Shown here one piece after another: positions 1 through 64,000 of a stretch of DNA of 64,000 nt (positions within the stretch are counted from its first letter, which is position 1; each line of letters starts with the position of its first letter). This DNA comes from Micromonospora sp. WMMA1363. Its GTDB lineage: Bacteria; Actinomycetota; Actinomycetes; Mycobacteriales; Micromonosporaceae. Both the position numbers and the translations under genes were made by a program. Location of the stretch: NCBI RefSeq assembly GCF_030345795.1, contig NZ_JAUALB010000001.1, forward strand, positions 1,483,001 to 1,547,000. Direction: 5' to 3'. The notes under the pieces were generated by a model that did no database searches, was not told the DNA's origin, and saw nothing but the letters and a program-made list of their open reading frames with translations.

Positions 1-1
1 G

Positions 2-136
2 GTCCGCCCCCGGGCGCCGCTTACCGCGCTCTCCGGTCCCGTCGCCGCCCTCGCCCGTCCCCTGGCCGCCGCCCGTCCCCTGGCCGCCGCCCGTCCCCTG
101 GCCGCCGCCCGTCGCCCGGTCGGAGCGGAGTCGTGA
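2..136 (+). CDS. 3' end of an upstream gene (partial)
   Basis: An open frame enters from the left edge and ends at TGA 134-136. That stop overlaps the GTG start of the next gene (GTG 133-135) in a GTGA arrangement typical of translational coupling. The tail is Arg/Pro/Ala-rich and holds three exact copies of the hexapeptide RPLAAA, encoded by an 18-bp tandem repeat. The family cannot be told from 44 residues. The coupling suggests it works with the epimerase-like protein downstream. Confidence 0.5.
   Translation, partial: VRPRAPLTALSGPVAALARPLAAARPLAAARPLAAARRPVGAES
56..109 (+). repeat. 18-bp tandem repeat, three copies
   Basis: Three perfect copies of cgtcccctggccgccgcc run head to tail. 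They are in frame with the partial upstream gene and encode RPLAAA three times. A fourth copy begins and then diverges. Confidence 0.9.
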
Positions 137-1166
137 CCACGGCGCCACGCCGAACGCGCGTCCTGGTCACCGGCGCTACCGGCTTCCTCGGTCACAACAT
201 TCTCACCGCGCTGACCAACCACGCCGACGTCACCGTCGTCGCCGCGTGCCGCACACCCGACCGGCTACCCGCCGCCTTCGTCGGCGAGGTCCGCCTGGGT
301 GACCTGCGCGATCCCGGCTACCGCAGGACCGTCGTGGACGACGTCGACGTGGTCTGCCACGCCGGCACCTGGGGGGCCTTCTGGGGGCACGCCACACTGG
401 AACGCCGTCAGTTCTTCGCACCCAACCGGGACCTCATCGACCAGGCGGTGCACCGGGGTGTACGCCGCTTCATCCAGACCAGCACCGTCGCGATCGCCGC
501 CCGGCCCGACCGCGGGCAGCCGGTGGACGACTTCTCGCCGACCCGCCGCACGGGCTTCTGGCCACACCTGGACCGCCTCATCGACATCGACGACCACATG
601 CGCCGGCACAGCAACCAGGGGACCCAGATGGTCACCATGCGCCTCGGGCACTTCGCCGGCGCCGGCAACAGCCTCGGCATGGTGCCCGCCCTCGTGCCCC
701 GGTTGCGGACCGGACTGGTGCCCTGGCTCGCCGGTGGCCGCGCCCGCCTCGCCCTCGTGGCCGGCACCGATCTGGGCGAGGCATTCGCGTTGGCCGCCAC
801 CGCCGACCGTCTCGACGACTACGAGTCGTTCAACGTCTGCGGACCCACCTTCCCCACCGCCCGCGAGGTCATCGAGTTCATCGCCGACGAGACCGGCTCA
901 CCGCGCCCCTGGTTCAGTGTCCCTACGCCGCCGGCTACGCGTTCGCCTGGCTGATGGAGCGGCTGCACCCGATCCTGCCCGGGTCGTCCCCGTTCCTGAC
1001 CCGCTCGCTGGTGTACGTCTCGGAGGACTGGTCCTGCAACACCGAGTACGCCGAACGAAAGCTCGGATACACCCCACACAAGGACTGGCGCGTCGCCGTG
1101 CGTGAATCAATCGCCGACGCCAGGGCCAGGGGCTTCCCATGGCCCGCGTTGGCCGTCCGATCGTAG
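133..1166 (+). pseudogene. NAD-dependent epimerase/dehydratase (extended SDR), frameshifted
   Basis: The first 264 codons encode an extended-SDR Rossmann protein with VTGATGFLG near the N-terminus, a Ser/Thr segment TSTVA near residue 117, and a C-terminal substrate domain. That frame hits TGA at 952-954. From 924 the +2 frame continues the same protein (YAAGYAFAWLMERL onward, then a YVSEDW/GYTP C-terminus) to TAG 1164-1166. A one-base deletion near 922-924 therefore splits a gene of about 344 residues. The usual YxxxK catalytic pair is not visible: the aligned segment reads FWPHLDRL. Start GTG 133 has GGAG at 122-125. The family resembles 3-beta-HSD or OleD-type reductases; the substrate is unknown. 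Confidence 0.8.
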
Positions 1167-1250
1167 TCGGTATGCCACCCGGTGGCATCCATCCCGGCTG
1201 ACCGCGGGCGCGATGCCGACAGCCACCGGTTTGTTGGGGTGGGGTTCGCG

Positions 1251-2156
1251 TCAGCGGCCGGGGCGGCGGGGATTCAGGGTGACGAAGTCGGCAATGGCGA
1301 CGCCGAGTTGCTTCCCCGCGTCCTCCTGCAGGAAGTGGCCGCCGCCGGGGATGGTGACGGACTCGGCGCCGGGCACCGTGCGGTGCAGGATCGGCCCCAT
1401 CGCGGCGGTGACCGGGTCGTGGTCACTGAACGCCACCAGGAACGGCTTGTCCCAGGTGGACAGGCGCTGCCAGGCTGCCCGATTGGCTGCGGAGGCCGGG
1501 TTGTCGGGCGTGGTTGGGACGAGATCCGGCATGGCCCGGGGCGCGGCCTTGTAGGTCTCGTCCGGAAAAGGTGCGTCGTACGCGGCGAGGACCTCGGGCG
1601 GGAGTGTGGTGTGACAGCCGGACTGGACCAGACGCGCCACGTCCAGGGCCGGCGCGGCGCGCACCGCACTGCGGAAGCGCAGCCACACGTCGGGCATCTG
1701 CTGGTCCCCCGTCGGCAAGCCCGTGTTGGTGGCGACGAACCGCGCCATTCGGTCGGGGTTCTCGGTGGCCAGCCGCAAGCCGATCAGGCCGCCCCAATCG
1801 TGCCCGACGACGGTCACACCGTGCAGGTCCAGCACGTCGAACGCGAGCGAACGCACCCACTCCACGTGCCGCGCGTAGCTGTGCTCGGCGACATCGCCCG
1901 GCTTGTCGGAGCGGCCGAAGCCGATCAGATCCGGCGCGATCACGCGCAGCCCGGCGTCGGCCAGGATCGGGATCACGGCGCGGTACAGGAACGACCAGGT
2001 CGGCTCGCCATGCAACAGCAATACCGGCTCGCCGTTGGCTGGCCCGGCCTCAACGTAGGCCATCCGCAGGCCGTCGACGACCTCGACATAGCTCGGCTGG
2101 TACGGAAAACCGGGGACGTCGGCGAACCGCTCCTCCGGAGTGCGCAGCACCCACAT
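1251..2156 (-). CDS. haloalkane dehalogenase (alpha/beta hydrolase)
   Basis: This 301-residue alpha/beta hydrolase would hydrolyse carbon-halogen bonds of alkyl halides in the cytoplasm. Visible motifs fit the family: HGEPTWSF (about 49-56) in the halide and oxyanion region, the nucleophile elbow VVGHDWGG with Asp120 followed by halide-binding Trp121, a charge-relay Asp near 247 (SDHD), and His274 in GGGHFLQED. HGEPTW points to the DhlA/HLD-I side. ATG 2156 is preferred over GTG 2162 because GAGG lies 8 nt before it. An epoxide hydrolase is less likely, since the Tyr lid pattern is not obvious. The gene stands alone. Confidence 0.85.
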   Translation of the reverse strand: MWVLRTPEERFADVPGFPYQPSYVEVVDGLRMAYVEAGPANGEPVLLLHGEPTWSFLYRAVIPILADAGLRVIAPDLIGFGRSDKPGDVAEHSYARHVEWVRSLAFDVLDLHGVTVVGHDWGGLIGLRLATENPDRMARFVATNTGLPTGDQQMPDVWLRFRSAVRAAPALDVARLVQSGCHTTLPPEVLAAYDAPFPDETYKAAPRAMPDLVPTTPDNPASAANRAAWQRLSTWDKPFLVAFSDHDPVTAAMGPILHRTVPGAESVTIPGGGHFLQEDAGKQLGVAIADFVTLNPRRPGR

Positions 2157-2270
2157 CGGCACAGCCTCGCACAGTCGCCACAGCCACGTCGATAGTGAAA
2201 TGCCCGAGGGCGTTGGCCACGCACGATGGCAGCCGTCCCGCCAACACCACCCTGAGCGTGGGACGTCCGG

Positions 2271-2397
2271 TCAGCCCGCGGCCGGCATGTCGATGATGGT
2301 GCCGTCCTTGTCGAGCGTGTGGGTACGCCAGTACACGTCCCACTCGTCGTCGACCTTCTGCGGCACCTTGCCCTCCGGGAATCGCCGGTATCCCGCA
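2271..2397 (-). pseudogene. 3' fragment of an unidentified gene
   Basis: The minus strand has a short open frame ending at TGA 2273-2271. Its text looks protein-like (FPEGKVPQKVDDEWDVYW, then a TLDKDGTIIDMPAAG tail), but there is no ATG or GTG at its upstream end and an in-frame TGA at 2432-2430. It looks like the C-terminal remnant of a lost gene. The family is not recognised. Confidence 0.3.
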
Positions 2398-2418
2398 GGG
2401 GGCTCCGCACCGTTCGAG

Positions 2419-2439
2419 ATACGGATAGATCATCCGTAT
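2419..2439. promoter_or_regulatory. palindromic operator (copy 1) for the adjacent TetR
   Basis: ATACGGAT and ATCCGTAT form perfect 8-bp arms around the 5-base spacer agatc. Its core CGGAT-N5-ATCCG recurs at 2460-2476 and 3425-3441, next to a TetR gene, as expected for an autoregulated local repressor. Confidence 0.75.
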
Positions 2440-2459
2440 GCGTGCTACAGTCGAATCAA

Positions 2460-2476
2460 GCGGATGACCTATCCGC
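2460..2476. promoter_or_regulatory. palindromic operator (copy 2)
   Basis: GCGGAT-gacct-ATCCGC has the same half-site and 5-base spacer as copy 1. Its centre is 39 bp from copy 1, and it lies 22 bp before the SDR start codon. Confidence 0.75.
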
Positions 2477-2498
2477 ATAAAGGTGGAGGTGATGAGCC

Positions 2499-3389
2499 AT
2501 GAAGAAGACGGCTGTGGTCACGGCCGGAACGGCCGGTATCGGGTTGGAGACGGCGCTGGGGCTGGCTGCTGCCGGGTTCTCGGTCACCACGGTCGGGCGC
2601 AACGCCGCTCGGGGCGCCCAGGCGGTCGACCGAGTCAACGCGACGAGCCCGGCACACCCCGGCCGGTTCCTGTCCGCCGACCTCGCCTCGCTCGGCGAGG
2701 TGCGGGCACTCGCCGACCGGGTCGCCGCCGACCATGCCAGCTCGGGCGAACCGCTGACCGTGCTGGTCAACAACGTCGGGGCGATGTTCGCGGACCGACA
2801 GGACCTGGACGGTGTCGAGGCATCATTCGTCGTCAACCACCTCTCGCCATACCTGCTCACCGAACTGCTGCTGCCCACGCTGACGGCCGGCGCGCCGAGC
2901 AGGATCGTGAACGTGACCTCGGGCGCGGTCGCGGCCGCGAAGCGGGTGTTCGACGCCGTCGAGCCACCCGGTGGCTACTACGGCTTCCACTGGTACGGTC
3001 GCGCCAAGCTCGCCAACCTCGCCTACACGCTTGACCTGGCAACACGGCTGGACGGCACGGGCGTGTCGGTCTTCGCCGCCGATCCCGGCGGCGCCGCGAC
3101 CGACATGACCAACGGCACGCTGGCCGACCCGAAGATCGTCTCGCCCGCCCTGCGGCTGCTGTGGCCGCTGGTGCGCCGCACGTTCGAACGGTCGACGTCA
3201 GGTCCGGCCTCCGTGGCGGCCAGGCCCTCGATCGTCGCCGCCACCGACGAGGCCCTGGCGGGTCGAACCGGCATCGTCATCGGCGCCCAGGCGCGCCCGG
3301 TGACGCCATTCCGGGTGGCGACCGACCCCCGCGTCGCCGAAGCCGTGCGCCGACTCAGCGAACGACACGCGCCCCTTGCGGCCACCTGA
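2499..3389 (+). CDS. SDR family oxidoreductase
   Basis: This 296-residue short-chain dehydrogenase has a cofactor loop TAGTAGIGLE (residues 8-17), a variant NNVG motif near 90, and the YGRAK (YxxxK) active site near 170, so it should be a soluble NAD(P)H-dependent reductase or dehydrogenase. The best ribosome site in the area (GGAGGTGA) sits 8 bases before ATG 2499. Two palindromic operators lie directly upstream, and the TetR gene follows on the same strand, suggesting the pair is a ligand-induced unit. The substrate is unknown; the C-terminal region resembles the broad retinol-dehydrogenase-like group. Confidence 0.85.
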   Translation: MKKTAVVTAGTAGIGLETALGLAAAGFSVTTVGRNAARGAQAVDRVNATSPAHPGRFLSADLASLGEVRALADRVAADHASSGEPLTVLVNNVGAMFADRQDLDGVEASFVVNHLSPYLLTELLLPTLTAGAPSRIVNVTSGAVAAAKRVFDAVEPPGGYYGFHWYGRAKLANLAYTLDLATRLDGTGVSVFAADPGGAATDMTNGTLADPKIVSPALRLLWPLVRRTFERSTSGPASVAARPSIVAATDEALAGRTGIVIGAQARPVTPFRVATDPRVAEAVRRLSERHAPLAAT

Positions 3390-3424
3390 ACCTGCCCGCG
3401 AGCCGGCACGGGCGGCGGAGGCAT

Positions 3425-3441
3425 TCGGATGGCCTATCCGA
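3425..3441. promoter_or_regulatory. palindromic operator (copy 3), at the tetR start
   Basis: TCGGAT-ggcct-ATCCGA is the third copy of the CGGAT-N5-ATCCG palindrome. It is followed by TAGCAT (3443-3448), a candidate -10 box 7 bases before ATG 3456, so bound repressor would block the promoter. Confidence 0.7.
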
Positions 3442-3455
3442 CTAGCATGTCCCCC

Positions 3456-4037
3456 ATGGCGACCACACCGCTACGCAGGGACGCGGCCCGCAACTGGGAC
3501 CGGATCGTCGCCGTCGCCCGTGCCCTGGTCGACCAGGGCACGCAATTGCAGCTCAACGACGTCGCCCGGCGCGCCGGGCTCGGTGTCGGCACCGTCTACC
3601 GGCACTTCTCCACGCCGGAGGCGCTACTGGAGACCATCGCCACTCCCTGTCTCGAAGCCCTGGCCGCCCATGGCGAGCAGGCCCTGGCCGACACCGACCC
3701 CTGGCGCGGGCTGGAGGGTTTCCTGACCCACACCGTCGAAGCGCAGGTCACCGATGCCTCCCTGGCCCCGGTCACCGCCGCACCGGTCGACGCTCTGCCC
3801 CGCACCACGGCACTCAAGAGGTCGCTGTGGTCGGCCGGCGCCACCCTGCTCGACCGGGCCCGCGAGGCCGGGGTGGTCCGCCCCGACCTGGCCTCCGCCG
3901 ACCTGGTCCCGCTCATGTGCGGCATCGCCTACGCCGTGCACGTCCACGGCGGCGATCCCTCCGACCGGGTCGGCACCGCTCATCGCTACCTGGCCACGCT
4001 GCTCGGGGGTCTGCGAGCCACCCCTCCGGTCTCCTGA
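3456..4037 (+). CDS. TetR family transcriptional regulator
   Basis: This 193-residue repressor has an N-terminal HTH (LQLNDVARRAGLGVGTVYRHF) and an all-helical ligand domain. The frame also opens at ATG 3429 and ATG 3447, but 3429 lies inside the operator palindrome. ATG 3456 sits 7 bases after TAGCAT, as in leaderless actinobacterial genes. Three matching palindromes before this gene and the upstream SDR are its likely binding sites. The stop codon lies inside a strong hairpin. Confidence 0.85.
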   Translation: MATTPLRRDAARNWDRIVAVARALVDQGTQLQLNDVARRAGLGVGTVYRHFSTPEALLETIATPCLEALAAHGEQALADTDPWRGLEGFLTHTVEAQVTDASLAPVTAAPVDALPRTTALKRSLWSAGATLLDRAREAGVVRPDLASADLVPLMCGIAYAVHVHGGDPSDRVGTAHRYLATLLGGLRATPPVS

Positions 4038-4067
4038 GCCGCGTCCCGCCGCTCAGGAGACCGGAGG
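4023..4067 (+). terminator. hairpin terminator at the end of tetR
   Basis: A perfect 17-bp inverted repeat (arms 4023-4039 and 4051-4067, 11-base loop) overlaps the tetR stop codon. There is no T-tract, as is common in high-GC actinomycetes. The rest of 4068-4373 shows no gene. Confidence 0.75.
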
Positions 4068-4373
4068 CCAACCCACGCTCCATTCCGACACCACCCGGAC
4101 AGAAGCCCGGCGGCCCGCCGCCGGATCATGTTCGCCCCCGGCACGCCGGTGCCGGTCGCCCCACCCCAGTCTTGGACGGGTCACGTCACCAGGCGGACCA
4201 CCGGGACGGGATGAAGCCGACCCGCCGAAGGACCTCACCAGGTGTGAAACGGCGGGCGACGGCAACACGGGTCCTGTCGTCATGCGACACGATCTTGGCG
4301 CGATCCGCTAATGCCGCGTCGTCCTTCGCGGCCCAGACTTGCTGACACGGGACGACGAAGGAGGAGAGATTCG

Positions 4374-5291
4374 GTGAGGTACACCCGCGAATCGGTGCCG
4401 GACCTGACGGGCAGGACGACGGTGGTCACCGGCGCGAACGGTGGTCTGGGTCTGGAGACCGCGAAGCTGTTCGCCAGCAAGGGCGCCCACGTGGTGATGG
4501 CGGTGCGCAACCAGGAGAAGGCGGCGAAGGCGGTCGAGGAGATCCGAGCAGAAGCCCCGGCGGCGTCCCTGGAACTGGTCGAACTCGACCTGGCCTCGCA
4601 GGCGTCCGTGAAACGGGCCGCCGAGCAGATCCTGGCCCGGCACGAACGGATCGACGTCCTGGTCAACAACGCGGGACTGATGGCACTGCCAGAGCGGCGG
4701 ACGGCCGACGGGTACGAGATGCAGTTCGGGGTCAATCACCTCGGACACTGGACGTTGACGGCGCTGCTGATGCCGGCGATCCTGGCCGCCCCCGCCGCCC
4801 GGGTGGTGACCGTGACATCGACGGCCCACCACATGGGCCGACCGCCCGATCCGGACAACCCGCACCTGCACGGTACCTACGACCCGTGGCGTGCCTACGG
4901 CCAGTCCAAGCTCGCCAACTACCACTTCGGTCTCGGTCTGCAGCGGGAGTTCGACCGGGCCGGGGTGAGCGCCCGCAGCCTCATCGCGCACCCCGGCCTG
5001 ACAGCCAGCGACCTGCAGACCCACACCGTCGAACAGGGTGGTGGCGGCTGGCTGGGCCCCTTCTTCGCCTGGATGGCCCGGCGCACCGGCATGGGTGTCG
5101 AGAACGGTGCGATGCCCCAGATCCGCGCCGCAACCGACCCGGATGCCAAAGGCGGACAGTTCTACGGCCCGCGATTCGGCAACAACGGCCGCGCCGTCCG
5201 ACTGCCGGTCCTGCGTCCCGGGGCCGACGCCGCCATCCGAACGCTGTGGCAGGTCTCCCAACGGGAGACGGGCGTCGCGCTCACGGTGTGA
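4374..5291 (+). CDS. SDR family oxidoreductase (retinol/protochlorophyllide-reductase-like)
   Basis: The 305-residue protein has TGANGGLGLETAK near the N-terminus, NNAGLM near 100, a serine before the active site (VTSTAHHMG), and YGQSK (YxxxK) around 178. The C-terminus has the loop seen in the retinol-dehydrogenase-like group. GTG 4374 is chosen because AAGGAGGAGAG lies just before it and the SDR fold starts about 13 residues later; the ATG at 4311 would add an Arg-rich extension. An AraC-type regulator gene follows after 30 bp. The substrate is unknown. Confidence 0.85.
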   Translation: MRYTRESVPDLTGRTTVVTGANGGLGLETAKLFASKGAHVVMAVRNQEKAAKAVEEIRAEAPAASLELVELDLASQASVKRAAEQILARHERIDVLVNNAGLMALPERRTADGYEMQFGVNHLGHWTLTALLMPAILAAPAARVVTVTSTAHHMGRPPDPDNPHLHGTYDPWRAYGQSKLANYHFGLGLQREFDRAGVSARSLIAHPGLTASDLQTHTVEQGGGGWLGPFFAWMARRTGMGVENGAMPQIRAATDPDAKGGQFYGPRFGNNGRAVRLPVLRPGADAAIRTLWQVSQRETGVALTV

Positions 5292-5321
5292 GCACGCCGG
5301 GGTCGACCAGGAGAGGGCGCG

Positions 5322-6315
5322 ATGCTGACCACCGAGCACTACAGACTGGACCCGAACGCGCGGGTGCTGCTGTCCGACCTGGGCCTGTCCGTCGGCAACA
5401 TTCTGCGCCCGGGCCGGGCTGCCGGGAGACGCGCTCTCCACCGCCCCGGTCTCCGTCACACCGGACCAGTTCGTCACCCTGTGGGAGGCGATCGCCGCCG
5501 AGGCCGACGATCCGCAGCTGCCGATCCGGATCGGTCGGGCCATCTCCGTCGAGGCGTTCCAGCCGCCCGTCTTCGCGGCGCTCTGCAGCCCGAATCTCAA
5601 CGTGGCCGCCGCCCGCATCGCCAAGCACAAGGCGCTCATCGGACCGCTACGACTGATCGTCACCCCCACCGAACGAGGGCTTGAGGTGGAGTTGCGGTGG
5701 CCGCCACACCACCGGCCGCCCGAAGCCCTGACGACGACCGAGCTCGTGTGGTGGGTCGCCCTGGCCCGCCTGGCCACCCGGGCGACGGTGGTGCCGGTCG
5801 CCGTCACCAGTGCGCAGCCACCGGCTGCCGCGGCCGCGCTCGCCGACTACCTCGGTGTCCGGGTACGGCGATCGCGGCGCTTCACCATCACCTTCAGCGC
5901 CCGGGACGCGGCCCGTCCGTTCCTCACCGCGAACGAGCCGATGTGGGAGTTCTTCGAGCCCGAACTCCGCAGACGGCTCGCCAGCCTCGAGACGGGCGCG
6001 ACAGCACGCCAGCGGGTACGGGCCGCCCTGCTCGAACTGCTGCCCAGCGGCCGGGGCACCGTGGACAGCGTGGCCCGCGAGCTGACGGTCGGAACTCGGA
6101 CCCTGCAACGTCGACTGAAGAACGAGGGCACCAGTTTCCAGGCCGTGCTCAACGACACCAGGGCCTCGCTCGCCCACCACTACCTCGACGAGGGGCACCT
6201 GTCGGTGAGCGAGATCGCGTTCTTGCTCGGCTACGACGAGCCCAGCTCGTTCTACCGGGCGTTTCACGCCTGGACCGGCCGCACCCCCCTGGCCGTCCGG
6301 ACAGACCGCGACTGA
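5322..6315 (+). pseudogene. AraC family regulator with arabinose-binding-like domain, frameshifted
   Basis: The first 29 codons (MLTTEHYRLDPNARVLLSDL onward) and the rest lie in different frames. After ILR the protein continues in the +1 frame as AGLPGDALSTAPVSVTPDQF. One extra C in the run at 5408-5410 explains the break. Repaired, the protein is about 330 residues: an N-terminal AraC_binding-like domain and a C-terminal double HTH (VDSVARELTVGTRTLQRRL, then SVSEIAFLLGYDEPSSFYRAF). It is probably the regulator of the SDR gene 30 bp upstream. A base-calling error would give the same picture. Confidence 0.8.
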
Positions 6316-6627
6316 CCACACAGGCTGGCGGCTGACCCGGACCACGGTCCAGTTGTCACCCGCGGGGTGCTGACCGCGCGCCGGCCCGTCGGCGGATCCA
6401 TAGCCTCGGACGGATCGGACGGAGCCGTGGCGCTCCGGGCACGGATTCTCGCGAAGGAGCCGCGGTCCCGCTCGGCGGCGGCGAGTTCGGGCCGACGGCG
6501 AGCCCTTCGCGGTGCTGACCGGCACGGTGTGACGATCGGGTACCGGTGGCTGCCTCGCCAGCAGGGCGATGTCGTGCACCGCCGGCGGCGCACCAGCCTG
6601 GCCGGTACGGCCCGCTAGGCTGCCCAC
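6316..6627. other. intergenic region with a leaderless-type promoter
   Basis: No convincing gene lies here. TAGGCT at 6616-6621 is a candidate -10 box, 6 bases before GTG 6628, which would place transcription start at or next to the start codon of the kinase. Confidence 0.5.
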
Positions 6628-7782
6628 GTGATCGACCTCCAGCGGATCCCGGGCCGGTGGCGACCGAGCGACGTCACGGTACGGGACCTGCCGTTCCCGC
6701 TGCTACTCGCCGCCGCGGCGCTGGTGCCGGCACTCCACGTCCCCGGGACGCAGCTCGGTGACCTGCCAACCCGCCCCCTGGACGCGCTCGCCGTTGCGGT
6801 CGTCGCCCTCGAGTGCCTTCCACTCGCCGTGCGGCGACGGTGGCCGGCCGGCTGTCTCGCTCTGGTGTCGCTCGGCTTCGCCGTCGACCAGCTACTCGGC
6901 TACCACACGGTCGCGGGTATCGCACTGCCGGTGGCATTGCTGAGCGCGGGAGCTCATCTGGAACGTCACCGGCGTGCCGTCGCGGTCGTCGGGTCCGGGG
7001 CGTACGTGCTGCTGGCGGTCGCGCTCGACCGGCTCGGATCGCCGGAGGGACTTGCCGGGTTCGTAACGTTCTACCTGGTGCTGGCCATCGCGTGGGGCGC
7101 GGGGGCGTGGCTACGGCTCTCCCGGGCCGCCGAGGCAGAACGCCGCCGCCACGTCGCCGAGACCACCCGCACCGCGGAACGCACCCGCATCGCCCGCGAG
7201 CTGCACGACGTCGTGACCCACCACGTGACGGCGATGGTCGTGCAGGCCGAGGCGGCGCGGTACCTCACGGCGGCTCCCGAGCGCCTCGACCAGACCCTGG
7301 CGGCCGTCTCCGACACCGGCCGGCGAGCCGTCACGGACCTGCGGCACCTGCTCGACCTGCTCAACCCGGACCACGGCACCGGGCCGGTGACGCCGTCCGT
7401 GGGCGAACTCCACACCCTCGTGGAGCAGACCCGGCGGGCCGGCCAACCGGTGGAGTTCACCGAGGAGGGCAGTCCCCGCGGCACGACCGGCAGCGCCGGG
7501 GTCGCGGCATACCGGGTCGTGCAGGAGGCTCTGACGAACGCCCTCAAGTACGCCTACGGCAGCCGTACCGTGGTCCAGGTGCACTACGGCTCAGTTGGGA
7601 TCACCGTGGAGGTCAGCACCGCCGACTCGGGGTCGGGCGCCGCCCCAACCGGCGGGAGCGGGCGGGGTCTCACCGGGCTCCGCGAACGAGTCGGCCTACT
7701 CGGCGGCGAGTTCAGCGCGGAACGGCGGCCGGGCGGCGGCTTCGTCGTGCGGGCCCGCATCCCCACCGGGAGCCCCTCGTGA
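6628..7782 (+). CDS. sensor histidine kinase, NarL/DesK type
   Basis: The 384-residue membrane kinase has about five hydrophobic segments between residues 20 and 165, a HisKA_3 dimerisation domain with phosphoacceptor His193 (RELHDVVTHH), and a HATPase domain (YRVVQEALTNALKYA, GRGLTGLRERVGLLGG). It should sense a membrane signal and phosphorylate the next gene product. Its stop overlaps the GTG of the response regulator (GTGA at 7779-7782). The ligand cannot be read from the sequence. Confidence 0.9.
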   Translation: MIDLQRIPGRWRPSDVTVRDLPFPLLLAAAALVPALHVPGTQLGDLPTRPLDALAVAVVALECLPLAVRRRWPAGCLALVSLGFAVDQLLGYHTVAGIALPVALLSAGAHLERHRRAVAVVGSGAYVLLAVALDRLGSPEGLAGFVTFYLVLAIAWGAGAWLRLSRAAEAERRRHVAETTRTAERTRIARELHDVVTHHVTAMVVQAEAARYLTAAPERLDQTLAAVSDTGRRAVTDLRHLLDLLNPDHGTGPVTPSVGELHTLVEQTRRAGQPVEFTEEGSPRGTTGSAGVAAYRVVQEALTNALKYAYGSRTVVQVHYGSVGITVEVSTADSGSGAAPTGGSGRGLTGLRERVGLLGGEFSAERRPGGGFVVRARIPTGSPS

Positions 7783-8441
7783 CCGCGCCGGTCCGGGTCC
7801 TGGTCTGCGACGACCAGGCGCTGATCCGCACCGGGTTCACGACGATCATCGACGCTCAGCCCGACCTCGAGGTGGTGGGCGAGTGCGGGGACGGGCGCGC
7901 CGCGGTCGACCTCGCCGGCCGCCTGCACCCGGACGTGGTGGTGATGGACGTGCGGATGCCGGTCCTCGACGGCATCGGGGCGACTCGTCTGCTCGCCGGT
8001 GCCGGCGTGGCGCATCCCGTCAAGGTGCTCGTGGTGACGACGTTCAACCTGGACGAGTACGTGTACGAGGCGCTGCGGGCGGGGGCGAGCGGGTTCCTGC
8101 TCAAGGACGCGCCGCCGGCGCAGCTGCTGCACGGGATCCGGACCGTCGCCACCGGCGCGGCGCTGCTGGCCCCCGAGGTGACCCGCCAACTCGTGGGCAG
8201 GTACGCCGCGCGGATCCGGCCCGCCGAGAACACCCCGGACAGCATTCCGCTGACCCCGCGCGAACTGGAGGTACTCCGCCTCATCGCCGACGGCCTGTCC
8301 AACAGCGAGATCGCCGCGACGCTGGTGATCAGCCAGGAGACCGTCAAGACCTACGTATCACGCATCCTCACCAAGCTCGACCTGCGCGACCGCGTGCAGG
8401 CGGTGGTCTACGCCTACCGGCATGGCCTGGTGCTGACCTGA
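7779..8441 (+). CDS. response regulator, NarL/LuxR family
   Basis: The 220-residue cytosolic regulator has a receiver domain with acidic pair DD11-12, phosphorylation site Asp57 (VVMDVRMP), switch Thr88 and Lys109 (FLLKDAP), then a LuxR HTH (LTPRELEVLRLIADGLSNSEIA near 155). It is coupled to the kinase by a 4-base overlap, so the two form one system. No target operator was identified. Confidence 0.92.
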   Translation: MTAPVRVLVCDDQALIRTGFTTIIDAQPDLEVVGECGDGRAAVDLAGRLHPDVVVMDVRMPVLDGIGATRLLAGAGVAHPVKVLVVTTFNLDEYVYEALRAGASGFLLKDAPPAQLLHGIRTVATGAALLAPEVTRQLVGRYAARIRPAENTPDSIPLTPRELEVLRLIADGLSNSEIAATLVISQETVKTYVSRILTKLDLRDRVQAVVYAYRHGLVLT

Positions 8442-8475
8442 GAATCCGCGCGACCCGCGCTCCACGCCAGTTGTC

Positions 8476-8516
8476 GGCGGTGCCGCACCAGGGACCGTCA
8501 CCGGTCCGGCACCGCC
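8476..8516. terminator. bidirectional hairpin between convergent operons
   Basis: Outer arms ggcggtgcc (8476-8484) and ggcaccgcc (8508-8516) pair perfectly, and inner arms ggacc (8492-8496) and ggtcc (8503-8507) pair again. It lies between the response regulator and the end of the importer operon. Confidence 0.6.
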
Positions 8517-8559
8517 TGGACCGGCGGAGGGCACGTCGAGACGGACGGTCAGGACCGGG

Positions 8560-9360
8560 TCATCGGCGACCGCCCGGCCCACGGGCCACCCTTCCGAGCG
8601 CCAGCAACGCCACCAGCGTCGCACCGAGCAGGATCAGTGTCGCCGCCGCCGCGTCGAACGTGCGCCCGCGGTCGGTCAGCGTGAATACGGTGACCGGCAG
8701 GGTGCGCCAGTCCGGCGGGTACACCATGATCGTGGCGCCGACCTCGCCCATCGACAACGCGACCGTAAGTGCCGCGGCCGCCGACATGGCCGGCAGCAGC
8801 ATCGGCAGGCGGACCCGCCAGAGCACCAGGGCGGGCCGCGCTCCCAGCGAAGCGGCGACCTGGGCGTACGAGTCGTCGATGCGGGTGAGCGCGCTGGACA
8901 CGGTGGCGTAGGAGAATGCCAGGACCAGCACCAGGTGGGCGATCAGCACGATCCAGCGGGTGCCGTTGAGCAGCAACGGCGGCCGGCTGTACGCGACCAG
9001 CAACCCGAGCCCGACCACCACCGACGGGATGGCCACCGGCAGGTGCAGCAGCGCGTCGGCGCCCCGCCGCAGCCAACGGGGTGCCGCGGCGAGGGCGAGC
9101 GCCGCCCAGGTACCGACGGCCACGGCGGCCAGCCCGGCGGCGGCCGCGGTCTGCAGGCTGACCAGCAGGCTGGCCTGGTTCTCGCCGGTCAGCGCGGCGC
9201 TCAGGTGGGCGGTGGTGAAGCCACCGGGCAGGACACCGTTCCACTCGGCGGCCAGGGCGGCGGCCACCAGCACGGCCAGTGGCGCGGCCACGATCGACAG
9301 GAAGACGGCGGCGAACAGCGTCCAGACCGACCACCGGCCGCTACGGGACCAGATCAGCAC
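8560..9360 (-). CDS. ABC transporter permease (2-aminoethylphosphonate type)
   Basis: This inner-membrane permease of 266 residues has about six hydrophobic segments and the EAA loop AASLGARPALVLWRVRLP near residue 165, which docks on the ATPase. It is the last gene of the importer operon. Its start overlaps the end of the other permease, and AAGGGAG lies before GTG 9360 (GTG 9363 is possible). The gene set (lipoprotein, ATPase, two single-domain permeases, next to a PhnX-like gene) matches PhnSTUV-type importers. A thiamine or iron importer is the main alternative on sequence alone. Confidence 0.8.
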   Translation of the reverse strand: MLIWSRSGRWSVWTLFAAVFLSIVAAPLAVLVAAALAAEWNGVLPGGFTTAHLSAALTGENQASLLVSLQTAAAAGLAAVAVGTWAALALAAAPRWLRRGADALLHLPVAIPSVVVGLGLLVAYSRPPLLLNGTRWIVLIAHLVLVLAFSYATVSSALTRIDDSYAQVAASLGARPALVLWRVRLPMLLPAMSAAAALTVALSMGEVGATIMVYPPDWRTLPVTVFTLTDRGRTFDAAAATLILLGATLVALLALGRVARGPGGRR

Positions 9361-10189
9361 CACGGTCTCCCTTGCGTGCGAAGATGCGGCGGTAGAGCAG
9401 GTAGAGCACGACGGACAGCGCGACCTCGACGACGGCGACCACGCAGGCGCTCGGATAGTCGAACGTGACCACCCCCTTGGAGTGCACCAGCATCGGCAGC
9501 GTGATGACGTCCTTGGCGCCGATGAAGAGCACGATGCCGAACTCGTTGAGCGTCATCAGCAGGGTCAGTGCCCCACCGGCGGCGACGGCCGGGGCGATCT
9601 CCGGCAGCACGACCCGGCGCAGGACCTGGCCTGGCCGAGCGCCGAGGGACGCGGCGACGGCGAGGCGTTCCGCCGGCAGGTGGTTGAGGGCGGCGAGCGC
9701 CGGCCGCATCACGAACGGTGCGTAGAAGGTGATCTCGGCGAGGACGACGCACCACCGTGAGTAGAGGAAGTCACCGAGTTGCAGCACCCCGGCGGCGCCG
9801 TAGAGGAAGGTGAAGCTGAGGGCGATCAGGAAGGAGGGGAAGGCGAGCAGGGTGTCGACCATCCGGGAGACCGCACCGGCGCCGGGGAACGGGACCAGCG
9901 CCAGCACCACGGCGAAGAAGGTGCCGAGCACGACGCAGCCGGCGGTGGCGGCGCCCGCGACGAGCACCGTGTTGCCGATGGCCCGGTGGAACTCGCCGGC
10001 ACCCAGCACGGACCGCCAGGTCTCCAGCGTGGTGACACCGTCCTCGTTGGTGACCGACTGCACGGCGACGAGTACGAGCGGGTAGATCAGGAAGCCGGCC
10101 AGCACCACCAGCGGCGGAAGTGCCCAGAGCAGCGGGGAGATCCGGGCGGCGCGGGCGGGCCTGGCCACGGCGACGGCTGCGGTGGTCAT
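9341..10189 (-). CDS. ABC transporter permease (2-aminoethylphosphonate type)
   Basis: The 282-residue integral membrane protein has its first membrane segment near residues 20-40 and the EAA loop AASLGARPGQVLRRVVLPE near 190. ATG 10189 overlaps the ATPase stop (ATGA, 10186-10189), so the two are translated together. It pairs with the downstream permease to form the channel. Confidence 0.82.
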   Translation of the reverse strand: MTTAAVAVARPARAARISPLLWALPPLVVLAGFLIYPLVLVAVQSVTNEDGVTTLETWRSVLGAGEFHRAIGNTVLVAGAATAGCVVLGTFFAVVLALVPFPGAGAVSRMVDTLLAFPSFLIALSFTFLYGAAGVLQLGDFLYSRWCVVLAEITFYAPFVMRPALAALNHLPAERLAVAASLGARPGQVLRRVVLPEIAPAVAAGGALTLLMTLNEFGIVLFIGAKDVITLPMLVHSKGVVTFDYPSACVVAVVEVALSVVLYLLYRRIFARKGDRGADLVP

Positions 10190-11328
10190 ACCCCACCTGC
10201 CAAACCCTGCGGGACGAGGCCGGCTGCGCCTCCGGTCGGGGGACGGGCGCCCGTCGACGCCACCACGGCGGCGCCGCGCTCCGGCAAGGTGACCCGCACC
10301 GGAGAGCCGACCTGCGGGAGCCCGTCGACGCTGGGGACGTCGGCATGCACGCTGACTCCGCCGGTTCCGTCGGCGTCGAGCCCGTCGATCAGGCAGGTCA
10401 GCCGGTAGCTGGCACCCCGCCACTGCAGGCCGGTGAGGACGGCTTCGAGGCCGGGCCCGTCACCGCGTACCCCGATGGTGTGCGGCCGAACCGCGATCCG
10501 CACCCGAGCACCGGGGGTGAGCGGCGCGGAGGCGGTGGCGGTGGCGGTGACCATGCCCACCTGAACCGTGCCGTCGACGTCCCGCACCGTGGCCGGCAGC
10601 AGGTTCGCCCCGCCCAGGAAGGCGGCGGTGAACTCGCTCGGCGGCTGCCGGTAGAGACCCTGGGCGGTGTCGAGATCGAGCAGTTCGGCCTCGCGCATGA
10701 CGGCGATCCGGTGCGCCAGGGTGAGCGCCTCGGTCTGGTCGTGGGTGACGTAGAGCATCGCGACGTCCGGCAGCTCGTCCCGGAGTTGGCGCAGTTCGTC
10801 GAGCATGTCGGCGCGCAACTGCGCGTCGAGGGCGGAGAGCGGCTCGTCGAGCAGGAGCACCGGCGGCCGGATCGCCAGCGCGCGGGCGATCGCCACCCGC
10901 TGCTGCTGCCCACCGGAGAGCTCCCGCGGGTAGCGGCGGCCGTAACTGTCCATGCCGACCAGTTCCAGCATCTCCTTGACGCGCCGGGCCGACTCGGCGC
11001 GCGGCACCCGCCGGGCGCGCAGGCCGAACGCGATGTTGTCGGCGACGGTGAGGTGCGGAAAGAGGGCGTACTGCTGCACCACCACGCCGAGACCGCGCTT
11101 GTGTGGGGGCGCACCGGTGACGTCCCGTCCGTTGAGCAGGACCCGGCCGGACGCTGGCCGGACGAAACCGGCCAGCGCCTTGAGGGCGGTGGACTTGCCC
11201 GACCCGGAGGGGCCGAGCAGGGCCACCGTCTCGCCGGCGGCCACCTCGAGCGAGAAGTCCCGCAGCGCCGTGACCTGCCCGTAGCGGACGCTGACGCGGT
11301 CGAACTGGACCGCCGGCGACTCGGTCAT
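10186..11328 (-). CDS. ABC transporter ATP-binding protein
   Basis: The 380-residue ATPase has Walker A GPSGSGKST (39-47), signature LSGGQQQRVAIA, Walker B VLLLDEPLSALD, the H-loop VTHDQTEAL, and a C-terminal TOBE-like domain of about 130 residues as in Pot/Fbp/PhnT-type importers. A strong ribosome site (AAGGAGG) lies 8 bases before ATG 11328. It powers uptake of the ligand bound by the adjacent lipoprotein. Confidence 0.9.
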   Translation of the reverse strand: MTESPAVQFDRVSVRYGQVTALRDFSLEVAAGETVALLGPSGSGKSTALKALAGFVRPASGRVLLNGRDVTGAPPHKRGLGVVVQQYALFPHLTVADNIAFGLRARRVPRAESARRVKEMLELVGMDSYGRRYPRELSGGQQQRVAIARALAIRPPVLLLDEPLSALDAQLRADMLDELRQLRDELPDVAMLYVTHDQTEALTLAHRIAVMREAELLDLDTAQGLYRQPPSEFTAAFLGGANLLPATVRDVDGTVQVGMVTATATASAPLTPGARVRIAVRPHTIGVRGDGPGLEAVLTGLQWRGASYRLTCLIDGLDADGTGGVSVHADVPSVDGLPQVGSPVRVTLPERGAAVVASTGARPPTGGAAGLVPQGLAGGV

Positions 11329-11410
11329 GCGGTGTTTCCTCCTTGGGCCGGCCTTCCCGGTCCTCGCCCGCGAGGCCGTCGGGGCGGCACGGCTGGTTCG
11401 GTGCGGCCGG

Positions 11411-12448
11411 TCATGCCAGGCCGAGTGCCGTGTTGTAGGCCGCGATGTCCGCGTCCATCTCGGTCAGGATCTTCGCCCAGTCGGCCGGCCAGATCTCCAC
11501 GTCCTGCAGCGCCTGCTCGACCTGCTGGAACTGGGCGTCGGTGGGCTTGATGTCGGCGCGCGCCGGGACGCCGTAGGCCTGCTGGGACACCTGCTCCTGC
11601 GCGGGCTTGGCGAGCAGGAAGTCGGCGAGCTTGCGACCGGCGTCGGCGTGCGGGGCATCGGCGGCCAGGCCCATGGTGTACGGGATGGCGAAGGTGGAGG
11701 CCCTGCCGTCCGGACCGGCCGGGAAAAAAATCTTGAAGTTGGACCTGTCGTTGTTGATCGACGCGAGGTTCATCTGCACGTCGCCGTTGGCCACGTAGAT
11801 TTCGCCCTTGCTGACCTTGGGCTGCAACTTCCCGGTGGAGGACGACGGCCCGACGTTGTTGGCCTCGAGCTTCTTCAGGAACTCCAGGGCCTTGTCCTTG
11901 CCGAGGATGTGCTGCAGGTGCAGCAGCACGGCGGTGCCGTCACCTGCCTGGCCGGGCGTCGAGTACTGCAGCTTCTTGGCGAACGTCGGGTCGAGCAGCT
12001 CGTCGAAGTTCTTCGGGGCGACGTCGACCTTGTCGGGGTTGTAGATGAAGCAGAGGTAGTTGTTCACCAGCGGCACGTAGGTGTCGGTGGCACCGGTCAC
12101 CTGGTCGGCGCCGGCCGGCGTGTAGGGCTGCAGCAGCCCGTCGGCGTCGGCCTTCTGAATGTAGGGCGGCAGCGTGACGACCAGGTCCGCCTGGACGTTC
12201 GACTTCTCCTTCTGCAGCCGGGAGACGACCTCGCCGGAACCGGCCTCGATCATCTGCACCGCGATGCCGGTCTGCTTCTCGAACTCCACGAACTGCCTGC
12301 CGTACCAGTCGCCGAGCCCGTCGGCGGAATAGACGGTGACGGTCTTGTCGCCGCCGGCCTCGCTGGGGGCGGCGGTGCCCGAGCCGCACGCGGCGAGCGC
12401 GAGCGAGGCCACCGCGAGGGTGGCGAGGGCCAGAGGGGTACGTCGCAT
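11411..12448 (-). CDS. substrate-binding lipoprotein, 2-aminoethylphosphonate importer type
   Basis: The 345-residue extracytoplasmic binding protein begins with a lipoprotein signal peptide ending in the lipobox LALAAC (Cys21). The mature part is a type-2 periplasmic-binding fold beginning VTVYSADGLGDWYGRQF, like iron, thiamine and 2-aminoethylphosphonate binding proteins. AGGAG 8 bases before ATG 12448 overlaps the last codons of the upstream hydrolase. Genomic context favours a phosphonate ligand over iron. Confidence 0.83.
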   Translation of the reverse strand: MRRTPLALATLAVASLALAACGSGTAAPSEAGGDKTVTVYSADGLGDWYGRQFVEFEKQTGIAVQMIEAGSGEVVSRLQKEKSNVQADLVVTLPPYIQKADADGLLQPYTPAGADQVTGATDTYVPLVNNYLCFIYNPDKVDVAPKNFDELLDPTFAKKLQYSTPGQAGDGTAVLLHLQHILGKDKALEFLKKLEANNVGPSSSTGKLQPKVSKGEIYVANGDVQMNLASINNDRSNFKIFFPAGPDGRASTFAIPYTMGLAADAPHADAGRKLADFLLAKPAQEQVSQQAYGVPARADIKPTDAQFQQVEQALQDVEIWPADWAKILTEMDADIAAYNTALGLA

Positions 12449-12453
12449 GGTGA

Positions 12454-13155
12454 TTACTCCTGGGGAATGTCGGTGGGAAGGAGAAGGGTTTCGAGATCGT
12501 TGACGGAGTTGAGAACATGGGTGGCGCCGGCGCCACGCAGCGCGGCGGCGTCGTGCGCGCCGGTGAGCACGCCGGCCACGATGGCGGCGCCGGCGCGGCG
12601 GCCGGCGAGCACGTCCGAGGCGGTGTCGCCGACCGTGGCGACCTGCCGGACGTCGTCGATACCCAGCCGCAACAGCGCGGTGAGCACCAGGTCGGGATAG
12701 GGCCGCCCACGCCCCGCCTCGGCCGGCACCAGGGTCAGGTCGGCGAGGTCACGCCAGCCCAGGGCGGTGAGGATCCGGTCGGCGGTGGCTCGGGAGAAGC
12801 CGGTGGTGAGCGCGGTGCGCACCCCGGCGGCCCGGAGCTTGGTGAGCAGTTGCTCGGCCCCGTCGATCGGCGCGCAGAGCCCGGAGTCCACCAGGAGCTC
12901 GTACGCCCGCTCGAAGGCGTCGTTGAGGCGCTGCGCCGCCGCCTCGTCGTCGCGGGTGAGGTGCCGGAAGACGGTGATCTTCGATTCACCCATCGTGGCC
13001 CACACGTAGCGCAACGCGGCGTCGTGGTCGGTGATCGTCGCGCCGGCCTCGTCCAGCGCGCGGGTGAAGGCCTGCTCGACGAGGCCGTCGTCGGCGACCG
13101 TGGTGCCGGCCATGTCGAAGCAGACGAGTCGCGTCGTACCTACCGAGGTGCTCAC
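12454..13155 (-). CDS. PhnX-like phosphonatase (HAD superfamily)
   Basis: The 233-residue HAD hydrolase shows the phosphonatase signature: nucleophile Asp14 in FDMAGTT (DxAGT in place of DxDxT), cap-domain Lys59 in MGESK matching the Schiff-base Lys of PhnX, an Arg in GRGRPYPD where typical HADs have Lys, and VGDTASD for magnesium. It should cleave the C-P bond of phosphonoacetaldehyde or a close relative. GTG 13155 overlaps the stop of the FAD oxidase (GTGA). The PhnX-like clade known as TIGR03351 occurs with FAD oxidoreductases rather than with PhnW transaminase, as here. Confidence 0.87.
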   Translation of the reverse strand: MSTSVGTTRLVCFDMAGTTVADDGLVEQAFTRALDEAGATITDHDAALRYVWATMGESKITVFRHLTRDDEAAAQRLNDAFERAYELLVDSGLCAPIDGAEQLLTKLRAAGVRTALTTGFSRATADRILTALGWRDLADLTLVPAEAGRGRPYPDLVLTALLRLGIDDVRQVATVGDTASDVLAGRRAGAAIVAGVLTGAHDAAALRGAGATHVLNSVNDLETLLLPTDIPQE

Positions 13156-14270
13156 CAGTCCAGCTCCTTTGCGGTCTGCTCGGCGATCGCCGGAGCGCAG
13201 GTCATGCCCCGCCCGCCCGGCCCGGTGACCAGGACGGCGTTGCCGCCGACCGGCCGGCGTTGCACGATCTCGGCCGGATCGAGGCACTGGGCGTAGACAC
13301 CGTGCCAGCGGCGCCGGATCGCCGGCAGCGGCCGGCCGAGCAGCGCCGAGGCGACCTCGGCGAGGTGCTCGTAGGGCTCCTCGACCTGGTCGAACGCGAA
13401 CGGCTCGGCGTACGCGTGGGTGTCGCCGATGGTCAGGCCGCCGTCCAGACGCTGCACCATCAGCAGCTGCATGGCGTGCTCGGCGGCGACCGTCGATTGC
13501 GGCTGGGTGGCGGTCAACGCGTCGAGCTGCGGCCCGCGGAAGCCCGGGTAGTAGCGGAAACTGTCGGCGTCGGCCACCGAGGTGGTCAGCGGCTCGTCGA
13601 GCGGCGCGGTCTGGGCCATCTGCAACCAGACGCGGCGCACCGGCAGGTCGGGCGCAAGTTCGCGGACCAGACCGGCGAGCACCGCGCCGGTGGCCAGGAC
13701 GACCTGGTCACCGGAGTGCACGGTGCCGTGGTCGTCCCGGACCCCGCCGGCGGTGAGATCGCGCACCTCCCGGCGGGGCAGCCACTGGTAACGGCCGCTG
13801 GCGGCGAGCGTCGCGCGCAGCGCCGGCAACGCCACCCGGGATTCCACCGCAGCGTCGCGTTCACACCAGAGCGCGGCGGCGAAGTCGCCGCGCAGGGCCG
13901 GGTTGACGGCCCGCGTCTCGTCCCGGTCGAGCAGCTTGAATCCCCGGGCGGCGGCGTCGGGAGCGGAGGCGGCGGCCTCGGCGACGGCGACCTCCTCGGG
14001 GGTTCGGCACACGGTGAGCGACCCGTTGGCCCGGAAGCCGATGCCGGTCACCTCGGTGCCGATCACCTCCCAGAGCTCGCGGGCCCGCAGGGCGGCCTCC
14101 AACTCGGCCCCGGAGGCGCGCCCGGAGACCCAGACCAGGCCGAAGTTGCGGACGGTGGCGCCGCGTACCTCCGCTTCCCGCTCCAGGTGCAGCACCTCGT
14201 GCCCGCGCCGGACGGCCTGCCAGGCGTGCATGGTGCCGAGCACCCCGCCGCCCACGATGATCAGTCGCAT
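13152..14270 (-). CDS. FAD-dependent amine oxidase associated with phosphonate catabolism
   Basis: The 372-residue DAO-family protein starts with the dinucleotide-binding motif IIVGGGVLGTMHAW and an acidic residue near 32. The family tied to PhnX-like hydrolases (TIGR03364) is proposed to oxidatively deaminate 2-aminoethylphosphonate relatives (hydroxylated or N-methylated), feeding an aldehyde to the next enzyme. It is the first gene of the operon: AAGGGAGAG lies before ATG 14270, and a palindrome shared with two other sites in the island lies upstream. The exact substrate is inference. Confidence 0.82.
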   Translation of the reverse strand: MRLIIVGGGVLGTMHAWQAVRRGHEVLHLEREAEVRGATVRNFGLVWVSGRASGAELEAALRARELWEVIGTEVTGIGFRANGSLTVCRTPEEVAVAEAAASAPDAAARGFKLLDRDETRAVNPALRGDFAAALWCERDAAVESRVALPALRATLAASGRYQWLPRREVRDLTAGGVRDDHGTVHSGDQVVLATGAVLAGLVRELAPDLPVRRVWLQMAQTAPLDEPLTTSVADADSFRYYPGFRGPQLDALTATQPQSTVAAEHAMQLLMVQRLDGGLTIGDTHAYAEPFAFDQVEEPYEHLAEVASALLGRPLPAIRRRWHGVYAQCLDPAEIVQRRPVGGNAVLVTGPGGRGMTCAPAIAEQTAKELDW

Positions 14271-14355
14271 GTTCTCTCCCTTGCTCGGCGACGAGCCTCA
14301 GGGAGGGCGCTGACCTAAAGATGCCGGGAACATGACTCGCTGGTAAACGACCCCG

Positions 14356-14371
14356 AAAGGTTCGGACCTTT
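14356..14371. promoter_or_regulatory. candidate GntR operator before the phosphonate operon
   Basis: AAAGGT-tcgg-ACCTTT is a perfect palindrome with a longer imperfect frame (ccccg ... cgggg at 14351-14378). It lies between the GntR gene and the FAD oxidase gene. The core AGGTTCGRACC recurs at 16781 and 17731. It could also act as a short hairpin after the GntR gene. Confidence 0.55.
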
Positions 14372-14417
14372 AACGGGGCGCGCGACCCACGACCGGCCGA
14401 TCCCCCGGCCCCGAAGG

Positions 14418-15158
14418 TCAGCCGATCAGCCGGGTGACGAAACCGATCCGGTCCCCGCGGTACAGGGACCGAACCCGCTCGATCGGCACGCCGTCCTGGT
14501 CCGCCGAGACCCGCTGCATGAGCAGCATCGGCTGGGCCGGGTTCGTGCCGATCAGCATCGCCTCACGCGGGCTGGCCAGCACGGTCTCGATGCGCTCGGT
14601 GGCCTCGGTGTATCGGATGCCGTACCGATCGGTCACGTGCTGGTAGAGCGAGCCGGTGCCGTCGAAGCCGTCCATCAGATCGGCGAACCGGCGCACCGGC
14701 AGGTAGGTGCTCTCCAGCCCCAGCGGCTCACCGTCGGCAAGCAGCACCCGCTCCAGGTGCACCACCTCGTCGGTGGCCTCGATGCCCAGGTCCGCGGCGA
14801 GCGGGCGACCGGCGGGCCGGCGCTCGACGGTGACCACGCGACGGCCCGGCTGGTGACCCATCTCGCGTAGCGCCTCGGTGTAGCTGTGCAGGACGAGCGG
14901 CTGGATCAGCTTGGGAGCGGCGACGAACGTGCCCCGCCCCCGGTACGCGCGCAGCCGCCCCTCCATGGTCAGCTCGGAGATCGCCTGCCGCAGCGTGGAG
15001 CGGGCCACCCCGTACGCCACCGCGAGCTCGCGCTCGGCCGGCAGCAGGGCGCCCTCCCCCAGCTCGGCCAGCAGGTTGAGCAGCTGGTTCTTGACGACGA
15101 AATGTTTGGGCACCCGGCCGTGCTCGGGCACCCCACCGCGGACCGCTTCAACCGTCAC
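14418..15158 (-). CDS. GntR family regulator (HutC/PhnF type, UTRA domain)
   Basis: The 246-residue regulator has an N-terminal winged HTH (LLPAERELAVAYGVARSTLRQAISEL, then GRGTFVA) and a UTRA effector domain (VVHLERVLLADGEPLGLE, MLLMQRV). It lies immediately upstream of, and on the same strand as, the phosphonate operon and is the likely ligand-responsive repressor. TAGGGT (15165-15170, minus strand) lies 6 bases before GTG 15158, so the mRNA may be leaderless. Confidence 0.88.
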   Translation of the reverse strand: MTVEAVRGGVPEHGRVPKHFVVKNQLLNLLAELGEGALLPAERELAVAYGVARSTLRQAISELTMEGRLRAYRGRGTFVAAPKLIQPLVLHSYTEALREMGHQPGRRVVTVERRPAGRPLAADLGIEATDEVVHLERVLLADGEPLGLESTYLPVRRFADLMDGFDGTGSLYQHVTDRYGIRYTEATERIETVLASPREAMLIGTNPAQPMLLMQRVSADQDGVPIERVRSLYRGDRIGFVTRLIG

Positions 15159-15210
15159 CGGCCGACCCTACCGCCAGGGGGTCGGACCGCCCGACCCCCT
15201 GGACAGTCGA

Positions 15211-16695
15211 TCAGGAGACGCGCAGGTCGTCGATGACCCAGTACCAGTTGTTGCTGGCATCGTGGTACCGGAACTTGACCACCATCCGGTTCGCGCCGGC
15301 CGGCACGGTCACCGGCAGCGACTCGACCGTGGCGCGGGCATCCGCGCTGTACCGCTTCACCAGCCGGTCGGCACCACCGTCGAAGGAGACCAGCACGTCG
15401 GCCTTCTGCGCGCCCTCCTGCCGGTAGTGGGTCGCGTAGTTCAGGTGCACGGTGCTGCCGGCCGTCACCGGGAACGCCGGGGAGACGAGGGTCGAGTCGA
15501 AGCTGCCGCCGCCGAACCAGTCGGCGAACTCGTCGCTGTCGGCGACCGCGAAGACGCCACGGGTACGTAGGGCGTTCTCCCGCTCCTAGCCGGCCTGGGC
15601 ACGGCTCCAGAACTCGTCGGTCGCGAACGCCCAACCGCGCCACTCGGTCATTCCGCCGCTCGGCATCCTGCTACGGTCCACCGACCAGCCGGCCGGCGCG
15701 TCCGGTGTCCAGCCGGCCAGCGAGGCCGGGATGCCGATCTCGTCGACCCGGGTGCGCAGCGCCAGTGTGTCGAACGGGTCGGTCGACCTGGTCCGGACGC
15801 TCTTGCCGTCCAGCGCCACGGAAACGCCGAAGTGCTCCAGCGCGGTGCTGGCGACGTCCACCTGACGAACGTCGCTCGGCCGCGACCCGGCCGTGATCCC
15901 GGCGCCCTTGGCCAGCAGGAACGTGCGCCGCTCGTCGACGCCGCAGCCGCCGTGGCCGCCGAACGGCACCCGGTGACCGTGGTCGGTGGTGACCACGACC
16001 AGCCAGTCCTCGGAGGCATACGTCGGCCGAGCCGCGATCGCCGCCAGCATCTGGCCGAGTTGCCCGTCCTGCTTCTCGATGGCGGCCCGGTACGCCGAAC
16101 CGGTGCCCCGGGTGTGCGCGACCACGTCGGTGTTGCCCAGGTAGACGAAGGCGGCGTCCGGGTCGCCGGTACGCAGCCGGTTCACCGCGTCCGCCGTGAT
16201 CTTGGCGTCCGCCGCGGCGTAGTCGCCGGCGTCGAGGGTGAAGCGGGTGTCGATCGCGCTGGAGAACGTGCCCTGCGTGTGCAGCACCGCCCAGTCAACC
16301 GCGGAGTACGTCTCGTACGACGGATCGGCCGCCTCCAGCCGGCTCAGGAAGTCCGGATAGGTGCCGTACCGCTTGCCGGCGAACGTGTTGTCCCGGACGC
16401 CGTGCCGGTCCGGCCACACGCCGGTGGCGATGTTGGACCAGCCGGGGCCACTGGACGAGTCGGCCGTCGAGGGGCACTGCACGAGGCTGTGGCCGAGCGA
16501 GCCCTGCGCGGCGAGCGCGTCGAGGTTCGGGGCGTTCGCCGCTTCGACGCTCTTCCAGTTCACCCCGTCCATGCCGACGACGAGCAGCTTCTTGGTCAGC
16601 GGCGCGGACTGCGCGGCGGCGGGGACGGCACCCCCGGCCAGGGTGGCGACGGCCAGGGTGGTCGCCAGCGTGAGCGACCAGTACGTGCGTTGCAT
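15211..16695 (-). pseudogene. secreted alkaline-phosphatase-superfamily phosphodiesterase, interrupted by an amber codon
   Basis: The first 369 codons give a Sec signal peptide (about 30 residues, cut after AAAQS) and a nucleotide pyrophosphatase-like phosphodiesterase: metal Asp in VVGMDGVNW, nucleophile segment PGWSNIATGVWPDRHG (Ser where many relatives have Thr), VVTTDHGH, and a FGGHG motif. A TAG at 15586-15588 stops translation, but the same frame continues 125 codons as a beta-rich domain (HLNYATHYRQEG, then WYWVIDDLRVS). CAG to TAG would explain the break (AQAG-stop-ERENALR). ATG 16695 with GGAGGT before it is preferred to ATG 16707. Lying in the phosphonate island, it may release phosphorus outside the cell. 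Confidence 0.8.
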
Positions 16696-17000
16696 CGTTA
16701 CCTCCATCGGCTAGCTCCGCGCCACATCGAAACTGGTCAAAGTGAACGGGAGTTGCCGAAGGAGCGGTCCTCCGAATATCAGGTTCGAACCAATTTTGGG
16801 CGAAGATGCTAAGGAGACACGCACGAGCGGGCTGGCGGACGGCCCCCTGCACAACCCTCGGTCCGGTGCCGCGGGACGGCACACCTGTCGAGGTGCCGCT
16901 GCTGCTGCCAGCGAACCCGTGCCACCGGCGCGGTCGACCGACCTACCAGCTCCCTGCCCACCGCAGCAACGAGTCGAGGCCCACCATTAGGGTGACCGTC
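16696..17000. other. divergent intergenic region with palindrome and leaderless-type promoter
   Basis: No gene is evident. GGTTCGAACC (16782-16791) is a 10-bp palindrome related to the site before the FAD oxidase operon. TAGGGT (16988-16993) is a -10 candidate 7 bases before ATG 17001. Confidence 0.5.
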
Positions 17001-17648
17001 ATGTCTGCCGTGTTCGACGCCGATGGTCTGCTGAGCTTCCTCGCCGGGCTCGACGGGGTGTACGATGCCCCTCCCCCGCTGGGCGACCCGGTTGACCTGC
17101 TGGCACACGGTCTGCAGTGCGCGGCGGTCCTACGAGACGAACGACCGGACGACCTCGGGCTCCAACTGGCGGGGCTGGTCCATGACATCGGGCATGCCGT
17201 CGGCGACGATCCCGACCATGCCCGGGTGGGCGCCGACTTCGTCCGCCCCGCCCTCGGCACGCGGGTGGCGGACCTCGTCGCACTGCACGTCCCGGCAAAG
17301 CGCTACCTCGCCGCGACCGAGGCCGACTACGAGCTGTCCGAGGCGAGCCGACTGAGCCTTCAGCGGCAGGGCTCCGCGATGACCAGCGAGGAACGGGAAC
17401 GCTTCCTCGCCCATCCCGCGGCGACCGACGCCGTGACGTTGCGCCGCGCCGACGAGGCGGCCAAGGTCGTCGGACGCCCGGTCCCCGGTCTCGACGTGTG
17501 GGCGCCGCGCCTGCGCGAGTACGCCGGCAGCGCCGTGCCAGTGCACGGTGACGTCCCGGTCGACCAGCGTGACCTCGAGTCCGGTGAGTTCGCCGACGTG
17601 CGGGTCACGGTGTCCGGTGTGGTCGCCGGCGACCGGTCCACCGCCTGA
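17001..17648 (+). CDS. PhnZ-like HD-domain oxygenase
   Basis: The 215-residue HD protein is not a generic phosphohydrolase. The order LAHGLQCA (His36), LVHDIGH (His61, Asp62, His65), HARVGADF (His73), LHVPAKRYLA (His96, Lys100), ASRLSLQRQG and LRRADEAAK (Asp151) matches PhnZ, the mixed-valence di-iron enzyme that cleaves 2-amino-1-hydroxyethylphosphonate to glycine and phosphate. Tyr21 may correspond to the PhnZ lid Tyr, but the nearby Glu is not at the same spacing. No PhnY hydroxylase gene is in the window. ATG 17001 is 7 bases after TAGGGT. Assignment rests on motif recall. Confidence 0.75.
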   Translation: MSAVFDADGLLSFLAGLDGVYDAPPPLGDPVDLLAHGLQCAAVLRDERPDDLGLQLAGLVHDIGHAVGDDPDHARVGADFVRPALGTRVADLVALHVPAKRYLAATEADYELSEASRLSLQRQGSAMTSEERERFLAHPAATDAVTLRRADEAAKVVGRPVPGLDVWAPRLREYAGSAVPVHGDVPVDQRDLESGEFADVRVTVSGVVAGDRSTA

Positions 17649-17755
17649 GTCCATCCGGGCGGAGTGGCGTCCGGCGAGGATCGCGGCGACCGCCGCGACC
17701 ACGGCCAGGGTCAGATCGACGAGGAACAGCGGTTCGAACCTGCGGAGGTCCTTCG

Positions 17756-17805
17756 CCAGGCACACGGTGGCCGGCCCCGCGCGGGGCCGGCCACCGTGTG
17801 CCTGG
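17756..17805. terminator. perfect 50-bp palindrome, bidirectional terminator
   Basis: Arms 17756-17778 and 17783-17805 pair without mismatch around gcgc. It lies between convergent genes and ends one base before the SRPBCC stop codon. It is the strongest hairpin seen in the window. Confidence 0.85.
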
Positions 17806-18243
17806 TCAGTGGCTCGATTCCACGGCCGTCTTGAGGGCGGCGAGCCAGGCGGTGAGGGAGGACGCCAGCGCGCTGCGCATCCCGTCCGGATCGGCGGTAA
17901 CGGGCGGTCCGTCCCAGGACTCGGCGGTGTGCACGTGCACGCCGTCACGGCGGGTTTCGAATGTCCACACGTGAATGCCGTCGATGCCGTGCGCAGGCCC
18001 GCCCCAGGCGATGCGCCGCAGGGGCCGGACGTCGCTGATCGTGGAGACGATCGACAGGCCCTGGGTCTGCCAGGCGAACGTGCTGCCCGGGCTGACCGGG
18101 CCTTCGAGGCGCGCCTGGTCGATGTCGTGCTGCCAGGTCGGCCACCGGTCGACGTCGGTGTGCAGGCGCCACACCGCCTCCAGCGACGCGGCGACGACGA
18201 TGGATGCCTCGACGACAACCACTGCGTCTTGGTCGACGTGCAC
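17806..18243 (-). CDS. SRPBCC (polyketide cyclase/START-like) family protein
   Basis: The 145-residue protein has the START-like pattern: a strand with VEASIVVAASLEAVWRLHTDVDRWPTW, a central sheet, and a long C-terminal helix (ALASSLTAWLAALKTAVE). Such proteins bind hydrophobic ligands. GTG 18243 with GAGGGG ahead of it is preferred to GTG 18264. It starts 11 bases after the upstream small membrane protein, with which it is probably co-transcribed. The ligand is unknown; the linked carotenoid oxygenase suggests an isoprenoid. Confidence 0.75.
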   Translation of the reverse strand: MHVDQDAVVVVEASIVVAASLEAVWRLHTDVDRWPTWQHDIDQARLEGPVSPGSTFAWQTQGLSIVSTISDVRPLRRIAWGGPAHGIDGIHVWTFETRRDGVHVHTAESWDGPPVTADPDGMRSALASSLTAWLAALKTAVESSH

Positions 18244-18254
18244 GGCAATCCCCC

Positions 18255-18590
18255 TCAGTCCCACAGGGACACGGCCACGACGGCCGCGGCGACCGGCACC
18301 AGCAGCCAGGGCTCCGCGAGCACAAGCAGTGCGGTCATGGCCAGCGCCGCGTAGAGCAAAGCCCTGGCCACCTTGCGGCGGTTACGCCGGGCGGCCTTCT
18401 TCGCCGTCTGGTCGACGTCGCCGAGCGGCGCCGGGCCACGCGGGGGCACCGGGCCACGCGGGGGCACCGGGCCACGCGGGGGCACCGGGCCACCAGCGGG
18501 CACCGGGTTCACCGCGACAGTCGGGTCGGCTCCTACAGTCGGCGTGTTCTCGACACTCATGTTCTCGACATTCACGTTCTCGACACTCAT
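18255..18590 (-). CDS. small repeat-rich membrane protein, unknown function
   Basis: The 111-residue protein begins with three near copies of a five-residue unit (MSVEN, VNVEN, MSVEN). A Pro/Gly segment follows with PVPPRG repeated three times plus a degenerate copy, then a basic stretch (KKAARRNRRK) and two hydrophobic helices (ALLYAALAMTALLVLA, LLVPVAAAVVAVSLW). It looks like a small inner-membrane protein with a flexible cytoplasmic tail. The start is ambiguous because the repeated unit carries ATG, GTG and ATG in frame. An operator-like site (18610-18627) lies just upstream. No family recognised. Confidence 0.65.
   Translation of the reverse strand: MSVENVNVENMSVENTPTVGADPTVAVNPVPAGGPVPPRGPVPPRGPVPPRGPAPLGDVDQTAKKAARRNRRKVARALLYAALAMTALLVLAEPWLLVPVAAAVVAVSLWD
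18431..18502 (-). repeat. 18-bp tandem repeat (3 exact, 1 degenerate copy)
   Basis: Units of ccgggccacgcgggggca at 18431-18448, 18449-18466 and 18467-18484, with a diverged fourth to 18502, encode the PVPPRG repeats. Such repeats can change copy number without shifting the frame. Confidence 0.9.
18546..18590 (-). repeat. 15-bp tandem repeat spanning the start codon
   Basis: Three units of gttctcgacactcat (the middle one with two changes) encode MSVEN, VNVEN and MSVEN and duplicate the start-codon region of the small membrane protein. Confidence 0.85.
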
Positions 18591-18609
18591 GGCACTACTC
18601 CCATCGTTA

Positions 18610-18627
18610 GAGTGGTTGATTACTCAC
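18610..18627 (+). promoter_or_regulatory. operator copy for the TetR at 21533-22093
   Basis: gagtggttgattactcac matches the site before the exporter gene (gagtggtcgatcactcac) at 16 of 18 positions. It lies 20 bp before the small membrane protein start. Confidence 0.65.
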
Positions 18628-18640
18628 TGGCGTGGCGAGA

Positions 18641-19996
18641 TCAGGCGATCTGCTCGTCGGGGATCCACGAGCCGTGGATGCCGGCGGTGACCCGCCGCGG
18701 CAGGCGGATCGTGGCGATCGGGTCGCGGTGCAGGTCACCGGCGTCGAGCACGAGCAGGCTCGAGGCGTCCCGGTGCAGGTCGCTGGTGACGGTGAGCAGA
18801 TATCCGTCGTCCTCACGGGTCGCGCCCGTCGCGGGAACGAAGACGGCCTCGCTGGGCAGCACGCCGGCACCGACGTCGAGGATCTGCCGGGTGCCGTCGC
18901 GCCGGTCGTACCTGACCACGCCGTGGTTGCCACCCCGGTCGTCGGGGAAGGCGATGGCGTACTGGTAGCGGTGTTCTCGACCGAGCAGGTCCTCGTTGAT
19001 GGTGGGAAACTCGACGTTGAGGTCGTCGCAGGGGCTCTCGACGACGGTGCCGGTGGCCGGGTCGACGGTCCACCGGTGGTTCACCGACCTGGTGATCGGC
19101 TCGCTGTGCCGTGGGCCGCCGTTGCCGGCCCACCAGTTCCAGGACAGCTTCCACCCCTCGCGGTCGACGGTGGGCCCCTCGATCACGATGCGACCCTGGG
19201 CATCCTCGTAGGCGTTGGCGAAGTGCAGCGCCTGCCCCGGCTCGATCGCGTACCAGCGGATACGCGCGGCACCGCCGGCTCCACGGGGCATGACGCCCAG
19301 TCGCGGCGCGATGTCGTCACTCCAGCGGTACGGGATGCCGGACGTCTCGGTGTGGTCGAACGTCACCGACATCTCCAGGAACACCACGTGGTTCTCGGTG
19401 ATGGCGAAGTCGTGCTTGAGCGCGGCGCTCGCACCCGGCACCTGCTCGCTGAGCACGATCTCCCCGTCCGCGGCAGCAACGTGGTACGTCAGGAACGGCG
19501 GCACCGGCGAGGAACCGAAGAAGTGCAGCTCGCCGGTGACCGGGTCCTGCTTGGGGTGCGCGGTCATCGCCGTGGTCAGCCTGCCGGAGAAGTCGTAGCC
19601 GCCGACGGTCTCCAACTCGCGGGTCAGCTCGAACGGATAGTTCGCCTCGCACAGCGCCAGCAGCCGCCCGGCGTGCTCGACGATGTGGGTGCCGGCGGTG
19701 CTTGCCGAGTAGTCCGGGCCCCGCTCGGTCAGGTACGGGGCACCGTCCAACGCCGGCGTGCGCACCCACCGGTTGCGGTACCACTCCGCGTGCCCGTCGC
19801 GCAGGCGAATACCGTGCACCATGCCGCTGCCCTTCCACCAGTGCGTCGGGGTGATGCCCGGCTTGGGGTTGTGGCCGTTGCGGACCAGTTGCCCGGACAG
19901 CTCCGGCGGCAGCTTCCCCTCCACCGTCAGGTCGAAGCTGGTTGCCTCGTCGACGACCGGCGTGTAGTGGCCGGTCAGGTACGGCTTGGTGTCCAT
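18641..19996 (-). CDS. carotenoid cleavage oxygenase (RPE65 family)
   Basis: The 451-residue non-haem iron dioxygenase has four iron-binding His in family context: His147 (MTAHPK), His195 (ALKHDFAIT), His258 (ALHFANAYE) and His441 (AGIHGSW), on a seven-bladed propeller pattern. It should cleave a carotenoid, apocarotenoid or stilbene double bond using oxygen. AAGGAA precedes ATG 19996, and the DHA2 exporter gene ends 16 bases upstream, so the two are probably one operon. The substrate is not evident; lignostilbene-type activity is an alternative. Confidence 0.9.
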   Translation of the reverse strand: MDTKPYLTGHYTPVVDEATSFDLTVEGKLPPELSGQLVRNGHNPKPGITPTHWWKGSGMVHGIRLRDGHAEWYRNRWVRTPALDGAPYLTERGPDYSASTAGTHIVEHAGRLLALCEANYPFELTRELETVGGYDFSGRLTTAMTAHPKQDPVTGELHFFGSSPVPPFLTYHVAAADGEIVLSEQVPGASAALKHDFAITENHVVFLEMSVTFDHTETSGIPYRWSDDIAPRLGVMPRGAGGAARIRWYAIEPGQALHFANAYEDAQGRIVIEGPTVDREGWKLSWNWWAGNGGPRHSEPITRSVNHRWTVDPATGTVVESPCDDLNVEFPTINEDLLGREHRYQYAIAFPDDRGGNHGVVRYDRRDGTRQILDVGAGVLPSEAVFVPATGATREDDGYLLTVTSDLHRDASSLLVLDAGDLHRDPIATIRLPRRVTAGIHGSWIPDEQIA

Positions 19997-20012
19997 GCTG
20001 GATTCCTTTCGA

Positions 20013-21431
20013 TCAGCGCCGGGCGATGCCGGCGGGAACGGTGAACAGTGCCGCGAGCGCCGCGAGAGCGGCGATCACGAATCCGGTGCGAAACGACCAC
20101 CGGAAGCCTTGGGCCAGGGCCTCGACACCGCCGTGGCCACCTCGGGTTGCGGCGACGCTCGCCGCCGCGGTCAGCAGGGCCAGCCCGAGGCCGCCGCCGA
20201 CCTGTCGGGTGGTGTTGACCAGGCCGCTGGCCAGGCCGGACTCATCGGGATCGACCCCGTTGACACCCAGCGTGGTCAGCAGCACGAACGCCAGGCCCAG
20301 GCCGACGCCGATGAGCAGCATGGGGCCGAGCAGATCAGCGACGAACGACGCGTCCGAAGGCACCACGCCCAGCCAGGCCAGTCCGGCGGCCAGCACGGCG
20401 AACGCGCCGACCAGGCTCGTGCGCCCACCCAGTCGGGCGGCCACCCGTGGCGCCAGCCCGGACGCCACCACGGTGGCTCCGGCCAGTGGTAGCTGTGACA
20501 GCCCGGCCGTCAGTGGGCGGTAGCCCAGAACCTGTTGCTGCAGCAGCGGCAGGTAGAAGAACAACCCGATCCAGACGGCGCCGAGCAGCAGCATCAGGGC
20601 GTTGGCCGGGCCGACCGGGCCGCTACGCAGGATGCCCAGCCGCACCAGCGGATCGGCGGCGCGCCGCTGCCATCCGACGAACATGGCGAGCACGACCACG
20701 CCACCCGCCAGTGCGGCCACCGGCAGGGGTGCACCCCAACCGGCTCGCGGACCGGCCGACAGCGCGTAGACCAACGCGGTCACCCCGACCGTGACCATCA
20801 GCGCCCCGGCGGCATCCAGCCGACGATGCCCGGCAGGCACGTCGCGCGGCACCAGCGAGGGAGTCACGACGACTGTGACGAGCGCGAGCAACGCCGTCAG
20901 CACGAAGATCGAGCGCCAGCCCAACGTCTGCGTCAGCACTCCGCTGAACAGCACTCCGGCTGCCCCGCCCAGACCCGACACCGCGCCCACGATGCCGAGC
21001 GCCCGTCGCCGCTGCGCTGGCGCCGCGAACATCACCACCGTGATCGCCAGTGCCGTCGGCGCGAGCAACGCCGCCCCGATTCCCTGAGCCGCACGTGCGG
21101 CCAGCAGCACGGGTTCGGTCCATGCCCCGGCTGCCGCCAGCGATCCGGCCGTCAGGACCACGCCTCCCGCCAGCAGCACGCGACGCCGTCCCAGTAGGTC
21201 GCCTAGCCGCCCGCCCAGCAACAGCAGTCCACCGAACGGCAGCAGGTATGCGTTGATCACCCAGGACAGACCCGCCGGGGACATGCGCCACTGGGTGGCG
21301 ATGGCGTCCAGCGCCACATTGACGATCGAGGTGTTGAGCACCACCAGGAACTGCGCGAAAGCCAGCAGCGCCAGTGCGCGGGACCCAGCCCGTGGTGTCG
21401 TCATGGCCGACTGCCTGATGTCCGTTTCCAT
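20013..21431 (-). CDS. MFS drug exporter, DHA2 family
   Basis: The 472-residue permease has about 14 hydrophobic segments and the DHA2 motifs: NTSIVNVALDAI in TM1, GGRLGDLLGRRR between TM2 and TM3, and a motif-C-like GAVSGLGGAAGVLFSG in TM5. It should export a hydrophobic compound by proton antiport. ATG 21431 is preferred over 21467 and 21404 because GGAG lies 8 bases upstream. Two tandem operator copies for the divergent TetR lie just before it, and the carotenoid oxygenase follows. Confidence 0.87.
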   Translation of the reverse strand: METDIRQSAMTTPRAGSRALALLAFAQFLVVLNTSIVNVALDAIATQWRMSPAGLSWVINAYLLPFGGLLLLGGRLGDLLGRRRVLLAGGVVLTAGSLAAAGAWTEPVLLAARAAQGIGAALLAPTALAITVVMFAAPAQRRRALGIVGAVSGLGGAAGVLFSGVLTQTLGWRSIFVLTALLALVTVVVTPSLVPRDVPAGHRRLDAAGALMVTVGVTALVYALSAGPRAGWGAPLPVAALAGGVVVLAMFVGWQRRAADPLVRLGILRSGPVGPANALMLLLGAVWIGLFFYLPLLQQQVLGYRPLTAGLSQLPLAGATVVASGLAPRVAARLGGRTSLVGAFAVLAAGLAWLGVVPSDASFVADLLGPMLLIGVGLGLAFVLLTTLGVNGVDPDESGLASGLVNTTRQVGGGLGLALLTAAASVAATRGGHGGVEALAQGFRWSFRTGFVIAALAALAALFTVPAGIARR

Positions 21432-21450
21432 AACCTCGCTCCGAAGAAGG

Positions 21451-21491
21451 ATTGGCCAATCACTCACTCATAGGAGTGGTCGATCACTCAC
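21451..21491. promoter_or_regulatory. two tandem operator copies before the exporter gene
   Basis: attggccaatcactcac (21451-21467) and gagtggtcgatcactcac (21474-21491) are related 17-18-mers in the same direction, 23-24 bp apart. The second has palindromic arms GAGTG/CACTC. They match sites at 18610 and 22094. Confidence 0.7.
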
Positions 21492-21532
21492 CCGGTGTCG
21501 GCTGTCACGTCCGACCGGAACCGCATTGATCG

Positions 21533-22093
21533 TCAGTGCCGCAGGCCCGCCGCCAGCGTCCTGGCCCAGGGCGCGTCGAGGTCCTCCGCGCCCATGGTCA
21601 CCACCAGATTGCACAGCGCGCCCCTGGCGACGAACTCCTGCACCTGCTCCTCGCTGCCGCCGGACACGCTCCGCGCGTACTCGACCAGCCGGGCATAGCC
21701 GTCACGCACCGCGCGGCGCACCTCCGGAACCGACACGGCGGCGCACTGCGCGTGCATCTGCACCAACAGTAGATCCTGATCGCGGATCAACATGGCATAG
21801 GCGTCGGCCATGGCGGCCAACACGACCTCGGGCGAGGCGCTCCGGGCGGATGCCGCACCCTTGCTGATGCTGTCGCGGATCCGCTCGAAGGCCCGCTCGA
21901 CCACCGCCGCGAACAACGACTCCTTGTCCGGAAACAGCCGGTAGAGGTATGCCTGCGAGATTCCCGCCCGTTTCGCGACGTCCACCGTGGTGGTGCCGAA
22001 GTACCCACGGCTGGCGAACGCGCCGATGGCCGTGGAGAGCACATCCTGCCGGCGCTCCTCGGCGGTGGACAGGGTACGGGCTTGGCTTGGCAT
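21533..22093 (-). CDS. TetR family regulator of the exporter/oxygenase operon
   Basis: The 186-residue repressor has an N-terminal HTH (GTTTVDVAKRAGISQAYLYRLF, about 33-54) followed by the AcrR-like DKESLFAAVVERAF helix. The upstream-extended frame is ignored; ATG 22093 begins MPSQARTLSTAEERR, and the operator copy at 22094-22111 abuts it. It lies upstream of the exporter gene on the same strand, with related sites at the exporter and small-membrane-protein promoters. Confidence 0.88.
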   Translation of the reverse strand: MPSQARTLSTAEERRQDVLSTAIGAFASRGYFGTTTVDVAKRAGISQAYLYRLFPDKESLFAAVVERAFERIRDSISKGAASARSASPEVVLAAMADAYAMLIRDQDLLLVQMHAQCAAVSVPEVRRAVRDGYARLVEYARSVSGGSEEQVQEFVARGALCNLVVTMGAEDLDAPWARTLAAGLRH

Positions 22094-22111
22094 GTGAGTA
22101 GTTAACCACAC
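22094..22111 (-). promoter_or_regulatory. operator copy at the tetR start codon
   Basis: The minus-strand gtgtggttaactactcac differs at 3 of 18 positions from the copy at 18610. It touches the start codon, so repressor would cover the promoter or initiation region (autoregulation). Confidence 0.6.
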
Positions 22112-22164
22112 CCTCTCTTCGTGCCGCAACGGGCGCGGCTCGCCGAACAGGGTGGCCAGCAGGA

Positions 22165-22707
22165 TCAGCCGCGCTCGAGCGGAATCTCGAAGGCGGTGAC
22201 CATGTAGCCCATCAACGAGTACAGCCCACACAGGGCGACCACCTCGACGATGCCAGCGGTGCCGTGCGCGGCCACGAACCGATCCTGCACGTCCCCCGGG
22301 ACCGGCCGCGCGGCGACAACGGCATCGACCACCTCCAGCGCAGCCCGCGTCGCGTCGGGAAGATCGTCGGGGATCTCGCCGGACGCCAGCCGGTCGATCG
22401 TGGTGGGACTGACGCCGGCGAGCCGGGCCGGCCGTTGGTGGTGTGACCACTCGTAGGAGAGGCCGCAGCGCCGTGCGAACCGGAGGATGACGAGTTCCCG
22501 CACGTCGTCGGGGAGAGTCGCATGGAACCGTAGGTGTTCGCCGAGTGCGCCGACCTTGACGGCCACCCCGGGATTGTTGAACATCCGCACGTAGACGTCC
22601 CCGAGCGTAGCCCGGCCGTCGGCGTGGGCCCGCGCGTCAGCCATACGCTCGTAGGCGGCACGGTCGTCACCCCGCAGGCGCTCCGTCGGGTCAGGCAACG
22701 TCGCCAT
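22165..22707 (-). CDS. carboxymuconolactone decarboxylase (CMD) family protein
   Basis: The 180-residue helical protein carries the CMD core VRELVILRFARRCGLSYEWSHHQRPARLAGVS (E-W-x-x-H-x-x-x-A near residues 85-95). It has no CxxC pair, so AhpD-type peroxidase chemistry is unlikely. ATG 22707 overlaps the stop of the ThDP enzyme upstream (ATGA). The two were one operon before the IS insertion. The reaction is unknown. Confidence 0.78.
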   Translation of the reverse strand: MATLPDPTERLRGDDRAAYERMADARAHADGRATLGDVYVRMFNNPGVAVKVGALGEHLRFHATLPDDVRELVILRFARRCGLSYEWSHHQRPARLAGVSPTTIDRLASGEIPDDLPDATRAALEVVDAVVAARPVPGDVQDRFVAAHGTAGIVEVVALCGLYSLMGYMVTAFEIPLERG

Positions 22708-24350
22708 CAGTCGTTGTCCTCCCACTCCTGCTGGCGCTCCCGCCAGACCCCGGCCGGGGTCGGGTAGGTCTTGTCGATGACGAGGTCGATGAGGTACGGC
22801 CCCGACGCGGCGAGCCCCCGGGCAACGGCCGCCGCGATCTGTCCCGGCTGCTCGACCCGCTCCCCGTCGGCGCCCACCGAGCGGGCGAATCCCACCCAGT
22901 CGATGCCCGGAATGTCGGTCAGCCGTTCCGCGCCCGGACCGATCTTGGATGCGCGGTACCAGATGTTGCCGTAGGCACGGTTGTTCATCACGGCGACGAC
23001 AACAGGGATTCGCTCACGACTCGCGGTGTGCAGCTCCATACCGTGCATCAACAGGCATCCGTCGCCGGTGGCGATCAACATCGGCTGCCCCGGCCGGGCC
23101 AGCTTGGCCCCGATGCCGAGCGGGATGGCACCCCCCATCGGTCCGAGGTTGGTGAGGGAGAAGTGGGTGCCGGGCTGGCGGATGTTCCAGTACTCGGCGA
23201 ACCAGGCGCGGTGGGCACCCGAGTCCACACACAGCACGGCGTCGTCGGGAAAGGCGGCCCGCAACTCCGCCACCACCCGAGCCGGGTGCATCGGTATCGC
23301 GTCGCTGCGGGTGTCCTCCGGACGGTACCGGGCGTCCCCGCCGGCCCGCACCCGCTGAAGTAGCGCGTGCCTGGCGTCGCGTCCCGCCGCCAGGCCCGGC
23401 GCGTCCCGCACGGTCGCAAGGCGCTGGAACACCTCGGCGGGATTGCTGACCACGGCCAGGTCGCACGGCCAGGTACGACTGATCGGCGCCGGGCGGCTGT
23501 CGATCTGGACGAGCGCGCGGGACGGCAGCATGGCCGGGTCCCACTGCAACGTGTCACGCTGCGACAGGCCCGAACCGACCACGACGAGGACGTCGACGTC
23601 GCCCGAGCGGATAGCGTCGATCGCCCACCGGGTGCCGCCGTAGCCGAAGACGCCGAGCGCGAGCGGGTGAGTCTCGGGTAACGTGCCCTTGCCCGACAGC
23701 GTCGTAGCCACCGGCACGTCGAAACGTTCGACGAACGCCCGTAGCGTGTCGGTCGCCCCCGACTGCTGCACGCCCGGGCCGGCGAGCACGACGATCCGTC
23801 GGTTGTCGGGATCCTCAAGCAGGGTTACCAGCTTCTGGAGGGCCTGCTCGTCAATGGTCCGCGGGTGCAGCAGCGACTCGGGCAGGCGCCTTGGCTCGGC
23901 GTCCAGCTCCGCCCGCTGGACGTCGAGGGGCACCGACAGGTGGGCCGGGGTCCGCTCGGTCATGACGTGGGTGATCGCGCGTCGTAGGTGTTGGGGAACG
24001 ACCCGGCGCGACGACAGCGACAGCGACATCCCGGTCACCGGCCGCAGCACGTCGAGGTCGTCGAGTGCCGCGCCCGACGCGTCCTGGAAGCCGCCCATGC
24101 CCTCCCACGAGCGAGGCACCTCGCCGCTGATGACGATCACCGAGCTGCGGTCGGCCTTCGCTCCGGCGAGCGCGGTGGCCATGTTGAGCACACCGGGACC
24201 GCCGATGCCCAGGCAAAGTCCGATGCCGCCGGAGGCGCGGGCGTAGCCGTCTGCCATGTATGCGGCACCGCCCTCGAACGCTGCCACGATCGCACGTAGG
24301 CCCGCGGTCTCGGTGAGCGGTGAGCTTCCCCCGCTTTGCTGGAGCGGTGG

Positions 24351-25277
24351 TTACCTGCTGCCGGCTGGCGCAGGGGTGGCGATAGGTGGTTCGGCTGGTT
24401 GCCTCTGGTGGGTGTGCCAGGCGGTCTCGTACTCGTTCGGGCTGAGGTAGCCCAGTTCCTTCTGGATGCGGCGGGTGTTGTACCAGCCGTCGATGTAGGC
24501 GAAGATCGCGTTCTCGGCCTCGTCGCGGGTCCGCCAGCTCGTGCGGTAGACGAGTTCGATCTTCAGCGTCGACCAGAAATTCTCCATCAGGGCGTTGTCG
24601 TAGCTGTCGCCGACGGAGCCCATCGAGGGCAGGATCCCGTTGTCCTGTAAGCGTTCCGCGAACCGGAACGATGTGTAGTTCGACCCGCGATCTGAGTGGT
24701 GGATCAACTGGCCGTCGCGGACGTCGCGCGACCAGATGCCGTATTCGAGGGCGGCGAGGATCAGGTCGGTGTCGCAGCGGTTGGAGGTCTTCCAGCCGAC
24801 GATTCGGCGGGAGAAGACGTCGCGGACCGCGGCGAGCCAGAACACGCCTTCGCCGCAGGGGATGCGGGTGGCGTCGGCGACCCAGAGCCGGTTCGGCCCG
24901 GTGGCGGTGAACTGCCGCCCGACAAGGTCCGGCGCCGGTGTGTGCCGTGGGTCCTGCCGCGTGGAGCCGCCGCGCCAGCCGCGGCGCAGGAACGCGCCCT
25001 GCCAGCCCTGCTGCGTCATCAGCCGCTCGACGCGTTTGCGACCCACGTAGATGCCGTCGCGGCGTAGCTGGCGGTGGACCCGGTCCGCGCCGTAGGTGCG
25101 CCCGGAGGTCTCCCAGATCTCGTGAATGTTGGAGATCAGGCCCAGGTCGACCACGTCGCGGTCGCAGGGCGCCTCGGCCTGCTTGACCCACGCGTAGTAG
25201 GTCGAAGCGCCGATGTTCAGGACCCGTAGCAGGAGCGCGACCGCGAACTGGTCACGGTGTTCATCAATGAACGTCAT
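24351..25277 (-). CDS. IS3-family transposase OrfB (integrase core)
   Basis: The 308-residue DDE transposase has an HTH_21-like N-terminus (YGADRVHRQLRRDGIYVGRKRVERLM) and an rve core with the triad Asp in WVADATRI, Asp in IHHSDRGSNYTS and Glu in ALMENFWSTLK. Its ATG (25277) overlaps the orfA stop as ATGA, so coupling rather than the usual -1 frameshift fusion may supply it. The frame is intact. Confidence 0.92.
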   Translation of the reverse strand: MTFIDEHRDQFAVALLLRVLNIGASTYYAWVKQAEAPCDRDVVDLGLISNIHEIWETSGRTYGADRVHRQLRRDGIYVGRKRVERLMTQQGWQGAFLRRGWRGGSTRQDPRHTPAPDLVGRQFTATGPNRLWVADATRIPCGEGVFWLAAVRDVFSRRIVGWKTSNRCDTDLILAALEYGIWSRDVRDGQLIHHSDRGSNYTSFRFAERLQDNGILPSMGSVGDSYDNALMENFWSTLKIELVYRTSWRTRDEAENAIFAYIDGWYNTRRIQKELGYLSPNEYETAWHTHQRQPAEPPIATPAPAGSR

Positions 25278-25585
25278 GACCGTCGCCGGGTCGGGTCGAG
25301 CTCCGCCGCGAAATACGCGCTCGCCGCTTTCAGGATCTCGTTGGCCCGCCGCAGCTCGGTGACCTCCCTGCGCAGCCGGCGGTTCTCCTCGACCATCTCG
25401 CTGGTCGGCCGGTCGTGACGCTCACCCGTGTCAGCCTCGGCCTGACGGATCCAGTTCCTGAGCGCCTCGTGATGCACGCCGAGCTGCTCGGCCAAGCGCC
25501 GGATCACCGGCTTCGGGTCCGATTCGCGGTACAAGCGCACAGCGCGCTGACGGAGCTCATCGGGGTACTTCTTCGGTGCTGCCAC
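25274..25585 (-). CDS. IS3-family transposase OrfA
   Basis: The 103-residue protein has the Tnp HTH (DELRQRAVRLYRES, then VIRRLAEQLGVHHEALRNWI) and a leucine-zipper-like C-terminal helix (VEENRRLRREVTELRRANEILK). GTG 25585 (VAAPKKYP) is preferred because GGGGGAGGAAG lies just before it and related proteins start at this point; ATG 25633 would sit in the terminal repeat. Confidence 0.88.
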   Translation of the reverse strand: MAAPKKYPDELRQRAVRLYRESDPKPVIRRLAEQLGVHHEALRNWIRQAEADTGERHDRPTSEMVEENRRLRREVTELRRANEILKAASAYFAAELDPTRRRS

Positions 25586-25750
25586 GGATACTTCCTCCCC
25601 CACGGCCATCAGACCATGGTCAAGAAACTCCATGAAAGCGGGGGTGGCTCACGGCGCCATGAAGGGGTCGTTCAGTCCTCCGAGGCCGATGAAGGCGTGC
25701 CGCACCCCGTGGTCGCGCAGCATCGTGATCAGGTACTCGGTCACTCGCAC

Positions 25751-25953
25751 CAGGTCACTCCTCGCGTGGGTCGTGAATCGCCGCCGGATCGAAGTGGGAG
25801 ACGTCCACTGCTGACACGAAACGAGAGCCGGCACGACACAGTCGTCACACCCGTATCGTACGAACTTAAGGCGTAAGTAACGGCGTAGGACCATTACTGG
25901 CAAGGTTCGGTCGACAGCGCGACCGGTGGTGTCGGCGCACCACCCGGGGGGGT
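25751..25953. other. upstream region of the ThDP gene
   Basis: About 200 bases of comparatively AT-rich DNA without a convincing gene. ACTTA-aggcg-TAAGT (25864-25878) and the palindrome tcgtacga (25856-25863) lie where the promoter of the ThDP gene would be expected. Confidence 0.35.
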
Positions 25954-27287
25954 GTCCCTATGGGTTTTGTCAAGCCGCGAGGCGGGGTTCGTCCGCCGGT
26001 TTCGGCTGGTATGGGGTCTTGGTGCGCAGCATGGCGTGTAGGACGTCGACGCGGCGTCGGGCGAGGCAGATGAGGGCGGCGTTGTGTTTCTTGCCCTCGG
26101 CGCGTTTCCGGTCGTAGTAGGTGCGGCTGGTCGGGTCGGTCAGGGCGGCGAACGCGGACAGGAAGAACGCGCGTTTGAGCTGCTTGTTGCCGCCCTTGGG
26201 TGGGTGCTCGCCGCGGATGCTGGTGCCGGAGCGGCGGGTGACTGGGGCCAGGCCGGCGTAGGCGGCGAGGTGGCCGGAGGTGGGGAAGGTGGTGCCGTCG
26301 CCGACTTCGAGCAGGATGCGGGCTGCGGTCCTGACGCCGATGCCGGGCATCGAGGTCAGGACCCCGGCAAGAGGGTGCGCATCAAGCATCCCCTCAACCT
26401 GTTCGGCGACTTGGTCACGCTGGTGCAGCAGGTCACGCAGGTTGTCAGCCAGTCGCGGCAGGACGGTCTCGGCCGCCGCGGTGCCAGGCACGACGACGGT
26501 CTGCGCGTCGAGCGCGGTGAGGATCTGCGCGACCAGGCGTACGCCTATGCGTGGCGCACGCTTCTTGACCATCTCGACCAGTTTCGTCCGGCCGGCCTTG
26601 CGCAGCCCGGCTGGTCCACCGCACTGCGACAGCAGCTCCAGCACGGCTGGATGCTGCAGTTTCGGGCCCAGGACCCGCTCCAGCGGCGGGTGGATCTGGG
26701 TGAGCAGACCACGAATCCGGTTGGAGATCCGGGTGACCTCGCCGGCGAGGTCGTCGTCGTAGCCGACCAGGACTTCCAGCTCAGCGAGGGCGTCGTCGCC
26801 GGCGTCGACGCGGCGCAGCGTGTGCGGCAGGGTGCGGGCGGCGTCGGCGATCACGTAGGCGTCGCGGGCGTCGGTCTTCGCGGTGCCGGGGTGCAGGTCG
26901 GCCAGTCGGCGCATGACCAGGCCGGGCAGGTAGGCCACCTGATGCCCACACACGCGCGGGCCACCGCCACGGGCAGCGCGCCGATCGATGCGGGCTGGTC
27001 GACCACCATCAGGACCCGGCCGTGCCGGGCGAGCTTGTCGAACAGTTTCCGCAGGCCGGCCTCGGTATTGGGCAGCGTAGCGTCGTGCAGCCGCTTCCCT
27101 TCCGGGGTTAGCGCGACCGCATGGTGTCCTTCCTTGCCGACATCCAGTCCGATAAAGACGCCGTACTCGTCGTACAACGCTGTGCCTCCCCAACTGCTAC
27201 CGTGGCTCGGCCGCTGGTCAGCGTCGGACTGCCGGCATCCACGTTACGAAGAGACCTACCCCGCACGCGGGGCGGCCGGGTCCCTAT
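25954..27287 (-). mobile_element. IS110-family element (approximate ends)
   Basis: The transposase gene is flanked by direct copies of gtccctat (25954-25961 and 27280-27287) and lacks clear terminal inverted repeats, as is usual for IS110 elements, which insert at short core sequences. The exact ends are inferred. The region 27178-27290 upstream of the transposase is where IS110-group elements encode their bridge RNA. Confidence 0.55.
25970..27177 (-). pseudogene. IS110-family transposase, frameshifted
   Basis: The N-terminal DEDD domain (YGVFIGLDVGKEGHHAVALT ... VVDQPASIGALPVAVARA) and the rest (GHQVAYLPGLVMRRLADLHPGTAKTDARDAYVIADAA ... MPGIGVRTAARILLEVGD ... RRSGTSIRGEHPPKGGNK with the catalytic Ser region) are in different frames. 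A 2-base expansion of a GT run near 26947-26953 explains the shift; repaired length is 401 residues. The start is TTG 27177 with GGGGAGG 7 bases before it. The element is probably inactive unless the shift is a sequencing error. Confidence 0.85.
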
Positions 27288-27290
27288 CAG
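27178..27290 (-). ncRNA. possible bridge-RNA region of the IS110 element
   Basis: This 113-base non-coding stretch between the transposase start and the presumed end contains the hairpin ccccgcacgcgggg (27259-27272 region). In the IS621-like group the bridge RNA is encoded upstream of the recombinase. Position is the only support; no guide loops were traced. Confidence 0.25.
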
Positions 27291-27430
27291 CGGTCCGCCG
27301 ACGCCACCCGGCCCGGCGACAACACCCCCCGGATCATGCGTACGACAGGGGCGGTTAGTCATACCGAGCCGGGCGACCGAGCAGTCCCCGGCTGGGGACG
27401 ATCAAAAAGGTAACGGGTAGCGTCGCGGCC

Positions 27431-27811
27431 ATGCGGACACGACACGTCGGACGACTCTCGCTGCAACTGGACTCGATCTACTGCGCGGTCGCCGCGGTGT
27501 CGCTGATCCTGTTCGTGGGCCCGGTGTCCGAGCGGACGACCGCGCCCCCGGTGGCCACCGTCGCGATCGCGGTTGCCGTGGGCGGCTGGGCATTCGCGCT
27601 GCACCGCGTCGCCCGTCGTCCTCGGCTGCGCGGTTGGCTGGTCGGCGTGCTCGTTGCCAACGTTGTCGCGGCAGCGGCGATCGCGACGGTCGCGGCGACC
27701 CGGCCATGGGACGGTGCGTTCACTGTGCTCCTCGCCGCCGTGGCAGTCGAGGTCGCAGCATTCGCGGTTAGCCAGGCCGTGGCCCTGCGCAGGGACGCAC
27801 CGGGCGTTTGA
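27431..27811 (+). CDS. small four-helix membrane protein, unknown function
   Basis: The 126-residue protein has four hydrophobic segments (about 15-30, 40-58, 68-88, 95-118) separated by short polar loops and no other motif. TAGCGT (27418-27423) ends 7 bases before ATG 27431, so the transcript may be leaderless. Similar small integral membrane proteins are common in actinomycetes. Confidence 0.65.
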   Translation: MRTRHVGRLSLQLDSIYCAVAAVSLILFVGPVSERTTAPPVATVAIAVAVGGWAFALHRVARRPRLRGWLVGVLVANVVAAAAIATVAATRPWDGAFTVLLAAVAVEVAAFAVSQAVALRRDAPGV

Positions 27812-27884
27812 GTCACGGTCTGCTCCGACGGCATTTCACCTGAACAGCGGAACCAAGGTCGGTAGCCGGGTCCCGGGAGCCGAG

Positions 27885-27938
27885 ATGGCCGATGATTCGG
27901 TCTATGTCACGTCCAACCGCGCACTGTGGGATGAGTGA
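27885..27938 (+). pseudogene. N-terminal stub of a class I methyltransferase-like gene
   Basis: ATG 27885 with GGGAG upstream opens MADDSVYVTSNRALWDE, then TGA. The text SNRALWDE resembles the opening of actinobacterial SAM-dependent methyltransferases that continue with RVPIHV. Nothing recognisable follows, so this is probably a truncated remnant. The rest of 27939-28249 shows no gene I recognise. Confidence 0.35.
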
Positions 27939-28249
27939 GCGAACAGCCGTACCTCCGGCGCGTGACAGGACACCGGCACTGGTCGCCCAGGCCTGCACGA
28001 CCATCGATGTCGGTCGCGACGCTGCCCGGGCGGTCCGCTTCCGACCGTGGCCGCGTGAGTCCCCGGCCGCTCCTGCTCGACGTCCGGGAGAACCGAGGCG
28101 GAGTTGCCACGGTTCCCGCCCCGCGCGAAGGCCAACCCGATGACCGGGGCGCCCCGTCCACGAACACTGGCATCGCTGCGGGTCGCTCACCTGCGCCGCG
28201 GGTCGCACCCACCGGTGTCGACAAGCCGGACGATGACGGGGTCGCGGTG

Positions 28250-30403
28250 ATGCCTACTCGCAGGATCGGCACGCTGGTCGCGGTGGTGGTGACACTCGGC
28301 TGGCTCGTGATCGGCGGCCTGGCCCACTCGTTCCCCGGACGCCTCGACCAGGTCGAGACCGACAACTTCCAGGCGTTCCTGCCCGCCAGCGCCGAGTCAC
28401 AACAGGCCCAGAGCCAGAGTGGTGACATCACCGGCGCGAACACCACGCCCGCCCTGGTCGTCTACCAGCGCCCGGCCGGGATCACCGCCGCGGACCAGGA
28501 GCGGGCGATGTCAGACATGACACGCTTCCTTCAGGTGCAATGGGTTGTCGGGCCACTCGCTCCACCCATCCCGAGTCAGGACGGACAGGCTCTGCTGCTG
28601 GTCGTCCCGATCGACAACGCCGTGGGGCAGGCAGAGAACGACGTTGTCGATCAGCTGCGCACCATCGTCGGCGACGGCCAGGACGGGCTGACCACCGAGG
28701 TCACCGGCCCGGCCGCGATCCGCGGTGATCTGATCACGGTACTGGCGGCGGTCGGTGGCCAGCTACTGGTGGTCACCGTGGGCGCGGTGCTGGTTGTCCT
28801 GCTGATCGTCTACCGCAGCCCGGTGTTGTGGGCGTTTCCGCTGATCGCCGCCGCGCTCTCGTACGTGTTGGCCACGGTCTTCGTGTACTGGCTGGCCGAT
28901 GCGGATGTCGTCCAGTTGAGTGGGGAGTCCCGGGGGATCCTCACCGTACTGGTCTTCGGCGCGGGCACCGACTACGCCTTGCTGCTGATCGCTCGCTATC
29001 GGGAGGAGCTGGTCAGGACCGCGCGTCCCGTGGACGCGATGAAGGTGGCGTGGCGCGGTGTCGCCCCAGCGATCATCGCCTCCGGCTCGACCGTGATCCT
29101 CGGCCTGCTCGCCCTGCTGCTGTCGATCCTCAGCTCCACCCGCGCCCTCGGACCGGTGTCCGCCATCGGCATCGCCTGCACCCTGCTGGTGATGCTCACC
29201 TTCCTTCCGGCCCTGCTCGTCCTCGGCGGGCGGCGGGTGTTCTGGCCACGGATCCCGCGCCCCGAGGAGAAGGCCGTCGGCACCGAGCACCGCCTGTGGG
29301 GTGCGATCGCCCACCTCGTCGGCCGGCGGGACCGACTCGTGTGGGTGATCGCGGCCATCGGCCTCGGCGTGGCCGCGCTCGGAGTCACCCAGCTCGGAAA
29401 ACAGGCGATCAACCAAGACGACCTGCTGTTCTCCGGCCACCGGGCGTCGGTCACCGGGCAGCGGGTGCTCGACCAGCACTATCCCGGCGGGACCGGCAGC
29501 CCGGCCATCATCGTGACCAACGCGGAGACGGTCGACCAGGTCACCGCTGCGGCGCGTCAGGTGTCGGGGATCTCCACCGTTCAGCCGGTGTCCGCGCAGG
29601 GTGGGGCCTCGGCGACGTCACCAGACCCGGGGGCGGCACCGAAGGTCGTCAACGGACGCGTGCAGCTGAACGCGACCACGACCGACCCGCCGGACACCGA
29701 CAGCGCCGAGCAAACCGTACGTCGGCTCCGCACCGCGGTCCACGCGGTACCCGACTCCAACTCCCTGGTCGGTGGTTTCACCGCCACCAACGTGGATACC
29801 GCCAACGCGGCCGACCGGGACCAGCAGGTCATCTTTCCGGTCGTCTTGGTCGTGATCCTGATCTGCCTGGCGATCTTGTTGCGCGCTCTCCTCGCGCCGG
29901 TGCTACTGGTCCTGACCGTGGTGCTGTCGTTCTCCGCGACCGTGGGCATCTGCGCGATCGTGTTCCGGTATCTGCTCAACGTCCCCAAGGTGGACCCGGA
30001 GTTCCTCCTGTTCGCATTCGTCTTCCTGGTCGCGCTGGGAGTCGACTACAACGTTTTCCTGATAAGCCGGGTGCGGCAGGAGTCGGAGCGGCGGGGTACC
30101 CGGCCCGGGATTCTTTCCGCACTCACCGTGACCGGCGGTGTCATCACCTCAGCCGGCATCGTGCTCGCGGCAACGTTCGCGGCGCTGACCGTGCTCCCCG
30201 TGCGGATCCTGGTGGAGCTGGGTATCGCCCTTCCGGTCGGGCTCCTCATCGACACGGTCGTGGTGCGTTCACTGCTGGTGCCCGCGCTGTCCCACGACAT
30301 CGGTCACCAGATCTGGTGGCCGGGTCGGCTGGCACGGGCCGGCGGTGAACCGTCCGGCGCGGGTCCGCCGGACGGCAACCGAACCAGCGGTCACCCTGGT
30401 TGA
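28250..30403 (+). CDS. MMPL family membrane transporter
   Basis: The 717-residue RND-type transporter has two repeats, each a first membrane helix, a large extracytoplasmic domain (about 35-170 and 385-530) and a block of five helices. The motifs GAGTDYALLLIARYREE and ALGVDYNVFLISRVRQE mark the proton-relay helices. ATG 28250 is chosen because membrane text begins there; the frame is open to 27935, but that extension is low-complexity. The substrate is likely a lipid or hydrophobic metabolite. Confidence 0.87.
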   Translation: MPTRRIGTLVAVVVTLGWLVIGGLAHSFPGRLDQVETDNFQAFLPASAESQQAQSQSGDITGANTTPALVVYQRPAGITAADQERAMSDMTRFLQVQWVVGPLAPPIPSQDGQALLLVVPIDNAVGQAENDVVDQLRTIVGDGQDGLTTEVTGPAAIRGDLITVLAAVGGQLLVVTVGAVLVVLLIVYRSPVLWAFPLIAAALSYVLATVFVYWLADADVVQLSGESRGILTVLVFGAGTDYALLLIARYREELVRTARPVDAMKVAWRGVAPAIIASGSTVILGLLALLLSILSSTRALGPVSAIGIACTLLVMLTFLPALLVLGGRRVFWPRIPRPEEKAVGTEHRLWGAIAHLVGRRDRLVWVIAAIGLGVAALGVTQLGKQAINQDDLLFSGHRASVTGQRVLDQHYPGGTGSPAIIVTNAETVDQVTAAARQVSGISTVQPVSAQGGASATSPDPGAAPKVVNGRVQLNATTTDPPDTDSAEQTVRRLRTAVHAVPDSNSLVGGFTATNVDTANAADRDQQVIFPVVLVVILICLAILLRALLAPVLLVLTVVLSFSATVGICAIVFRYLLNVPKVDPEFLLFAFVFLVALGVDYNVFLISRVRQESERRGTRPGILSALTVTGGVITSAGIVLAATFAALTVLPVRILVELGIALPVGLLIDTVVVRSLLVPALSHDIGHQIWWPGRLARAGGEPSGAGPPDGNRTSGHPG

Positions 30404-30513
30404 GTCAGGACGAGCCAGCCCAGGGTGTCTCCTGGATCCCGTCGAGGCGAGGCGGGCGGCGAGCCGGCAAGGCAGCGGTTCGAAGCGGGCGCTGCGGTGA
30501 CGGCGCCGACCGG

Positions 30514-32142
30514 TCAGACCAGGGGTGAACTCTCCTTGTGCAGCTTGGCCGACCCCGCGGCGACTGACCAGCCGGCCACCCAGCGACTCGAGGTGACACG
30601 CTTGGTGCGGTCGGCCAGGTGGTACCAGTCCATTCGGCACTGCTGCTTGGTGACGTCCAGCACGCCGTAGCCGTGGCCATCCAGCTCGGTCCAGCGTACG
30701 TGGGGATTGGTCGCGCGGAGCAGTCCGGCGCCGAGTTTGCTGACCACGTTGTCGGCGGGCAGTCGCAGGAAGTCGTCGACGTTGTCGGTGGTCACCGACG
30801 GCACGACGAACTCGGCGGCGGCCGGCGACCACGGGCCGGTGGCCTTGGTGGTCACCTCGTTGGCCCAGGAGGTGTGGATGTCCCCGGTGAGGAAGACGAC
30901 GTCGTGGGTCCCGGTGGCGCGCAGGTGGTCGACCAGCTCGTTACGGTCGGCGTTGTACCCGTCCCACTGGTCGGTGTTGAGGACGAGGCCGTTGTCCGGG
31001 ACGCCCATCAGCTCGCCCAACGGGCCGAGCAGCCAGGCCGGCAGCGCGCCCACGTCGAGCCGGGAGATCATCACCGAGCTGCCGACCAGTTTCCACCGTG
31101 CGGCCGAGGCGGCCAGGCCACTCTTGAGCCACGCCATCTGGTCGTCGCCGGTGATGGTCCGGTTCGGGTCGTCGACTCCGGTACCCCGGGTCGGCTTCGA
31201 CCGGTACGTCCGGAGGTCCAGCATGGACAGGTCGACGAGCCGGCCGAAGCGCAGCCGCCGGTAGATGGCCCCGTCCGCGCCGAGGCGGACCGGCATCCAC
31301 TCCTGGTACGCCTGCCGCGCCGCGGCCAGCCGGACCGCGAAGTCGCCCTCGGTGCCCGGGGTGTGGTTCTCCGCACCGCCGGACCACTGGTTGTTGGCGC
31401 ACTCGTGGTCGTCCCAGGTGATCGCCCACGGCACCGCGGCGTGCAGAGCCTGGAGGTCCGGGTCGGTCTTGTAGGTGGCGTGCCGGATCCGGTAGTCGGC
31501 TAGGGTGAGCGTCTCGTGCGGCGGGCTCACCGGACGGATGACCTTGCCCGCGGTACCGAGCTGACCCGTGCCGTACTCGTAGAGGTAGTCGCCCAGGTGC
31601 ACCACCAGGTTCAGGTCGCCCCGCTCGGCCAGGTACCGGTACGCCGCGAAGTACCCGCCCTCCCAGTTCGCGCAGGAGACCACCCCCAGCCGCAGCCGGT
31701 CGATCTCGGCGTTCACGGCCGGTGCGGTCATCGTCCGCCCGATCGGTGACCACGCACCGTCGTACCCGAAGCGGTACCAGTACGTGGTGGCCGGCGACAG
31801 CCCACGCGCGTCGACCCGGACGGTGTGGTCCCGCGCCGGTCCGGTGACAAACGTCCCCTGCGCCACCACAGCCGCGAAATCCGGATCGGCGGACACCTGC
31901 CAGGACACCAGCGCCTCCGGACCGACACCAGAACCCGGCTGGGCCTGCTCGGTCGGGGTCAGCCGCGTCCACAACAGAACCCTGTCGGCCAACGGATCGC
32001 CGGAGGCGACGCCGTGCCGGAACAGACCCGAAGCGGCATGAGCGGAACTGCCGGTGGCGAGCGTGGCGCCGGCGAGCACGGCTGTGCCGGCGGACGCACC
32101 GGCCACACGCAGAAGGGTACGACGGTCCAAGCAATTCGTCAT
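30514..32142 (-). CDS. phoD: alkaline phosphatase D (PhoD family), Tat-secreted
   Basis: The 542-residue secreted phosphodiesterase/phosphatase starts with a twin-Arg signal (LDRRTLLRVAGASAG) cut near AHAAS. PhoD features follow: GVASGDPLADRVLLWTRLTP, VSCANWEGGYFAAYR, HLGDYLYEYG (metal site), WDDHECANNQWSGG, and FLTGDIHTSW near the C-terminus. It should release phosphate from phosphoesters outside the cell. A -10-like TATAGA lies just before ATG 32142. A well-formed pho box was not found. Confidence 0.9.
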   Translation of the reverse strand: MTNCLDRRTLLRVAGASAGTAVLAGATLATGSSAHAASGLFRHGVASGDPLADRVLLWTRLTPTEQAQPGSGVGPEALVSWQVSADPDFAAVVAQGTFVTGPARDHTVRVDARGLSPATTYWYRFGYDGAWSPIGRTMTAPAVNAEIDRLRLGVVSCANWEGGYFAAYRYLAERGDLNLVVHLGDYLYEYGTGQLGTAGKVIRPVSPPHETLTLADYRIRHATYKTDPDLQALHAAVPWAITWDDHECANNQWSGGAENHTPGTEGDFAVRLAAARQAYQEWMPVRLGADGAIYRRLRFGRLVDLSMLDLRTYRSKPTRGTGVDDPNRTITGDDQMAWLKSGLAASAARWKLVGSSVMISRLDVGALPAWLLGPLGELMGVPDNGLVLNTDQWDGYNADRNELVDHLRATGTHDVVFLTGDIHTSWANEVTTKATGPWSPAAAEFVVPSVTTDNVDDFLRLPADNVVSKLGAGLLRATNPHVRWTELDGHGYGVLDVTKQQCRMDWYHLADRTKRVTSSRWVAGWSVAAGSAKLHKESSPLV

Positions 32143-32291
32143 GGTCTTTATCTATACCGGCATTCACGTCCGATCCGCTGCCCTCCGGACTGAGTGTTCG
32201 CTTAGCTTTCCGACAGCATTCGCGCGGCCGGCAACATGTGGGCGTCGGGGTGGGCCGCGTAGCCCCCCGGTTCGGTCGGCAGCGTGACGCG

Positions 32292-32321
32292 TTGACAAAG
32301 CGGAACGCCACTCCGTATAGT
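32292..32321 (+). promoter_or_regulatory. sigma70-type promoter
   Basis: A perfect -35 TTGACA (32292-32297) and -10 TATAGT (32316-32321) are 18 bases apart, about 100 bases before the hydrolase ATG at 32426. This is the clearest consensus promoter in the window. Confidence 0.75.
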
Positions 32322-32338
32322 TTCGGAACAGCGCTCCG
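32301..32338. promoter_or_regulatory. two operator-like repeats over the promoter
   Basis: CGGAACGCCACTCCG (32301-32315) fills the promoter spacer and CGGAACAGCGCTCCG (32324-32338) covers the start region; they match at 12 of 15 positions with centres 23 bp apart. Flanking caaagcgga and tccgctttg form a 9-bp inverted repeat. No obvious regulator gene is adjacent. Confidence 0.6.
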
Positions 32339-32425
32339 CTTTGCTGTTGCCGCAGCGGGGCGCCCCTGACCCGCCTCTCGAACGCACGAGACCGGGCGAC
32401 AACCCGACGAAAGGGAATCGACGTC

Positions 32426-33385
32426 ATGAGTGAGTCGACTCAGGCAGCCGGCATGTCCGGCGCCCCCACACCTGTCCTCTCCGTCAGTCCAGTGGTGCTG
32501 TCAGCTCCCGACCGCGCCGTGGACCTTCAGGTGCGCGTCTCCGCACCCATGACCGGAGGCGAGCTGCCGATCATCCTCCTCTCGCACGGACACGGCCACT
32601 CAAACCACCTGTCGTCACTGAATGGCTACGCCCCGCTCGCCAACTACTGGGCGACGCACGGCTTCGTCGTGATCCAGCCCACCCATCTGAGCTCGAGGAC
32701 GCTGAGCCTGGATCCCGACCATCCCGAGGCTCCGCTGTACTGGCGGTCGCGCGCCGAGGACATGAAGCGCATCCTCGATCAGTTCGACGGTGTCGAGGCC
32801 GCCGTCCCGCAGCTCCGCGGGCGCCTGGACCGAGACAAGGTCGCCGTGGCCGGACACTCGACGGGTGGGCACACCGCGAGCCTGCTGCTGGGCGCGCGGC
32901 TAACCGACCCCCACGACGGCACAGAGGTGAACCTGGCCGAACCCCGGATCAAGGCGGGTGTGCTGCTCGCCGCGCCGGGTAGGGGGGGCGATTCCCTCAC
33001 CGAGTTCGTGGTCGAGAACTACTCCTTCTTCTTGACCACGGACTTCTCCACGATGACGACGCCCGCGCTCGTGGTCGCCGGCGACAAGGACGCCTCCGCC
33101 CACCTGACGGTTCGGGGCCCGGAGTGGCACACCGATCCGTACGTCCTCTCCCCCGGCCCCAAGTCCCTGCTCACCCTGTTCGGCGCGGAGCACGGACTCG
33201 GCGGTGTCGCCGGGTACGACGTCGCCGAGACCACGGACGAGAACCCCGAGCGGGTCGCCGCGGTCCAGCGGCTCGCCTGGGCCTACCTCCGCACCGAACT
33301 CCACCCCGGGGATTCCGCCTGGCAGGAGGTGCGTGACGAACTGACCGCCGGACCCACCCCGGTCGGCCGGGTCGAGTCCAAGTAA
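32426..33385 (+). CDS. alpha/beta hydrolase (chlorophyllase/PAF-acetylhydrolase-like)
   Basis: The 319-residue hydrolase has HG-type oxyanion text LLSHGHGHSN (51-60), nucleophile Ser145 in AGHSTGGHT, Asp in VVAGDKDASAH, and the base His in FGAEHGLGG. The fold matches dienelactone-hydrolase or chlorophyllase-like esterases. AAGGGAA precedes ATG 32426, and a consensus promoter with two operator-like repeats drives it. The substrate is unknown. Confidence 0.8.
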   Translation: MSESTQAAGMSGAPTPVLSVSPVVLSAPDRAVDLQVRVSAPMTGGELPIILLSHGHGHSNHLSSLNGYAPLANYWATHGFVVIQPTHLSSRTLSLDPDHPEAPLYWRSRAEDMKRILDQFDGVEAAVPQLRGRLDRDKVAVAGHSTGGHTASLLLGARLTDPHDGTEVNLAEPRIKAGVLLAAPGRGGDSLTEFVVENYSFFLTTDFSTMTTPALVVAGDKDASAHLTVRGPEWHTDPYVLSPGPKSLLTLFGAEHGLGGVAGYDVAETTDENPERVAAVQRLAWAYLRTELHPGDSAWQEVRDELTAGPTPVGRVESK

Positions 33386-33474
33386 CGGGTTCGCAGCGGG
33401 CGCCGACCTGACCAGGAGGGTGCTCGCAGCTCGTCGGTGATCGACCCTCGGATCTTCGCGATCGACGAGCACGG

Positions 33475-33759
33475 TCACCCGATACCGCCGGGTGCTGGAC
33501 CCGGGACGGCATGGTCATGCTTCAGGATGTCGGTGGCCCGGGGAGCGTCTCGGCCGCCGGTGTCGCGGATACCGGCGTAGACGGTGTGTCCGGCACGGGC
33601 CAGGGCGCGGGCGGTGAGGGCACCGAAGCCGCTGGATGCTCCGCTGACGACGATGACCGTCGGGGACTCGTCTCCTTGACCACCGCTTCTTCCTTCCATC
33701 CCTGGTGCCCGTTCGGAACCGGGGTCGAATGCCGGGGCGGAGGCGGGCTTCGTCGCCAA
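33475..33759 (-). pseudogene. truncated SDR remnant
   Basis: The frame contains a Rossmann N-terminus (VIVVSGASSGFGALTARALARAGHTVYAGIRDTGGRDAPR) and then stops after about 50 residues, lacking the NNAG and YxxxK parts. AAGGAGA lies about 10 bases before the conserved part, but the expected ATG reads ccg. The rest of 33386-33840 shows no gene. Confidence 0.5.
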
Positions 33760-33840
33760 CCTCCAGTTGGTGGATGGTCCGGCCCTGGCCCGGACGGGGT
33801 GCTGGTCATTGGCGGTCCGACCAGCGAAACCGCGGTGGAT

Positions 33841-34584
33841 TCAGATCGCGCCGCCGTTGGCGTACAGCACCTGGCCGTTGATCCAACGGGCCGGGCCGGC
33901 CAGGAACGCCACCAGCTCGGCGATGTCCTGCGGGGTGCCGATGCGCTCCAGCGGCGGCTCGGCGGCCATCCGGGCCAGCGTCTGCTCATCCTTGCCCTCG
34001 AGGAACAGGGCCGTCGCGGTCGGGCCGGGCGCCACCGCGTTCACCGTCACGTCCCGGCCCCGCAGCTCGCGGGCGAGGATCAGGGTGATCGCCGAGACGG
34101 CGCCCTTGCTCGCCGAGTAGGCGCTGTAGCCGGGGCGGGCGAAGCGGGTGAGCGAGCTGGAGAAGTTGATGATGGCGCCACCGGGGCGTACCCGACGGGC
34201 GGCCTGTTGGTCGACGGCGAAGGTTCCACGCACGTTGACCCTTAGCATGCGGTCGAGCTGATCCAGGTCGAGTTCGGCCAGCGGCGCCAGGGTCATCATG
34301 CCCGCGGCGTGCACCACCACGTCGACGCCGCCGAACTCCCGCTCGGCGGCGTCGAAGAGGCCGGCCACCGACGTCTCGTCGGCCACGTCGGCGGCGACCG
34401 CGATCGCCTTGCCGCCGGCCTCCCGGGCCGCCCGCACCGCGGCCTCCGCCTCGGTCTGGTTGCCGCGGTAGTTCACGACGACGGCGTACCGGTCGGACGC
34501 GAGCCGTTCGACGACCTCACGACCGATGCCCCGGGAGCCGCCGGTGACGATCGCGACCCGCGTCGCGTTGGTCGAGGTGGTCAT
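33841..34584 (-). CDS. SDR family oxidoreductase (3-oxoacyl-ACP reductase-like)
   Basis: The 247-residue protein has VTGGSRGIGREV (11-22), AAG in VVHAAGMM, FSSS (near 143), YSASKGA (YxxxK, near 157) and a C-terminal NGQVLYANGG typical of classical SDRs. ATG 34584 with AAGGAGA 9 bases before it is preferred over the upstream frame. It is divergent from a TetR gene with an 86-bp shared promoter region, the usual layout for a TetR-controlled SDR. Confidence 0.88.
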   Translation of the reverse strand: MTTSTNATRVAIVTGGSRGIGREVVERLASDRYAVVVNYRGNQTEAEAAVRAAREAGGKAIAVAADVADETSVAGLFDAAEREFGGVDVVVHAAGMMTLAPLAELDLDQLDRMLRVNVRGTFAVDQQAARRVRPGGAIINFSSSLTRFARPGYSAYSASKGAVSAITLILARELRGRDVTVNAVAPGPTATALFLEGKDEQTLARMAAEPPLERIGTPQDIAELVAFLAGPARWINGQVLYANGGAI

Positions 34585-34617
34585 GGGATGTCTCCTTGAT
34601 CTCGCTGTTCTTGTACG

Positions 34618-34648
34618 CTGTGTCCATATAAGCAAGCCGTAGACACAG
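34618..34648. promoter_or_regulatory. operator between divergent SDR and tetR
   Basis: CTGTGTC (34618-34624) and GACACAG (34642-34648) form an inverted repeat. tgtccatataa and tgttcatataa nearby are direct repeats, and the second contains TATAAT (34655-34660), a perfect -10 for the tetR gene 10 bases before its GTG. Confidence 0.65.
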
Positions 34649-34670
34649 TGTTCATATAATCGAGGAATCA

Positions 34671-35279
34671 GTGACCGAGCTCACGCCAAACGCCGACCGG
34701 CCACCCCGTCGTGGTCGTGGCCGCCGCCCCGCCGACCAGGTCCGGGCAGAGATCCTCACCGCCGCCGGGAACCTCCTGCTGGCCGAGGGAATGGCCGGCT
34801 TCACCATCGAAAAGGTCGCGTCCCACTCGGGGGCCAGCCGGATGACGATCTACAAGTGGTGGCCCTCCAAGGGCGCGCTCGCCCTGGACGGCTACTTCAC
34901 CGTCCTCGCGCCCACCCTGGCCTTCCCCGACACCGGCGACATCATGGCCGACCTCACCAGCCAACTTGTCACCTTCGTCCACCTGGTCCGCGACACCCCC
35001 GCCGGACGGGTCATCAGCCAGCTCATCGCCCAGGCGCAGACCGACCCGGAACTGGCCGCCGCCTACCGCCGGCGCTACTCCGGGCCGCGCCGGGCCCTCG
35101 CCGTAGAGGCCCTGAACCGAGCCGTCGCCCGGGGACAGCTCCGCGCCGACATCGATCCCGAGTCCGTCGTCGACCAGCTCTGGGGCGCCTGCTACCACCG
35201 GCTACTCATCCCCGACCAGCCCCTCACGGAAGACTTCGCCCGGACGCTGGTCGACAACCTCGCTCGTGGGCTGAGCTGA
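34671..35279 (+). CDS. TetR family transcriptional regulator
   Basis: The 202-residue repressor has a basic N-terminus (PPRRGRGRRPADQVR), an HTH (FTIEKVASHSGASRMTIYKWWPSKGAL) and a TetR_C-like helical domain. GTG 34671 is 10 bases after TATAAT, giving a very short leader. It probably controls the divergent SDR gene and itself. Confidence 0.88.
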   Translation: MTELTPNADRPPRRGRGRRPADQVRAEILTAAGNLLLAEGMAGFTIEKVASHSGASRMTIYKWWPSKGALALDGYFTVLAPTLAFPDTGDIMADLTSQLVTFVHLVRDTPAGRVISQLIAQAQTDPELAAAYRRRYSGPRRALAVEALNRAVARGQLRADIDPESVVDQLWGACYHRLLIPDQPLTEDFARTLVDNLARGLS

Positions 35280-35313
35280 CGCCCGCGCGCCGTCACGAGG
35301 TGCCCGGCAAGGC

Positions 35314-35356
35314 GGAGACTGGCCCGGACACAACACCGGTATCCGGGCCAGTCTCC
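35314..35356. terminator. bidirectional hairpin terminator
   Basis: Perfect 15-bp arms (35314-35328 and 35342-35356) with a 13-base loop lie between the converging tetR and the KAS III-like gene. Confidence 0.78.
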
Positions 35357-35440
35357 AACGTGCCGGTCGTCGTCTGGGCCCGCGGCAGGCCGGCCAGGGT
35401 CTTGCACAGGTCCCAGGACCCGCGGTCGCCGGACGGCCTG

Positions 35441-36463
35441 CTAGCCACGCCCCTTCCATCGGATCGCCGCCGCGCCGGCGTAGTCGCCGGCGTGAGCGAA
35501 CCCGCCGAGAACAACCAGCGCACCATCAGGCACCTGACCAGTGGTGGCGGCATCGTCCAAGGTGATCGGCATCGCCGCGCCAAAGAGGTTGCCGAACCGG
35601 TCGAAGGTGTCCGGATGGCGCTCCGCAGGCAACCCGAGCGCCTCGCGCCAGGTGCGCAGGAACGTCCTGTTTGGCTGGTTCGTGATCAGAACATCGATGT
35701 CGGCACCGGTGGCGCCCACCTCCCGGCACACGTCCAGAACCACATCGGGTACCAGGCGGTTGCCCCGTTCCAGGACAGCGGCGACGCCGTCCTCCGAGAA
35801 GCCGACACGCGGCTGCGCGTCGCCGGCCTCCCAGTATCTGCGGCCGTCCTCGCGCTCCAGCCGCATCTGCCCGGCGTACGCCGTCAGATGATGTGCCCGC
35901 AGACCCAGCACTGGGGAGCCGCTGGAACCGGTGGTCAGGTAGGCGACCCCGCAGCCGTCGCCGGGTATCGCCGCCTGGGCGAGGCCGCGTACCCGGGACT
36001 GGGTGAACAACTGGCCGGCCGTGGTCTGCCCGTTGCAGATCAGCGCCCGCCGCGCGTCGGTCGTACCGAGGATCTGCCGGGCAAGCTGCAGCATGTGCAC
36101 GAAGGAGGCACAACCGCCGTTGGCGACATCGATCATCCACGAGGGGCGCAGTCCCAGCCGTTGGGCTACCTCGCCCGCGGCACCGACGAACGGGATGTCC
36201 GGGAGTTGGCTGTGCATGAGCAGGACATCCACGGCACGAATCTCGTCCCGGCCCCACCGATCGACGAGCGACGCGACAGCGCCTTCCACCAGGTCGACAT
36301 TGGTCTCGCCCTCGGCGACATGGTGTCGTAGCGGCGGAACCTTGAACATCGGGCCGTCCCTGAGCTGGTCCTGCGCACCCGGATACTCGGTGAAGAACGA
36401 CGCCGGCACGGGCGGCCCCGGAAGGTGGCCGGCGACATCCCGGAGCCGGACCGCCGCTGTCAT
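35441..36463 (-). CDS. KAS III-like (FabH/thiolase-fold) enzyme with altered active site
   Basis: The 340-residue thiolase-fold protein has the nucleophile Cys118 in VANGGCASF and the Asn292 region (RFGNLFGAAMP) of 3-oxoacyl-ACP synthase III. The conserved His motif (usually HQAN) reads TNQPN at 261-265, so the His is replaced by Asn262. A decarboxylative Claisen reaction is therefore doubtful; acyl transfer to a small molecule, as in CerJ/ChlB3-type enzymes, is an alternative. ATG 36463 overlaps the SRPBCC stop (ATGA). It is the last gene of a four-gene operon with a ThDP enzyme. Confidence 0.8.
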   Translation of the reverse strand: MTAAVRLRDVAGHLPGPPVPASFFTEYPGAQDQLRDGPMFKVPPLRHHVAEGETNVDLVEGAVASLVDRWGRDEIRAVDVLLMHSQLPDIPFVGAAGEVAQRLGLRPSWMIDVANGGCASFVHMLQLARQILGTTDARRALICNGQTTAGQLFTQSRVRGLAQAAIPGDGCGVAYLTTGSSGSPVLGLRAHHLTAYAGQMRLEREDGRRYWEAGDAQPRVGFSEDGVAAVLERGNRLVPDVVLDVCREVGATGADIDVLITNQPNRTFLRTWREALGLPAERHPDTFDRFGNLFGAAMPITLDDAATTGQVPDGALVVLGGFAHAGDYAGAAAIRWKGRG

Positions 36464-37116
36464 GGCGTTCCCACCTGCGCGGGCGCCGGCACGTTGATCG
36501 CGAGGCCGTTTCGGTGCCGGTGCTCCAGGATCGCCCTCAGGTTGCCCATTTCGATGGTGTGCCCGGCGTAGAAGAGGTCCCAGAAGTCGCCGACCCAGGG
36601 CCGCTCCGGGGTGGGCGCGAGCGAGGGGTGCGGGTTACGGTCGTAGTGCGGGTGGCGGCAGTTGGTCCAGGTGATCAGCGAGCCGGACCGGCCAAGCACC
36701 AACGATGCCGGCACGACTCGCATAAGGTAGATCATCCATAGCGTTTCGCCCTGGTCCCAGGCGCAGTGGTAGTCCACGGTCATGGCATCGGCGTTGGCCT
36801 CCACCCGGCAGAAGATGCGGGTGTCCGGAGCGAGCCGGTCGAAGCCCCACCAGAGCCCTGGCGTGCTGGTGGGGGCGAATCCACGCAGGCTGAATGTCCA
36901 CTCCTCCAGGTGGTGACCCTGCCGCAGGTAGTCGAAGGCCGCCTCCGGCGGGCAGTCGACGTGTTGGTGGATCGTGCAGTATGTGCCGTACACCTGCTGA
37001 TGCGGATAGGACTCGCGGGTCATCCGGGTGCATTGGGCGGTAACGTCGGCCGGGGTCGTGGTCTCCACCCGGATCAGGCCGGAGATGTCAGCCAACGTGG
37101 ACGGCACGGTCGTCAT
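36460..37116 (-). CDS. SRPBCC-family protein, unknown function
   Basis: The 218-residue protein has a START-like layout: an N-terminal strand (TYCTIHQHVDCPPEAAFDYL), a sheet rich in Trp (HHLEEWTFSLRGF, WWGFDRL), and a C-terminal helix (HTIEMGNLRAILEHR). It may bind or cyclise a hydrophobic intermediate. AGGAG lies 6 bases before ATG 37116; its start overlaps the end of the ThDP gene by 29 bases and its end overlaps the KAS III-like start. No named family recognised with confidence. Confidence 0.65.
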   Translation of the reverse strand: MTTVPSTLADISGLIRVETTTPADVTAQCTRMTRESYPHQQVYGTYCTIHQHVDCPPEAAFDYLRQGHHLEEWTFSLRGFAPTSTPGLWWGFDRLAPDTRIFCRVEANADAMTVDYHCAWDQGETLWMIYLMRVVPASLVLGRSGSLITWTNCRHPHYDRNPHPSLAPTPERPWVGDFWDLFYAGHTIEMGNLRAILEHRHRNGLAINVPAPAQVGTP

Positions 37117-38794
37117 GTTCGCGCTCCTGGTTGTCGACGGGTGCCTGGCCGGCGGCCAGGAACGGGCGGAACGGCGGCAGTTCAGCGGGATCGAAGTCCA
37201 TGGCCACGAGAGCGGGACCACCGCCGGCCTGACCGGCCAGCAGAGCGGCGCGCAGCTGAGGTGCGGAGGTCGCGTGGGTCGCCGGAAGTCCCGGAAACAT
37301 CGCGGACGCACCGGCGGCGATGTTGGACGGTCGGAAGGTATTGATACCGCTGGCACCGTCCTGGTAAAGGTCCTCGCGGGTGACGCACATGGCGTGCGCG
37401 TTGTTGTTGAAGATCACGAAGGTGACGGGAGCGGTGGTCTCCAGGGCGGTGTGCACCTCCGTGCCGTGTGCGTAGAACGCACCGTCTCCCGCCAGGACGT
37501 ACGTCCGTCGTCCGGTGGCCAGCGCCGCGCCGATCCCCGCGCCGAAGGTGTAGCCCATGCCGCCCATTCCCGTCGCCACCACGAAACGTCCCCGAGGAGC
37601 GGGCGACAGCAGGTGGATCGCGGCTGCACCCGCGTTGCCGGCGTCGACGAAGACGTGGACGTCGGGAGGCAGGACGGAGGAGATCACGTGGAGGGCGTCG
37701 GCGTATTCTGCCAGCGTCTCCCCGGACGACCGCGTGCCGGACAGCAGGGCCGGCCCGTGGTGGGGCGGACGTGGCCGACGATGGGGGCCCAAGCGCAGCG
37801 ACAGGGCGCGCAGTGTCGGTCGTGGAGAACCGGTCAGTGCCAGGCCGGGGATGTACGGTGGCTCGGGGTCAACGCAGATCACCGGGGTCCCCGCCAGCGC
37901 CTCTTCCAGTCCACCCCGCGCCAGGACGGGCAACCGGGTGCCCGCCAGCAGGCACACGTCGGCTCGCCGCAGTAGTTCGGCGACGGTGTCGTGCCCCATC
38001 ACCCCGGCGACACCAGCGAATGCCGGGTGGCGATTGTCGAAGGCGTCCCTGGCGTCCGGGGTGACCGCCACCCACGCGCCGAGCCGTCCCACCAAACGGC
38101 CCAGTTCCCGCTGGGCACCGGACGAGGCCACGCCCTCGCCGGCGATGACCAGCACCTGCCGTGCCTCGCGAAGCAGGGCCGTCGCCTGGTCCAGGGTCGA
38201 CGACGGCGCCTCGGTGGCCGGCACCGGGACGGTGGCGACGCCGGCCGAGGGAGCCTCGACCAGTGCCTGCTGCACGTCCTTGGGTAGCAACAGCACCGCC
38301 GGCCCCTTCGGCTCCTGGCACGCCGCGGAGATCGCCTCGGCCAGGGCGACGTCGATGCTGGCCGGGTCGTCCACCCGGGCACAGAACCAGGAGACGGGCT
38401 CGAACACCGCCCGGGCGTCGAACGAGCCCGCCAGACCGCTCGAGTCCTGGAAAGCCCCACGCCCCTCCTGGGCCGTGGGTGGTTGGCCGACCAACGCCAA
38501 CATCGGCACCCGCGAGGCGTACGCCTCTGCCAGCCCAGGCACCAGATTCATCGCGCCGCCCCCGGAGGTCGCCGCCACCACGCCGAGGCGACCGGTGACG
38601 CGGGCTGCCCCATCGGCCATGGTGGCGGCGGAGAACTCGTGCTTGGCCACGACACCACACGTCGCGCCGTCGGTGCCGCGTAGCGCCTCGTACAGGTCCT
38701 CGATGTTCGCACCGCTGACACCGAAGACATGGCGGACACCCGTCCGGGCCAGCGCCGCGGCGATCCGGTCCACGACGCGTACTGGGCCCGTCAC
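37088..38794 (-). CDS. ThDP-dependent decarboxylase/synthase
   Basis: The 568-residue three-domain ThDP enzyme has VRHVFGVSGANIEDLYEAL, catalytic Glu in VVAKHEFSAATMADGAAR, a middle domain, and the cofactor motif GDGAFYAHGTEVH...FNNNAH. The family includes acetolactate synthase, 2-oxoacid and phosphonopyruvate decarboxylases; no residue set singles out one. GTG 38794 overlaps the AraC stop (GTGA). It is translated with the SRPBCC and KAS III-like genes, so its product (an aldehyde, acyloin or acyl unit) probably feeds them. Confidence 0.85.
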   Translation of the reverse strand: MTGPVRVVDRIAAALARTGVRHVFGVSGANIEDLYEALRGTDGATCGVVAKHEFSAATMADGAARVTGRLGVVAATSGGGAMNLVPGLAEAYASRVPMLALVGQPPTAQEGRGAFQDSSGLAGSFDARAVFEPVSWFCARVDDPASIDVALAEAISAACQEPKGPAVLLLPKDVQQALVEAPSAGVATVPVPATEAPSSTLDQATALLREARQVLVIAGEGVASSGAQRELGRLVGRLGAWVAVTPDARDAFDNRHPAFAGVAGVMGHDTVAELLRRADVCLLAGTRLPVLARGGLEEALAGTPVICVDPEPPYIPGLALTGSPRPTLRALSLRLGPHRRPRPPHHGPALLSGTRSSGETLAEYADALHVISSVLPPDVHVFVDAGNAGAAAIHLLSPAPRGRFVVATGMGGMGYTFGAGIGAALATGRRTYVLAGDGAFYAHGTEVHTALETTAPVTFVIFNNNAHAMCVTREDLYQDGASGINTFRPSNIAAGASAMFPGLPATHATSAPQLRAALLAGQAGGGPALVAMDFDPAELPPFRPFLAAGQAPVDNQEREHDDRAVHVG

Positions 38795-39813
38795 GCCCGG
38801 CTCCCCGCGGCGACGGGCGGCTCGATCAGCAGACCGGCCGGCGACAGGACCTGGAATCGTTGCCGATAGGCGCCAGGCGTCAGGCCCACCGCCCGATCGA
38901 ACGTCCGTAGGAACGTCTCCACCCGGCCGAAGCCGCATCGGCGGGCGATCTGGCTGATGGACAGGTCGGTGCTCTCCAACAGTTCCCGGGCTCGGCTGAC
39001 GCGCGTCTGGACAACGTACTGTCCGGGTGTCATGCCGACCTCTCGCCGGAAGACCCGGGAGAAGTTCCGCGGGCTCATGTGCGCCCGCTCGGCGAGTTCC
39101 GGCACCGCGAGTGGGTGGTCGACGTGGGCCCGCACCCACTCTTGGGCCGCCCGGATCGGCACCCGGTCAGCCAGTTGCGCGTCCAGCATGCCGCTGAACT
39201 GTGGCTGGCCGCCGTCGCGTTTGAAGAAGAGCACCAGATAGCGAGCGATCTCCAAGGCGAACTCCGCGCCGTGGTCGGCCTCCACCAGCGCCAGGGCCAT
39301 GTCGATTCCCGCAGACACTCCCGCCGAGGTCACGTAGGGCCCATCCCAGATGAAGATGGGTCCGGGGTCGACGGTCACCGCCGGATACCGGCGGGCCATG
39401 TCCTGGCAGTATGCCCAGTGCGTGGTTGCCCGGCGGCCGTCGAGCAGCCCAGCCTCGGCCAACAGGAACGACCCGCCGCATACCGACGTGACCCGCCGCG
39501 CCCGTTCCGCGGCCCGCCGGATCCAGCGCAGCAGGTCTTGGTCGGCGAGCGCTTGGCCCAGCCCCCAGCCGCCCGGGACCAGCAGGTTGTCCATCCGCCC
39601 CTCGCCTGTCTCCAACGGCGCGGCCTCGATCATCAGGCCCGCGGAGGTACGCACCAGGGGGGCGGCCGCCGAGACGTACTCGATCCGGTATCCCGCCTCC
39701 GGGTCTGGCAGGAACCGGTTCACGGTGTCGAATACCTCGACCGGGCCGGTGACATCCAGTGCCTGGACTTCGGGATAGACCACTACAACAACTCGTCGTC
39801 TTGCCACGATCAC
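38791..39813 (-). CDS. GlxA-type regulator (DJ-1/PfpI domain plus AraC HTH)
   Basis: The 340-residue protein joins a DJ-1/PfpI-like domain (VVVVVYPEVQALDVTGPVEVF, VTSVCGGSFLLAEAGLLDGRRATTHW) to a C-terminal AraC double HTH (AVPELAERAHMSPRNFSRVFRRE, then ISQIARRCGFGRVETFLRTF). The Cys in SVCGGSF sits where GlxA-type proteins have theirs. It is the first gene of the operon and probably its activator. The start is uncertain: GTG 39813 or 39807, with weak ribosome sites. Confidence 0.87.
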   Translation of the reverse strand: MIVARRRVVVVVYPEVQALDVTGPVEVFDTVNRFLPDPEAGYRIEYVSAAAPLVRTSAGLMIEAAPLETGEGRMDNLLVPGGWGLGQALADQDLLRWIRRAAERARRVTSVCGGSFLLAEAGLLDGRRATTHWAYCQDMARRYPAVTVDPGPIFIWDGPYVTSAGVSAGIDMALALVEADHGAEFALEIARYLVLFFKRDGGQPQFSGMLDAQLADRVPIRAAQEWVRAHVDHPLAVPELAERAHMSPRNFSRVFRREVGMTPGQYVVQTRVSRARELLESTDLSISQIARRCGFGRVETFLRTFDRAVGLTPGAYRQRFQVLSPAGLLIEPPVAAGSRA

Positions 39814-39843
39814 AGCCTGTATTCCGACCCTGGATGGCGGCAA

Positions 39844-40381
39844 CGACAGACTCTTGACGATTTCGGCCAGGAGCCGAGGTGACTGCCGACCAACGCTCTC
39901 GCCGACTTCTCGGCGGCCGTCGAGAACCAGCGCTGGCCTACACGAACGCAGCCGGTCGCCGCGGTCGCCTGTCGACGCGGGCGGTTAGGCCGGCGCCCCG
40001 ACGGGCTGCAGTGCCCAGGCCTCGGCCGGAGACACGGCGGCGGCGGGTTTCCGGGCCGGCGGGTCGACGCGGGGGCGGACGTCTGCCTGCGCGTCGACAC
40101 GGGGGCCGGACGGTCTGGGTGAACACCGACGACGGTGACACCAAGGTCCGACGGGCACGATAGGCGGCCCTCAACGATCAGGTACTCGTCCGCGGCGGCG
40201 ACAGTCCTGGCGGGATCAGGTTGGGCTTCGTCCGTAGTGATCACCCCTCCATCTTTCACACCTCCTGCGAGTCATCTTCCGAAATTGCGCTATATGTTCC
40301 TCATGTCCGTCTAGCGTGAGGTTAATCCGCTTTCACCGTCGCTGAGGTGGGGGCGTCATCGCGCATGAAGGGGTAGGTGGA
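39844..40381. other. long intergenic region, no confident gene
   Basis: An open frame on the minus strand from about GTG 40247 begins plausibly (VITTDEAQPDPARTVAAADEYLIVEG), with GGAGGG beside its start, but turns into Arg/Pro-rich text after about 55 residues and runs into the regulator start region. It is unassigned. The stretch 40260-40340 is AT-rich for this genome and probably holds the promoter of the beta-helix gene. Confidence 0.35.
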
Positions 40382-42382
40382 ATGCTCGAGTCGGATCGTG
40401 AGCGGGTGTCGGGTTTGGTGCGCTCGCCGGTGTCACGTCGGTATTGGAAGCAGGCGGTGCTGGCCGCGGCGGGGGTGGCCGCGTTGGTCGGCGCGTCGAC
40501 GGCTGTTGGTGCCAGTGGTGGGGCTGGTGCGGGTCCACCGGTGTCGGCGGTTCCCGGTGGCACCGTGGCGAAGGACCTGGGTGTCGCGGGTTTGGCGACG
40601 GCTGGTCAGGGGAGCCCTGGCGGCGATGGGGCCGCTGACCCTGGTGACGGGGATGGTGATTACTGGGCCGCGCGTGCCGGGAACCCGGATGACGTGGATG
40701 AGGCCCCTGTCATGGCGGACGAGGGTCCTGCCGGGTTCGCTTCGGCTGGGGGGGCCGTAGGCGCGACCACGCAGGCCAGGACATCCAAGACCAGCAAGAC
40801 CGCCAAGGACGCCAAGACCGCCAAGACTGCCAAGGACGCCAAGGCGATCAAGGCCGAGAAGGAGGCGGAGCGGGCGAAGCGGGACGCCGAGAAGGAGGCC
40901 GAGCGGGCGAAGCGGCAGGCCGAGAAGGCGGGCGCGAAGGCGGCTGGTGCTGCCGGGGGGAATGCGGCCGGCGCCGTGAAGGAGGCCGCCAAGGCTGCCG
41001 GCGGAAGTGCGCAGGACGGTGCCCGGGGGGTTCGGATGGTGCCCGCCGCGTCGGTCGTCTCAGCGCCTGCCGGGGCCGGTGCGTCCGCGGTCGACGCCGA
41101 GCCCCTCGAGGACGGCAAGCCCGACGGGAAGGGTATGCCCGGTGGGAAGGGCAAGCCCGGTGGGAAGGGCAAGCTGGATTCGGCCGGTAAGCGGGGCGCG
41201 GATGGCGATCACCGGGATGGGGACCACGGGGGTAAGGGTGTGTCGGTGCCGTGTGATCCGAACGCGTTGATCGCGGCGATCACCACCGCCAACAGTGCGG
41301 GTGGCGGCACCCTGGACCTGGCCCGTAAGTGCACCTACACCCTCACCGCCAACCAGGACGGCAACGGACTACCCGTGATCGTTCAGCCGATCACGATCAA
41401 GGGGAACGGGTCCACCATCGCCCGCGCCGCCAACGCCGACCAGTTCCGCTTCTTCGAGATCGACTCCGGCGGTATCCTGCGGCTGAAGCACCTCACCCTC
41501 ACCCGCGGCAAGACCGCCGAGGACGATGACGGTGGCGCCGTCTACGTCAACGTCGGTGGGAAACTCGACCTCGACCACACCACCCTGGACAACAACACCG
41601 TCGACGACGTCGGTTCGGACGACGGCGGGGCGGTCTTCAACGACGGTGGCATCGTCACCATCCGCTCCAGCACCCTGAAGAACAACTCCGCCTCCGACGG
41701 CGGCGCCATCTTCACCGGAGTCGGCGACGTCACCATCACCACGTCGAAACTCATCTCCAACACCTCCGACCTCGACGGCGGCGCCATCTTCGACGACTCG
41801 GGCACCACCACGGTCAGCAAGAGCCGGATCAGCCACAACCACTCCCGCTCCGTTGGTGGCGGAATCTACAGCGACGAGGGCGTACTCAAGATCGACCGCA
41901 GCGCCGTCACCCACAACACCACCGAGGGCGACGGCGGCGGCGTCTACAAGGACACGGACTCGATATACGTGTTCAAGAGCACCATCGCCGGCAACGTCGC
42001 CGCCGAGGCCGGCGGCGGCTTGTTCCTCGGCGACGATGGGGCGAACATCACAGAGAGCAAGATCCTCAACAACACCGCAGCCGACGGAGACGGCGGAGGC
42101 GTCTTCTACATCGGCGGCGACACGGCGGCGTTCCGGCGCACGGTGATCAACGGCAACCAGGCCCTCGGTACCGGCAGCACGGGCGGCGGCATCCACATCC
42201 AATCCGCCACCGGTGTCGTCGCGCTCACCGACGTCAAGATCACCAACAACACCGCCACGGACCCCGCCGGCGGCGTCGAGAACAACGGCACCGTCACCAG
42301 CACCGGTAAGGTCATCATCGTCGACAACGTGCCCACCAACTGCGCCAACGGTGGCAACCCCGTCCCCGGCTGCTTCGGCTGA
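40382..42382 (+). CDS. secreted beta-helix protein with Lys/Ala/Glu-rich repeats
   Basis: The 666-residue protein has an N-terminal export helix (QAVLAAAGVAALVGAS, about 24-40), a Gly/Asp-rich linker, a charged coiled-coil segment of KTAKDAK and EKEAERAKR repeats (about 135-185), a GKxGGKGK repeat segment (about 245-265), then from about 300 a right-handed parallel beta-helix. The helix has eight or more turns with DGGAVF, DGGAIF, GGGIY or GGGVY and NNT ladders, as in pectate-lyase-like or polymorphic outer-membrane-like folds. No catalytic residues are evident. It ends before a strong hairpin. The export helix suggests a cell-surface or extracellular role. Confidence 0.75.
   Translation: MLESDRERVSGLVRSPVSRRYWKQAVLAAAGVAALVGASTAVGASGGAGAGPPVSAVPGGTVAKDLGVAGLATAGQGSPGGDGAADPGDGDGDYWAARAGNPDDVDEAPVMADEGPAGFASAGGAVGATTQARTSKTSKTAKDAKTAKTAKDAKAIKAEKEAERAKRDAEKEAERAKRQAEKAGAKAAGAAGGNAAGAVKEAAKAAGGSAQDGARGVRMVPAASVVSAPAGAGASAVDAEPLEDGKPDGKGMPGGKGKPGGKGKLDSAGKRGADGDHRDGDHGGKGVSVPCDPNALIAAITTANSAGGGTLDLARKCTYTLTANQDGNGLPVIVQPITIKGNGSTIARAANADQFRFFEIDSGGILRLKHLTLTRGKTAEDDDGGAVYVNVGGKLDLDHTTLDNNTVDDVGSDDGGAVFNDGGIVTIRSSTLKNNSASDGGAIFTGVGDVTITTSKLISNTSDLDGGAIFDDSGTTTVSKSRISHNHSRSVGGGIYSDEGVLKIDRSAVTHNTTEGDGGGVYKDTDSIYVFKSTIAGNVAAEAGGGLFLGDDGANITESKILNNTAADGDGGGVFYIGGDTAAFRRTVINGNQALGTGSTGGGIHIQSATGVVALTDVKITNNTATDPAGGVENNGTVTSTGKVIIVDNVPTNCANGGNPVPGCFG
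40856..40921 (+). repeat. 33-bp tandem repeat, two copies
   Basis: Units 40856-40888 and 40889-40921 encode EKEAERAKRDA and EKEAERAKRQA within the coiled-coil segment of the beta-helix protein. Confidence 0.85.
41126..41179 (+). repeat. 18-bp tandem repeat, three copies
   Basis: gggaagggtatgcccggt (41126-41143), gggaagggcaagcccggt (41144-41161) and a diverged copy (41162-41179) encode GKGMPG, GKGKPG and GKGKLD. Confidence 0.85.
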
Positions 42383-42407
42383 CCAACCCACCACCAGCAC
42401 CACCCCG

Positions 42408-42440
42408 CCGCGGGCGGCCCCACACGGGGGCCGCCCGCGG
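42408..42440 (+). terminator. hairpin terminator after the beta-helix gene
   Basis: Perfect 14-bp arms (42408-42421 and 42427-42440) enclose a 5-base loop 26 bases after the stop codon. The rest of 42441-42763 shows no gene. Confidence 0.8.
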
Positions 42441-42763
42441 CACACGTGGCCGGCACCCAACCCGCCCCGGAGCCGGACCCGGACAACGACGAAGCGCCCC
42501 GCCCACGACGTGGCGACCACGACGAGTAACCCTGACCCGTGGGGTGAGCGCGTTCCGGGCCTCGATGGGCGTCGAGAGGTCACGTCCGGGCTGGCGCTCG
42601 GCGCCGCCTCAGGCCGGTGCCCGTGTCACGGCCTGGGACGCGGGTCGGTCTTGTCCTGAAAAATCACGTGGTCACGGGATGTATGGCGTCACCCCTTCGG
42701 GCGACCATCAGGGCACGACAAGATTGCCGACCTCGGCTCGGCCGTGAGGGAGGGAGACGTGTC

Positions 42764-43894
42764 ATGTCCGACGTACCGCAGCCGCAGTGGGACGGGGAGG
42801 GAGGAAACGACCCGGGTCCCCGCAACATCCTCCTCGATCGCCAGAATCCCGACCTGCTCGTGGCGCCCAAGACCGACCGCGGGACCGTACCCAACCTGAA
42901 ATTCTCCTTCTCCATGGCCCACACGCGGATCGAGCAGGGCGGCTGGACGCGTGAAGTGACCCAGCGGGAGCTGCCGGTCGCCAGCACGTTGGCTGGCGTG
43001 GACATGCGGCTGGAACCTGGGGCCTACCGGGAGTTGCACTGGCACAAGCAGGCCGAGTGGGCGTACGTGCTGGACGGCAGCTGCCGGATCAGCGCCGTCG
43101 ACCAGGAGGGGCGCAACTTCCTCGACGATCTACGCAAGGGCGATCTCTGGTTCTTTCCGAAGGGAGTGCCGCACCACATTCAGGCTCTGGACGAGGGCGT
43201 GGAGTTCCTCCTCGTCTTCGACGACGGCCAGTTCTCGGAGAACAGCACCTTCCTGATGAGTGACTTCTTCGCGCACACGCCGAAGAGCGTACTCGCGAAG
43301 AACTTCGGTTGGTCCGTCGAGCAGATGGCGAACATTCCGGAGCGGGAGAAGTACATCTTCCAGGGCCAGGTACCTCCCTCGCTCGACGCCGACCGGGTGA
43401 TCAGCCCGACCGGGGATGTGCCCCGCACGTTGACGCACCGCATGCGCTCCCAGGCGCCACATCGATTCGAGGGCGGATCCGTCCGGATCGCCGACTCGAC
43501 CAACTTCGCCGCCGCCACGATCAGCGCGGCGTTGGTCGAGGTGGAGCCCGGCGGGTTGCGTGAGCTGCACTGGCACCCCACCGACGACGAGTGGCAGTAC
43601 TACATCTCCGGGTTCGGACGGATGGGAGTCTTCGCCAGCTCAGGCGTCGCCCGCACCTTCAACTTCCAGGCCGGTGATGTCGGATACGTTCCCTTCGCCT
43701 ACGGGCACTACATCGAGAACCTCGGTGACGAGCCGCTGGTGTTCCTGGAGATGTTCCGCAATCCACGCTTCGAGGACATCTCCCTGGCCCAGTGGATGGC
43801 GAACACACCACCGCAGATCGTCGCGGACACCGTCAACATGCCGCGGTCGACGATCGAGGCGCTGCCCAAGGACAAACGCACGGTCGTGCGGTGA
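42764..43894 (+). CDS. oxdC: oxalate decarboxylase (bicupin)
   Basis: The 376-residue protein has two cupin domains with manganese-binding sets: LHWHKQAEW (His92, His94, Glu98) with His137, and LHWHPTDDEW (His269, His271, Glu276) with a later His in AYGHYIE. Residues 158-162 read SENST, matching the active-site lid that favours decarboxylation (formate plus CO2) over oxidation. ATG 42764 has GGGAGG before it; an upstream in-frame extension is ignored. No signal peptide is seen, so it is cytosolic. Confidence 0.9.
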   Translation: MSDVPQPQWDGEGGNDPGPRNILLDRQNPDLLVAPKTDRGTVPNLKFSFSMAHTRIEQGGWTREVTQRELPVASTLAGVDMRLEPGAYRELHWHKQAEWAYVLDGSCRISAVDQEGRNFLDDLRKGDLWFFPKGVPHHIQALDEGVEFLLVFDDGQFSENSTFLMSDFFAHTPKSVLAKNFGWSVEQMANIPEREKYIFQGQVPPSLDADRVISPTGDVPRTLTHRMRSQAPHRFEGGSVRIADSTNFAAATISAALVEVEPGGLRELHWHPTDDEWQYYISGFGRMGVFASSGVARTFNFQAGDVGYVPFAYGHYIENLGDEPLVFLEMFRNPRFEDISLAQWMANTPPQIVADTVNMPRSTIEALPKDKRTVVR

Positions 43895-43971
43895 CGCCGC
43901 GGGGCCGGCGATCGATCGAGGTCTGCCGCCGGCCCCGCTGGGACCGGCTTCCTCCGGTCGCTGGCGGTGTC

Positions 43972-46014
43972 CTACGCCGCTCGGGTGTGGCTTTCGCGGT
44001 TGGCCCAGAGCCGGGCGAGCTCCACCCGGCTGCGGATGCCGAGCTTGGCGTACACACCTCGCAGATGAGTGTCGACCGTGTGGAACGAGACGTAGAGGAG
44101 GGACGCGGCCTGTCTCTTCGTCGCACCGGTGGCCAGCAGCTCCGCAACCCGGGCCTCGCGAGTGGTCAACGCTGCGAAGCCGTGCTGCGCGGCCGTGGCT
44201 CGGCGACGGCGTCGGGCGGTACCGAGTTCGGTCTCCCAGTGTTGCGCCCGTTTCTGGTCGCCGGTGGCACCGAGCCGGCCGAACAGAGCGGCGCTCTCCG
44301 TCACCGCCGCGCGGGCCTCGGCCGGCGGCGTCTTCGGCAGCCGCGCCACGTCGAACAGGGCATCCGCCAGTGCGGTCCGGGCACCCGTCGCGCGTAGGCG
44401 TGACACCGCCTCCGCCAGCGCCGCCGGGTCTCGTTCGATGAGCCCGTGAGTGTGCCGTTCGATGCCCCGCCACAGGGCGCTTGCGGTTTGGGCCGCGACA
44501 GTCCCCGCGAATCGTTCGACGGTCCGCGCCTGCCCGAGGTCACCGATGGCGAGCGCTGCCCGCACCAGTCGAGTCGCCTGCTGCGGCAGCAGCACCAGCG
44601 GCCGCAGCGACCGGGCCAGGCCCGTGACGGCCGCCAGGACGAGGTCGGGGTGCCGCGTCGGGTCGGGATCGGCCGCCGCGGCGCAGCGAAGGGCGAGCCA
44701 CGGCATGTCGTCCGGCCAGTCCTGTCCGGCGTTCTCGGGGTTGAGCAGTTCTCGTGCCCGGTCCGCTCTCCCCTGGCGGAAGAGCACCTCGGCAACGACG
44801 GCGAGCAGGTCGGCGCGGACCGGGTCGGGCAACCTCCGGCGCGAATGATCACGCAACGCGAGTCGGGCCTGCGCCTCAGCCTCCGACAGTTGGCCGACGG
44901 CGAGCCGCAGCTGACAGCCGAGTGCCACGAGCGTCGGCCGGACCGCGGCACCCAGGCTTCCGACCTCCTCCACGGCCAACCGCAGGGCCGTGCGGGCGTT
45001 GTCGAACTCACCGGCGGCGAGCTGGACAACGATCCGCTCCACCCGCAGCGCCGCCGCTTCGGATCGGGCATGTGGAGATCTCGGGTCGACCGAGCCCACT
45101 GCGCGCGTGGCCGAGGGCACGTCGCCGCGGGACAGGGCCGCGGCCGATCGCGCCAAAGCCAGCCGTACGTCACTACCGGGTGTCGGTGTCGTCGGCCGGG
45201 CCCGTTGCGCCCGACGGAGCAGCGCTGGCGCCTCGGGGTGACCGACCCGGCTGGCCACCCCGGCTGCGGTGGCGAGAAGCCATGCGCGATCGTCCGGGGG
45301 CAGTTGTCGCTGGGCGAGCGCCTGCCGCAGGTACCGCAGCGCCTGGGACGGACGCTCGGCCGCATACCAGGCGCCCATCCGGCCGTGCAGCAGCGCCATG
45401 TGTTGCGCCGTGTCACGGCCGGCGGCGATCTTCTCGGTGAGTACCGTGAGCGCCTCTGCGGCGCGGTCGGCGAGCATGAGATTGTCGACAGTGGCCAGCG
45501 TCCAGGCCCGACACAGGCCGGGCTCGACCCTGGCGTCCGGCCGGGCAAGCACCGCGGTGAGCAGGTCCGCGGCGACAGACGGATCGATCGCCGGCGAATC
45601 GGCAAGGGCGGATACCAGTTCCAGGTCGACCGGGTAGCCGGCGCGGACCGCCTGCAGCACCTGCCCGGCGGCCAGCGCTGGGAGCCCCGCCGACGCAAGT
45701 ACGTCTGCGGCCCGCTGACGCAGCGCGGACACCAGCGTCGGCGGAGCCGCCCGCAGGACTTCGTCGCGAACCGCCTCCGTGGACGGAGACAGTCCGTGGC
45801 CGGTGTCCCGCAGAACTCCCCGGACGACGAGATCTTCCAGGTCGCCGCAGAGGTCGGTGCCCGAGCGGCTCACCATCCGCTCGACGAACCACGACTCGCA
45901 GGGCGTCGTCGATATCGCGGCGACCCGGGCCAGCCACGTCTGGGCCGCCGACAGTCCGGCGAGATGCTCCCGGACCACTACCGGCGCGTTGCGGCGCGAC
46001 GACGACTTGGGCAC
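43972..46014 (-). CDS. large LuxR-family regulator lacking the ATPase domain
   Basis: The 680-residue protein has a long helical TPR-like middle (LLTAVLARPDARVEPGLCRAWTLA, ALRYLRQALAQRQLPPDDRAWLLA) and a C-terminal LuxR HTH (LTTREARVAELLATGATKRQAASLLYVSFHTVDTHLRGVYAKLGIRSR). It resembles the C-terminal two-thirds of LAL/MalT-type regulators but has no Walker A. GTG 46014 has GGGGAGGT 5 bases before it; the frame extends only to 46197, so the ATPase is genuinely absent. Target unknown; oxalate decarboxylase is convergent. Confidence 0.82.
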   Translation of the reverse strand: MPKSSSRRNAPVVVREHLAGLSAAQTWLARVAAISTTPCESWFVERMVSRSGTDLCGDLEDLVVRGVLRDTGHGLSPSTEAVRDEVLRAAPPTLVSALRQRAADVLASAGLPALAAGQVLQAVRAGYPVDLELVSALADSPAIDPSVAADLLTAVLARPDARVEPGLCRAWTLATVDNLMLADRAAEALTVLTEKIAAGRDTAQHMALLHGRMGAWYAAERPSQALRYLRQALAQRQLPPDDRAWLLATAAGVASRVGHPEAPALLRRAQRARPTTPTPGSDVRLALARSAAALSRGDVPSATRAVGSVDPRSPHARSEAAALRVERIVVQLAAGEFDNARTALRLAVEEVGSLGAAVRPTLVALGCQLRLAVGQLSEAEAQARLALRDHSRRRLPDPVRADLLAVVAEVLFRQGRADRARELLNPENAGQDWPDDMPWLALRCAAAADPDPTRHPDLVLAAVTGLARSLRPLVLLPQQATRLVRAALAIGDLGQARTVERFAGTVAAQTASALWRGIERHTHGLIERDPAALAEAVSRLRATGARTALADALFDVARLPKTPPAEARAAVTESAALFGRLGATGDQKRAQHWETELGTARRRRRATAAQHGFAALTTREARVAELLATGATKRQAASLLYVSFHTVDTHLRGVYAKLGIRSRVELARLWANRESHTRAA

Positions 46015-46342
46015 ACGGCACCTCCCCTGTCCGCTCGGCACGCCACAGCAGGCCAGTACCGTCACCGCGACGCTATCTCCGGCCGGTCTCGCCCAAGCCG
46101 GAAACTGGCGCTTCGTCGAGTCGGCCGAAACCTCACCCAGCACTTTCGGACCGCCGGCCACGAACGATGCCAACCATCCCCGTGGCCGCCGAAGCACGCA
46201 GTCGGTCAGACCTACCTCAATCGGATACTCGGCTCGACAGTCGTTTGGCGGTCCAAACGTGGATGCGCTGTTCGGAGCGGCGGAAAGTCCAGCGTGGCCG
46301 GAGCTGGTCGGCGGCTACGAACGGCCGGAGAGCGGTGTGCGG
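46015..46342. other. intergenic region
   Basis: No gene is evident in these 328 bases between two minus-strand regulator genes. It should hold the promoter of the large LuxR gene. Confidence 0.4.
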
Positions 46343-46984
46343 TCAGTCCGCGAGCAGGCCGGCATGGCCGGCCAGGGCCGCGGCCTCGGCTCGGCTGGTG
46401 ACCCGGAGCTTGCGCAGCAGAGCGGCAGTCATCCGCTTGACGGTGCGCTCGGAGACATGCAGCAGGACGGCGATCTCGAGTGTCCCGCGCCCGGCAGCGA
46501 TCGCACGCAGCAGTTCCCGCTCGTCGTCGTCCAGGTCGACCCGCGGGACCCGGGACGGGCGGAGCAGTCCCCGCAGCAGGTCCCCGGGCAGCACAGCCCA
46601 GCCGTCGAGTACAGCCAGCAGCGGGGGAAGCAACTCCTCCGGCTCCGCGCTCTTCGGCAGGAAGCCCTCGGCGCCTGCCCGCAGGGCGTCGAGGGCGGGC
46701 GCCGGGTCCGTCGCGCCGGACATGGCGACCACCCTGACCCGCGGTGTCGTCCGCCGGATGGCCGCCACCGCCCGCACACCGCCCGGCGGCGGCATGTGCA
46801 GGTCGACCAGCACCAGGTCAGGCAGGCACCGACTCACCAGGGACGCGGCTGCCGCCGCGTCACCGGTGGACCCGACCACGGATGCCCGCCCGGCCGTGGC
46901 CGCCGGCAGCAGCAACTCCAGCCCGCGCACGAAGAGCGGGTGATCGTCGACGACCGCGAGCCGAAGGGCAGGGGCGGCGGGCAT
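46343..46984 (-). CDS. response regulator, LuxR type
   Basis: The 213-residue regulator has a receiver (VVDDHPLF with DD13-14, phosphorylation Asp61 in LVLVDLHMP, Lys in FLPKSAEP) and a short LuxR-like HTH (LRAIAAGRGTLEIAVLLHVSERTVKRM). ATG 46984 with AAGGGA upstream is chosen over an upstream extension. It is divergent from a small kinase gene 65 bp away, its probable partner. Confidence 0.87.
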   Translation of the reverse strand: MPAAPALRLAVVDDHPLFVRGLELLLPAATAGRASVVGSTGDAAAAASLVSRCLPDLVLVDLHMPPPGGVRAVAAIRRTTPRVRVVAMSGATDPAPALDALRAGAEGFLPKSAEPEELLPPLLAVLDGWAVLPGDLLRGLLRPSRVPRVDLDDDERELLRAIAAGRGTLEIAVLLHVSERTVKRMTAALLRKLRVTSRAEAAALAGHAGLLAD

Positions 46985-47049
46985 GCCTGATCCCTTCCCG
47001 AAGGGGTACGGATCATGCGGGTATGCACCGAACGAGGGGAGTCGGTTGG

Positions 47050-47775
47050 ATGCGTGCATGGCAGGGGCTGCTCAGGGGGTTCCGTCGGTCCGGTCCGGCC
47101 CGCGCCGACTGCCCCGTGGTCGGCGCCGAATCCGAGCTGCTGCTGCGGGTGCTCTGCCACGAGTTTCGTACCCCGGTCAGCACACTCGCGTCGGTGACCC
47201 GGGCGCTCACCGACGATCGGCGCCCGCTGTCCGGCGACGAGCGTCGCGCGCTCAACGAACTCGCCCGCGACCAGGCCGGGCACCTGCAGAACCTGCTCCG
47301 CGACGCGGCCTCCAGCACCAACGCCCTCCTTCTCGCCACGCGACCCGAGGCGACCACCGTGCCGCTGGGGAAGATCCTGCGCGGCGTCGCCCTCCTCGTG
47401 CCCGACCACCGACGCCGCATCCGGGTGACCCGGCGGGCCGGCGCCTGTCCGGTCCCCGAGCTTCGCACCCGGCAGGTGCTGGTGAACCTGGTGGACAACG
47501 CGCTGCGGCACGGGCCGACCGGCGGGCAGGTGGGCGTCTACGCCGCGCTGCGCCGCGGCGGCCTCCGCATCCTCGTCACCGACGAGGGATGGCTGCAACC
47601 GGCGCTCTTCGAGGCGATCCGCCGACCGGCCCCCGGCGCCGGGACGTCCGGCCTCGGGCTGTGGATCGTGCGGCAGCTCGTCACCGCCGACCGCGGTCGG
47701 ATGCGCGTACTCCGGCTCCACCCCCGGGGCGTGGCCCTGGAGATTCTGCTCCCCGGCGGGCCGCCGACGGGTTGA
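47050..47775 (+). CDS. soluble histidine kinase without a sensor domain
   Basis: The 241-residue protein consists of little more than a HisKA domain (LCHEFRTPVSTLASVTRAL, His37) and a HATPase domain (LVNLVDNALRHG, TSGLGLWIVRQL). There is no membrane segment or PAS/GAF domain, so it should respond through a partner protein or the cytoplasm. ATG 47050 has GGGGAG 8 bases before it. It lies between its probable response regulator and the manganese catalase gene, 75 bp upstream of the latter. Confidence 0.83.
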   Translation: MRAWQGLLRGFRRSGPARADCPVVGAESELLLRVLCHEFRTPVSTLASVTRALTDDRRPLSGDERRALNELARDQAGHLQNLLRDAASSTNALLLATRPEATTVPLGKILRGVALLVPDHRRRIRVTRRAGACPVPELRTRQVLVNLVDNALRHGPTGGQVGVYAALRRGGLRILVTDEGWLQPALFEAIRRPAPGAGTSGLGLWIVRQLVTADRGRMRVLRLHPRGVALEILLPGGPPTG

Positions 47776-47850
47776 CCCGGCCGGGCCGCCGGTTGGCCCC
47801 AACAGGCCAGCGCCGCGGGAAGTCCCTCGGCACCGACCGAAGGGGGATCG

Positions 47851-48711
47851 ATGTTCAGCCACATCAAGGACCTGCAGTTCGAGGCGAAGCCGGACGGCCC
47901 GGACGCGGCCTTCGCCCGCCGGCTGCAGGAGATCCTGGGCGGCAAGTGGGGCGAGATGACCGTCGCCAACCAGTATCTCTACCAGGGGTGGAACTGCCGC
48001 CTACCCGGCAAGTACAAGGATCTGCTGCTCGACGTGGGCACCGAGGAGATGGGCCACGTCGAGATGATCGCCACGATGATCACGCGGCTGCTGGAGGCCG
48101 CGCCGCTGTCGGTGCAGGAGGCCGCCGACGACAACCCGATGGTGGGGGCGATCTACGGCGGCTCCAACCCGGCGCACTTCATCCAGGGCGGCGGTAGTGC
48201 CCTGCCCACCGACAGCAACGGCGTGCCCTGGAGCGCCGTGTTCGTCACCGCCAGCGGCAACTTGATGGCCGACTTCCAGCTCAACGTGGCCGCCGAGGCC
48301 CAGAGCCGGCTCCAGGTCTCCCGCCTGTTCAACATGACCGACGACCCCGGCGTCAAACAGCTGCTGCGTTTCCTGCTCGCCCGCGACACCACGCACCAGA
48401 ACATGTGGCTGGCCGCGATCGAGCAGCTCCAGGAGGACGGCCTCGAGGAGATGCCGGTGCCGGACGCGTTCCCCGACTCGAAGGAGTTCACCGAACGGTT
48501 CGGCTACACGTACCTGAACCTCTCGCCGCGCCCCGACGGCTCCGCCGCCGAGGGGCGCTGGGCGTCCAGCCCCGCGCCGGACGGCAGGGGCGAGTTCCGG
48601 TACGACCCTGAGCCGCGGGCCCACGCACCCGAGCCGGTACTGCCTCCGGGCGACCCGCGCCTGTACGGCACCAACCCGGTGCCGGTACCGGAGGGGGTGT
48701 GCGGTGACTGA
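47851..48711 (+). CDS. manganese catalase
   Basis: The 286-residue ferritin-like protein splits hydrogen peroxide with a di-manganese centre. It shows Glu in KWGEMTVANQYLYQGWNC, the ligand set GTEEMGHVEMIA, and the second helix pair GNLMADFQLNVAAEAQSRLQVSRL and DTTHQNMWLAAIEQ, with the usual C-terminal tail. AAGGGGG precedes ATG 47851. Its end overlaps the putative manganese transporter by 8 bases, so they are one operon. Confidence 0.93.
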   Translation: MFSHIKDLQFEAKPDGPDAAFARRLQEILGGKWGEMTVANQYLYQGWNCRLPGKYKDLLLDVGTEEMGHVEMIATMITRLLEAAPLSVQEAADDNPMVGAIYGGSNPAHFIQGGGSALPTDSNGVPWSAVFVTASGNLMADFQLNVAAEAQSRLQVSRLFNMTDDPGVKQLLRFLLARDTTHQNMWLAAIEQLQEDGLEEMPVPDAFPDSKEFTERFGYTYLNLSPRPDGSAAEGRWASSPAPDGRGEFRYDPEPRAHAPEPVLPPGDPRLYGTNPVPVPEGVCGD

Positions 48712-49819
48712 CGTCGTCCTGCGGCCGCTCGCCGACGCGTTCATGCAGGTGGGCGTCTACGTCGCCGTAATGGTTGCGCTGTTCGGCTGGCTGCGCTGGC
48801 GCTACGGCGACCGGGTCACCGACGGGCTGACCCGCCGCCGCCGCCGGCTCGGCCCGCTGGTGGGCGCGTTGCTCGGGGTGACCCCGGGCTGCGGCGGTGC
48901 GATCATCCTGATGCCGCTGTACGCCCGCCGCAAGGTGTCGTTCGGAACGACGGTCGCCGCCCTCGCCGCCACGATGGGCGACTCCTCCTGGGTGGTGCTC
49001 GCCTGGAACCCGATGTTCGCCCTCCAGTTGCACGCGCTGCTCTTCGTGGTCGGACTGGCCACCGGGTACGTCGTCGACGCGCTCGGCATCGACCCCGCCC
49101 GGTCCGTACGCCGGACGCCGACCCCGGGGATGTCCCTCGAGCCGGCCGGGCTCGCCGCCGCCGGCGGACCGGACCTGGCTGTCTCCCGGCGGCTGCTCGG
49201 CGGCCTGCTGCCCCGGGTGCCCGCGTCCACCGCGTTCTGGGGCCTGACCACACCAGCGTTCGTCGTGTCGGTGCCGGTGGTCTTCCAGATGGTCAGTCCC
49301 GAGGCGCTCACCCGGATCCTCTGGGGCATCGACCCGTACCTGGGGCTGGGGGTGCTGGGCACGCTGACGGCCGCGCTGATCTTCGCCGCCGGCCGGGGCC
49401 GGCTGGCCGACGACTCCCTGGAGACGGCGCAGCCGCGCTCCTTCGCGGCGGCGCTCCGGCACAGCGCCCACGAGGCGTCCTTCGTCACCGTCTGGGTCGC
49501 GGTGGCGTACCTGGCCTGGGAGGTCGTCACCCACACCACCGGCTTCGACGGCTCGCAACTCGCGCTCACCGGTCTGCTCGGCGTGCTGGTCGGCGCCACC
49601 GTCGGCCTGATCCCGGGCTGTGCGGTGCAGATCGTCTTCACCGGCCTCTACGTCAGCGGCGGTATCCCTCTGCCGACCTTGGTCGCCAACGCCATCAGCC
49701 AGGACGGCGACGCGCTGATCCCGCTCGCCGCACTGCGCCGCCGCTCAGCGGTGCTGGCCACCGTCATCACCACGGCCCCGGCGGCCGCGGTGGGCGCCGC
49801 CCTGCTCGTCCTGCTGTGA
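48704..49819 (+). CDS. putative manganese transporter (ten-TM family)
   Basis: The 371-residue membrane protein has about ten hydrophobic segments in two halves, each with a PGC motif: VTPGCGGAIILMPLY...TMGDSSWVVLA and LIPGCAVQIVFTGLY...SQDGDALIPLA. This internal duplication fits the putative metal transporter family often described as manganese-linked. GTG 48704 lies inside the end of the manganese catalase gene, which supports manganese as the ion. Direction of transport cannot be read from the sequence. Confidence 0.78.
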   Translation: MTDVVLRPLADAFMQVGVYVAVMVALFGWLRWRYGDRVTDGLTRRRRRLGPLVGALLGVTPGCGGAIILMPLYARRKVSFGTTVAALAATMGDSSWVVLAWNPMFALQLHALLFVVGLATGYVVDALGIDPARSVRRTPTPGMSLEPAGLAAAGGPDLAVSRRLLGGLLPRVPASTAFWGLTTPAFVVSVPVVFQMVSPEALTRILWGIDPYLGLGVLGTLTAALIFAAGRGRLADDSLETAQPRSFAAALRHSAHEASFVTVWVAVAYLAWEVVTHTTGFDGSQLALTGLLGVLVGATVGLIPGCAVQIVFTGLYVSGGIPLPTLVANAISQDGDALIPLAALRRRSAVLATVITTAPAAAVGAALLVLL

Positions 49820-49865
49820 CACCCACCGGGTCTGAGGGGCCACCGCGACCTCACGCGGAGGAGAC

Positions 49866-50915
49866 TCATCTCAGCTCGTCGACGAGGACGCGCAGGCTGC
49901 CGACCTGTCGCACCCGCTCCGCGCGGGTGGCGGCCATCGGGCTGACCAACAGTGTGCTGACCCCGGCCGCCGCGAACGCGGCGAGCCGCTGCCGAACGAA
50001 GTCGACGGGTCCCACCAGTGCGGTGTCGCGGACGAGGTCGTCGGGGACCGCCGCCGCTGCCTCCGCCCTGCGTCCGGACAGGTAGCAGTCCTGGATCAGC
50101 CGGGCCGCATCCTCGTAGCCGTATCGGCGGGCGAGGTCGTTGGAGAAGTTCTTTCCCCGGGCCCCCATCCCACCGATGTAGAGCGCGAGTTGGGCCCGAT
50201 GGTGGGCGAGCTGCTCCGCCGGCTGGTCGGTGACGGCGAAGGGAACCGAGGCCAGGATGTCCAGTGGGCCCAGCCCGGGCTCCCGCCGGGCTAGGCCGGC
50301 GTCCAAGGCGGCGCCCCACACCCGGGTCGCCCGCTCCGGGTGGAAGAACAACGCCTGCCAGCCGTCGGCTATCTCGGCGGCCAACGCGACGCTGCGCGGC
50401 CCCACCGCGGCCAGGACGACCGGGATCCGGCTCCGCACCGGACTGTTGATAATCTTGAGTGCCTTACCCAACCCGGTCCCCCGCCCCGGCGGCAGCGGGA
50501 CCTGGTGGTGACGGCCCTGGTAGTTCAGTGGCTCCCGGCGCCAGACCTGCCGGCAGATCTCGACGACCTCGCGGGTCCGCCCCAACGGCGCGTCCCAGAC
50601 CACGCCGTGAAAGCCCTCGACCACCTGCGGGCCGGACGTGCCGAGCCCGAGACAGAACCGGCCACCGGACACGTGGTCGAGACCCGCGGCCGTCATCGCG
50701 ATCAGCGTCGGAGTGCGGGTGTAGAGCTGCATGACACCGGAGGCGATCTGCAACCGCCGGGTGCGCGCGGCGATGAACCCGAGGTGACTCACCGCGTCGA
50801 AGCTGTACGCCTCGGGCACCGCGACGAGGTCCAGCCCGGCGGCCTCGTAGTCGACGAGTTCCTCGACCACCTGCGCGAACCCGCCGCTGTAGCCGGTCAT
50901 CACGCCGAGGCGCAT
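49866..50915 (-). CDS. LLM-class F420-dependent oxidoreductase
   Basis: The 349-residue TIM-barrel protein has luciferase-like features: LGVMTGYSGG, VAVPEAYSFDAVSHLGFIAART, ASGVMQLYTRTPTLIAMTAAGLDHVSGGRFCLGLGTSGPQVVEG. It resembles the Rv3520c-type F420 enzymes found near mycobacterial cholesterol genes. It begins 12 bases after the alcohol dehydrogenase stop, so the two form an operon under the KstR-like site at 52040. ATG 50915 or GTG 50918 is the start. Confidence 0.85.
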   Translation of the reverse strand: MRLGVMTGYSGGFAQVVEELVDYEAAGLDLVAVPEAYSFDAVSHLGFIAARTRRLQIASGVMQLYTRTPTLIAMTAAGLDHVSGGRFCLGLGTSGPQVVEGFHGVVWDAPLGRTREVVEICRQVWRREPLNYQGRHHQVPLPPGRGTGLGKALKIINSPVRSRIPVVLAAVGPRSVALAAEIADGWQALFFHPERATRVWGAALDAGLARREPGLGPLDILASVPFAVTDQPAEQLAHHRAQLALYIGGMGARGKNFSNDLARRYGYEDAARLIQDCYLSGRRAEAAAAVPDDLVRDTALVGPVDFVRQRLAAFAAAGVSTLLVSPMAATRAERVRQVGSLRVLVDELR

Positions 50916-50927
50916 CACCCGCGCCGC

Positions 50928-52019
50928 TCAGCCGACGCCGTCGTAGTTGATGACCTGCCGGATGACGTCGCCGCGCCCGAGAGCGGCGAGGGCGTCCCCG
51001 ACGTCCTCCAGCCGCAACCGGTGGCTGATCATGCCGGCGAGGTCCAGCCGGCCGGCCCGCCAGAGATCGAACAACCGGTCGAAGTCTCGCGGCACCTGAG
51101 CCGCCCCGTACAGCGAGGAGGTGATGGTCTTGCCCTCGAACAACAGCTCGAAGGGGCTGAAGGCGACCTGCTGGTCGGCCCGCCCGGCACCGACGACCAC
51201 GACCGTCCCACCCCGGCGCGCCGCCGTCCAAGCGGAACGGAGCGTCTGCGGTACGGCCACCACGTCGAAGACGGTGTCGAACCCCTCGCCGCCGGTGAGC
51301 TGGGCGGACAGCTCGCCGATGCCGTCCGGGCCGCACCCGTGGGTCGCCCCGAACCGCAGCGCCACCTGCTGCTTGGCCTCGACGGTGTCGACGGCGACGA
51401 TGACCGCGGCGCCGGCGAGACGCGCTCCCTGAATCGCCGCGACGCCCACGCCGCCGCAGCCGATCACCGCGACGGTTGCCCCGGGCTCGACCCGGGCGGT
51501 GTTGACGACGGCACCGACGCCGGTCATCACGCCGCAGCCGACCAGCGCGGCCACCTCGTACGGCACATCGGCGGCGAGTTTCACGGCACCGGCCCGGGGA
51601 AGCACGATCTCCTCGGCGAACGCGCCGCACCCGGCCATCGCGAACACCGGAGTCTGGCCCGCCAGGAAGCGTGGTTGGGCGTACCCGGCCAGCACGTGTG
51701 TCATACACAGGTACGGTTCCCCGCGCCGGCAGGAGGGGCAGGACCCACACGCCGGCAGCCAGTTGACCACGACCCGGTCCCCCTCAGCCAGGTCGTCGAC
51801 GCCGTCTCCGACCGCGACGACGTCACCGGAGGCCTCGTGCCCCAGCACCACCGGCATCGGTTGTGGCAGCACGCCGTCGCGCGCGGAGCGGTCGGAGTGG
51901 CACACCCCGGCCGCTCGAACCCTGATCCTGACCTCCCCGGCACCGGGCCCGATCACCGACACGTCGTCGCGGATCTCGGCCCTGTCGGCACCGACCGCGT
52001 GGAAGACCGCCGCCCGCAC
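50928..52019 (-). CDS. zinc-dependent alcohol dehydrogenase
   Basis: The 363-residue MDR enzyme has the catalytic zinc site (AGVCHSDRS, GHEASGDVVAVG), the structural zinc lobe (CGSCPSCRRGEPYLC) and the NAD motif VIGCGGVGVAA. It should oxidise an alcohol or thiol-bound hydroxymethyl intermediate. GGAGGTGG lies just before GTG 52019, and a KstR-like operator (52040-52053) sits 20 bases upstream. Confidence 0.88.
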   Translation of the reverse strand: MRAAVFHAVGADRAEIRDDVSVIGPGAGEVRIRVRAAGVCHSDRSARDGVLPQPMPVVLGHEASGDVVAVGDGVDDLAEGDRVVVNWLPACGSCPSCRRGEPYLCMTHVLAGYAQPRFLAGQTPVFAMAGCGAFAEEIVLPRAGAVKLAADVPYEVAALVGCGVMTGVGAVVNTARVEPGATVAVIGCGGVGVAAIQGARLAGAAVIVAVDTVEAKQQVALRFGATHGCGPDGIGELSAQLTGGEGFDTVFDVVAVPQTLRSAWTAARRGGTVVVVGAGRADQQVAFSPFELLFEGKTITSSLYGAAQVPRDFDRLFDLWRAGRLDLAGMISHRLRLEDVGDALAALGRGDVIRQVINYDGVG

Positions 52020-52039
52020 GAGACCACCTCCAGTGGAAC

Positions 52040-52053
52040 TGAAACGTGTTCTA
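52040..52053. promoter_or_regulatory. KstR-like operator
   Basis: TGAAACGTGTTCTA fits the KstR pattern TnnAACnnGTTnnA. It lies between the divergent ADH and kstR2-like genes. Confidence 0.7.
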
Positions 52054-52121
52054 GGTTAGCGGCGACCCGCGGACCGGGCAAGCGACTGGGTGCGGCCGGG
52101 GCGACCGGCCATAATTCGACC

Positions 52122-52799
52122 GTGACCGCGACGAAGAAAGCCAGCAACGCCAGCCTGCCGTCGGAACGCCGGGCTCACCTCGTGCACCTCGCCGGCGAAC
52201 TGTTCGCCGAGAAGGGCTTCCGGGCCACCACCGTGCGGGAGATCGCCGACGCGGCCGGCATCCTCTCCGGCAGCCTCTACCACCACTTCGATTCCAAGGA
52301 GTCGATCGGCGACGAGATCCTGTCCGGTTTCCTCGACGAGGTGCTCACGGGATACCGCGAGGCGGTCGCCGGCACCGACGACCCGCGCGCCGCGATCGAG
52401 CAGTTCGTGCGTTCCAGCACGGCGACGCTGGCCCGGCACCGCGCCGCCCTGACCATGCTGCAGAACGACTGGAGCTACTTTCGCGCCCAACCTCGCTTCG
52501 ACTACCTGCGCACCGCCACCCGTGAGATCGAGCGCCTCTGGGTCGACCAGTTGGAATGGGGGAGGCAGAGCGGGCTCTTCCGCTCCGACCTGGACGCCCG
52601 GCTGACCTACCGGCTGCTGCGGGACGTGCTGTGGATACCGACGCGCTGGGGGCAGAGCGGTGGCAACGGCTGGGACACCGACCAGATCGCCGACGCGATC
52701 CTCCGCCTGATCTTCGACGGCATCGTGGCCCCGCCCACCGGGTCGTCCGGCACGCCGCGGCTCGATCGCCGGCGTCGGCCGAAGTCGGCGGGAAGCTGA
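52122..52799 (+). CDS. kstR2: TetR family regulator, KstR2-like
   Basis: The 225-residue repressor has an HTH with the text RATTVREIADAAGILSGSLYHHFDSKESIGDEILSGFL, close to what I recall of mycobacterial KstR2, which senses HIP-CoA and represses steroid C/D-ring genes. CATAAT (52110-52115) lies 6 bases before GTG 52122, so the mRNA may be leaderless. Two KstR2-like palindromes (52806, 56614) and three KstR-like sites lie at promoters of this cluster. Its C-terminus carries a basic tail of about 25 residues not typical of the family. Confidence 0.8.
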   Translation: MTATKKASNASLPSERRAHLVHLAGELFAEKGFRATTVREIADAAGILSGSLYHHFDSKESIGDEILSGFLDEVLTGYREAVAGTDDPRAAIEQFVRSSTATLARHRAALTMLQNDWSYFRAQPRFDYLRTATREIERLWVDQLEWGRQSGLFRSDLDARLTYRLLRDVLWIPTRWGQSGGNGWDTDQIADAILRLIFDGIVAPPTGSSGTPRLDRRRRPKSAGS

Positions 52800-52805
52800 T
52801 AGGCT

Positions 52806-52823
52806 ACCAAGCAAGCGTTTGGT
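52806..52823. promoter_or_regulatory. KstR2-like operator before the SDR gene
   Basis: accaagcaagcgtttggt is a palindrome-like 18-mer whose core AGCAAGCGTTTGGT matches the KstR2 pattern AnCAAGnnCTTGnT with one change. A near-identical copy lies at 56614. Confidence 0.7.
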
Positions 52824-52876
52824 AGACCGGAGGGCCCGGCGGATCCACCTGACCGTCCGAGGACGAGGGAGCGCCA

Positions 52877-53803
52877 ATGACAGATCAGCGGTTCGGGTTG
52901 GCTGGCGCGGTCGCGATCGTGACCGGGGCGGGTAACGGTCTGGGGCGCGCGGAGGCCGTCGCACTGGCGGCGGGCGGCGCCCGGCTCGTCCTCAACGACC
53001 TACCCGGTGACGCCGTCGCGGCGGTGGCCGCCGAGATCGCTGCGGCGGGCGGCGAGGCCACGGTGTGCACGGGCGACATCGGCGAGTGGTCGACCGGTGA
53101 GTCGCTGCTGACCACGGCCCTCGACACGTACGGCAGGCTGGACATCCTGGTCAACAACGCCGGCGTACTCCGCGACCGAATGGTCTTCACGATGTCGGCG
53201 CATGAGTGGGACCTCGTCCTACGGGTACACCTGCGGGGCCACTTCGTGACCACCCGCTTCGCCACCGCCCACTGGCGCGAGCGCAGCAAGGCGCTCGGCT
53301 CCCCGGTGTACGCCCGGATCATCAACACCTCCTCCGAGGCGTTCCTGCTCGGCTCGCCGGGCCAGCCGAACTACGCCGCCGCGAAAGCCGGCGTCGTGGC
53401 GCTCACCGTCGCGACCGCGCGCAGCTGCGCCCGGTACGGCGTACGGGCCAACGCCATCTGTCCACGGGCGCGCACCGCGATGACCGCCGACCTCATGGGG
53501 CCCACGCCGGACGGGGTGGCCGACCCACTGTCCCCGGAGCACGTGGCACCGCTGGTGAGCTACCTCGCCAGCCCGGCCGGAGCCCGGATCAACGGCGAGG
53601 TCTTCGTGATCCACGGCGGCGTGGCCGCGGTACTGGCGCCGCCCACGGTACGCGCGAGCTTCCAGACCGACGGCGGGTCCTGGTCACCGCACGCCCTGCA
53701 CGACGCCCTCGGACCACTGTTCCGCCAGGACCCGCCCGGGGCTGGGTTCGCCTGCGAGGCCACCCTGCCGCTGGCCACGACCACGTTCGGCGAGGGCACG
53801 TGA
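52877..53803 (+). CDS. SDR oxidoreductase of the steroid cluster (Rv3548c-like)
   Basis: The 308-residue protein has VTGAGNGLGRAEA (residues 15-27), VLNDLPGD, NNAGVLRDRM (near 95), INTSSEA and NYAAAKAG (YxxxK near 170), and a C-terminal extension of about 60 residues as in 17-beta-HSD type 4-like and Rv3548c-like proteins. It likely oxidises a hydroxyacyl-CoA intermediate. GAGGGAG precedes ATG 52877, and a KstR2-like operator lies 53 bases upstream. Its stop overlaps the next GTG (GTGA). Confidence 0.85.
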   Translation: MTDQRFGLAGAVAIVTGAGNGLGRAEAVALAAGGARLVLNDLPGDAVAAVAAEIAAAGGEATVCTGDIGEWSTGESLLTTALDTYGRLDILVNNAGVLRDRMVFTMSAHEWDLVLRVHLRGHFVTTRFATAHWRERSKALGSPVYARIINTSSEAFLLGSPGQPNYAAAKAGVVALTVATARSCARYGVRANAICPRARTAMTADLMGPTPDGVADPLSPEHVAPLVSYLASPAGARINGEVFVIHGGVAAVLAPPTVRASFQTDGGSWSPHALHDALGPLFRQDPPGAGFACEATLPLATTTFGEGT

Positions 53804-54246
53804 ACGACCGCGCCACCATCGCGATGACCCCGGGCGAGGCGGCGGACCTGCTGTCGCGGTGCCGCAAGGTCCAGCTCGCCACGATCAGCCGCGACGGCAC
53901 CCCACACCTGGTCACCATGTTCTACGCCATGTCCGACGGCATGATCGCGTTCTGGACCTACCGCGCCTCGCAGAAGGCGCGCAACCTGGCCCGCGACCCC
54001 CGGCTGACCTGCCTGGTCGAGGAGGGCGAGGAGTACTTCGACCTGCGCGGCGTGCAGGTGCGCGGTCTGGCCCGGCAGGTCGCCGACGTGGTAGGGGTCG
54101 GTCGGATGATCAGCGCTCAGCTGCCGGACCTACCCGCCGTCGGCCAGGACGACCACCTGGTCCGGGCGGCGGGCAAGCGCGTCGCGTACGTGGTGGAGCC
54201 GCTGCGGGTCACGAGCTGGGATCACCGCAAGCTTCTCGGACCATGA
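53800..54246 (+). CDS. F420-binding split-barrel (PPOX-like) protein
   Basis: The 148-residue protein has the split beta-barrel pattern (VQLATISRDGTPHLVTMFYAMSDGMIAFWTYRASQKARNLARDPRLTCLVEEGEEYFDLRGVQVRG) of PPOX-class F420H2-dependent reductases. GTG 53800 overlaps the SDR stop, so it is co-translated and may reduce a steroid-derived intermediate. Confidence 0.83.
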   Translation: MNDRATIAMTPGEAADLLSRCRKVQLATISRDGTPHLVTMFYAMSDGMIAFWTYRASQKARNLARDPRLTCLVEEGEEYFDLRGVQVRGLARQVADVVGVGRMISAQLPDLPAVGQDDHLVRAAGKRVAYVVEPLRVTSWDHRKLLGP

Positions 54247-54261
54247 CGCCCGGCCAGGCAC

Positions 54262-55770
54262 CTACATCAGCTCCTCCGTGGTGGGCAGCAGAACGGTCTT
54301 CAGCTCGGTGAAGGCCTCCGCCGAGCTACGCCCGCCCTCGCGCCCGAGGCCGGACTTGCCGAATCCGCCAAAGGCCGCGTGTGGTTCCACCTGGTAACCG
54401 TTGACCCCAACGGTGCCCGCCCGCACGGCTCGGGCCAGGCGCACGGCTCGCTTCACATCCGTGGTCCACACCGTGGCGGCCAACCCGTACTCGGTGTCGT
54501 TCGCGAGCCGTACCGCCTCCTGCTCGTCGGCGAACGGAATCACGCCGAGCACCGGGCCGAAGATCTCCTCCCGGGCGATGGTCATGTCGTTGGCCACGTC
54601 GGCGAAGAGCGCCGGCGTCACGAAGTTCCCGGCGGCCAGGTCTCCCCCGACCCGTTCACCGCCGCACACCAGGCGCGCACCCTCCGCCTGTCCGTGCGCG
54701 ACGTACCCGAGCACGCGCTCGAGCTGCCGTCCGTTGATCAGAGGTGACGCGGTGGTTTCGGCGTCGAACGGGTCTCCGTAGCGCACCAACGCGGTCGCCC
54801 CCGCAGCGATCGACAGGAACTCGTCGTAGACCTCCCGCTGGACCAGTGCTCGACTGTGGGCGACACACGCCTGACCGGACAGTCCGACGGTGACCGTGCC
54901 CATGGTGACCGCCGCCGCGGCGTAGACGTCGGAGTCCGCGAATACGATCGACGGGCTCTTCCCACCGAGCTCCAGACTCACCCTGGTAATTCCGTCGGCG
55001 GCGGCGTGCAGGATGCGCCGGCCGACGGCACGACTGCCGGTGAAGGTGATCTTGTCGACCGATGGGTGGGTGACCAGTGCCTCGCCGGTCGGTTCACCCG
55101 GCCCGGTGACCACGTTGAGCACACCCGGCGGCGCGCCCGCCTCGTCGATGAGTTGCGCCAGCCGCAGCACCACGAAGGTGGCGTACTCCGACGGCTTGAG
55201 CACCACCGCGCATCCCGTCGCCAGCGCTGGCGCGATCTTCTGCGCGGCCAGCAGCAGCGGCGCGTTCCACGGGATGACCGCCGCCACCACGCCGATCGGC
55301 TCACGCAGCGTGAACACCAGGTGATCGCCCCCCTGATAAGGGGGTAGCGTCTCGCCGCCGAGTTTGTCGACCCAGCCGGCGTGATGGTCGAAGACATCGG
55401 CCGCACACCCGGGCGACATCACGTAGGCGTCGCTGAAGCTCAACGGGACGCTGTTGTCCAGCGCCTGGAGCGCAAGCAGCTCGTCGGAGTGCTCACGGAT
55501 GAGGTCAGCGATCCGCCGCAGGACCCGGATGCGTTCCCTCGCCCGGCAGCGCGGCCAGGGCCCCTCGTCGAAGGCGTGGCGGGCGGCCCGGACAGCGGCA
55601 TCGACGTCGGCGGCGTCCGCGACCGCGAACTCACCCACCTCCTCGCCGGTCGCCGGATGCGTGTGCCGCCACGTCCTACCGTCGCGTGAGGATCGCCAGG
55701 CCCCGCCGACGAGCAGGTGGCCGCGGCCCAGTCCCACCGCGTCCCGCCGCGGCTTGATCGAGATAACCAT
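54262..55770 (-). CDS. aldehyde dehydrogenase
   Basis: The 502-residue ALDH has PWNAPLLLAAQKIAPALATGC, KPSEYA, FTGSRAVGRRI, catalytic Glu in SLELGGKSP, catalytic Cys in GLSGQACVAHSR, and EEIFGPVLGVIPF. It should oxidise an aldehyde using NAD(P). GGAGGTGGG lies before ATG 55770, and a KstR-like operator sits 24 bases upstream. It is convergent with the F420 gene. Confidence 0.92.
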   Translation of the reverse strand: MVISIKPRRDAVGLGRGHLLVGGAWRSSRDGRTWRHTHPATGEEVGEFAVADAADVDAAVRAARHAFDEGPWPRCRARERIRVLRRIADLIREHSDELLALQALDNSVPLSFSDAYVMSPGCAADVFDHHAGWVDKLGGETLPPYQGGDHLVFTLREPIGVVAAVIPWNAPLLLAAQKIAPALATGCAVVLKPSEYATFVVLRLAQLIDEAGAPPGVLNVVTGPGEPTGEALVTHPSVDKITFTGSRAVGRRILHAAADGITRVSLELGGKSPSIVFADSDVYAAAAVTMGTVTVGLSGQACVAHSRALVQREVYDEFLSIAAGATALVRYGDPFDAETTASPLINGRQLERVLGYVAHGQAEGARLVCGGERVGGDLAAGNFVTPALFADVANDMTIAREEIFGPVLGVIPFADEQEAVRLANDTEYGLAATVWTTDVKRAVRLARAVRAGTVGVNGYQVEPHAAFGGFGKSGLGREGGRSSAEAFTELKTVLLPTTEELM

Positions 55771-55793
55771 GCCCACCTCCGCGGTCGACCATG

Positions 55794-55807
55794 TATAACG
55801 TGTTCTA
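55794..55807. promoter_or_regulatory. KstR-like operator before the ALDH gene
   Basis: TATAACGTGTTCTA matches TnnAACnnGTTnnA fully. It overlaps the last codon region of the upstream SDR and controls the ALDH gene. Confidence 0.75.
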
Positions 55808-56602
55808 TTTATCGGCAGGGTACGCCGAACCCGTGACGGCTGCCAGGTACCCGGGCCACTCTCCCCCGCCGTGCAGAGCCAGTGCCGCTCCGCTGACGTA
55901 CGAGGACAGCGGCGACGCCAGGAACAGGCAGGCGTCGGCCACGTCCCGCGGCAGGGCCAGCCGACCCATCGGGATCGTCCGGGCCACCGCCGCGGCACCT
56001 CGCGAGCCGCCGTAGTGCGGGTTGGACACCTCGGTCTGCGCCGGGCCGACCACGACGGTGTTCACCCGCACCTTCGGCGCCCACTCCATCGCCAAGCTGG
56101 CGACCAGGTGGTGCAGGCCGGCCTTGGCGGCGCCGTACGCCGCGGCCCCGGGCGACGGGCGCACCCCGCTGACGCTGCCGACCATGAGGATCACACCCCC
56201 GTGCCGTTGCCCCTGCATCACCGCGTTGGCGGCCTGTGCCACGTGCAGCGGCGCCACCAGGTTGAGTTCGATGACCTTGGCGTGCAGTCGGGGCGACGCG
56301 TCGGCGGCGCGGACGGAGGGCGCGCCGCCGGCGTTGTTCACCACCACGTCGAGCCGCCCAGCCACCTCGACCGCGAGCGCGACGAGTCGGCCGGCCTGCT
56401 CCGGATCACGGACGTCGAGCGCCGCGAACCGGGCCGCCCGCCCGTCCACCCGGGGCAGTTCGGCCGGTTCACGCCGGCCGCACACCAGGACCTGTGCGCC
56501 GGCGGCCAGGAATCCGCGGGCGATGCCCGCACCGATCCCGCGGGTGCCGCCGGTAACCACCACGCTTCGTCCGCCGAAGTCCAATGCGTCCACGGATTCC
56601 AT
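55805..56602 (-). CDS. SDR oxidoreductase of the steroid cluster (Rv3549c/IpdF-like)
   Basis: The 265-residue SDR has VTGGTRGIGAGI (about 17-28), VCGRRE, NNAGGAPSVRA, VGSVSG and AYGAAKAGL (YxxxK near 160). It is divergent from the EchA20-IpdA-IpdB-IpdC operon, the same arrangement I recall for Rv3549c and echA20 in mycobacteria. IpdF, which oxidises the 5-hydroxyl of HIP-CoA, is an alternative identity. A KstR2-like site (56614-56631) lies just before ATG 56602. Confidence 0.83.
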   Translation of the reverse strand: MESVDALDFGGRSVVVTGGTRGIGAGIARGFLAAGAQVLVCGRREPAELPRVDGRAARFAALDVRDPEQAGRLVALAVEVAGRLDVVVNNAGGAPSVRAADASPRLHAKVIELNLVAPLHVAQAANAVMQGQRHGGVILMVGSVSGVRPSPGAAAYGAAKAGLHHLVASLAMEWAPKVRVNTVVVGPAQTEVSNPHYGGSRGAAAVARTIPMGRLALPRDVADACLFLASPLSSYVSGAALALHGGGEWPGYLAAVTGSAYPADK

Positions 56603-56613
56603 GGTAGCTTCTC

Positions 56614-56631
56614 ACCAAGCAAGCGTTAGGT
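56614..56631. promoter_or_regulatory. KstR2-like operator in the divergent promoter
   Basis: accaagcaagcgttaggt differs by one base from the site at 52806. It lies between the SDR gene and the echA20-like operon and could control both. Confidence 0.7.
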
Positions 56632-56644
56632 TTGAGGCTGGTAC

Positions 56645-56737
56645 GGGTTCCGAGAACGTCGGTGGATCCCGAGAACATCTGCGAGTCCTAGAGCATCCAC
56701 GGGTTCAGAGGCACCCGCGGGGATTAGGAGCGTCTGC
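56645..56737 (+). repeat. five degenerate 18-19-bp repeats in the echA20 leader
   Basis: Units begin at 56645, 56664, 56683, 56701 and 56719 and share a pattern like gggtyccgagaacrtcygc. The last unit contains the ribosome site (TAGGAG) of the echA20-like gene. Confidence 0.6.
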
Positions 56738-56738
56738 G

Positions 56739-57485
56739 ATGGGCATCGACATTCGCGGCGACGGCCGGATCGCCGAGGTGGTCATCGACGTTCCCCCGGT
56801 CAACGCGCTCCCCGCCGACGACTGGTTCGCGCTGGCCGACGCCGTCCGGACCGCCGCCGCCGACCCGACCGTCGCGGCGGTGATGCTCACCGCCGCGGGG
56901 CGGGGGTTCTGTGCCGGCGTGGACCTCAAGGAACTGCACCACAGCACCGACAACGCGGCACTGATCGGCGTCAACCGAGGCTGCTTCGCCGCCTTCGCGG
57001 CCGTCTACGACTGCCCGGTTCCCGTGGTGGCGGCGGTGCACGGCTACTGCCTCGGCGGCGGTGTCGGCCTCGCCGGCACCGCCGACATCGTCGTGGCCGC
57101 CGACGACGCGACCTTCGGGCTACCCGAGGTGGACCGGGGCGCGTTGGGCGCCGCGACGCACCTGTCCCGCCTGGTGCCGCACCAACTTATGCGGGCAATG
57201 GTCTACACCTGCCGGACCATCACCGCCCAGGAGCTGCACCGATTCGGGTCGGTGCTGGAGGTGGTGCCACGGGAGCGACTGGCCGCGACGTCCCGGCGGG
57301 TGGCCGAGGAGATCGCGGCCAAAGATCCGCTGATCATTCGGCGGGCGAAGGAGTCACTCAACGGGATCGACCCCGTCGACATCCAGCGGTCCTACCGCTA
57401 CGAGCAGGGCTTCACCTACGAGCTGAATCTCGCGGGTGTGTCCGACCGCGCCCGGCAGTCCTTCCTGGACCGAGATGGTCGGTGA
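56739..57485 (+). CDS. echA20: enoyl-CoA hydratase/hydrolase, EchA20-like
   Basis: The 248-residue crotonase-fold protein has the oxyanion segments GRGFCAGVDLKEL (near 60) and HGYCLGGGVGLAGTADIVVA (near 105), and GLPEVDRG. In steroid C/D-ring degradation EchA20 hydrolyses a ring of HIEC-CoA. It starts a four-gene operon with ipdA, ipdB and ipdC in the same order as in mycobacteria. AGGAG is 8 bases before ATG 56739. Confidence 0.85.
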   Translation: MGIDIRGDGRIAEVVIDVPPVNALPADDWFALADAVRTAAADPTVAAVMLTAAGRGFCAGVDLKELHHSTDNAALIGVNRGCFAAFAAVYDCPVPVVAAVHGYCLGGGVGLAGTADIVVAADDATFGLPEVDRGALGAATHLSRLVPHQLMRAMVYTCRTITAQELHRFGSVLEVVPRERLAATSRRVAEEIAAKDPLIIRRAKESLNGIDPVDIQRSYRYEQGFTYELNLAGVSDRARQSFLDRDGR

Positions 57486-57521
57486 CGCGAGACCCAGCAG
57501 AGGGAAGGTGACCTGACCGGC

Positions 57522-58364
57522 ATGGCCGACAAGGTGATGAGCATCGCGGAGGTGATCGGCGAGTTACGCTCCGGCATGACCGTCGGCATCGGGGGATGGG
57601 GGTCACGGCGCAAACCGATGGCGCTGGTCCGCGCCATCGCCCGGTCGAGCATCACGGATCTCACCATCGTGTCCTACGGCGGGCCCGACGTCGGGCTGCT
57701 GGTCGCGGCGGGGTGCGTACGGCGGGTGGTGTCCGGGTTCGTCTCCCTCGACAGCATCGCCCTCGAACCCCACTTTCGACGGGCGCGGCAGTTGGGGGCC
57801 GTCCAGCTCACCGAGCTGGACGAGGGGATGGTGCACTGGGGGCTGCTGGCGGCCGCGCACCGGCTTCCCTACCTGCCGATCCGCGCCGGGCTGGGCTCGG
57901 ACGTCCTACGGGTCAACGCCGGACTGCGCACGGTGCGCTCGCCCTACTCCGACGGCGAGGAGCTGGTGGCCATGCCCGCCCTCGCACTGGACGCCGCGCT
58001 GGTGCACCTCAACCGGGCCGACCGGCACGGCAACGGGCAGTACCTGGGCCCGGACCCATACTTCGACGACCTGTTCTGCCTCGCCGCCACCCGCAGCTTC
58101 CTCTCCTGCGAGCGGTTGGTCGACACGGCCGCGCTGCGCTCCGCCGGCCCCGCGCAGAGCCTCCTGCTCAGTCGGATGATGGTGGATGGTGTCGTCGAGA
58201 CCCCGCACGGAGCGCACTTCACCAGCTGCGTGCCGGACTACGACCGCGACGAGGCGTTCCAGCGCGAGTACGCGGGCTCCGCGGCGAGTCCGCAGGCCTG
58301 GGACCGGTTCCGGGACCGATACCTCGACGGAGACGAGGCGCACTACCAGCAGGCCGTGTCGTGA
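57522..58364 (+). CDS. ipdA: IpdA, alpha subunit of the COCHEA-CoA ring hydrolase
   Basis: The 280-residue CoA-transferase-fold protein has GMTVGIGGWGSRRKPMALVRAI, VSYGGPDVGLLVAAG, and HLNRADRHGNGQYLGPDPYFDDLF. IpdAB has the CoA-transferase fold but works as a hydrolase opening the last steroid ring. The stop overlaps the ipdB GTG (58361-58364). Confidence 0.9.
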   Translation: MADKVMSIAEVIGELRSGMTVGIGGWGSRRKPMALVRAIARSSITDLTIVSYGGPDVGLLVAAGCVRRVVSGFVSLDSIALEPHFRRARQLGAVQLTELDEGMVHWGLLAAAHRLPYLPIRAGLGSDVLRVNAGLRTVRSPYSDGEELVAMPALALDAALVHLNRADRHGNGQYLGPDPYFDDLFCLAATRSFLSCERLVDTAALRSAGPAQSLLLSRMMVDGVVETPHGAHFTSCVPDYDRDEAFQREYAGSAASPQAWDRFRDRYLDGDEAHYQQAVS

Positions 58365-59092
58365 CCGGGGCCAGCCGGGCCGAGGTCTGCGTGGTCGCCT
58401 GCGCCGAGGCGTGGCGTGGCGACGGCGAGATCCTCGCCAGCGGCATGGGGGTGATCCCCCGCCTGGGCGCCCGGTTGGCCCGCCACACGTTCGCTCCGGA
58501 CCTGGTGCTCACCGACGGTGAGGCCACGCTGGTCGGCGACGACGGGGCGGAGGGGTGGCTTCCCTACCGCGCGGTGTTCGGCATCGTCGCCGCCGGTCGT
58601 CGCCACGTCATGATGGGCGCCAGCCAGCTCGACCGGTACGGCAACCAGAACATCTCCTGCATCGGCGCCTGGGCAAGGCCCACCGCCCAACTGCTCGGTG
58701 TGCGGGGCGCCCCGGGAAACACCATCAACCATCCGACCAGCTACTGGGTGCCCCGCCACGGCCGGCGGGTCTTCGTGGACCAGGTCGACATGGTCTGCGG
58801 GATCGGGTACGACCGGGCCACCGCCATCGGCCCGCCGGGCAACCGGTTCCACGAGATCCGCCTGGTGGTGACCGACAAGGCGGTGCTCGACTTCCGGTCG
58901 CCGGACCGCGGGATGCGGTTGCGCTCGGTCCACCCCGGCGTCGGCGTCGACGAGGTCGTGGCCGCGACCGGCTTCCCGTTGCACATACCGGATGATCCGC
59001 CGGAGACCAGAACCCCCACCGACGCGGAGCTACGGCTCATCCGCGACCGGCTGGACCCGGCCGGGCTGCGGGATCGCGAGCTGGGGCGGTAG
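58361..59092 (+). CDS. ipdB: IpdB, beta subunit of the COCHEA-CoA ring hydrolase
   Basis: The 243-residue partner has CAEAWRGDGEILASGMGVIPRLGARLAR, MMGASQLDRYGNQNISCIG, and LRSVHPGVGVDEVVAATGF. GTG 58361 overlaps the ipdA stop. Together with ipdA it forms the heteromeric hydrolase. Confidence 0.9.
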   Translation: MTGASRAEVCVVACAEAWRGDGEILASGMGVIPRLGARLARHTFAPDLVLTDGEATLVGDDGAEGWLPYRAVFGIVAAGRRHVMMGASQLDRYGNQNISCIGAWARPTAQLLGVRGAPGNTINHPTSYWVPRHGRRVFVDQVDMVCGIGYDRATAIGPPGNRFHEIRLVVTDKAVLDFRSPDRGMRLRSVHPGVGVDEVVAATGFPLHIPDDPPETRTPTDAELRLIRDRLDPAGLRDRELGR

Positions 59093-59163
59093 GTCCGCGG
59101 CGCCACCCACCCGGGAACCCGGTCCCGCCCACCGGTCCGGCGACCACCACCGAGGAGGCACCC

Positions 59164-60225
59164 ATGTCCCCGGTACTGCGCACCCGGCTGACCGAGCTGG
59201 TCGGCGTCCGGCACCCCATCGTGCAGACCGGCATGGGGTACGTCTCCGGTGCCCGGCTGACCGCGGCGACGGCCAACGCCGGCGGTCTCGGCGTCATCGC
59301 CTCGGCCACCATGAGCCTCGACGAGTTGCGCTCCGCGATCCGCGAGGTACGTCGTCGCACGTCCGCGCCGTTCGGGGTGAACCTGCGCGCCGACGCGACG
59401 GACGCGCGCGAACGGGTCGAGCTGGCCATCGCGGAGTCGGTACGGGTCGTCTCGTTCGCGCTCGCGCCGCGGCGCGACCTCATCGCCAGGCTCCGGGACG
59501 CCGGCGTGGTCACCATCCCGTCCGTCGGCGCTCTCCCGCACGCGGAGAAGGTGGCCGCCTGGGGCGCGGACGCCGTCATCGTCCAGGGCGGCGAGGGCGG
59601 CGGGCACACCGGAGCGGTCCCCACCAGCCTGCTGCTCCCCCAGGTGGTCGACGCCGTCGACATCCCGGTGGTCGCGGCCGGCGGCTTCTTCGACGGCCGA
59701 GGACTGGTCGCCGCGCTCGCCTACGGCGCGGCGGGTATCGCCATGGGCACCCGGTTCCTGCTGACCAGCGACAGCACGGTCGGGGCGTCGGTGAAGCAGG
59801 CCTATCTCGACAGCGGCCCGACCGACACCGTGGTCACCACGCGGATCGACGGGCTGCCCCACCGGGTGCTGCGGACCCGATTCGTCGAGCGACTGGAGCG
59901 ATCGGGACGGATCACCGCGGTGGCCGGAGCCCTCGGGCGGGCCGTCGCACTGCGCCGGATCACCGGAACGACCTGGCCGGCCCTGGTCCGCGACGGCTTC
60001 GCCGCCCGCCGTGGCCGGGAGCTGTCCTGGGCCCAGACGCTGCTGGCCGCCAACACTCCGGTCCTGCTCCGGGCGGCGATGGTCGACGACCGAGCCGACC
60101 TCGGCGTGATGTCCGCCGGGCAGGTGGTGGGGCTGATCGACGACCTGCCCTCGTGCGCGGAGCTCATCGACCGGATCGTGGCCGAGGCCGACGAGTGCCT
60201 GGCGCGGCTCACAACCGCTCGATGA
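59164..60225 (+). CDS. ipdC: IpdC-like flavin oxidoreductase (nitronate monooxygenase fold)
   Basis: The 353-residue FMN TIM barrel has HPIVQTGMGYVSGARLTAATANAGGLGVIAS, VIVQGGEGGGHTG, and GAAGIAMGTRFLLTSDS. In the HIP pathway IpdC introduces a ring double bond in 5-OH-HIC-CoA. GAGGAGG precedes ATG 59164. It follows ipdB after 71 bases and its 3' end overlaps the thiolase gene tail to tail by 17 bases. Confidence 0.88.
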   Translation: MSPVLRTRLTELVGVRHPIVQTGMGYVSGARLTAATANAGGLGVIASATMSLDELRSAIREVRRRTSAPFGVNLRADATDARERVELAIAESVRVVSFALAPRRDLIARLRDAGVVTIPSVGALPHAEKVAAWGADAVIVQGGEGGGHTGAVPTSLLLPQVVDAVDIPVVAAGGFFDGRGLVAALAYGAAGIAMGTRFLLTSDSTVGASVKQAYLDSGPTDTVVTTRIDGLPHRVLRTRFVERLERSGRITAVAGALGRAVALRRITGTTWPALVRDGFAARRGRELSWAQTLLAANTPVLLRAAMVDDRADLGVMSAGQVVGLIDDLPSCAELIDRIVAEADECLARLTTAR

Positions 60226-61345
60226 CGGTCACGTTGGCCTGGCCGCCGCCCTCGCACATCGTCTGCAACCCGTACCGGCCGCCGGTGCGTTCCAGCTCGT
60301 GCAGCAACGTGGTCAGCAACCGCGCGCCGGTCGCGCCGAGCGGGTGCCCCAAAGCGATCGCCCCACCATTGACGTTGACCCGGTCCAGCTCGGCGCCGGT
60401 CTCCCGTTGCCAGGCGAGCACGACGCTGGCGAACGCCTCGTTGATCTCGATCAGGTCGATCTGGTCGAGGCTCATCCCGGCCCGCCGCAACGCGACCTCG
60501 GTCGCCCGGATCGGCGCGGTCAGCATCAGCACCGGGTCGTCACCGCGCGCGCTCAGGTGGTGGACGCGGGCACGTGGGCGCAGCCCGTGCACCCGCAGCC
60601 CCCGCTCGGAGGCGACCAGCACGGCGCCGGCCGCGTCGGCGAGCTGGCTGGCGAGGGCCGCGGTGGTCGTACCGCCGGGGCGCAGCGGAGCCAGCGCGGC
60701 CATCGCCGCCGGGGAGGTGTCCGTTCGTGGGCACTCGTCGGCCGTGCACCCGCCGTAGGGCACGATCTCGGCGGCGAACCGTCCCGTCTCCCGGGCCCGG
60801 ACCGCCCGCTGGTGGCTGAGCAGCGCGTACCGTTCCAGCTCCGGGCGGGTGATCGCCCACCTGGCGGCGATCAGGTCGGCGCTGCGGAACTGGGAGACCT
60901 CTTCGTCTCCGTAGCGCGCCGCCCATCCGGCGGAGCCGGCGTACGGGCCGTGCGGGGCCATCGCGCTGGCGATCGGCACCTGACTCATGCTCTGGACACC
61001 ACCGGCGACCACAAGATCGGCGGTGCCGCTGAGGACTGCCTGGGCGGCGAAGTGCACCGCCTGCTGGGACGAACCGCACTGCCGGTCGACCGTGACGCCC
61101 GGCACCTCCTCCGGCAGGCCGGCCGCCAGCCAACACGTGCGGGCGACGTCACCGGACTGTGGACCGACGGTGTCCACGCAACCGAACACCACGTCGTCGA
61201 CCGCCGCCGGATCCACACCCGCCCGGTCGAGCAGGGCCGCGACGACATGACCGCCGAGGTCGGCCGGGTGCACCCCGGCCAGCCCACCGCCGCGCCGCCC
61301 CACCGGGCTGCGTACCGCCTCGACAAGGTATGCCTCGCTCATCAT
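60209..61345 (-). CDS. fadA6: acetyl-CoA acyltransferase (thiolase), FadA6-like
   Basis: The 378-residue thiolase has the nucleophile Cys in VDRQCGSSQQAVHFAAQ (near 88), NEAFA, the His in NGGAIALGHPLGATGAR, and the second Cys in TMCEGGGQANV. It should release acetyl-CoA in the last steps of C/D-ring breakdown. GGAGG lies 5 bases before ATG 61345 (ATG 61342 is possible). A perfect KstR-like palindrome lies in the divergent promoter it shares with the acyl-CoA dehydrogenase genes. Confidence 0.88.
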   Translation of the reverse strand: MMSEAYLVEAVRSPVGRRGGGLAGVHPADLGGHVVAALLDRAGVDPAAVDDVVFGCVDTVGPQSGDVARTCWLAAGLPEEVPGVTVDRQCGSSQQAVHFAAQAVLSGTADLVVAGGVQSMSQVPIASAMAPHGPYAGSAGWAARYGDEEVSQFRSADLIAARWAITRPELERYALLSHQRAVRARETGRFAAEIVPYGGCTADECPRTDTSPAAMAALAPLRPGGTTTAALASQLADAAGAVLVASERGLRVHGLRPRARVHHLSARGDDPVLMLTAPIRATEVALRRAGMSLDQIDLIEINEAFASVVLAWQRETGAELDRVNVNGGAIALGHPLGATGARLLTTLLHELERTGGRYGLQTMCEGGGQANVTVIERL

Positions 61346-61362
61346 CGATCCCTCCGGTAGGC

Positions 61363-61376
61363 TAGAACGTGTTCTA
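61363..61376. promoter_or_regulatory. perfect KstR-like palindrome
   Basis: TAGAACGTGTTCTA is palindromic apart from the central pair and matches TnnAACnnGTTnnA fully. It lies between the divergent thiolase and fadE genes. Confidence 0.8.
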
Positions 61377-61400
61377 AATCTAGCCGGACGGGGGCGCACC

Positions 61401-62606
61401 GTGCACCTCACCTACTCGGCCGAGCAGCAACGGCTCCGCACTCGACTACGCACCTACTTCGCCGAGGTGATGAGTCCAGAGTTACGGGAGGCGCTCACCA
61501 CAACCGGCGGCGAGTACGGTGACGGCACGGCCTACCGCGAGGTCGTCCGCCGGCTGGGCCAGGACGGCTGGCTCACCCTCGGCTGGCCCCGGGAGTACGG
61601 CGGTGGCGCACGATCCATGCTGGACCAGCTCGTCTTCACCGACGAGGCGGCGATCGCCGGCGTGCCGGTGCCGTTCCTGACCATCAACACCATCGGGCCG
61701 ACGCTGATGCGCTTCGGCACCGAGCAGCAGCGTACGGACTACCTGCCCCGGATCGCGGCCGGCGACCTGCACTTCTCGATCGGCTACTCCGAGGCGGAGG
61801 CCGGCACCGACCTCGCCTCGCTGCGCACCACGGCGGTTCGCGACGGTGACACCTACGTCGTCAACGGCCAGAAGATGTGGACCAGCCTGATCCAGTACGC
61901 CGACTACGTCTGGCTCGCCTGCCGCACCGCGCCGGAGGCACCCCGGCACGAGGGACTCTCGATTCTCATCGTGCCGACCGACGCGAGCGGCTTCTCCTGG
62001 ACCCCGGTGCGGACCGTCGCCGGGCCGACCACCAGCGCCACCTACTACACCGACGTCCGGGTGCCGCGCTCCGCGCTGGTCGGCGAGGAGAACCGGGGCT
62101 GGCCCCTGATCACCAACCAGCTCAACCACGAGCGGGTCGCCCTCACCTCGGCGGCACCGATCCGACACGCGCTGCGTGAGGTGCGTGACTGGGCCCTCGC
62201 CACCACCCTGCCCGACGGGCGACGCATCATCGACCAGGAGTGGGTCCAGCTTCACCTCGCTCGGGTACACGCCAAGGCCGAGTTCCTCAAGGTCTACAAC
62301 TGGCGTCTCGCCGCCGAGTCGACCGGCGGCCCCGACCCGGCCGACGCATCGGCCACCAAGGTGTACGGCACCGAGTTCGCCATCGAGGCGTACCGACTGC
62401 TCATGGAGGTGCTCGGCGCGAACGCGCCGGTACGGCAGGGCTCGCCCGGTGCCCTGCTGCGCGGACGCGTGGAACGGCTGCACCGCTCCGCCCTGATCCT
62501 CACCTTCGGCGGCGGCACCAACGAGGTCCAGCGGGACATCATCGCCAGCGCCGGACTGGGCCTGCCTGCGGCCCGCCGGCACAGCCGACGGCAGGAGCGG
62601 TCATGA
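61401..62606 (+). CDS. acyl-CoA dehydrogenase, alpha-type subunit (FadE)
   Basis: The 401-residue ACAD has the flavin/substrate motifs GYSEAEAGTDLASLRTTA and VNGQKMWTS, and the C-terminal FGGGTNEVQRDIIA. Steroid-type ACADs are often alpha2-beta2 heterotetramers from adjacent genes, as here. GTG 61401 is used, 25 bases after the KstR-like site. It may act on the C/D-ring acyl-CoA (FadE30 to FadE33 functions). Its end overlaps the next fadE start (ATGA). Confidence 0.87.
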   Translation: MHLTYSAEQQRLRTRLRTYFAEVMSPELREALTTTGGEYGDGTAYREVVRRLGQDGWLTLGWPREYGGGARSMLDQLVFTDEAAIAGVPVPFLTINTIGPTLMRFGTEQQRTDYLPRIAAGDLHFSIGYSEAEAGTDLASLRTTAVRDGDTYVVNGQKMWTSLIQYADYVWLACRTAPEAPRHEGLSILIVPTDASGFSWTPVRTVAGPTTSATYYTDVRVPRSALVGEENRGWPLITNQLNHERVALTSAAPIRHALREVRDWALATTLPDGRRIIDQEWVQLHLARVHAKAEFLKVYNWRLAAESTGGPDPADASATKVYGTEFAIEAYRLLMEVLGANAPVRQGSPGALLRGRVERLHRSALILTFGGGTNEVQRDIIASAGLGLPAARRHSRRQERS

Positions 62607-63706
62607 GATTCACCCCGAGCGAAGGCCACCGCGAACTCGCCGCGCTGACCAGGCAGATCCTCACCGACCGGGTCACCGCCGACCGACGTCGTGAGATCGA
62701 GGCCAAGGGAGTCTGCCTCGACCGGCCGCTGTGGCGGGAGTTGGCCGACGCGGGAGTACTCGCCGCCGCGCTGCCCCGCCAGGTGGGCGGCGACGGGCTC
62801 GGCCTGCTGGAGCAGTGCGGGATCCTGGTCGAGGTGGGCCGGACGGTCGCGCCCGTGCCGTACCTGTCCGGCATCGTCACCGCGGCGGCCGGACTGGCCG
62901 CCTTCGGCGACGACACGCAGATCACCCGCTGGGTCACCCCGGCCCTGGCCGGTACGGCGGTCCTGACCGCCGCTCTCGCCGAGGACGACGGCGTACGCGC
63001 CGAACGTGCCACCGGCCGTTGGGTGCTGACCGGTGCGAAGACCACCGTGCCCGCCGCTCCGGACGCCGATCTGTTGCTCGTGCCGGCCACGGTCGACGGC
63101 ACGACCGCAGTGTTCATGGTCTGCCCCGACGACCCGGGGGTGACCGTGCAGCCGCAGCAGGTGGCCGGCGGCGAGGGTGCCGGGTGGCTCGACCTGGCCG
63201 GGGTGGCCCTTCCCGACGACCGGCTGCTCGGCGGCGTCGCGGACGGCAGGGCGGTCGCGTCGTGGCTCGCGACCCGGGCCACCATCGGCTCGTGCGCCAT
63301 CCAGCTCGGGGTGACCGAACGGGCCCTGGAGCTGACCGCCGAGTACGCCCGCACGCGGGTCCAGTTCGGCCGGCCGATCGGCACCTTCCAGGCCGTGGCG
63401 CAGCGCCTCGCCGACGCGTACATCGACGTCGAGGCGATCCGGCTCACCCTGTGGCAGGCGGCCTGGCGCCTCGCCGAGGGGCTGCCGTGCCCGACTGAGG
63501 TGGCGACGGCCAAGTTCTGGGCCGCCGACGCTGGACACCGGGTCGCGCACACCGCCGTTCACATCCACGGTGGGGTCGGCATCGACCTCGACCACCACCT
63601 GCACCGTTACTTCCTCGCCGCCAAACACCACGAGTTCCGTCTGGGTGGCGCCACCGCCCAGCTACGGGCGATCGGGGCCGCCCTCTCCTCAGCGGACCTG
63701 GATTGA
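62603..63706 (+). CDS. acyl-CoA dehydrogenase, beta-type subunit (FadE)
   Basis: The 367-residue ACAD-like protein has the fold (LWRELADAGVLAAALPRQVGGDGLGLLE, ATIGSCAIQLGVTERALELTAEYARTRVQFGRPIGTFQAVAQRLAD, HIHGGVGIDLDHHLHRYF) but weak flavin motifs, in line with the non-catalytic beta subunits of heteromeric steroid ACADs. ATG 62603 overlaps the upstream stop. It is the last gene in the window. Confidence 0.85.
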   Translation: MRFTPSEGHRELAALTRQILTDRVTADRRREIEAKGVCLDRPLWRELADAGVLAAALPRQVGGDGLGLLEQCGILVEVGRTVAPVPYLSGIVTAAAGLAAFGDDTQITRWVTPALAGTAVLTAALAEDDGVRAERATGRWVLTGAKTTVPAAPDADLLLVPATVDGTTAVFMVCPDDPGVTVQPQQVAGGEGAGWLDLAGVALPDDRLLGGVADGRAVASWLATRATIGSCAIQLGVTERALELTAEYARTRVQFGRPIGTFQAVAQRLADAYIDVEAIRLTLWQAAWRLAEGLPCPTEVATAKFWAADAGHRVAHTAVHIHGGVGIDLDHHLHRYFLAAKHHEFRLGGATAQLRAIGAALSSADLD

Positions 63707-64000
63707 GTACCGCGTCCGCCGGTGGGTCACCTCGGGCACTTGACAGAACCTCCTGACCGCCCTGCGACCGCTGCCGCGCGCACGGTCGGCAGCCGAACTC
63801 GTCGTTGCCAGCCACTCTCCCGCGGCGGCTCGCCCGCCTGCCGTCCGGCGACAGCGGCGGCCGTGCAGGGACGACAAGGTCGCCGCTTCCAATGTCGCGG
63901 AGCAAGATTGACACTGGTACGGGCGAACGGCGCATCGCCGTCAACAACGAACCCGCGGTGACTGCCTGTCAGACGAACGCTCGGCTCAGGCCAGGAAGCT
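63707..64000. other. downstream region, no gene seen
   Basis: No supported coding region, repeat or RNA was found after the last fadE gene. A downstream gene could begin beyond the edge. Confidence 0.5.

What the first reader, a model, noticed from the sequence alone, without database searches (positions are those of the whole stretch)
35441..39813. Four-gene coupled operon: GlxA/AraC regulator, ThDP enzyme, SRPBCC protein, KAS III-like enzyme
Every junction overlaps (GTGA at 38791-38794, a 29-base overlap at 37088-37116, ATGA at 36460-36463), so the four proteins are made together. A ThDP enzyme could supply an aldehyde, acyloin or activated acyl unit, the SRPBCC protein could bind or cyclise it, and the KAS III-like enzyme could transfer or condense an acyl group. 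I know of no described pathway with exactly this set. There is no ACP, ketoreductase or acyl-CoA ligase nearby, which suggests a very small biosynthetic or signalling-molecule system.
Basis: partly seen in the sequence, partly recalled or inferred. Interest (0 to 1): 0.72.

Follow-up and report, generated by a model that had tools for sequence, protein, structure and literature searches.

The report
Divergent carbazole-type biosynthesis operon in actinobacteria
Four overlapping genes form a small operon whose three enzymes are distant relatives of the set that builds carbazole alkaloids in Streptomyces, but with changed catalytic residues, and which seems to belong to a widespread, little-studied branch of that chemistry.

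Summary
In detail: four overlapping minus-strand genes (AraC/DJ-1 regulator, ThDP enzyme, SRPBCC protein, KAS III-like enzyme). The claim that no described pathway has this set is wrong. The SRPBCC protein matches CqsB2, the carbazole synthase of carquinostatin biosynthesis (PDB 6ipv, E 3.3e-49). The ThDP and KAS III proteins match the CqsB3- and CqsB1-type proteins of a fetched cluster (35% and 25%). It is nevertheless not a plain member. In 123 of 130 related loci, this one included, the KAS III catalytic His is Asn (Cys-Asn-Asn) and CqsB2's Glu105 is Asp. The 4 carquinostatin-type loci have His and Glu; 3 could not be read in full. No carrier protein was found in the window. The four-gene order recurs in 22 other loci, with overlaps and an upstream promoter/operator block. 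The three enzymes without the regulator occur in many Mycobacterium genomes, mostly near an ECF sigma/anti-sigma pair and nearly always next to a CqsB7-type aminotransferase. Best reading: an aromatic 2-keto acid, probably indole-3-pyruvate, is joined to pyruvate, acylated and cyclised to a carbazole-like catechol/quinone. Product, substrate and acyl donor are inferred.

The parts
38791..39813 (-). AraC-type regulator with DJ-1/PfpI N-terminal domain (GlxA/FtrA/AdpA-like architecture); probable true start 39807
   Evidence: PF01965 1.4e-25, PF12833 8.7e-26; same gene first in the 22 relatives with the four-gene order; start
37088..38794 (-). ThDP-dependent acetolactate-synthase-like enzyme, CqsB3/NzsH-like
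   Evidence: PF02776/PF00205/PF02775; 35% identity to the CqsB3-type protein of L146; best solved relatives BbmA chains, E about 1.5e-50
36460..37116 (-). SRPBCC (Bet v1-like) cyclase, CqsB2/NzsI-like
   Evidence: PDB 6ipv CqsB2 E 3.3e-49; four of five published active-site residues kept, E105 is D93; AF2 model pLDDT 88.7, best PDB fold match 6ipv, TM 0.69 but rmsd 15.7 over 204 columns
35441..36463 (-). KAS III-like condensing enzyme, CqsB1/NzsJ-like, with Cys118-Asn262-Asn292 instead of Cys-His-Asn
   Evidence: PF08541 1.5e-19; 25% identity to the CqsB1-type protein of L146; Asn262 aligned with the His of FabH and of the CqsB1-type protein; AF2 pLDDT 91.4, KAS III/PqsBC folds
39835..39869 (-). 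conserved operator-like block TGGCNGNAWTCGTCANNANNCNGTCNTTGCNGCCA upstream of the regulator gene
   Evidence: 0-5 mismatches of 26 specified positions in the 23 loci, against 9-14 for the best match in a more distant stretch of each (the pattern was drawn from these loci); alignment; one match in the window and one with up to 3 mismatches in the whole genome
39811..39821 (-). -10-like TACAGG (39821-39816) followed two bases later by the first GTG; spacing suggests a leaderless mRNA starting near the second GTG (39807)
   Evidence: conserved in the 23-locus alignment; the promoter reading is inference
35314..35356 (.). perfect 15-base inverted repeat between the operon end and the convergent TetR gene, possible terminator for both
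   Evidence: read directly from the sequence: arms 35314-35328 and 35342-35356

Best explanation
The operon is a minimal, probably self-regulated biosynthetic unit of the carbazole type, from a divergent branch (here 'clade II'). An AraC/DJ-1 regulator probably controls its own promoter and hence all four genes. [quoted passage not shown] The KAS III-like enzyme loads an acyl group on Cys118 and joins it to that acid with loss of CO2. The SRPBCC cyclase folds the unstable product into a new aromatic ring, giving a carbazole-like catechol or ortho-quinone. Shown: homology of all three enzymes, gene order, conservation, active-site differences, and no carrier-protein match in the window. Inferred: the regulation, every chemical step, the indole substrate and the nature of the acyl donor (primary-metabolism acyl-ACP or acyl-CoA).
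For: CqsB2 is the only solved relative of the SRPBCC protein at E 0.001 (E 3.3e-49), and CqsB2's Y144, Y172, H206 and E209 are kept. The ThDP and KAS III proteins match the CqsB3- and CqsB1-type proteins of a fetched cluster whose cyclase is 98% identical to CqsB2. KAS III matches the CqsB1-type protein better than the second KAS III of the same clusters (104 against 68, 100 against 66 and 105 against 84 bits in L146, L147 and L148; L149 showed no second one). The steps assigned to CqsB1, CqsB2 and CqsB3 are in PMC7466098 (parts 1-3 of 5 read). A HisC-like aminotransferase family, 51% identical to the CqsB7-type one, is found within 6 kb of the cyclase in 7 of 23 four-gene loci, 47 of 49 Mycobacterium-titled loci, 6 of 15 other clade II loci and 4 of 4 carquinostatin-type loci. 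O-methyltransferases of PF01596, a family that includes catechol methyltransferases (recalled), sit near the trio in L041 and L046. Order, overlaps and promoter block are conserved.
Against: Identity to the carquinostatin-type proteins is modest (KAS III 24-28%, ThDP 35-38%, cyclase 39-41%). Two catalytic residues differ in all 123 clade II loci in which both proteins were read, and nearly fixed differences lie beside the ThDP catalytic Glu (H52 and F54, 81 of 82 rows each), so substrate and step may differ. The window has no aminotransferase of this family within 6 kb of the cyclase (the best in the genome is 44% identical and about 2.1 Mb away) and no carrier-protein match. I found no metabolite assigned to a clade II cluster in the papers searched.
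Confidence: 0.6

Rival explanations
1. Same three-step logic on another aromatic 2-keto acid (phenylpyruvate, 4-hydroxyphenylpyruvate or imidazolepyruvate), so the product is a different bicyclic or tricyclic aromatic and not a carbazole.
For: Nearly fixed substitutions next to the ThDP catalytic Glu (H52, F54 against R, D) and in the cyclase (P57, D93, H117, L131; 122 to 125 of 125 rows) separate clade II from the four carquinostatin-type loci. The accompanying aminotransferase is named histidinol-phosphate transaminase by its best model.
Against: The CqsB7-type aminotransferase of a carquinostatin-type cluster is itself of this HisC-like group, 51% identical. Indole C2 is nucleophilic enough for the known cyclisation, a plain phenyl ring is not (general chemistry, recalled).
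Confidence: 0.22
2. The KAS III without its catalytic His is an acyltransferase, not a carbon-carbon condensing enzyme. It esterifies or thio-acylates the ThDP product, and the SRPBCC protein acts as binding or isomerising protein. The product is an acyloin ester or small signal.
For: Cys-Asn-Asn in 123 of 127 loci where the three positions were read, against Cys-His-Asn in 4 of 127. KAS III-like enzymes catalyse varied reactions (RkD, PqsD, CURS1, CerJ, PtmR named in PMC7466098; that CerJ is an acyltransferase is recalled). The CqsB1 product turned spontaneously into indole-containing esters (same review).
Against: Asn can still donate a hydrogen bond, and beta-keto acids lose CO2 easily, so condensation remains possible (inference). 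The cyclase keeps four of five catalytic residues, which a mere binder would not need.
Confidence: 0.15
3. A catabolic or detoxifying operon in which the ThDP enzyme cleaves a keto acid and the KAS III acts as a thiolase-like enzyme.
For: ThDP and KAS III folds include degradative relatives (general knowledge).
Against: The cyclase homology to CqsB2 and the conserved pairing with homologues of the other carquinostatin enzymes and with the aminotransferase.
Confidence: 0.03

Closest known systems
Carquinostatin/neocarazostatin carbazole module (CqsB1-CqsB2-CqsB3; NzsJ-NzsI-NzsH), Streptomyces
   Same: Homologous KAS III-like, SRPBCC cyclase and ThDP enzymes side by side; best fold match of the cyclase model; four of five cyclase active-site residues; HisC-like aminotransferase in many relatives
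   Different: Gene order ThDP-cyclase-KAS III instead of KAS III-cyclase-ThDP; KAS III Asn for His; cyclase Asp for Glu105; no carrier protein found in the window; own AraC/DJ-1 regulator; 24-41% identity
chlocarbazomycin cluster chlCz (Streptomyces tubbatahanensis, PMC10100901, passages)
   Same: Published set of NzsH, NzsJ and NzsI homologues plus aminotransferase
   Different: Has a carrier protein gene and tailoring genes; its sequences were not compared here
BbmA (PDB 8x3x, 8xod; ThDP enzyme)
   Same: Closest solved ThDP enzyme to the window protein (E about 1.5e-50)
   Different: Its pathway (bacillimidazole) is recalled and comes from no call; its partners were not examined
AdpA/GlxA/FtrA-type regulators
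   Same: DJ-1/PfpI plus AraC HTH architecture; FtrA is the best NCBIfam match, below its cut-off; operator block begins TGGC
   Different: Target site and ligand untested; the AdpA consensus is recalled, not from a call

Membership tests
Carbazole-forming module CqsB1-3/NzsJ-I-H | ThDP enzyme homologous to CqsB3/NzsH with catalytic Glu | tested here: met
   35% identity over nearly the whole length; E53 kept in 82 of 82 readable clade II rows (4 more had a gap) and 4 of 4 carquinostatin-type rows
Carbazole-forming module CqsB1-3/NzsJ-I-H | SRPBCC cyclase homologous to CqsB2 | tested here: met
   E 3.3e-49 to 6ipv; best fold match 6ipv
Carbazole-forming module CqsB1-3/NzsJ-I-H | Cyclase residues E105, Y144, Y172, H206, E209 (from PMC7466098) | tested here: not met
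   4 of 5 identical, E105 is Asp, a conservative change
Carbazole-forming module CqsB1-3/NzsJ-I-H | KAS III-like enzyme with Cys-His-Asn (present in 4 of 4 fetched carquinostatin-type loci) | tested here: not met
   Cys118-Asn262-Asn292
Carbazole-forming module CqsB1-3/NzsJ-I-H | Dedicated carrier protein (CqsB6/NzsE) in the cluster | tested here: not met
   None of 44 PF00550 matches in the genome lies in the window. Weak as a criterion: my seed scan found a carrier protein in only 3 of the 4 carquinostatin-type loci, not in L149
Carbazole-forming module CqsB1-3/NzsJ-I-H | CqsB7-type aminotransferase in the cluster | tested here: not met
   None within 6 kb in the window; found in 7 of the 23 four-gene loci (the window is among the 16 without) and in 4 of 4 carquinostatin-type loci
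Carbazole-forming module CqsB1-3/NzsJ-I-H | Product is a carbazole | not testable with these tools
   needs expression or enzyme assays

The most novel reading that the evidence does not exclude
Clade II is an unreported and widespread branch of carbazole-type biosynthesis, commoner than the known one (20 against 4 of the 24 Streptomyces genomes with a match, of 295 searched), with a His-less condensing enzyme. It makes a small redox-active aromatic metabolite in many actinobacteria: as a stand-alone regulated four-gene operon in Micromonosporaceae, Streptomyces, Kitasatospora and relatives, and in many Mycobacterium genomes as part of a sigma/anti-sigma (SigL/RslA-like) locus, where oxidative signals could switch it on. 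It may also account for mono-oxygenated carbazoles, part of whose machinery was called unidentified in 2020 (PMC7466098).
Probability: 0.3. Interest if true: 0.85.

Novelty: new variant of a known kind. Interest (0 to 1): 0.6.

Why it matters
Bacterial carbazoles are described as potential antioxidants (PMC7466098), and few of their pathways have been worked out. This operon points to a second branch of the same machinery, at least as widespread in the genomes sampled, with a different catalytic triad. Only three enzymes and a regulator are conserved in it, which makes it easy to test. It also predicts an unrecognised aromatic metabolite in many mycobacteria, encoded beside a sigma/anti-sigma pair; the anti-sigma factor RslA of what looks like the same locus in M. 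tuberculosis is redox-sensitive (PMC2877774, title and abstract start in a listing).

Tried and rejected
Rejected: a pathway of unknown type (the CqsB2 match settles the kind). Rejected: chance neighbours (22 further loci with the exact order). Set aside: the nearby SDR/TetR pair as part of the system. The SDR matches only distant opposite-strand ORFs in L031 and L033 and weakly in L020 of 22 relatives, the TetR protein none; those two SDR matches had formed a shared family, so it is not wholly without counterpart. A first carrier-protein scan by motif missed its own positive controls and was replaced by phmmer with two seeds and a Pfam search of the window's own genome. One search, over 87 clade II and 4 carquinostatin-type loci, found carrier-protein matches in 3 of the 4 latter (not L149), next to the trio in L051, and weak or distant ones in L035, L037 and L028; with two seeds it could miss divergent ones. 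A lead on zigralone, a Micromonospora quinolone with a ThDP enzyme (PMC13307353, part 1 of 3 read), is a different pathway. PMC12247030 and PMC12141560 held nothing on this (term finds only). Other papers seen: PMC10100901, PMC13002591 and PMC6917791 passages; PMC9822442 abstract and outline. The statement that clade II is unreported rests on searches of an open-access library; subscription papers, including the original CqsB2 and NzsJ papers, were not seen. The review itself reports the NzsJ/I/H trio in Streptomyces cattleya, Sorangium cellulosum and Scytonema tolypothrichoides; which branch those belong to was not tested.

Caveats on counts: the genome-contig scan used peptide patterns (DYHCAWD and YPH[DQ][EQ]V[FY]G) that fit clade II and not CqsB2, so its 497 relatives (of 520 stretches; 80 kept) say nothing about the ratio of the two branches. 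Less biased is the CqsB2 query in 295 Streptomyces genomes: 24 had a match, 4 of the carquinostatin type (70-98%) and 20 at 42-46%. All 20 read Asp/Asn: 19 directly and one (L127) through L016, the same copy. Rows dropped before the count of 130: second fetches of the same place (L001-L007, L094-L096, L112, L120-L123, L127, L150), aminotransferase loci (L114-L119) and two short fragments of a second copy in one genome (L144, L145). Some of the 130 may still be near-duplicates (L040 and L139 are identical in the tree), and the two residue changes lie on one branch, so their co-segregation is one event. The neighbour families come from mechanical ORF picks and can miss or misname genes.
Full report
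Observation. The four ORFs and all three overlaps are exactly as described. Pfam names the first an AraC regulator with a DJ-1/PfpI domain, the second a complete three-domain ThDP enzyme and the fourth a KAS III-like protein. The third only grazes PF10604 and has no NCBIfam match at E 0.01. A perfect 15-base inverted repeat (35314-35328 and 35342-35356) lies between the operon and the convergent TetR gene (read).

What it is. A sequence search of solved structures gives one significant relative for the third protein: CqsB2, E 3.3e-49. The review PMC7466098 (parts 1-3 of 5 read) describes CqsB2 as the carbazole synthase of carquinostatin biosynthesis. In that account the ThDP enzyme CqsB3 joins indole-3-pyruvate to pyruvate. 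[quoted passage not shown] CqsB2 closes the ring without a cofactor, and aminotransferase CqsB7 supplies indole-3-pyruvate. The same three activities are NzsH, NzsJ and NzsI in neocarazostatin biosynthesis. So the window's enzyme set matches a characterised module in kind.

Reference clusters. A CqsB2 query over 295 Streptomyces genomes (the genus is that of the S. naganishii locus L016) found 24 with a match. Four are 70-98% identical to CqsB2; their surroundings were fetched as L146-L149. L146 reads as a carquinostatin-type cluster: KAS III-like, cyclase, ThDP, phytoene-synthase-like protein, second KAS III, carrier protein, HisC-like aminotransferase and isomerase (names assigned by me from the review and by eye, apart from the matches). 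L149 showed neither a second KAS III nor a carrier protein in these scans. Against these four, the window proteins are 24-28% (KAS III), 39-41% (cyclase) and 35-38% (ThDP) identical.

The difference. The cyclase keeps Y144, Y172, H206 and E209 of CqsB2 but has Asp for E105 (numbering checked). The KAS III keeps Cys118 and Asn292 but has Asn262 where FabH and the CqsB1-type protein have His. In 2 the KAS III could not be read (L047, L152) and 1 is broken (L013). No fully read locus is mixed; the 123 include loci of Myxococcota and an Oligoflexia bin. On a quick tree of cyclase plus KAS III for 43 loci, the two types lie on opposite sides of a long branch with SH-aLRT 100, so the two changes are one evolutionary step and not independent evidence. 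Other nearly fixed differences exist, among them H52 and F54 beside the ThDP catalytic Glu (81 of 82 rows each). Structure predictions are confident (KAS III pLDDT 91.4, cyclase 88.7). The best PDB fold matches are FabH/PqsBC for the KAS III and CqsB2 6ipv for the cyclase (E 1e-19, TM 0.69, but rmsd 15.7 over 204 columns, perhaps through the N-terminal arm).

Conservation of the operon. Of 80 named loci kept from genome contigs, 22 (L014-L035; Streptomyces, Streptantibioticus, Kitasatospora, Streptacidiphilus, Actinoplanes, Couchioplanes, Planosporangium and one record titled Saccharothrix) carry all four genes in the same order, the regulator being 61-75% identical. The other 58, and the 6 unnamed loci L008-L013, have no regulator match at E 1e-10. 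No other gene family is shared by most of these loci: besides the operon the widest is an aminotransferase (below), and the flanks are otherwise shared by three loci at most, with three Streptantibioticus/Streptomyces loci (L014, L018, L019) sharing theirs. The window falls with the sampled four-gene loci, and five unnamed Streptomyces loci not tested for the regulator, in a set of 15 with SH-aLRT 99. The 80 bases before the regulator gene are conserved (45 of 80 columns at 65% or more, against 30 of 140 further upstream). A 35-base block there has 0-5 mismatches of 26 specified positions in the 23 loci, against 9-14 in a more distant stretch, and occurs once in the window's genome. Its layout suggests an operator next to a promoter and a leaderless mRNA; that is inference. 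Among 101 genomes (the window's own and its relatives), 6 have the cyclase gene, including the window's own and one other of the same genus. That one (L008) belongs to another sub-branch, lacks the regulator and has a ThDP gene without its N-terminal part and with a frame change. The distribution is patchy.

Missing and shared parts. No carrier-protein domain match lies in the window: 44 PF00550 matches in the genome, none inside. A HisC-like aminotransferase family (51% to the CqsB7-type protein of L146) is found within 6 kb of the cyclase in 7 of 23 four-gene loci, 47 of 49 Mycobacterium-titled loci, 6 of 15 other clade II loci and 4 of 4 carquinostatin-type loci; the window is without. Near some other clade II trios there are O-methyltransferases, P450s and flavin enzymes. 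This ties the module to an amino-acid-derived 2-keto acid and is compatible with a catechol-type product.

Mycobacterium. In the class-wide search (394 genomes, 28 with a match) 18 of the 25 genomes of group g8 that are listed have the cyclase gene (the list is cut). I take g8 for Mycobacterium because three of four g8 loci tested align over thousands of bases at about 80-94% with Mycobacterium-titled loci. In 49 Mycobacterium/Mycolicibacterium-titled loci an ECF sigma gene lies upstream of the trio in 37, an anti-sigma gene in 39 (directly upstream in 28) and secY in 36; a MarR gene lies downstream in 36. The one sigma protein tested passes the cut-off of NF007227, and the one anti-sigma protein tested matches an anti-sigma model below its cut-off. 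The name SigL/RslA-like rests on synteny: PMC13002591 (passages) places the MarR gene rv0737 near sigL-rslA in M. tuberculosis and reports that the MarR protein binds that promoter; the terms acetolactate, ketoacyl and aminotransferase do not occur in its main text. PMC2877774 (title and abstract start in a listing) describes redox sensitivity of RslA. Whether M. tuberculosis lacks the trio was not tested.

Mechanism and confidence. [quoted passage not shown] Homology and conservation are shown; all chemistry is inferred. By the membership test it is not a plain member of the CqsB/Nzs module (His, Glu105, carrier protein and aminotransferase tests not met, the carrier-protein test being weak), but it very probably works like one.

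Noticed in passing
L042-L093, e.g. L064:6978-12700: In most Mycobacterium-titled loci the ThDP-cyclase-KAS III trio plus aminotransferase sits downstream of an ECF sigma/anti-sigma pair (near secY-adk-map) and upstream of a MarR gene; this resembles the sigL-rslA-rv0737 region of M. tuberculosis.
   Followed up: partly
window 22707-24287 and 24351-25277: A second acetolactate-synthase-like ThDP gene that lacks about 45 N-terminal residues relative to the models, directly beside an IS3 transposase gene; possibly cut by the element. An IS110 transposase gene lies at 25970-27193.
   Followed up: no
window 33841-34593 and 34671-35279: Short-chain reductase gene divergent from a TetR gene just past the operon; reductase matches only far from the operon in L031, L033 and weakly L020.
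   Followed up: partly
L051:10001-18428: Actinophytocola locus with cyclase, P450s, ThDP, KAS III, an adjacent carrier protein and an HMG-CoA-synthase-like gene: a clade II cluster with its own carrier protein.
   Followed up: no
L013 and L008: Decayed copies: L013 has fragments of all three enzyme genes; L008 has a ThDP gene without its N-terminal part and with a frame change.
   Followed up: no
L061:5190-6863: A carotenoid-oxygenase-like ORF fused in frame to an anti-sigma-like N-terminus beside the mycobacterial trio (judged by eye).
   Followed up: no
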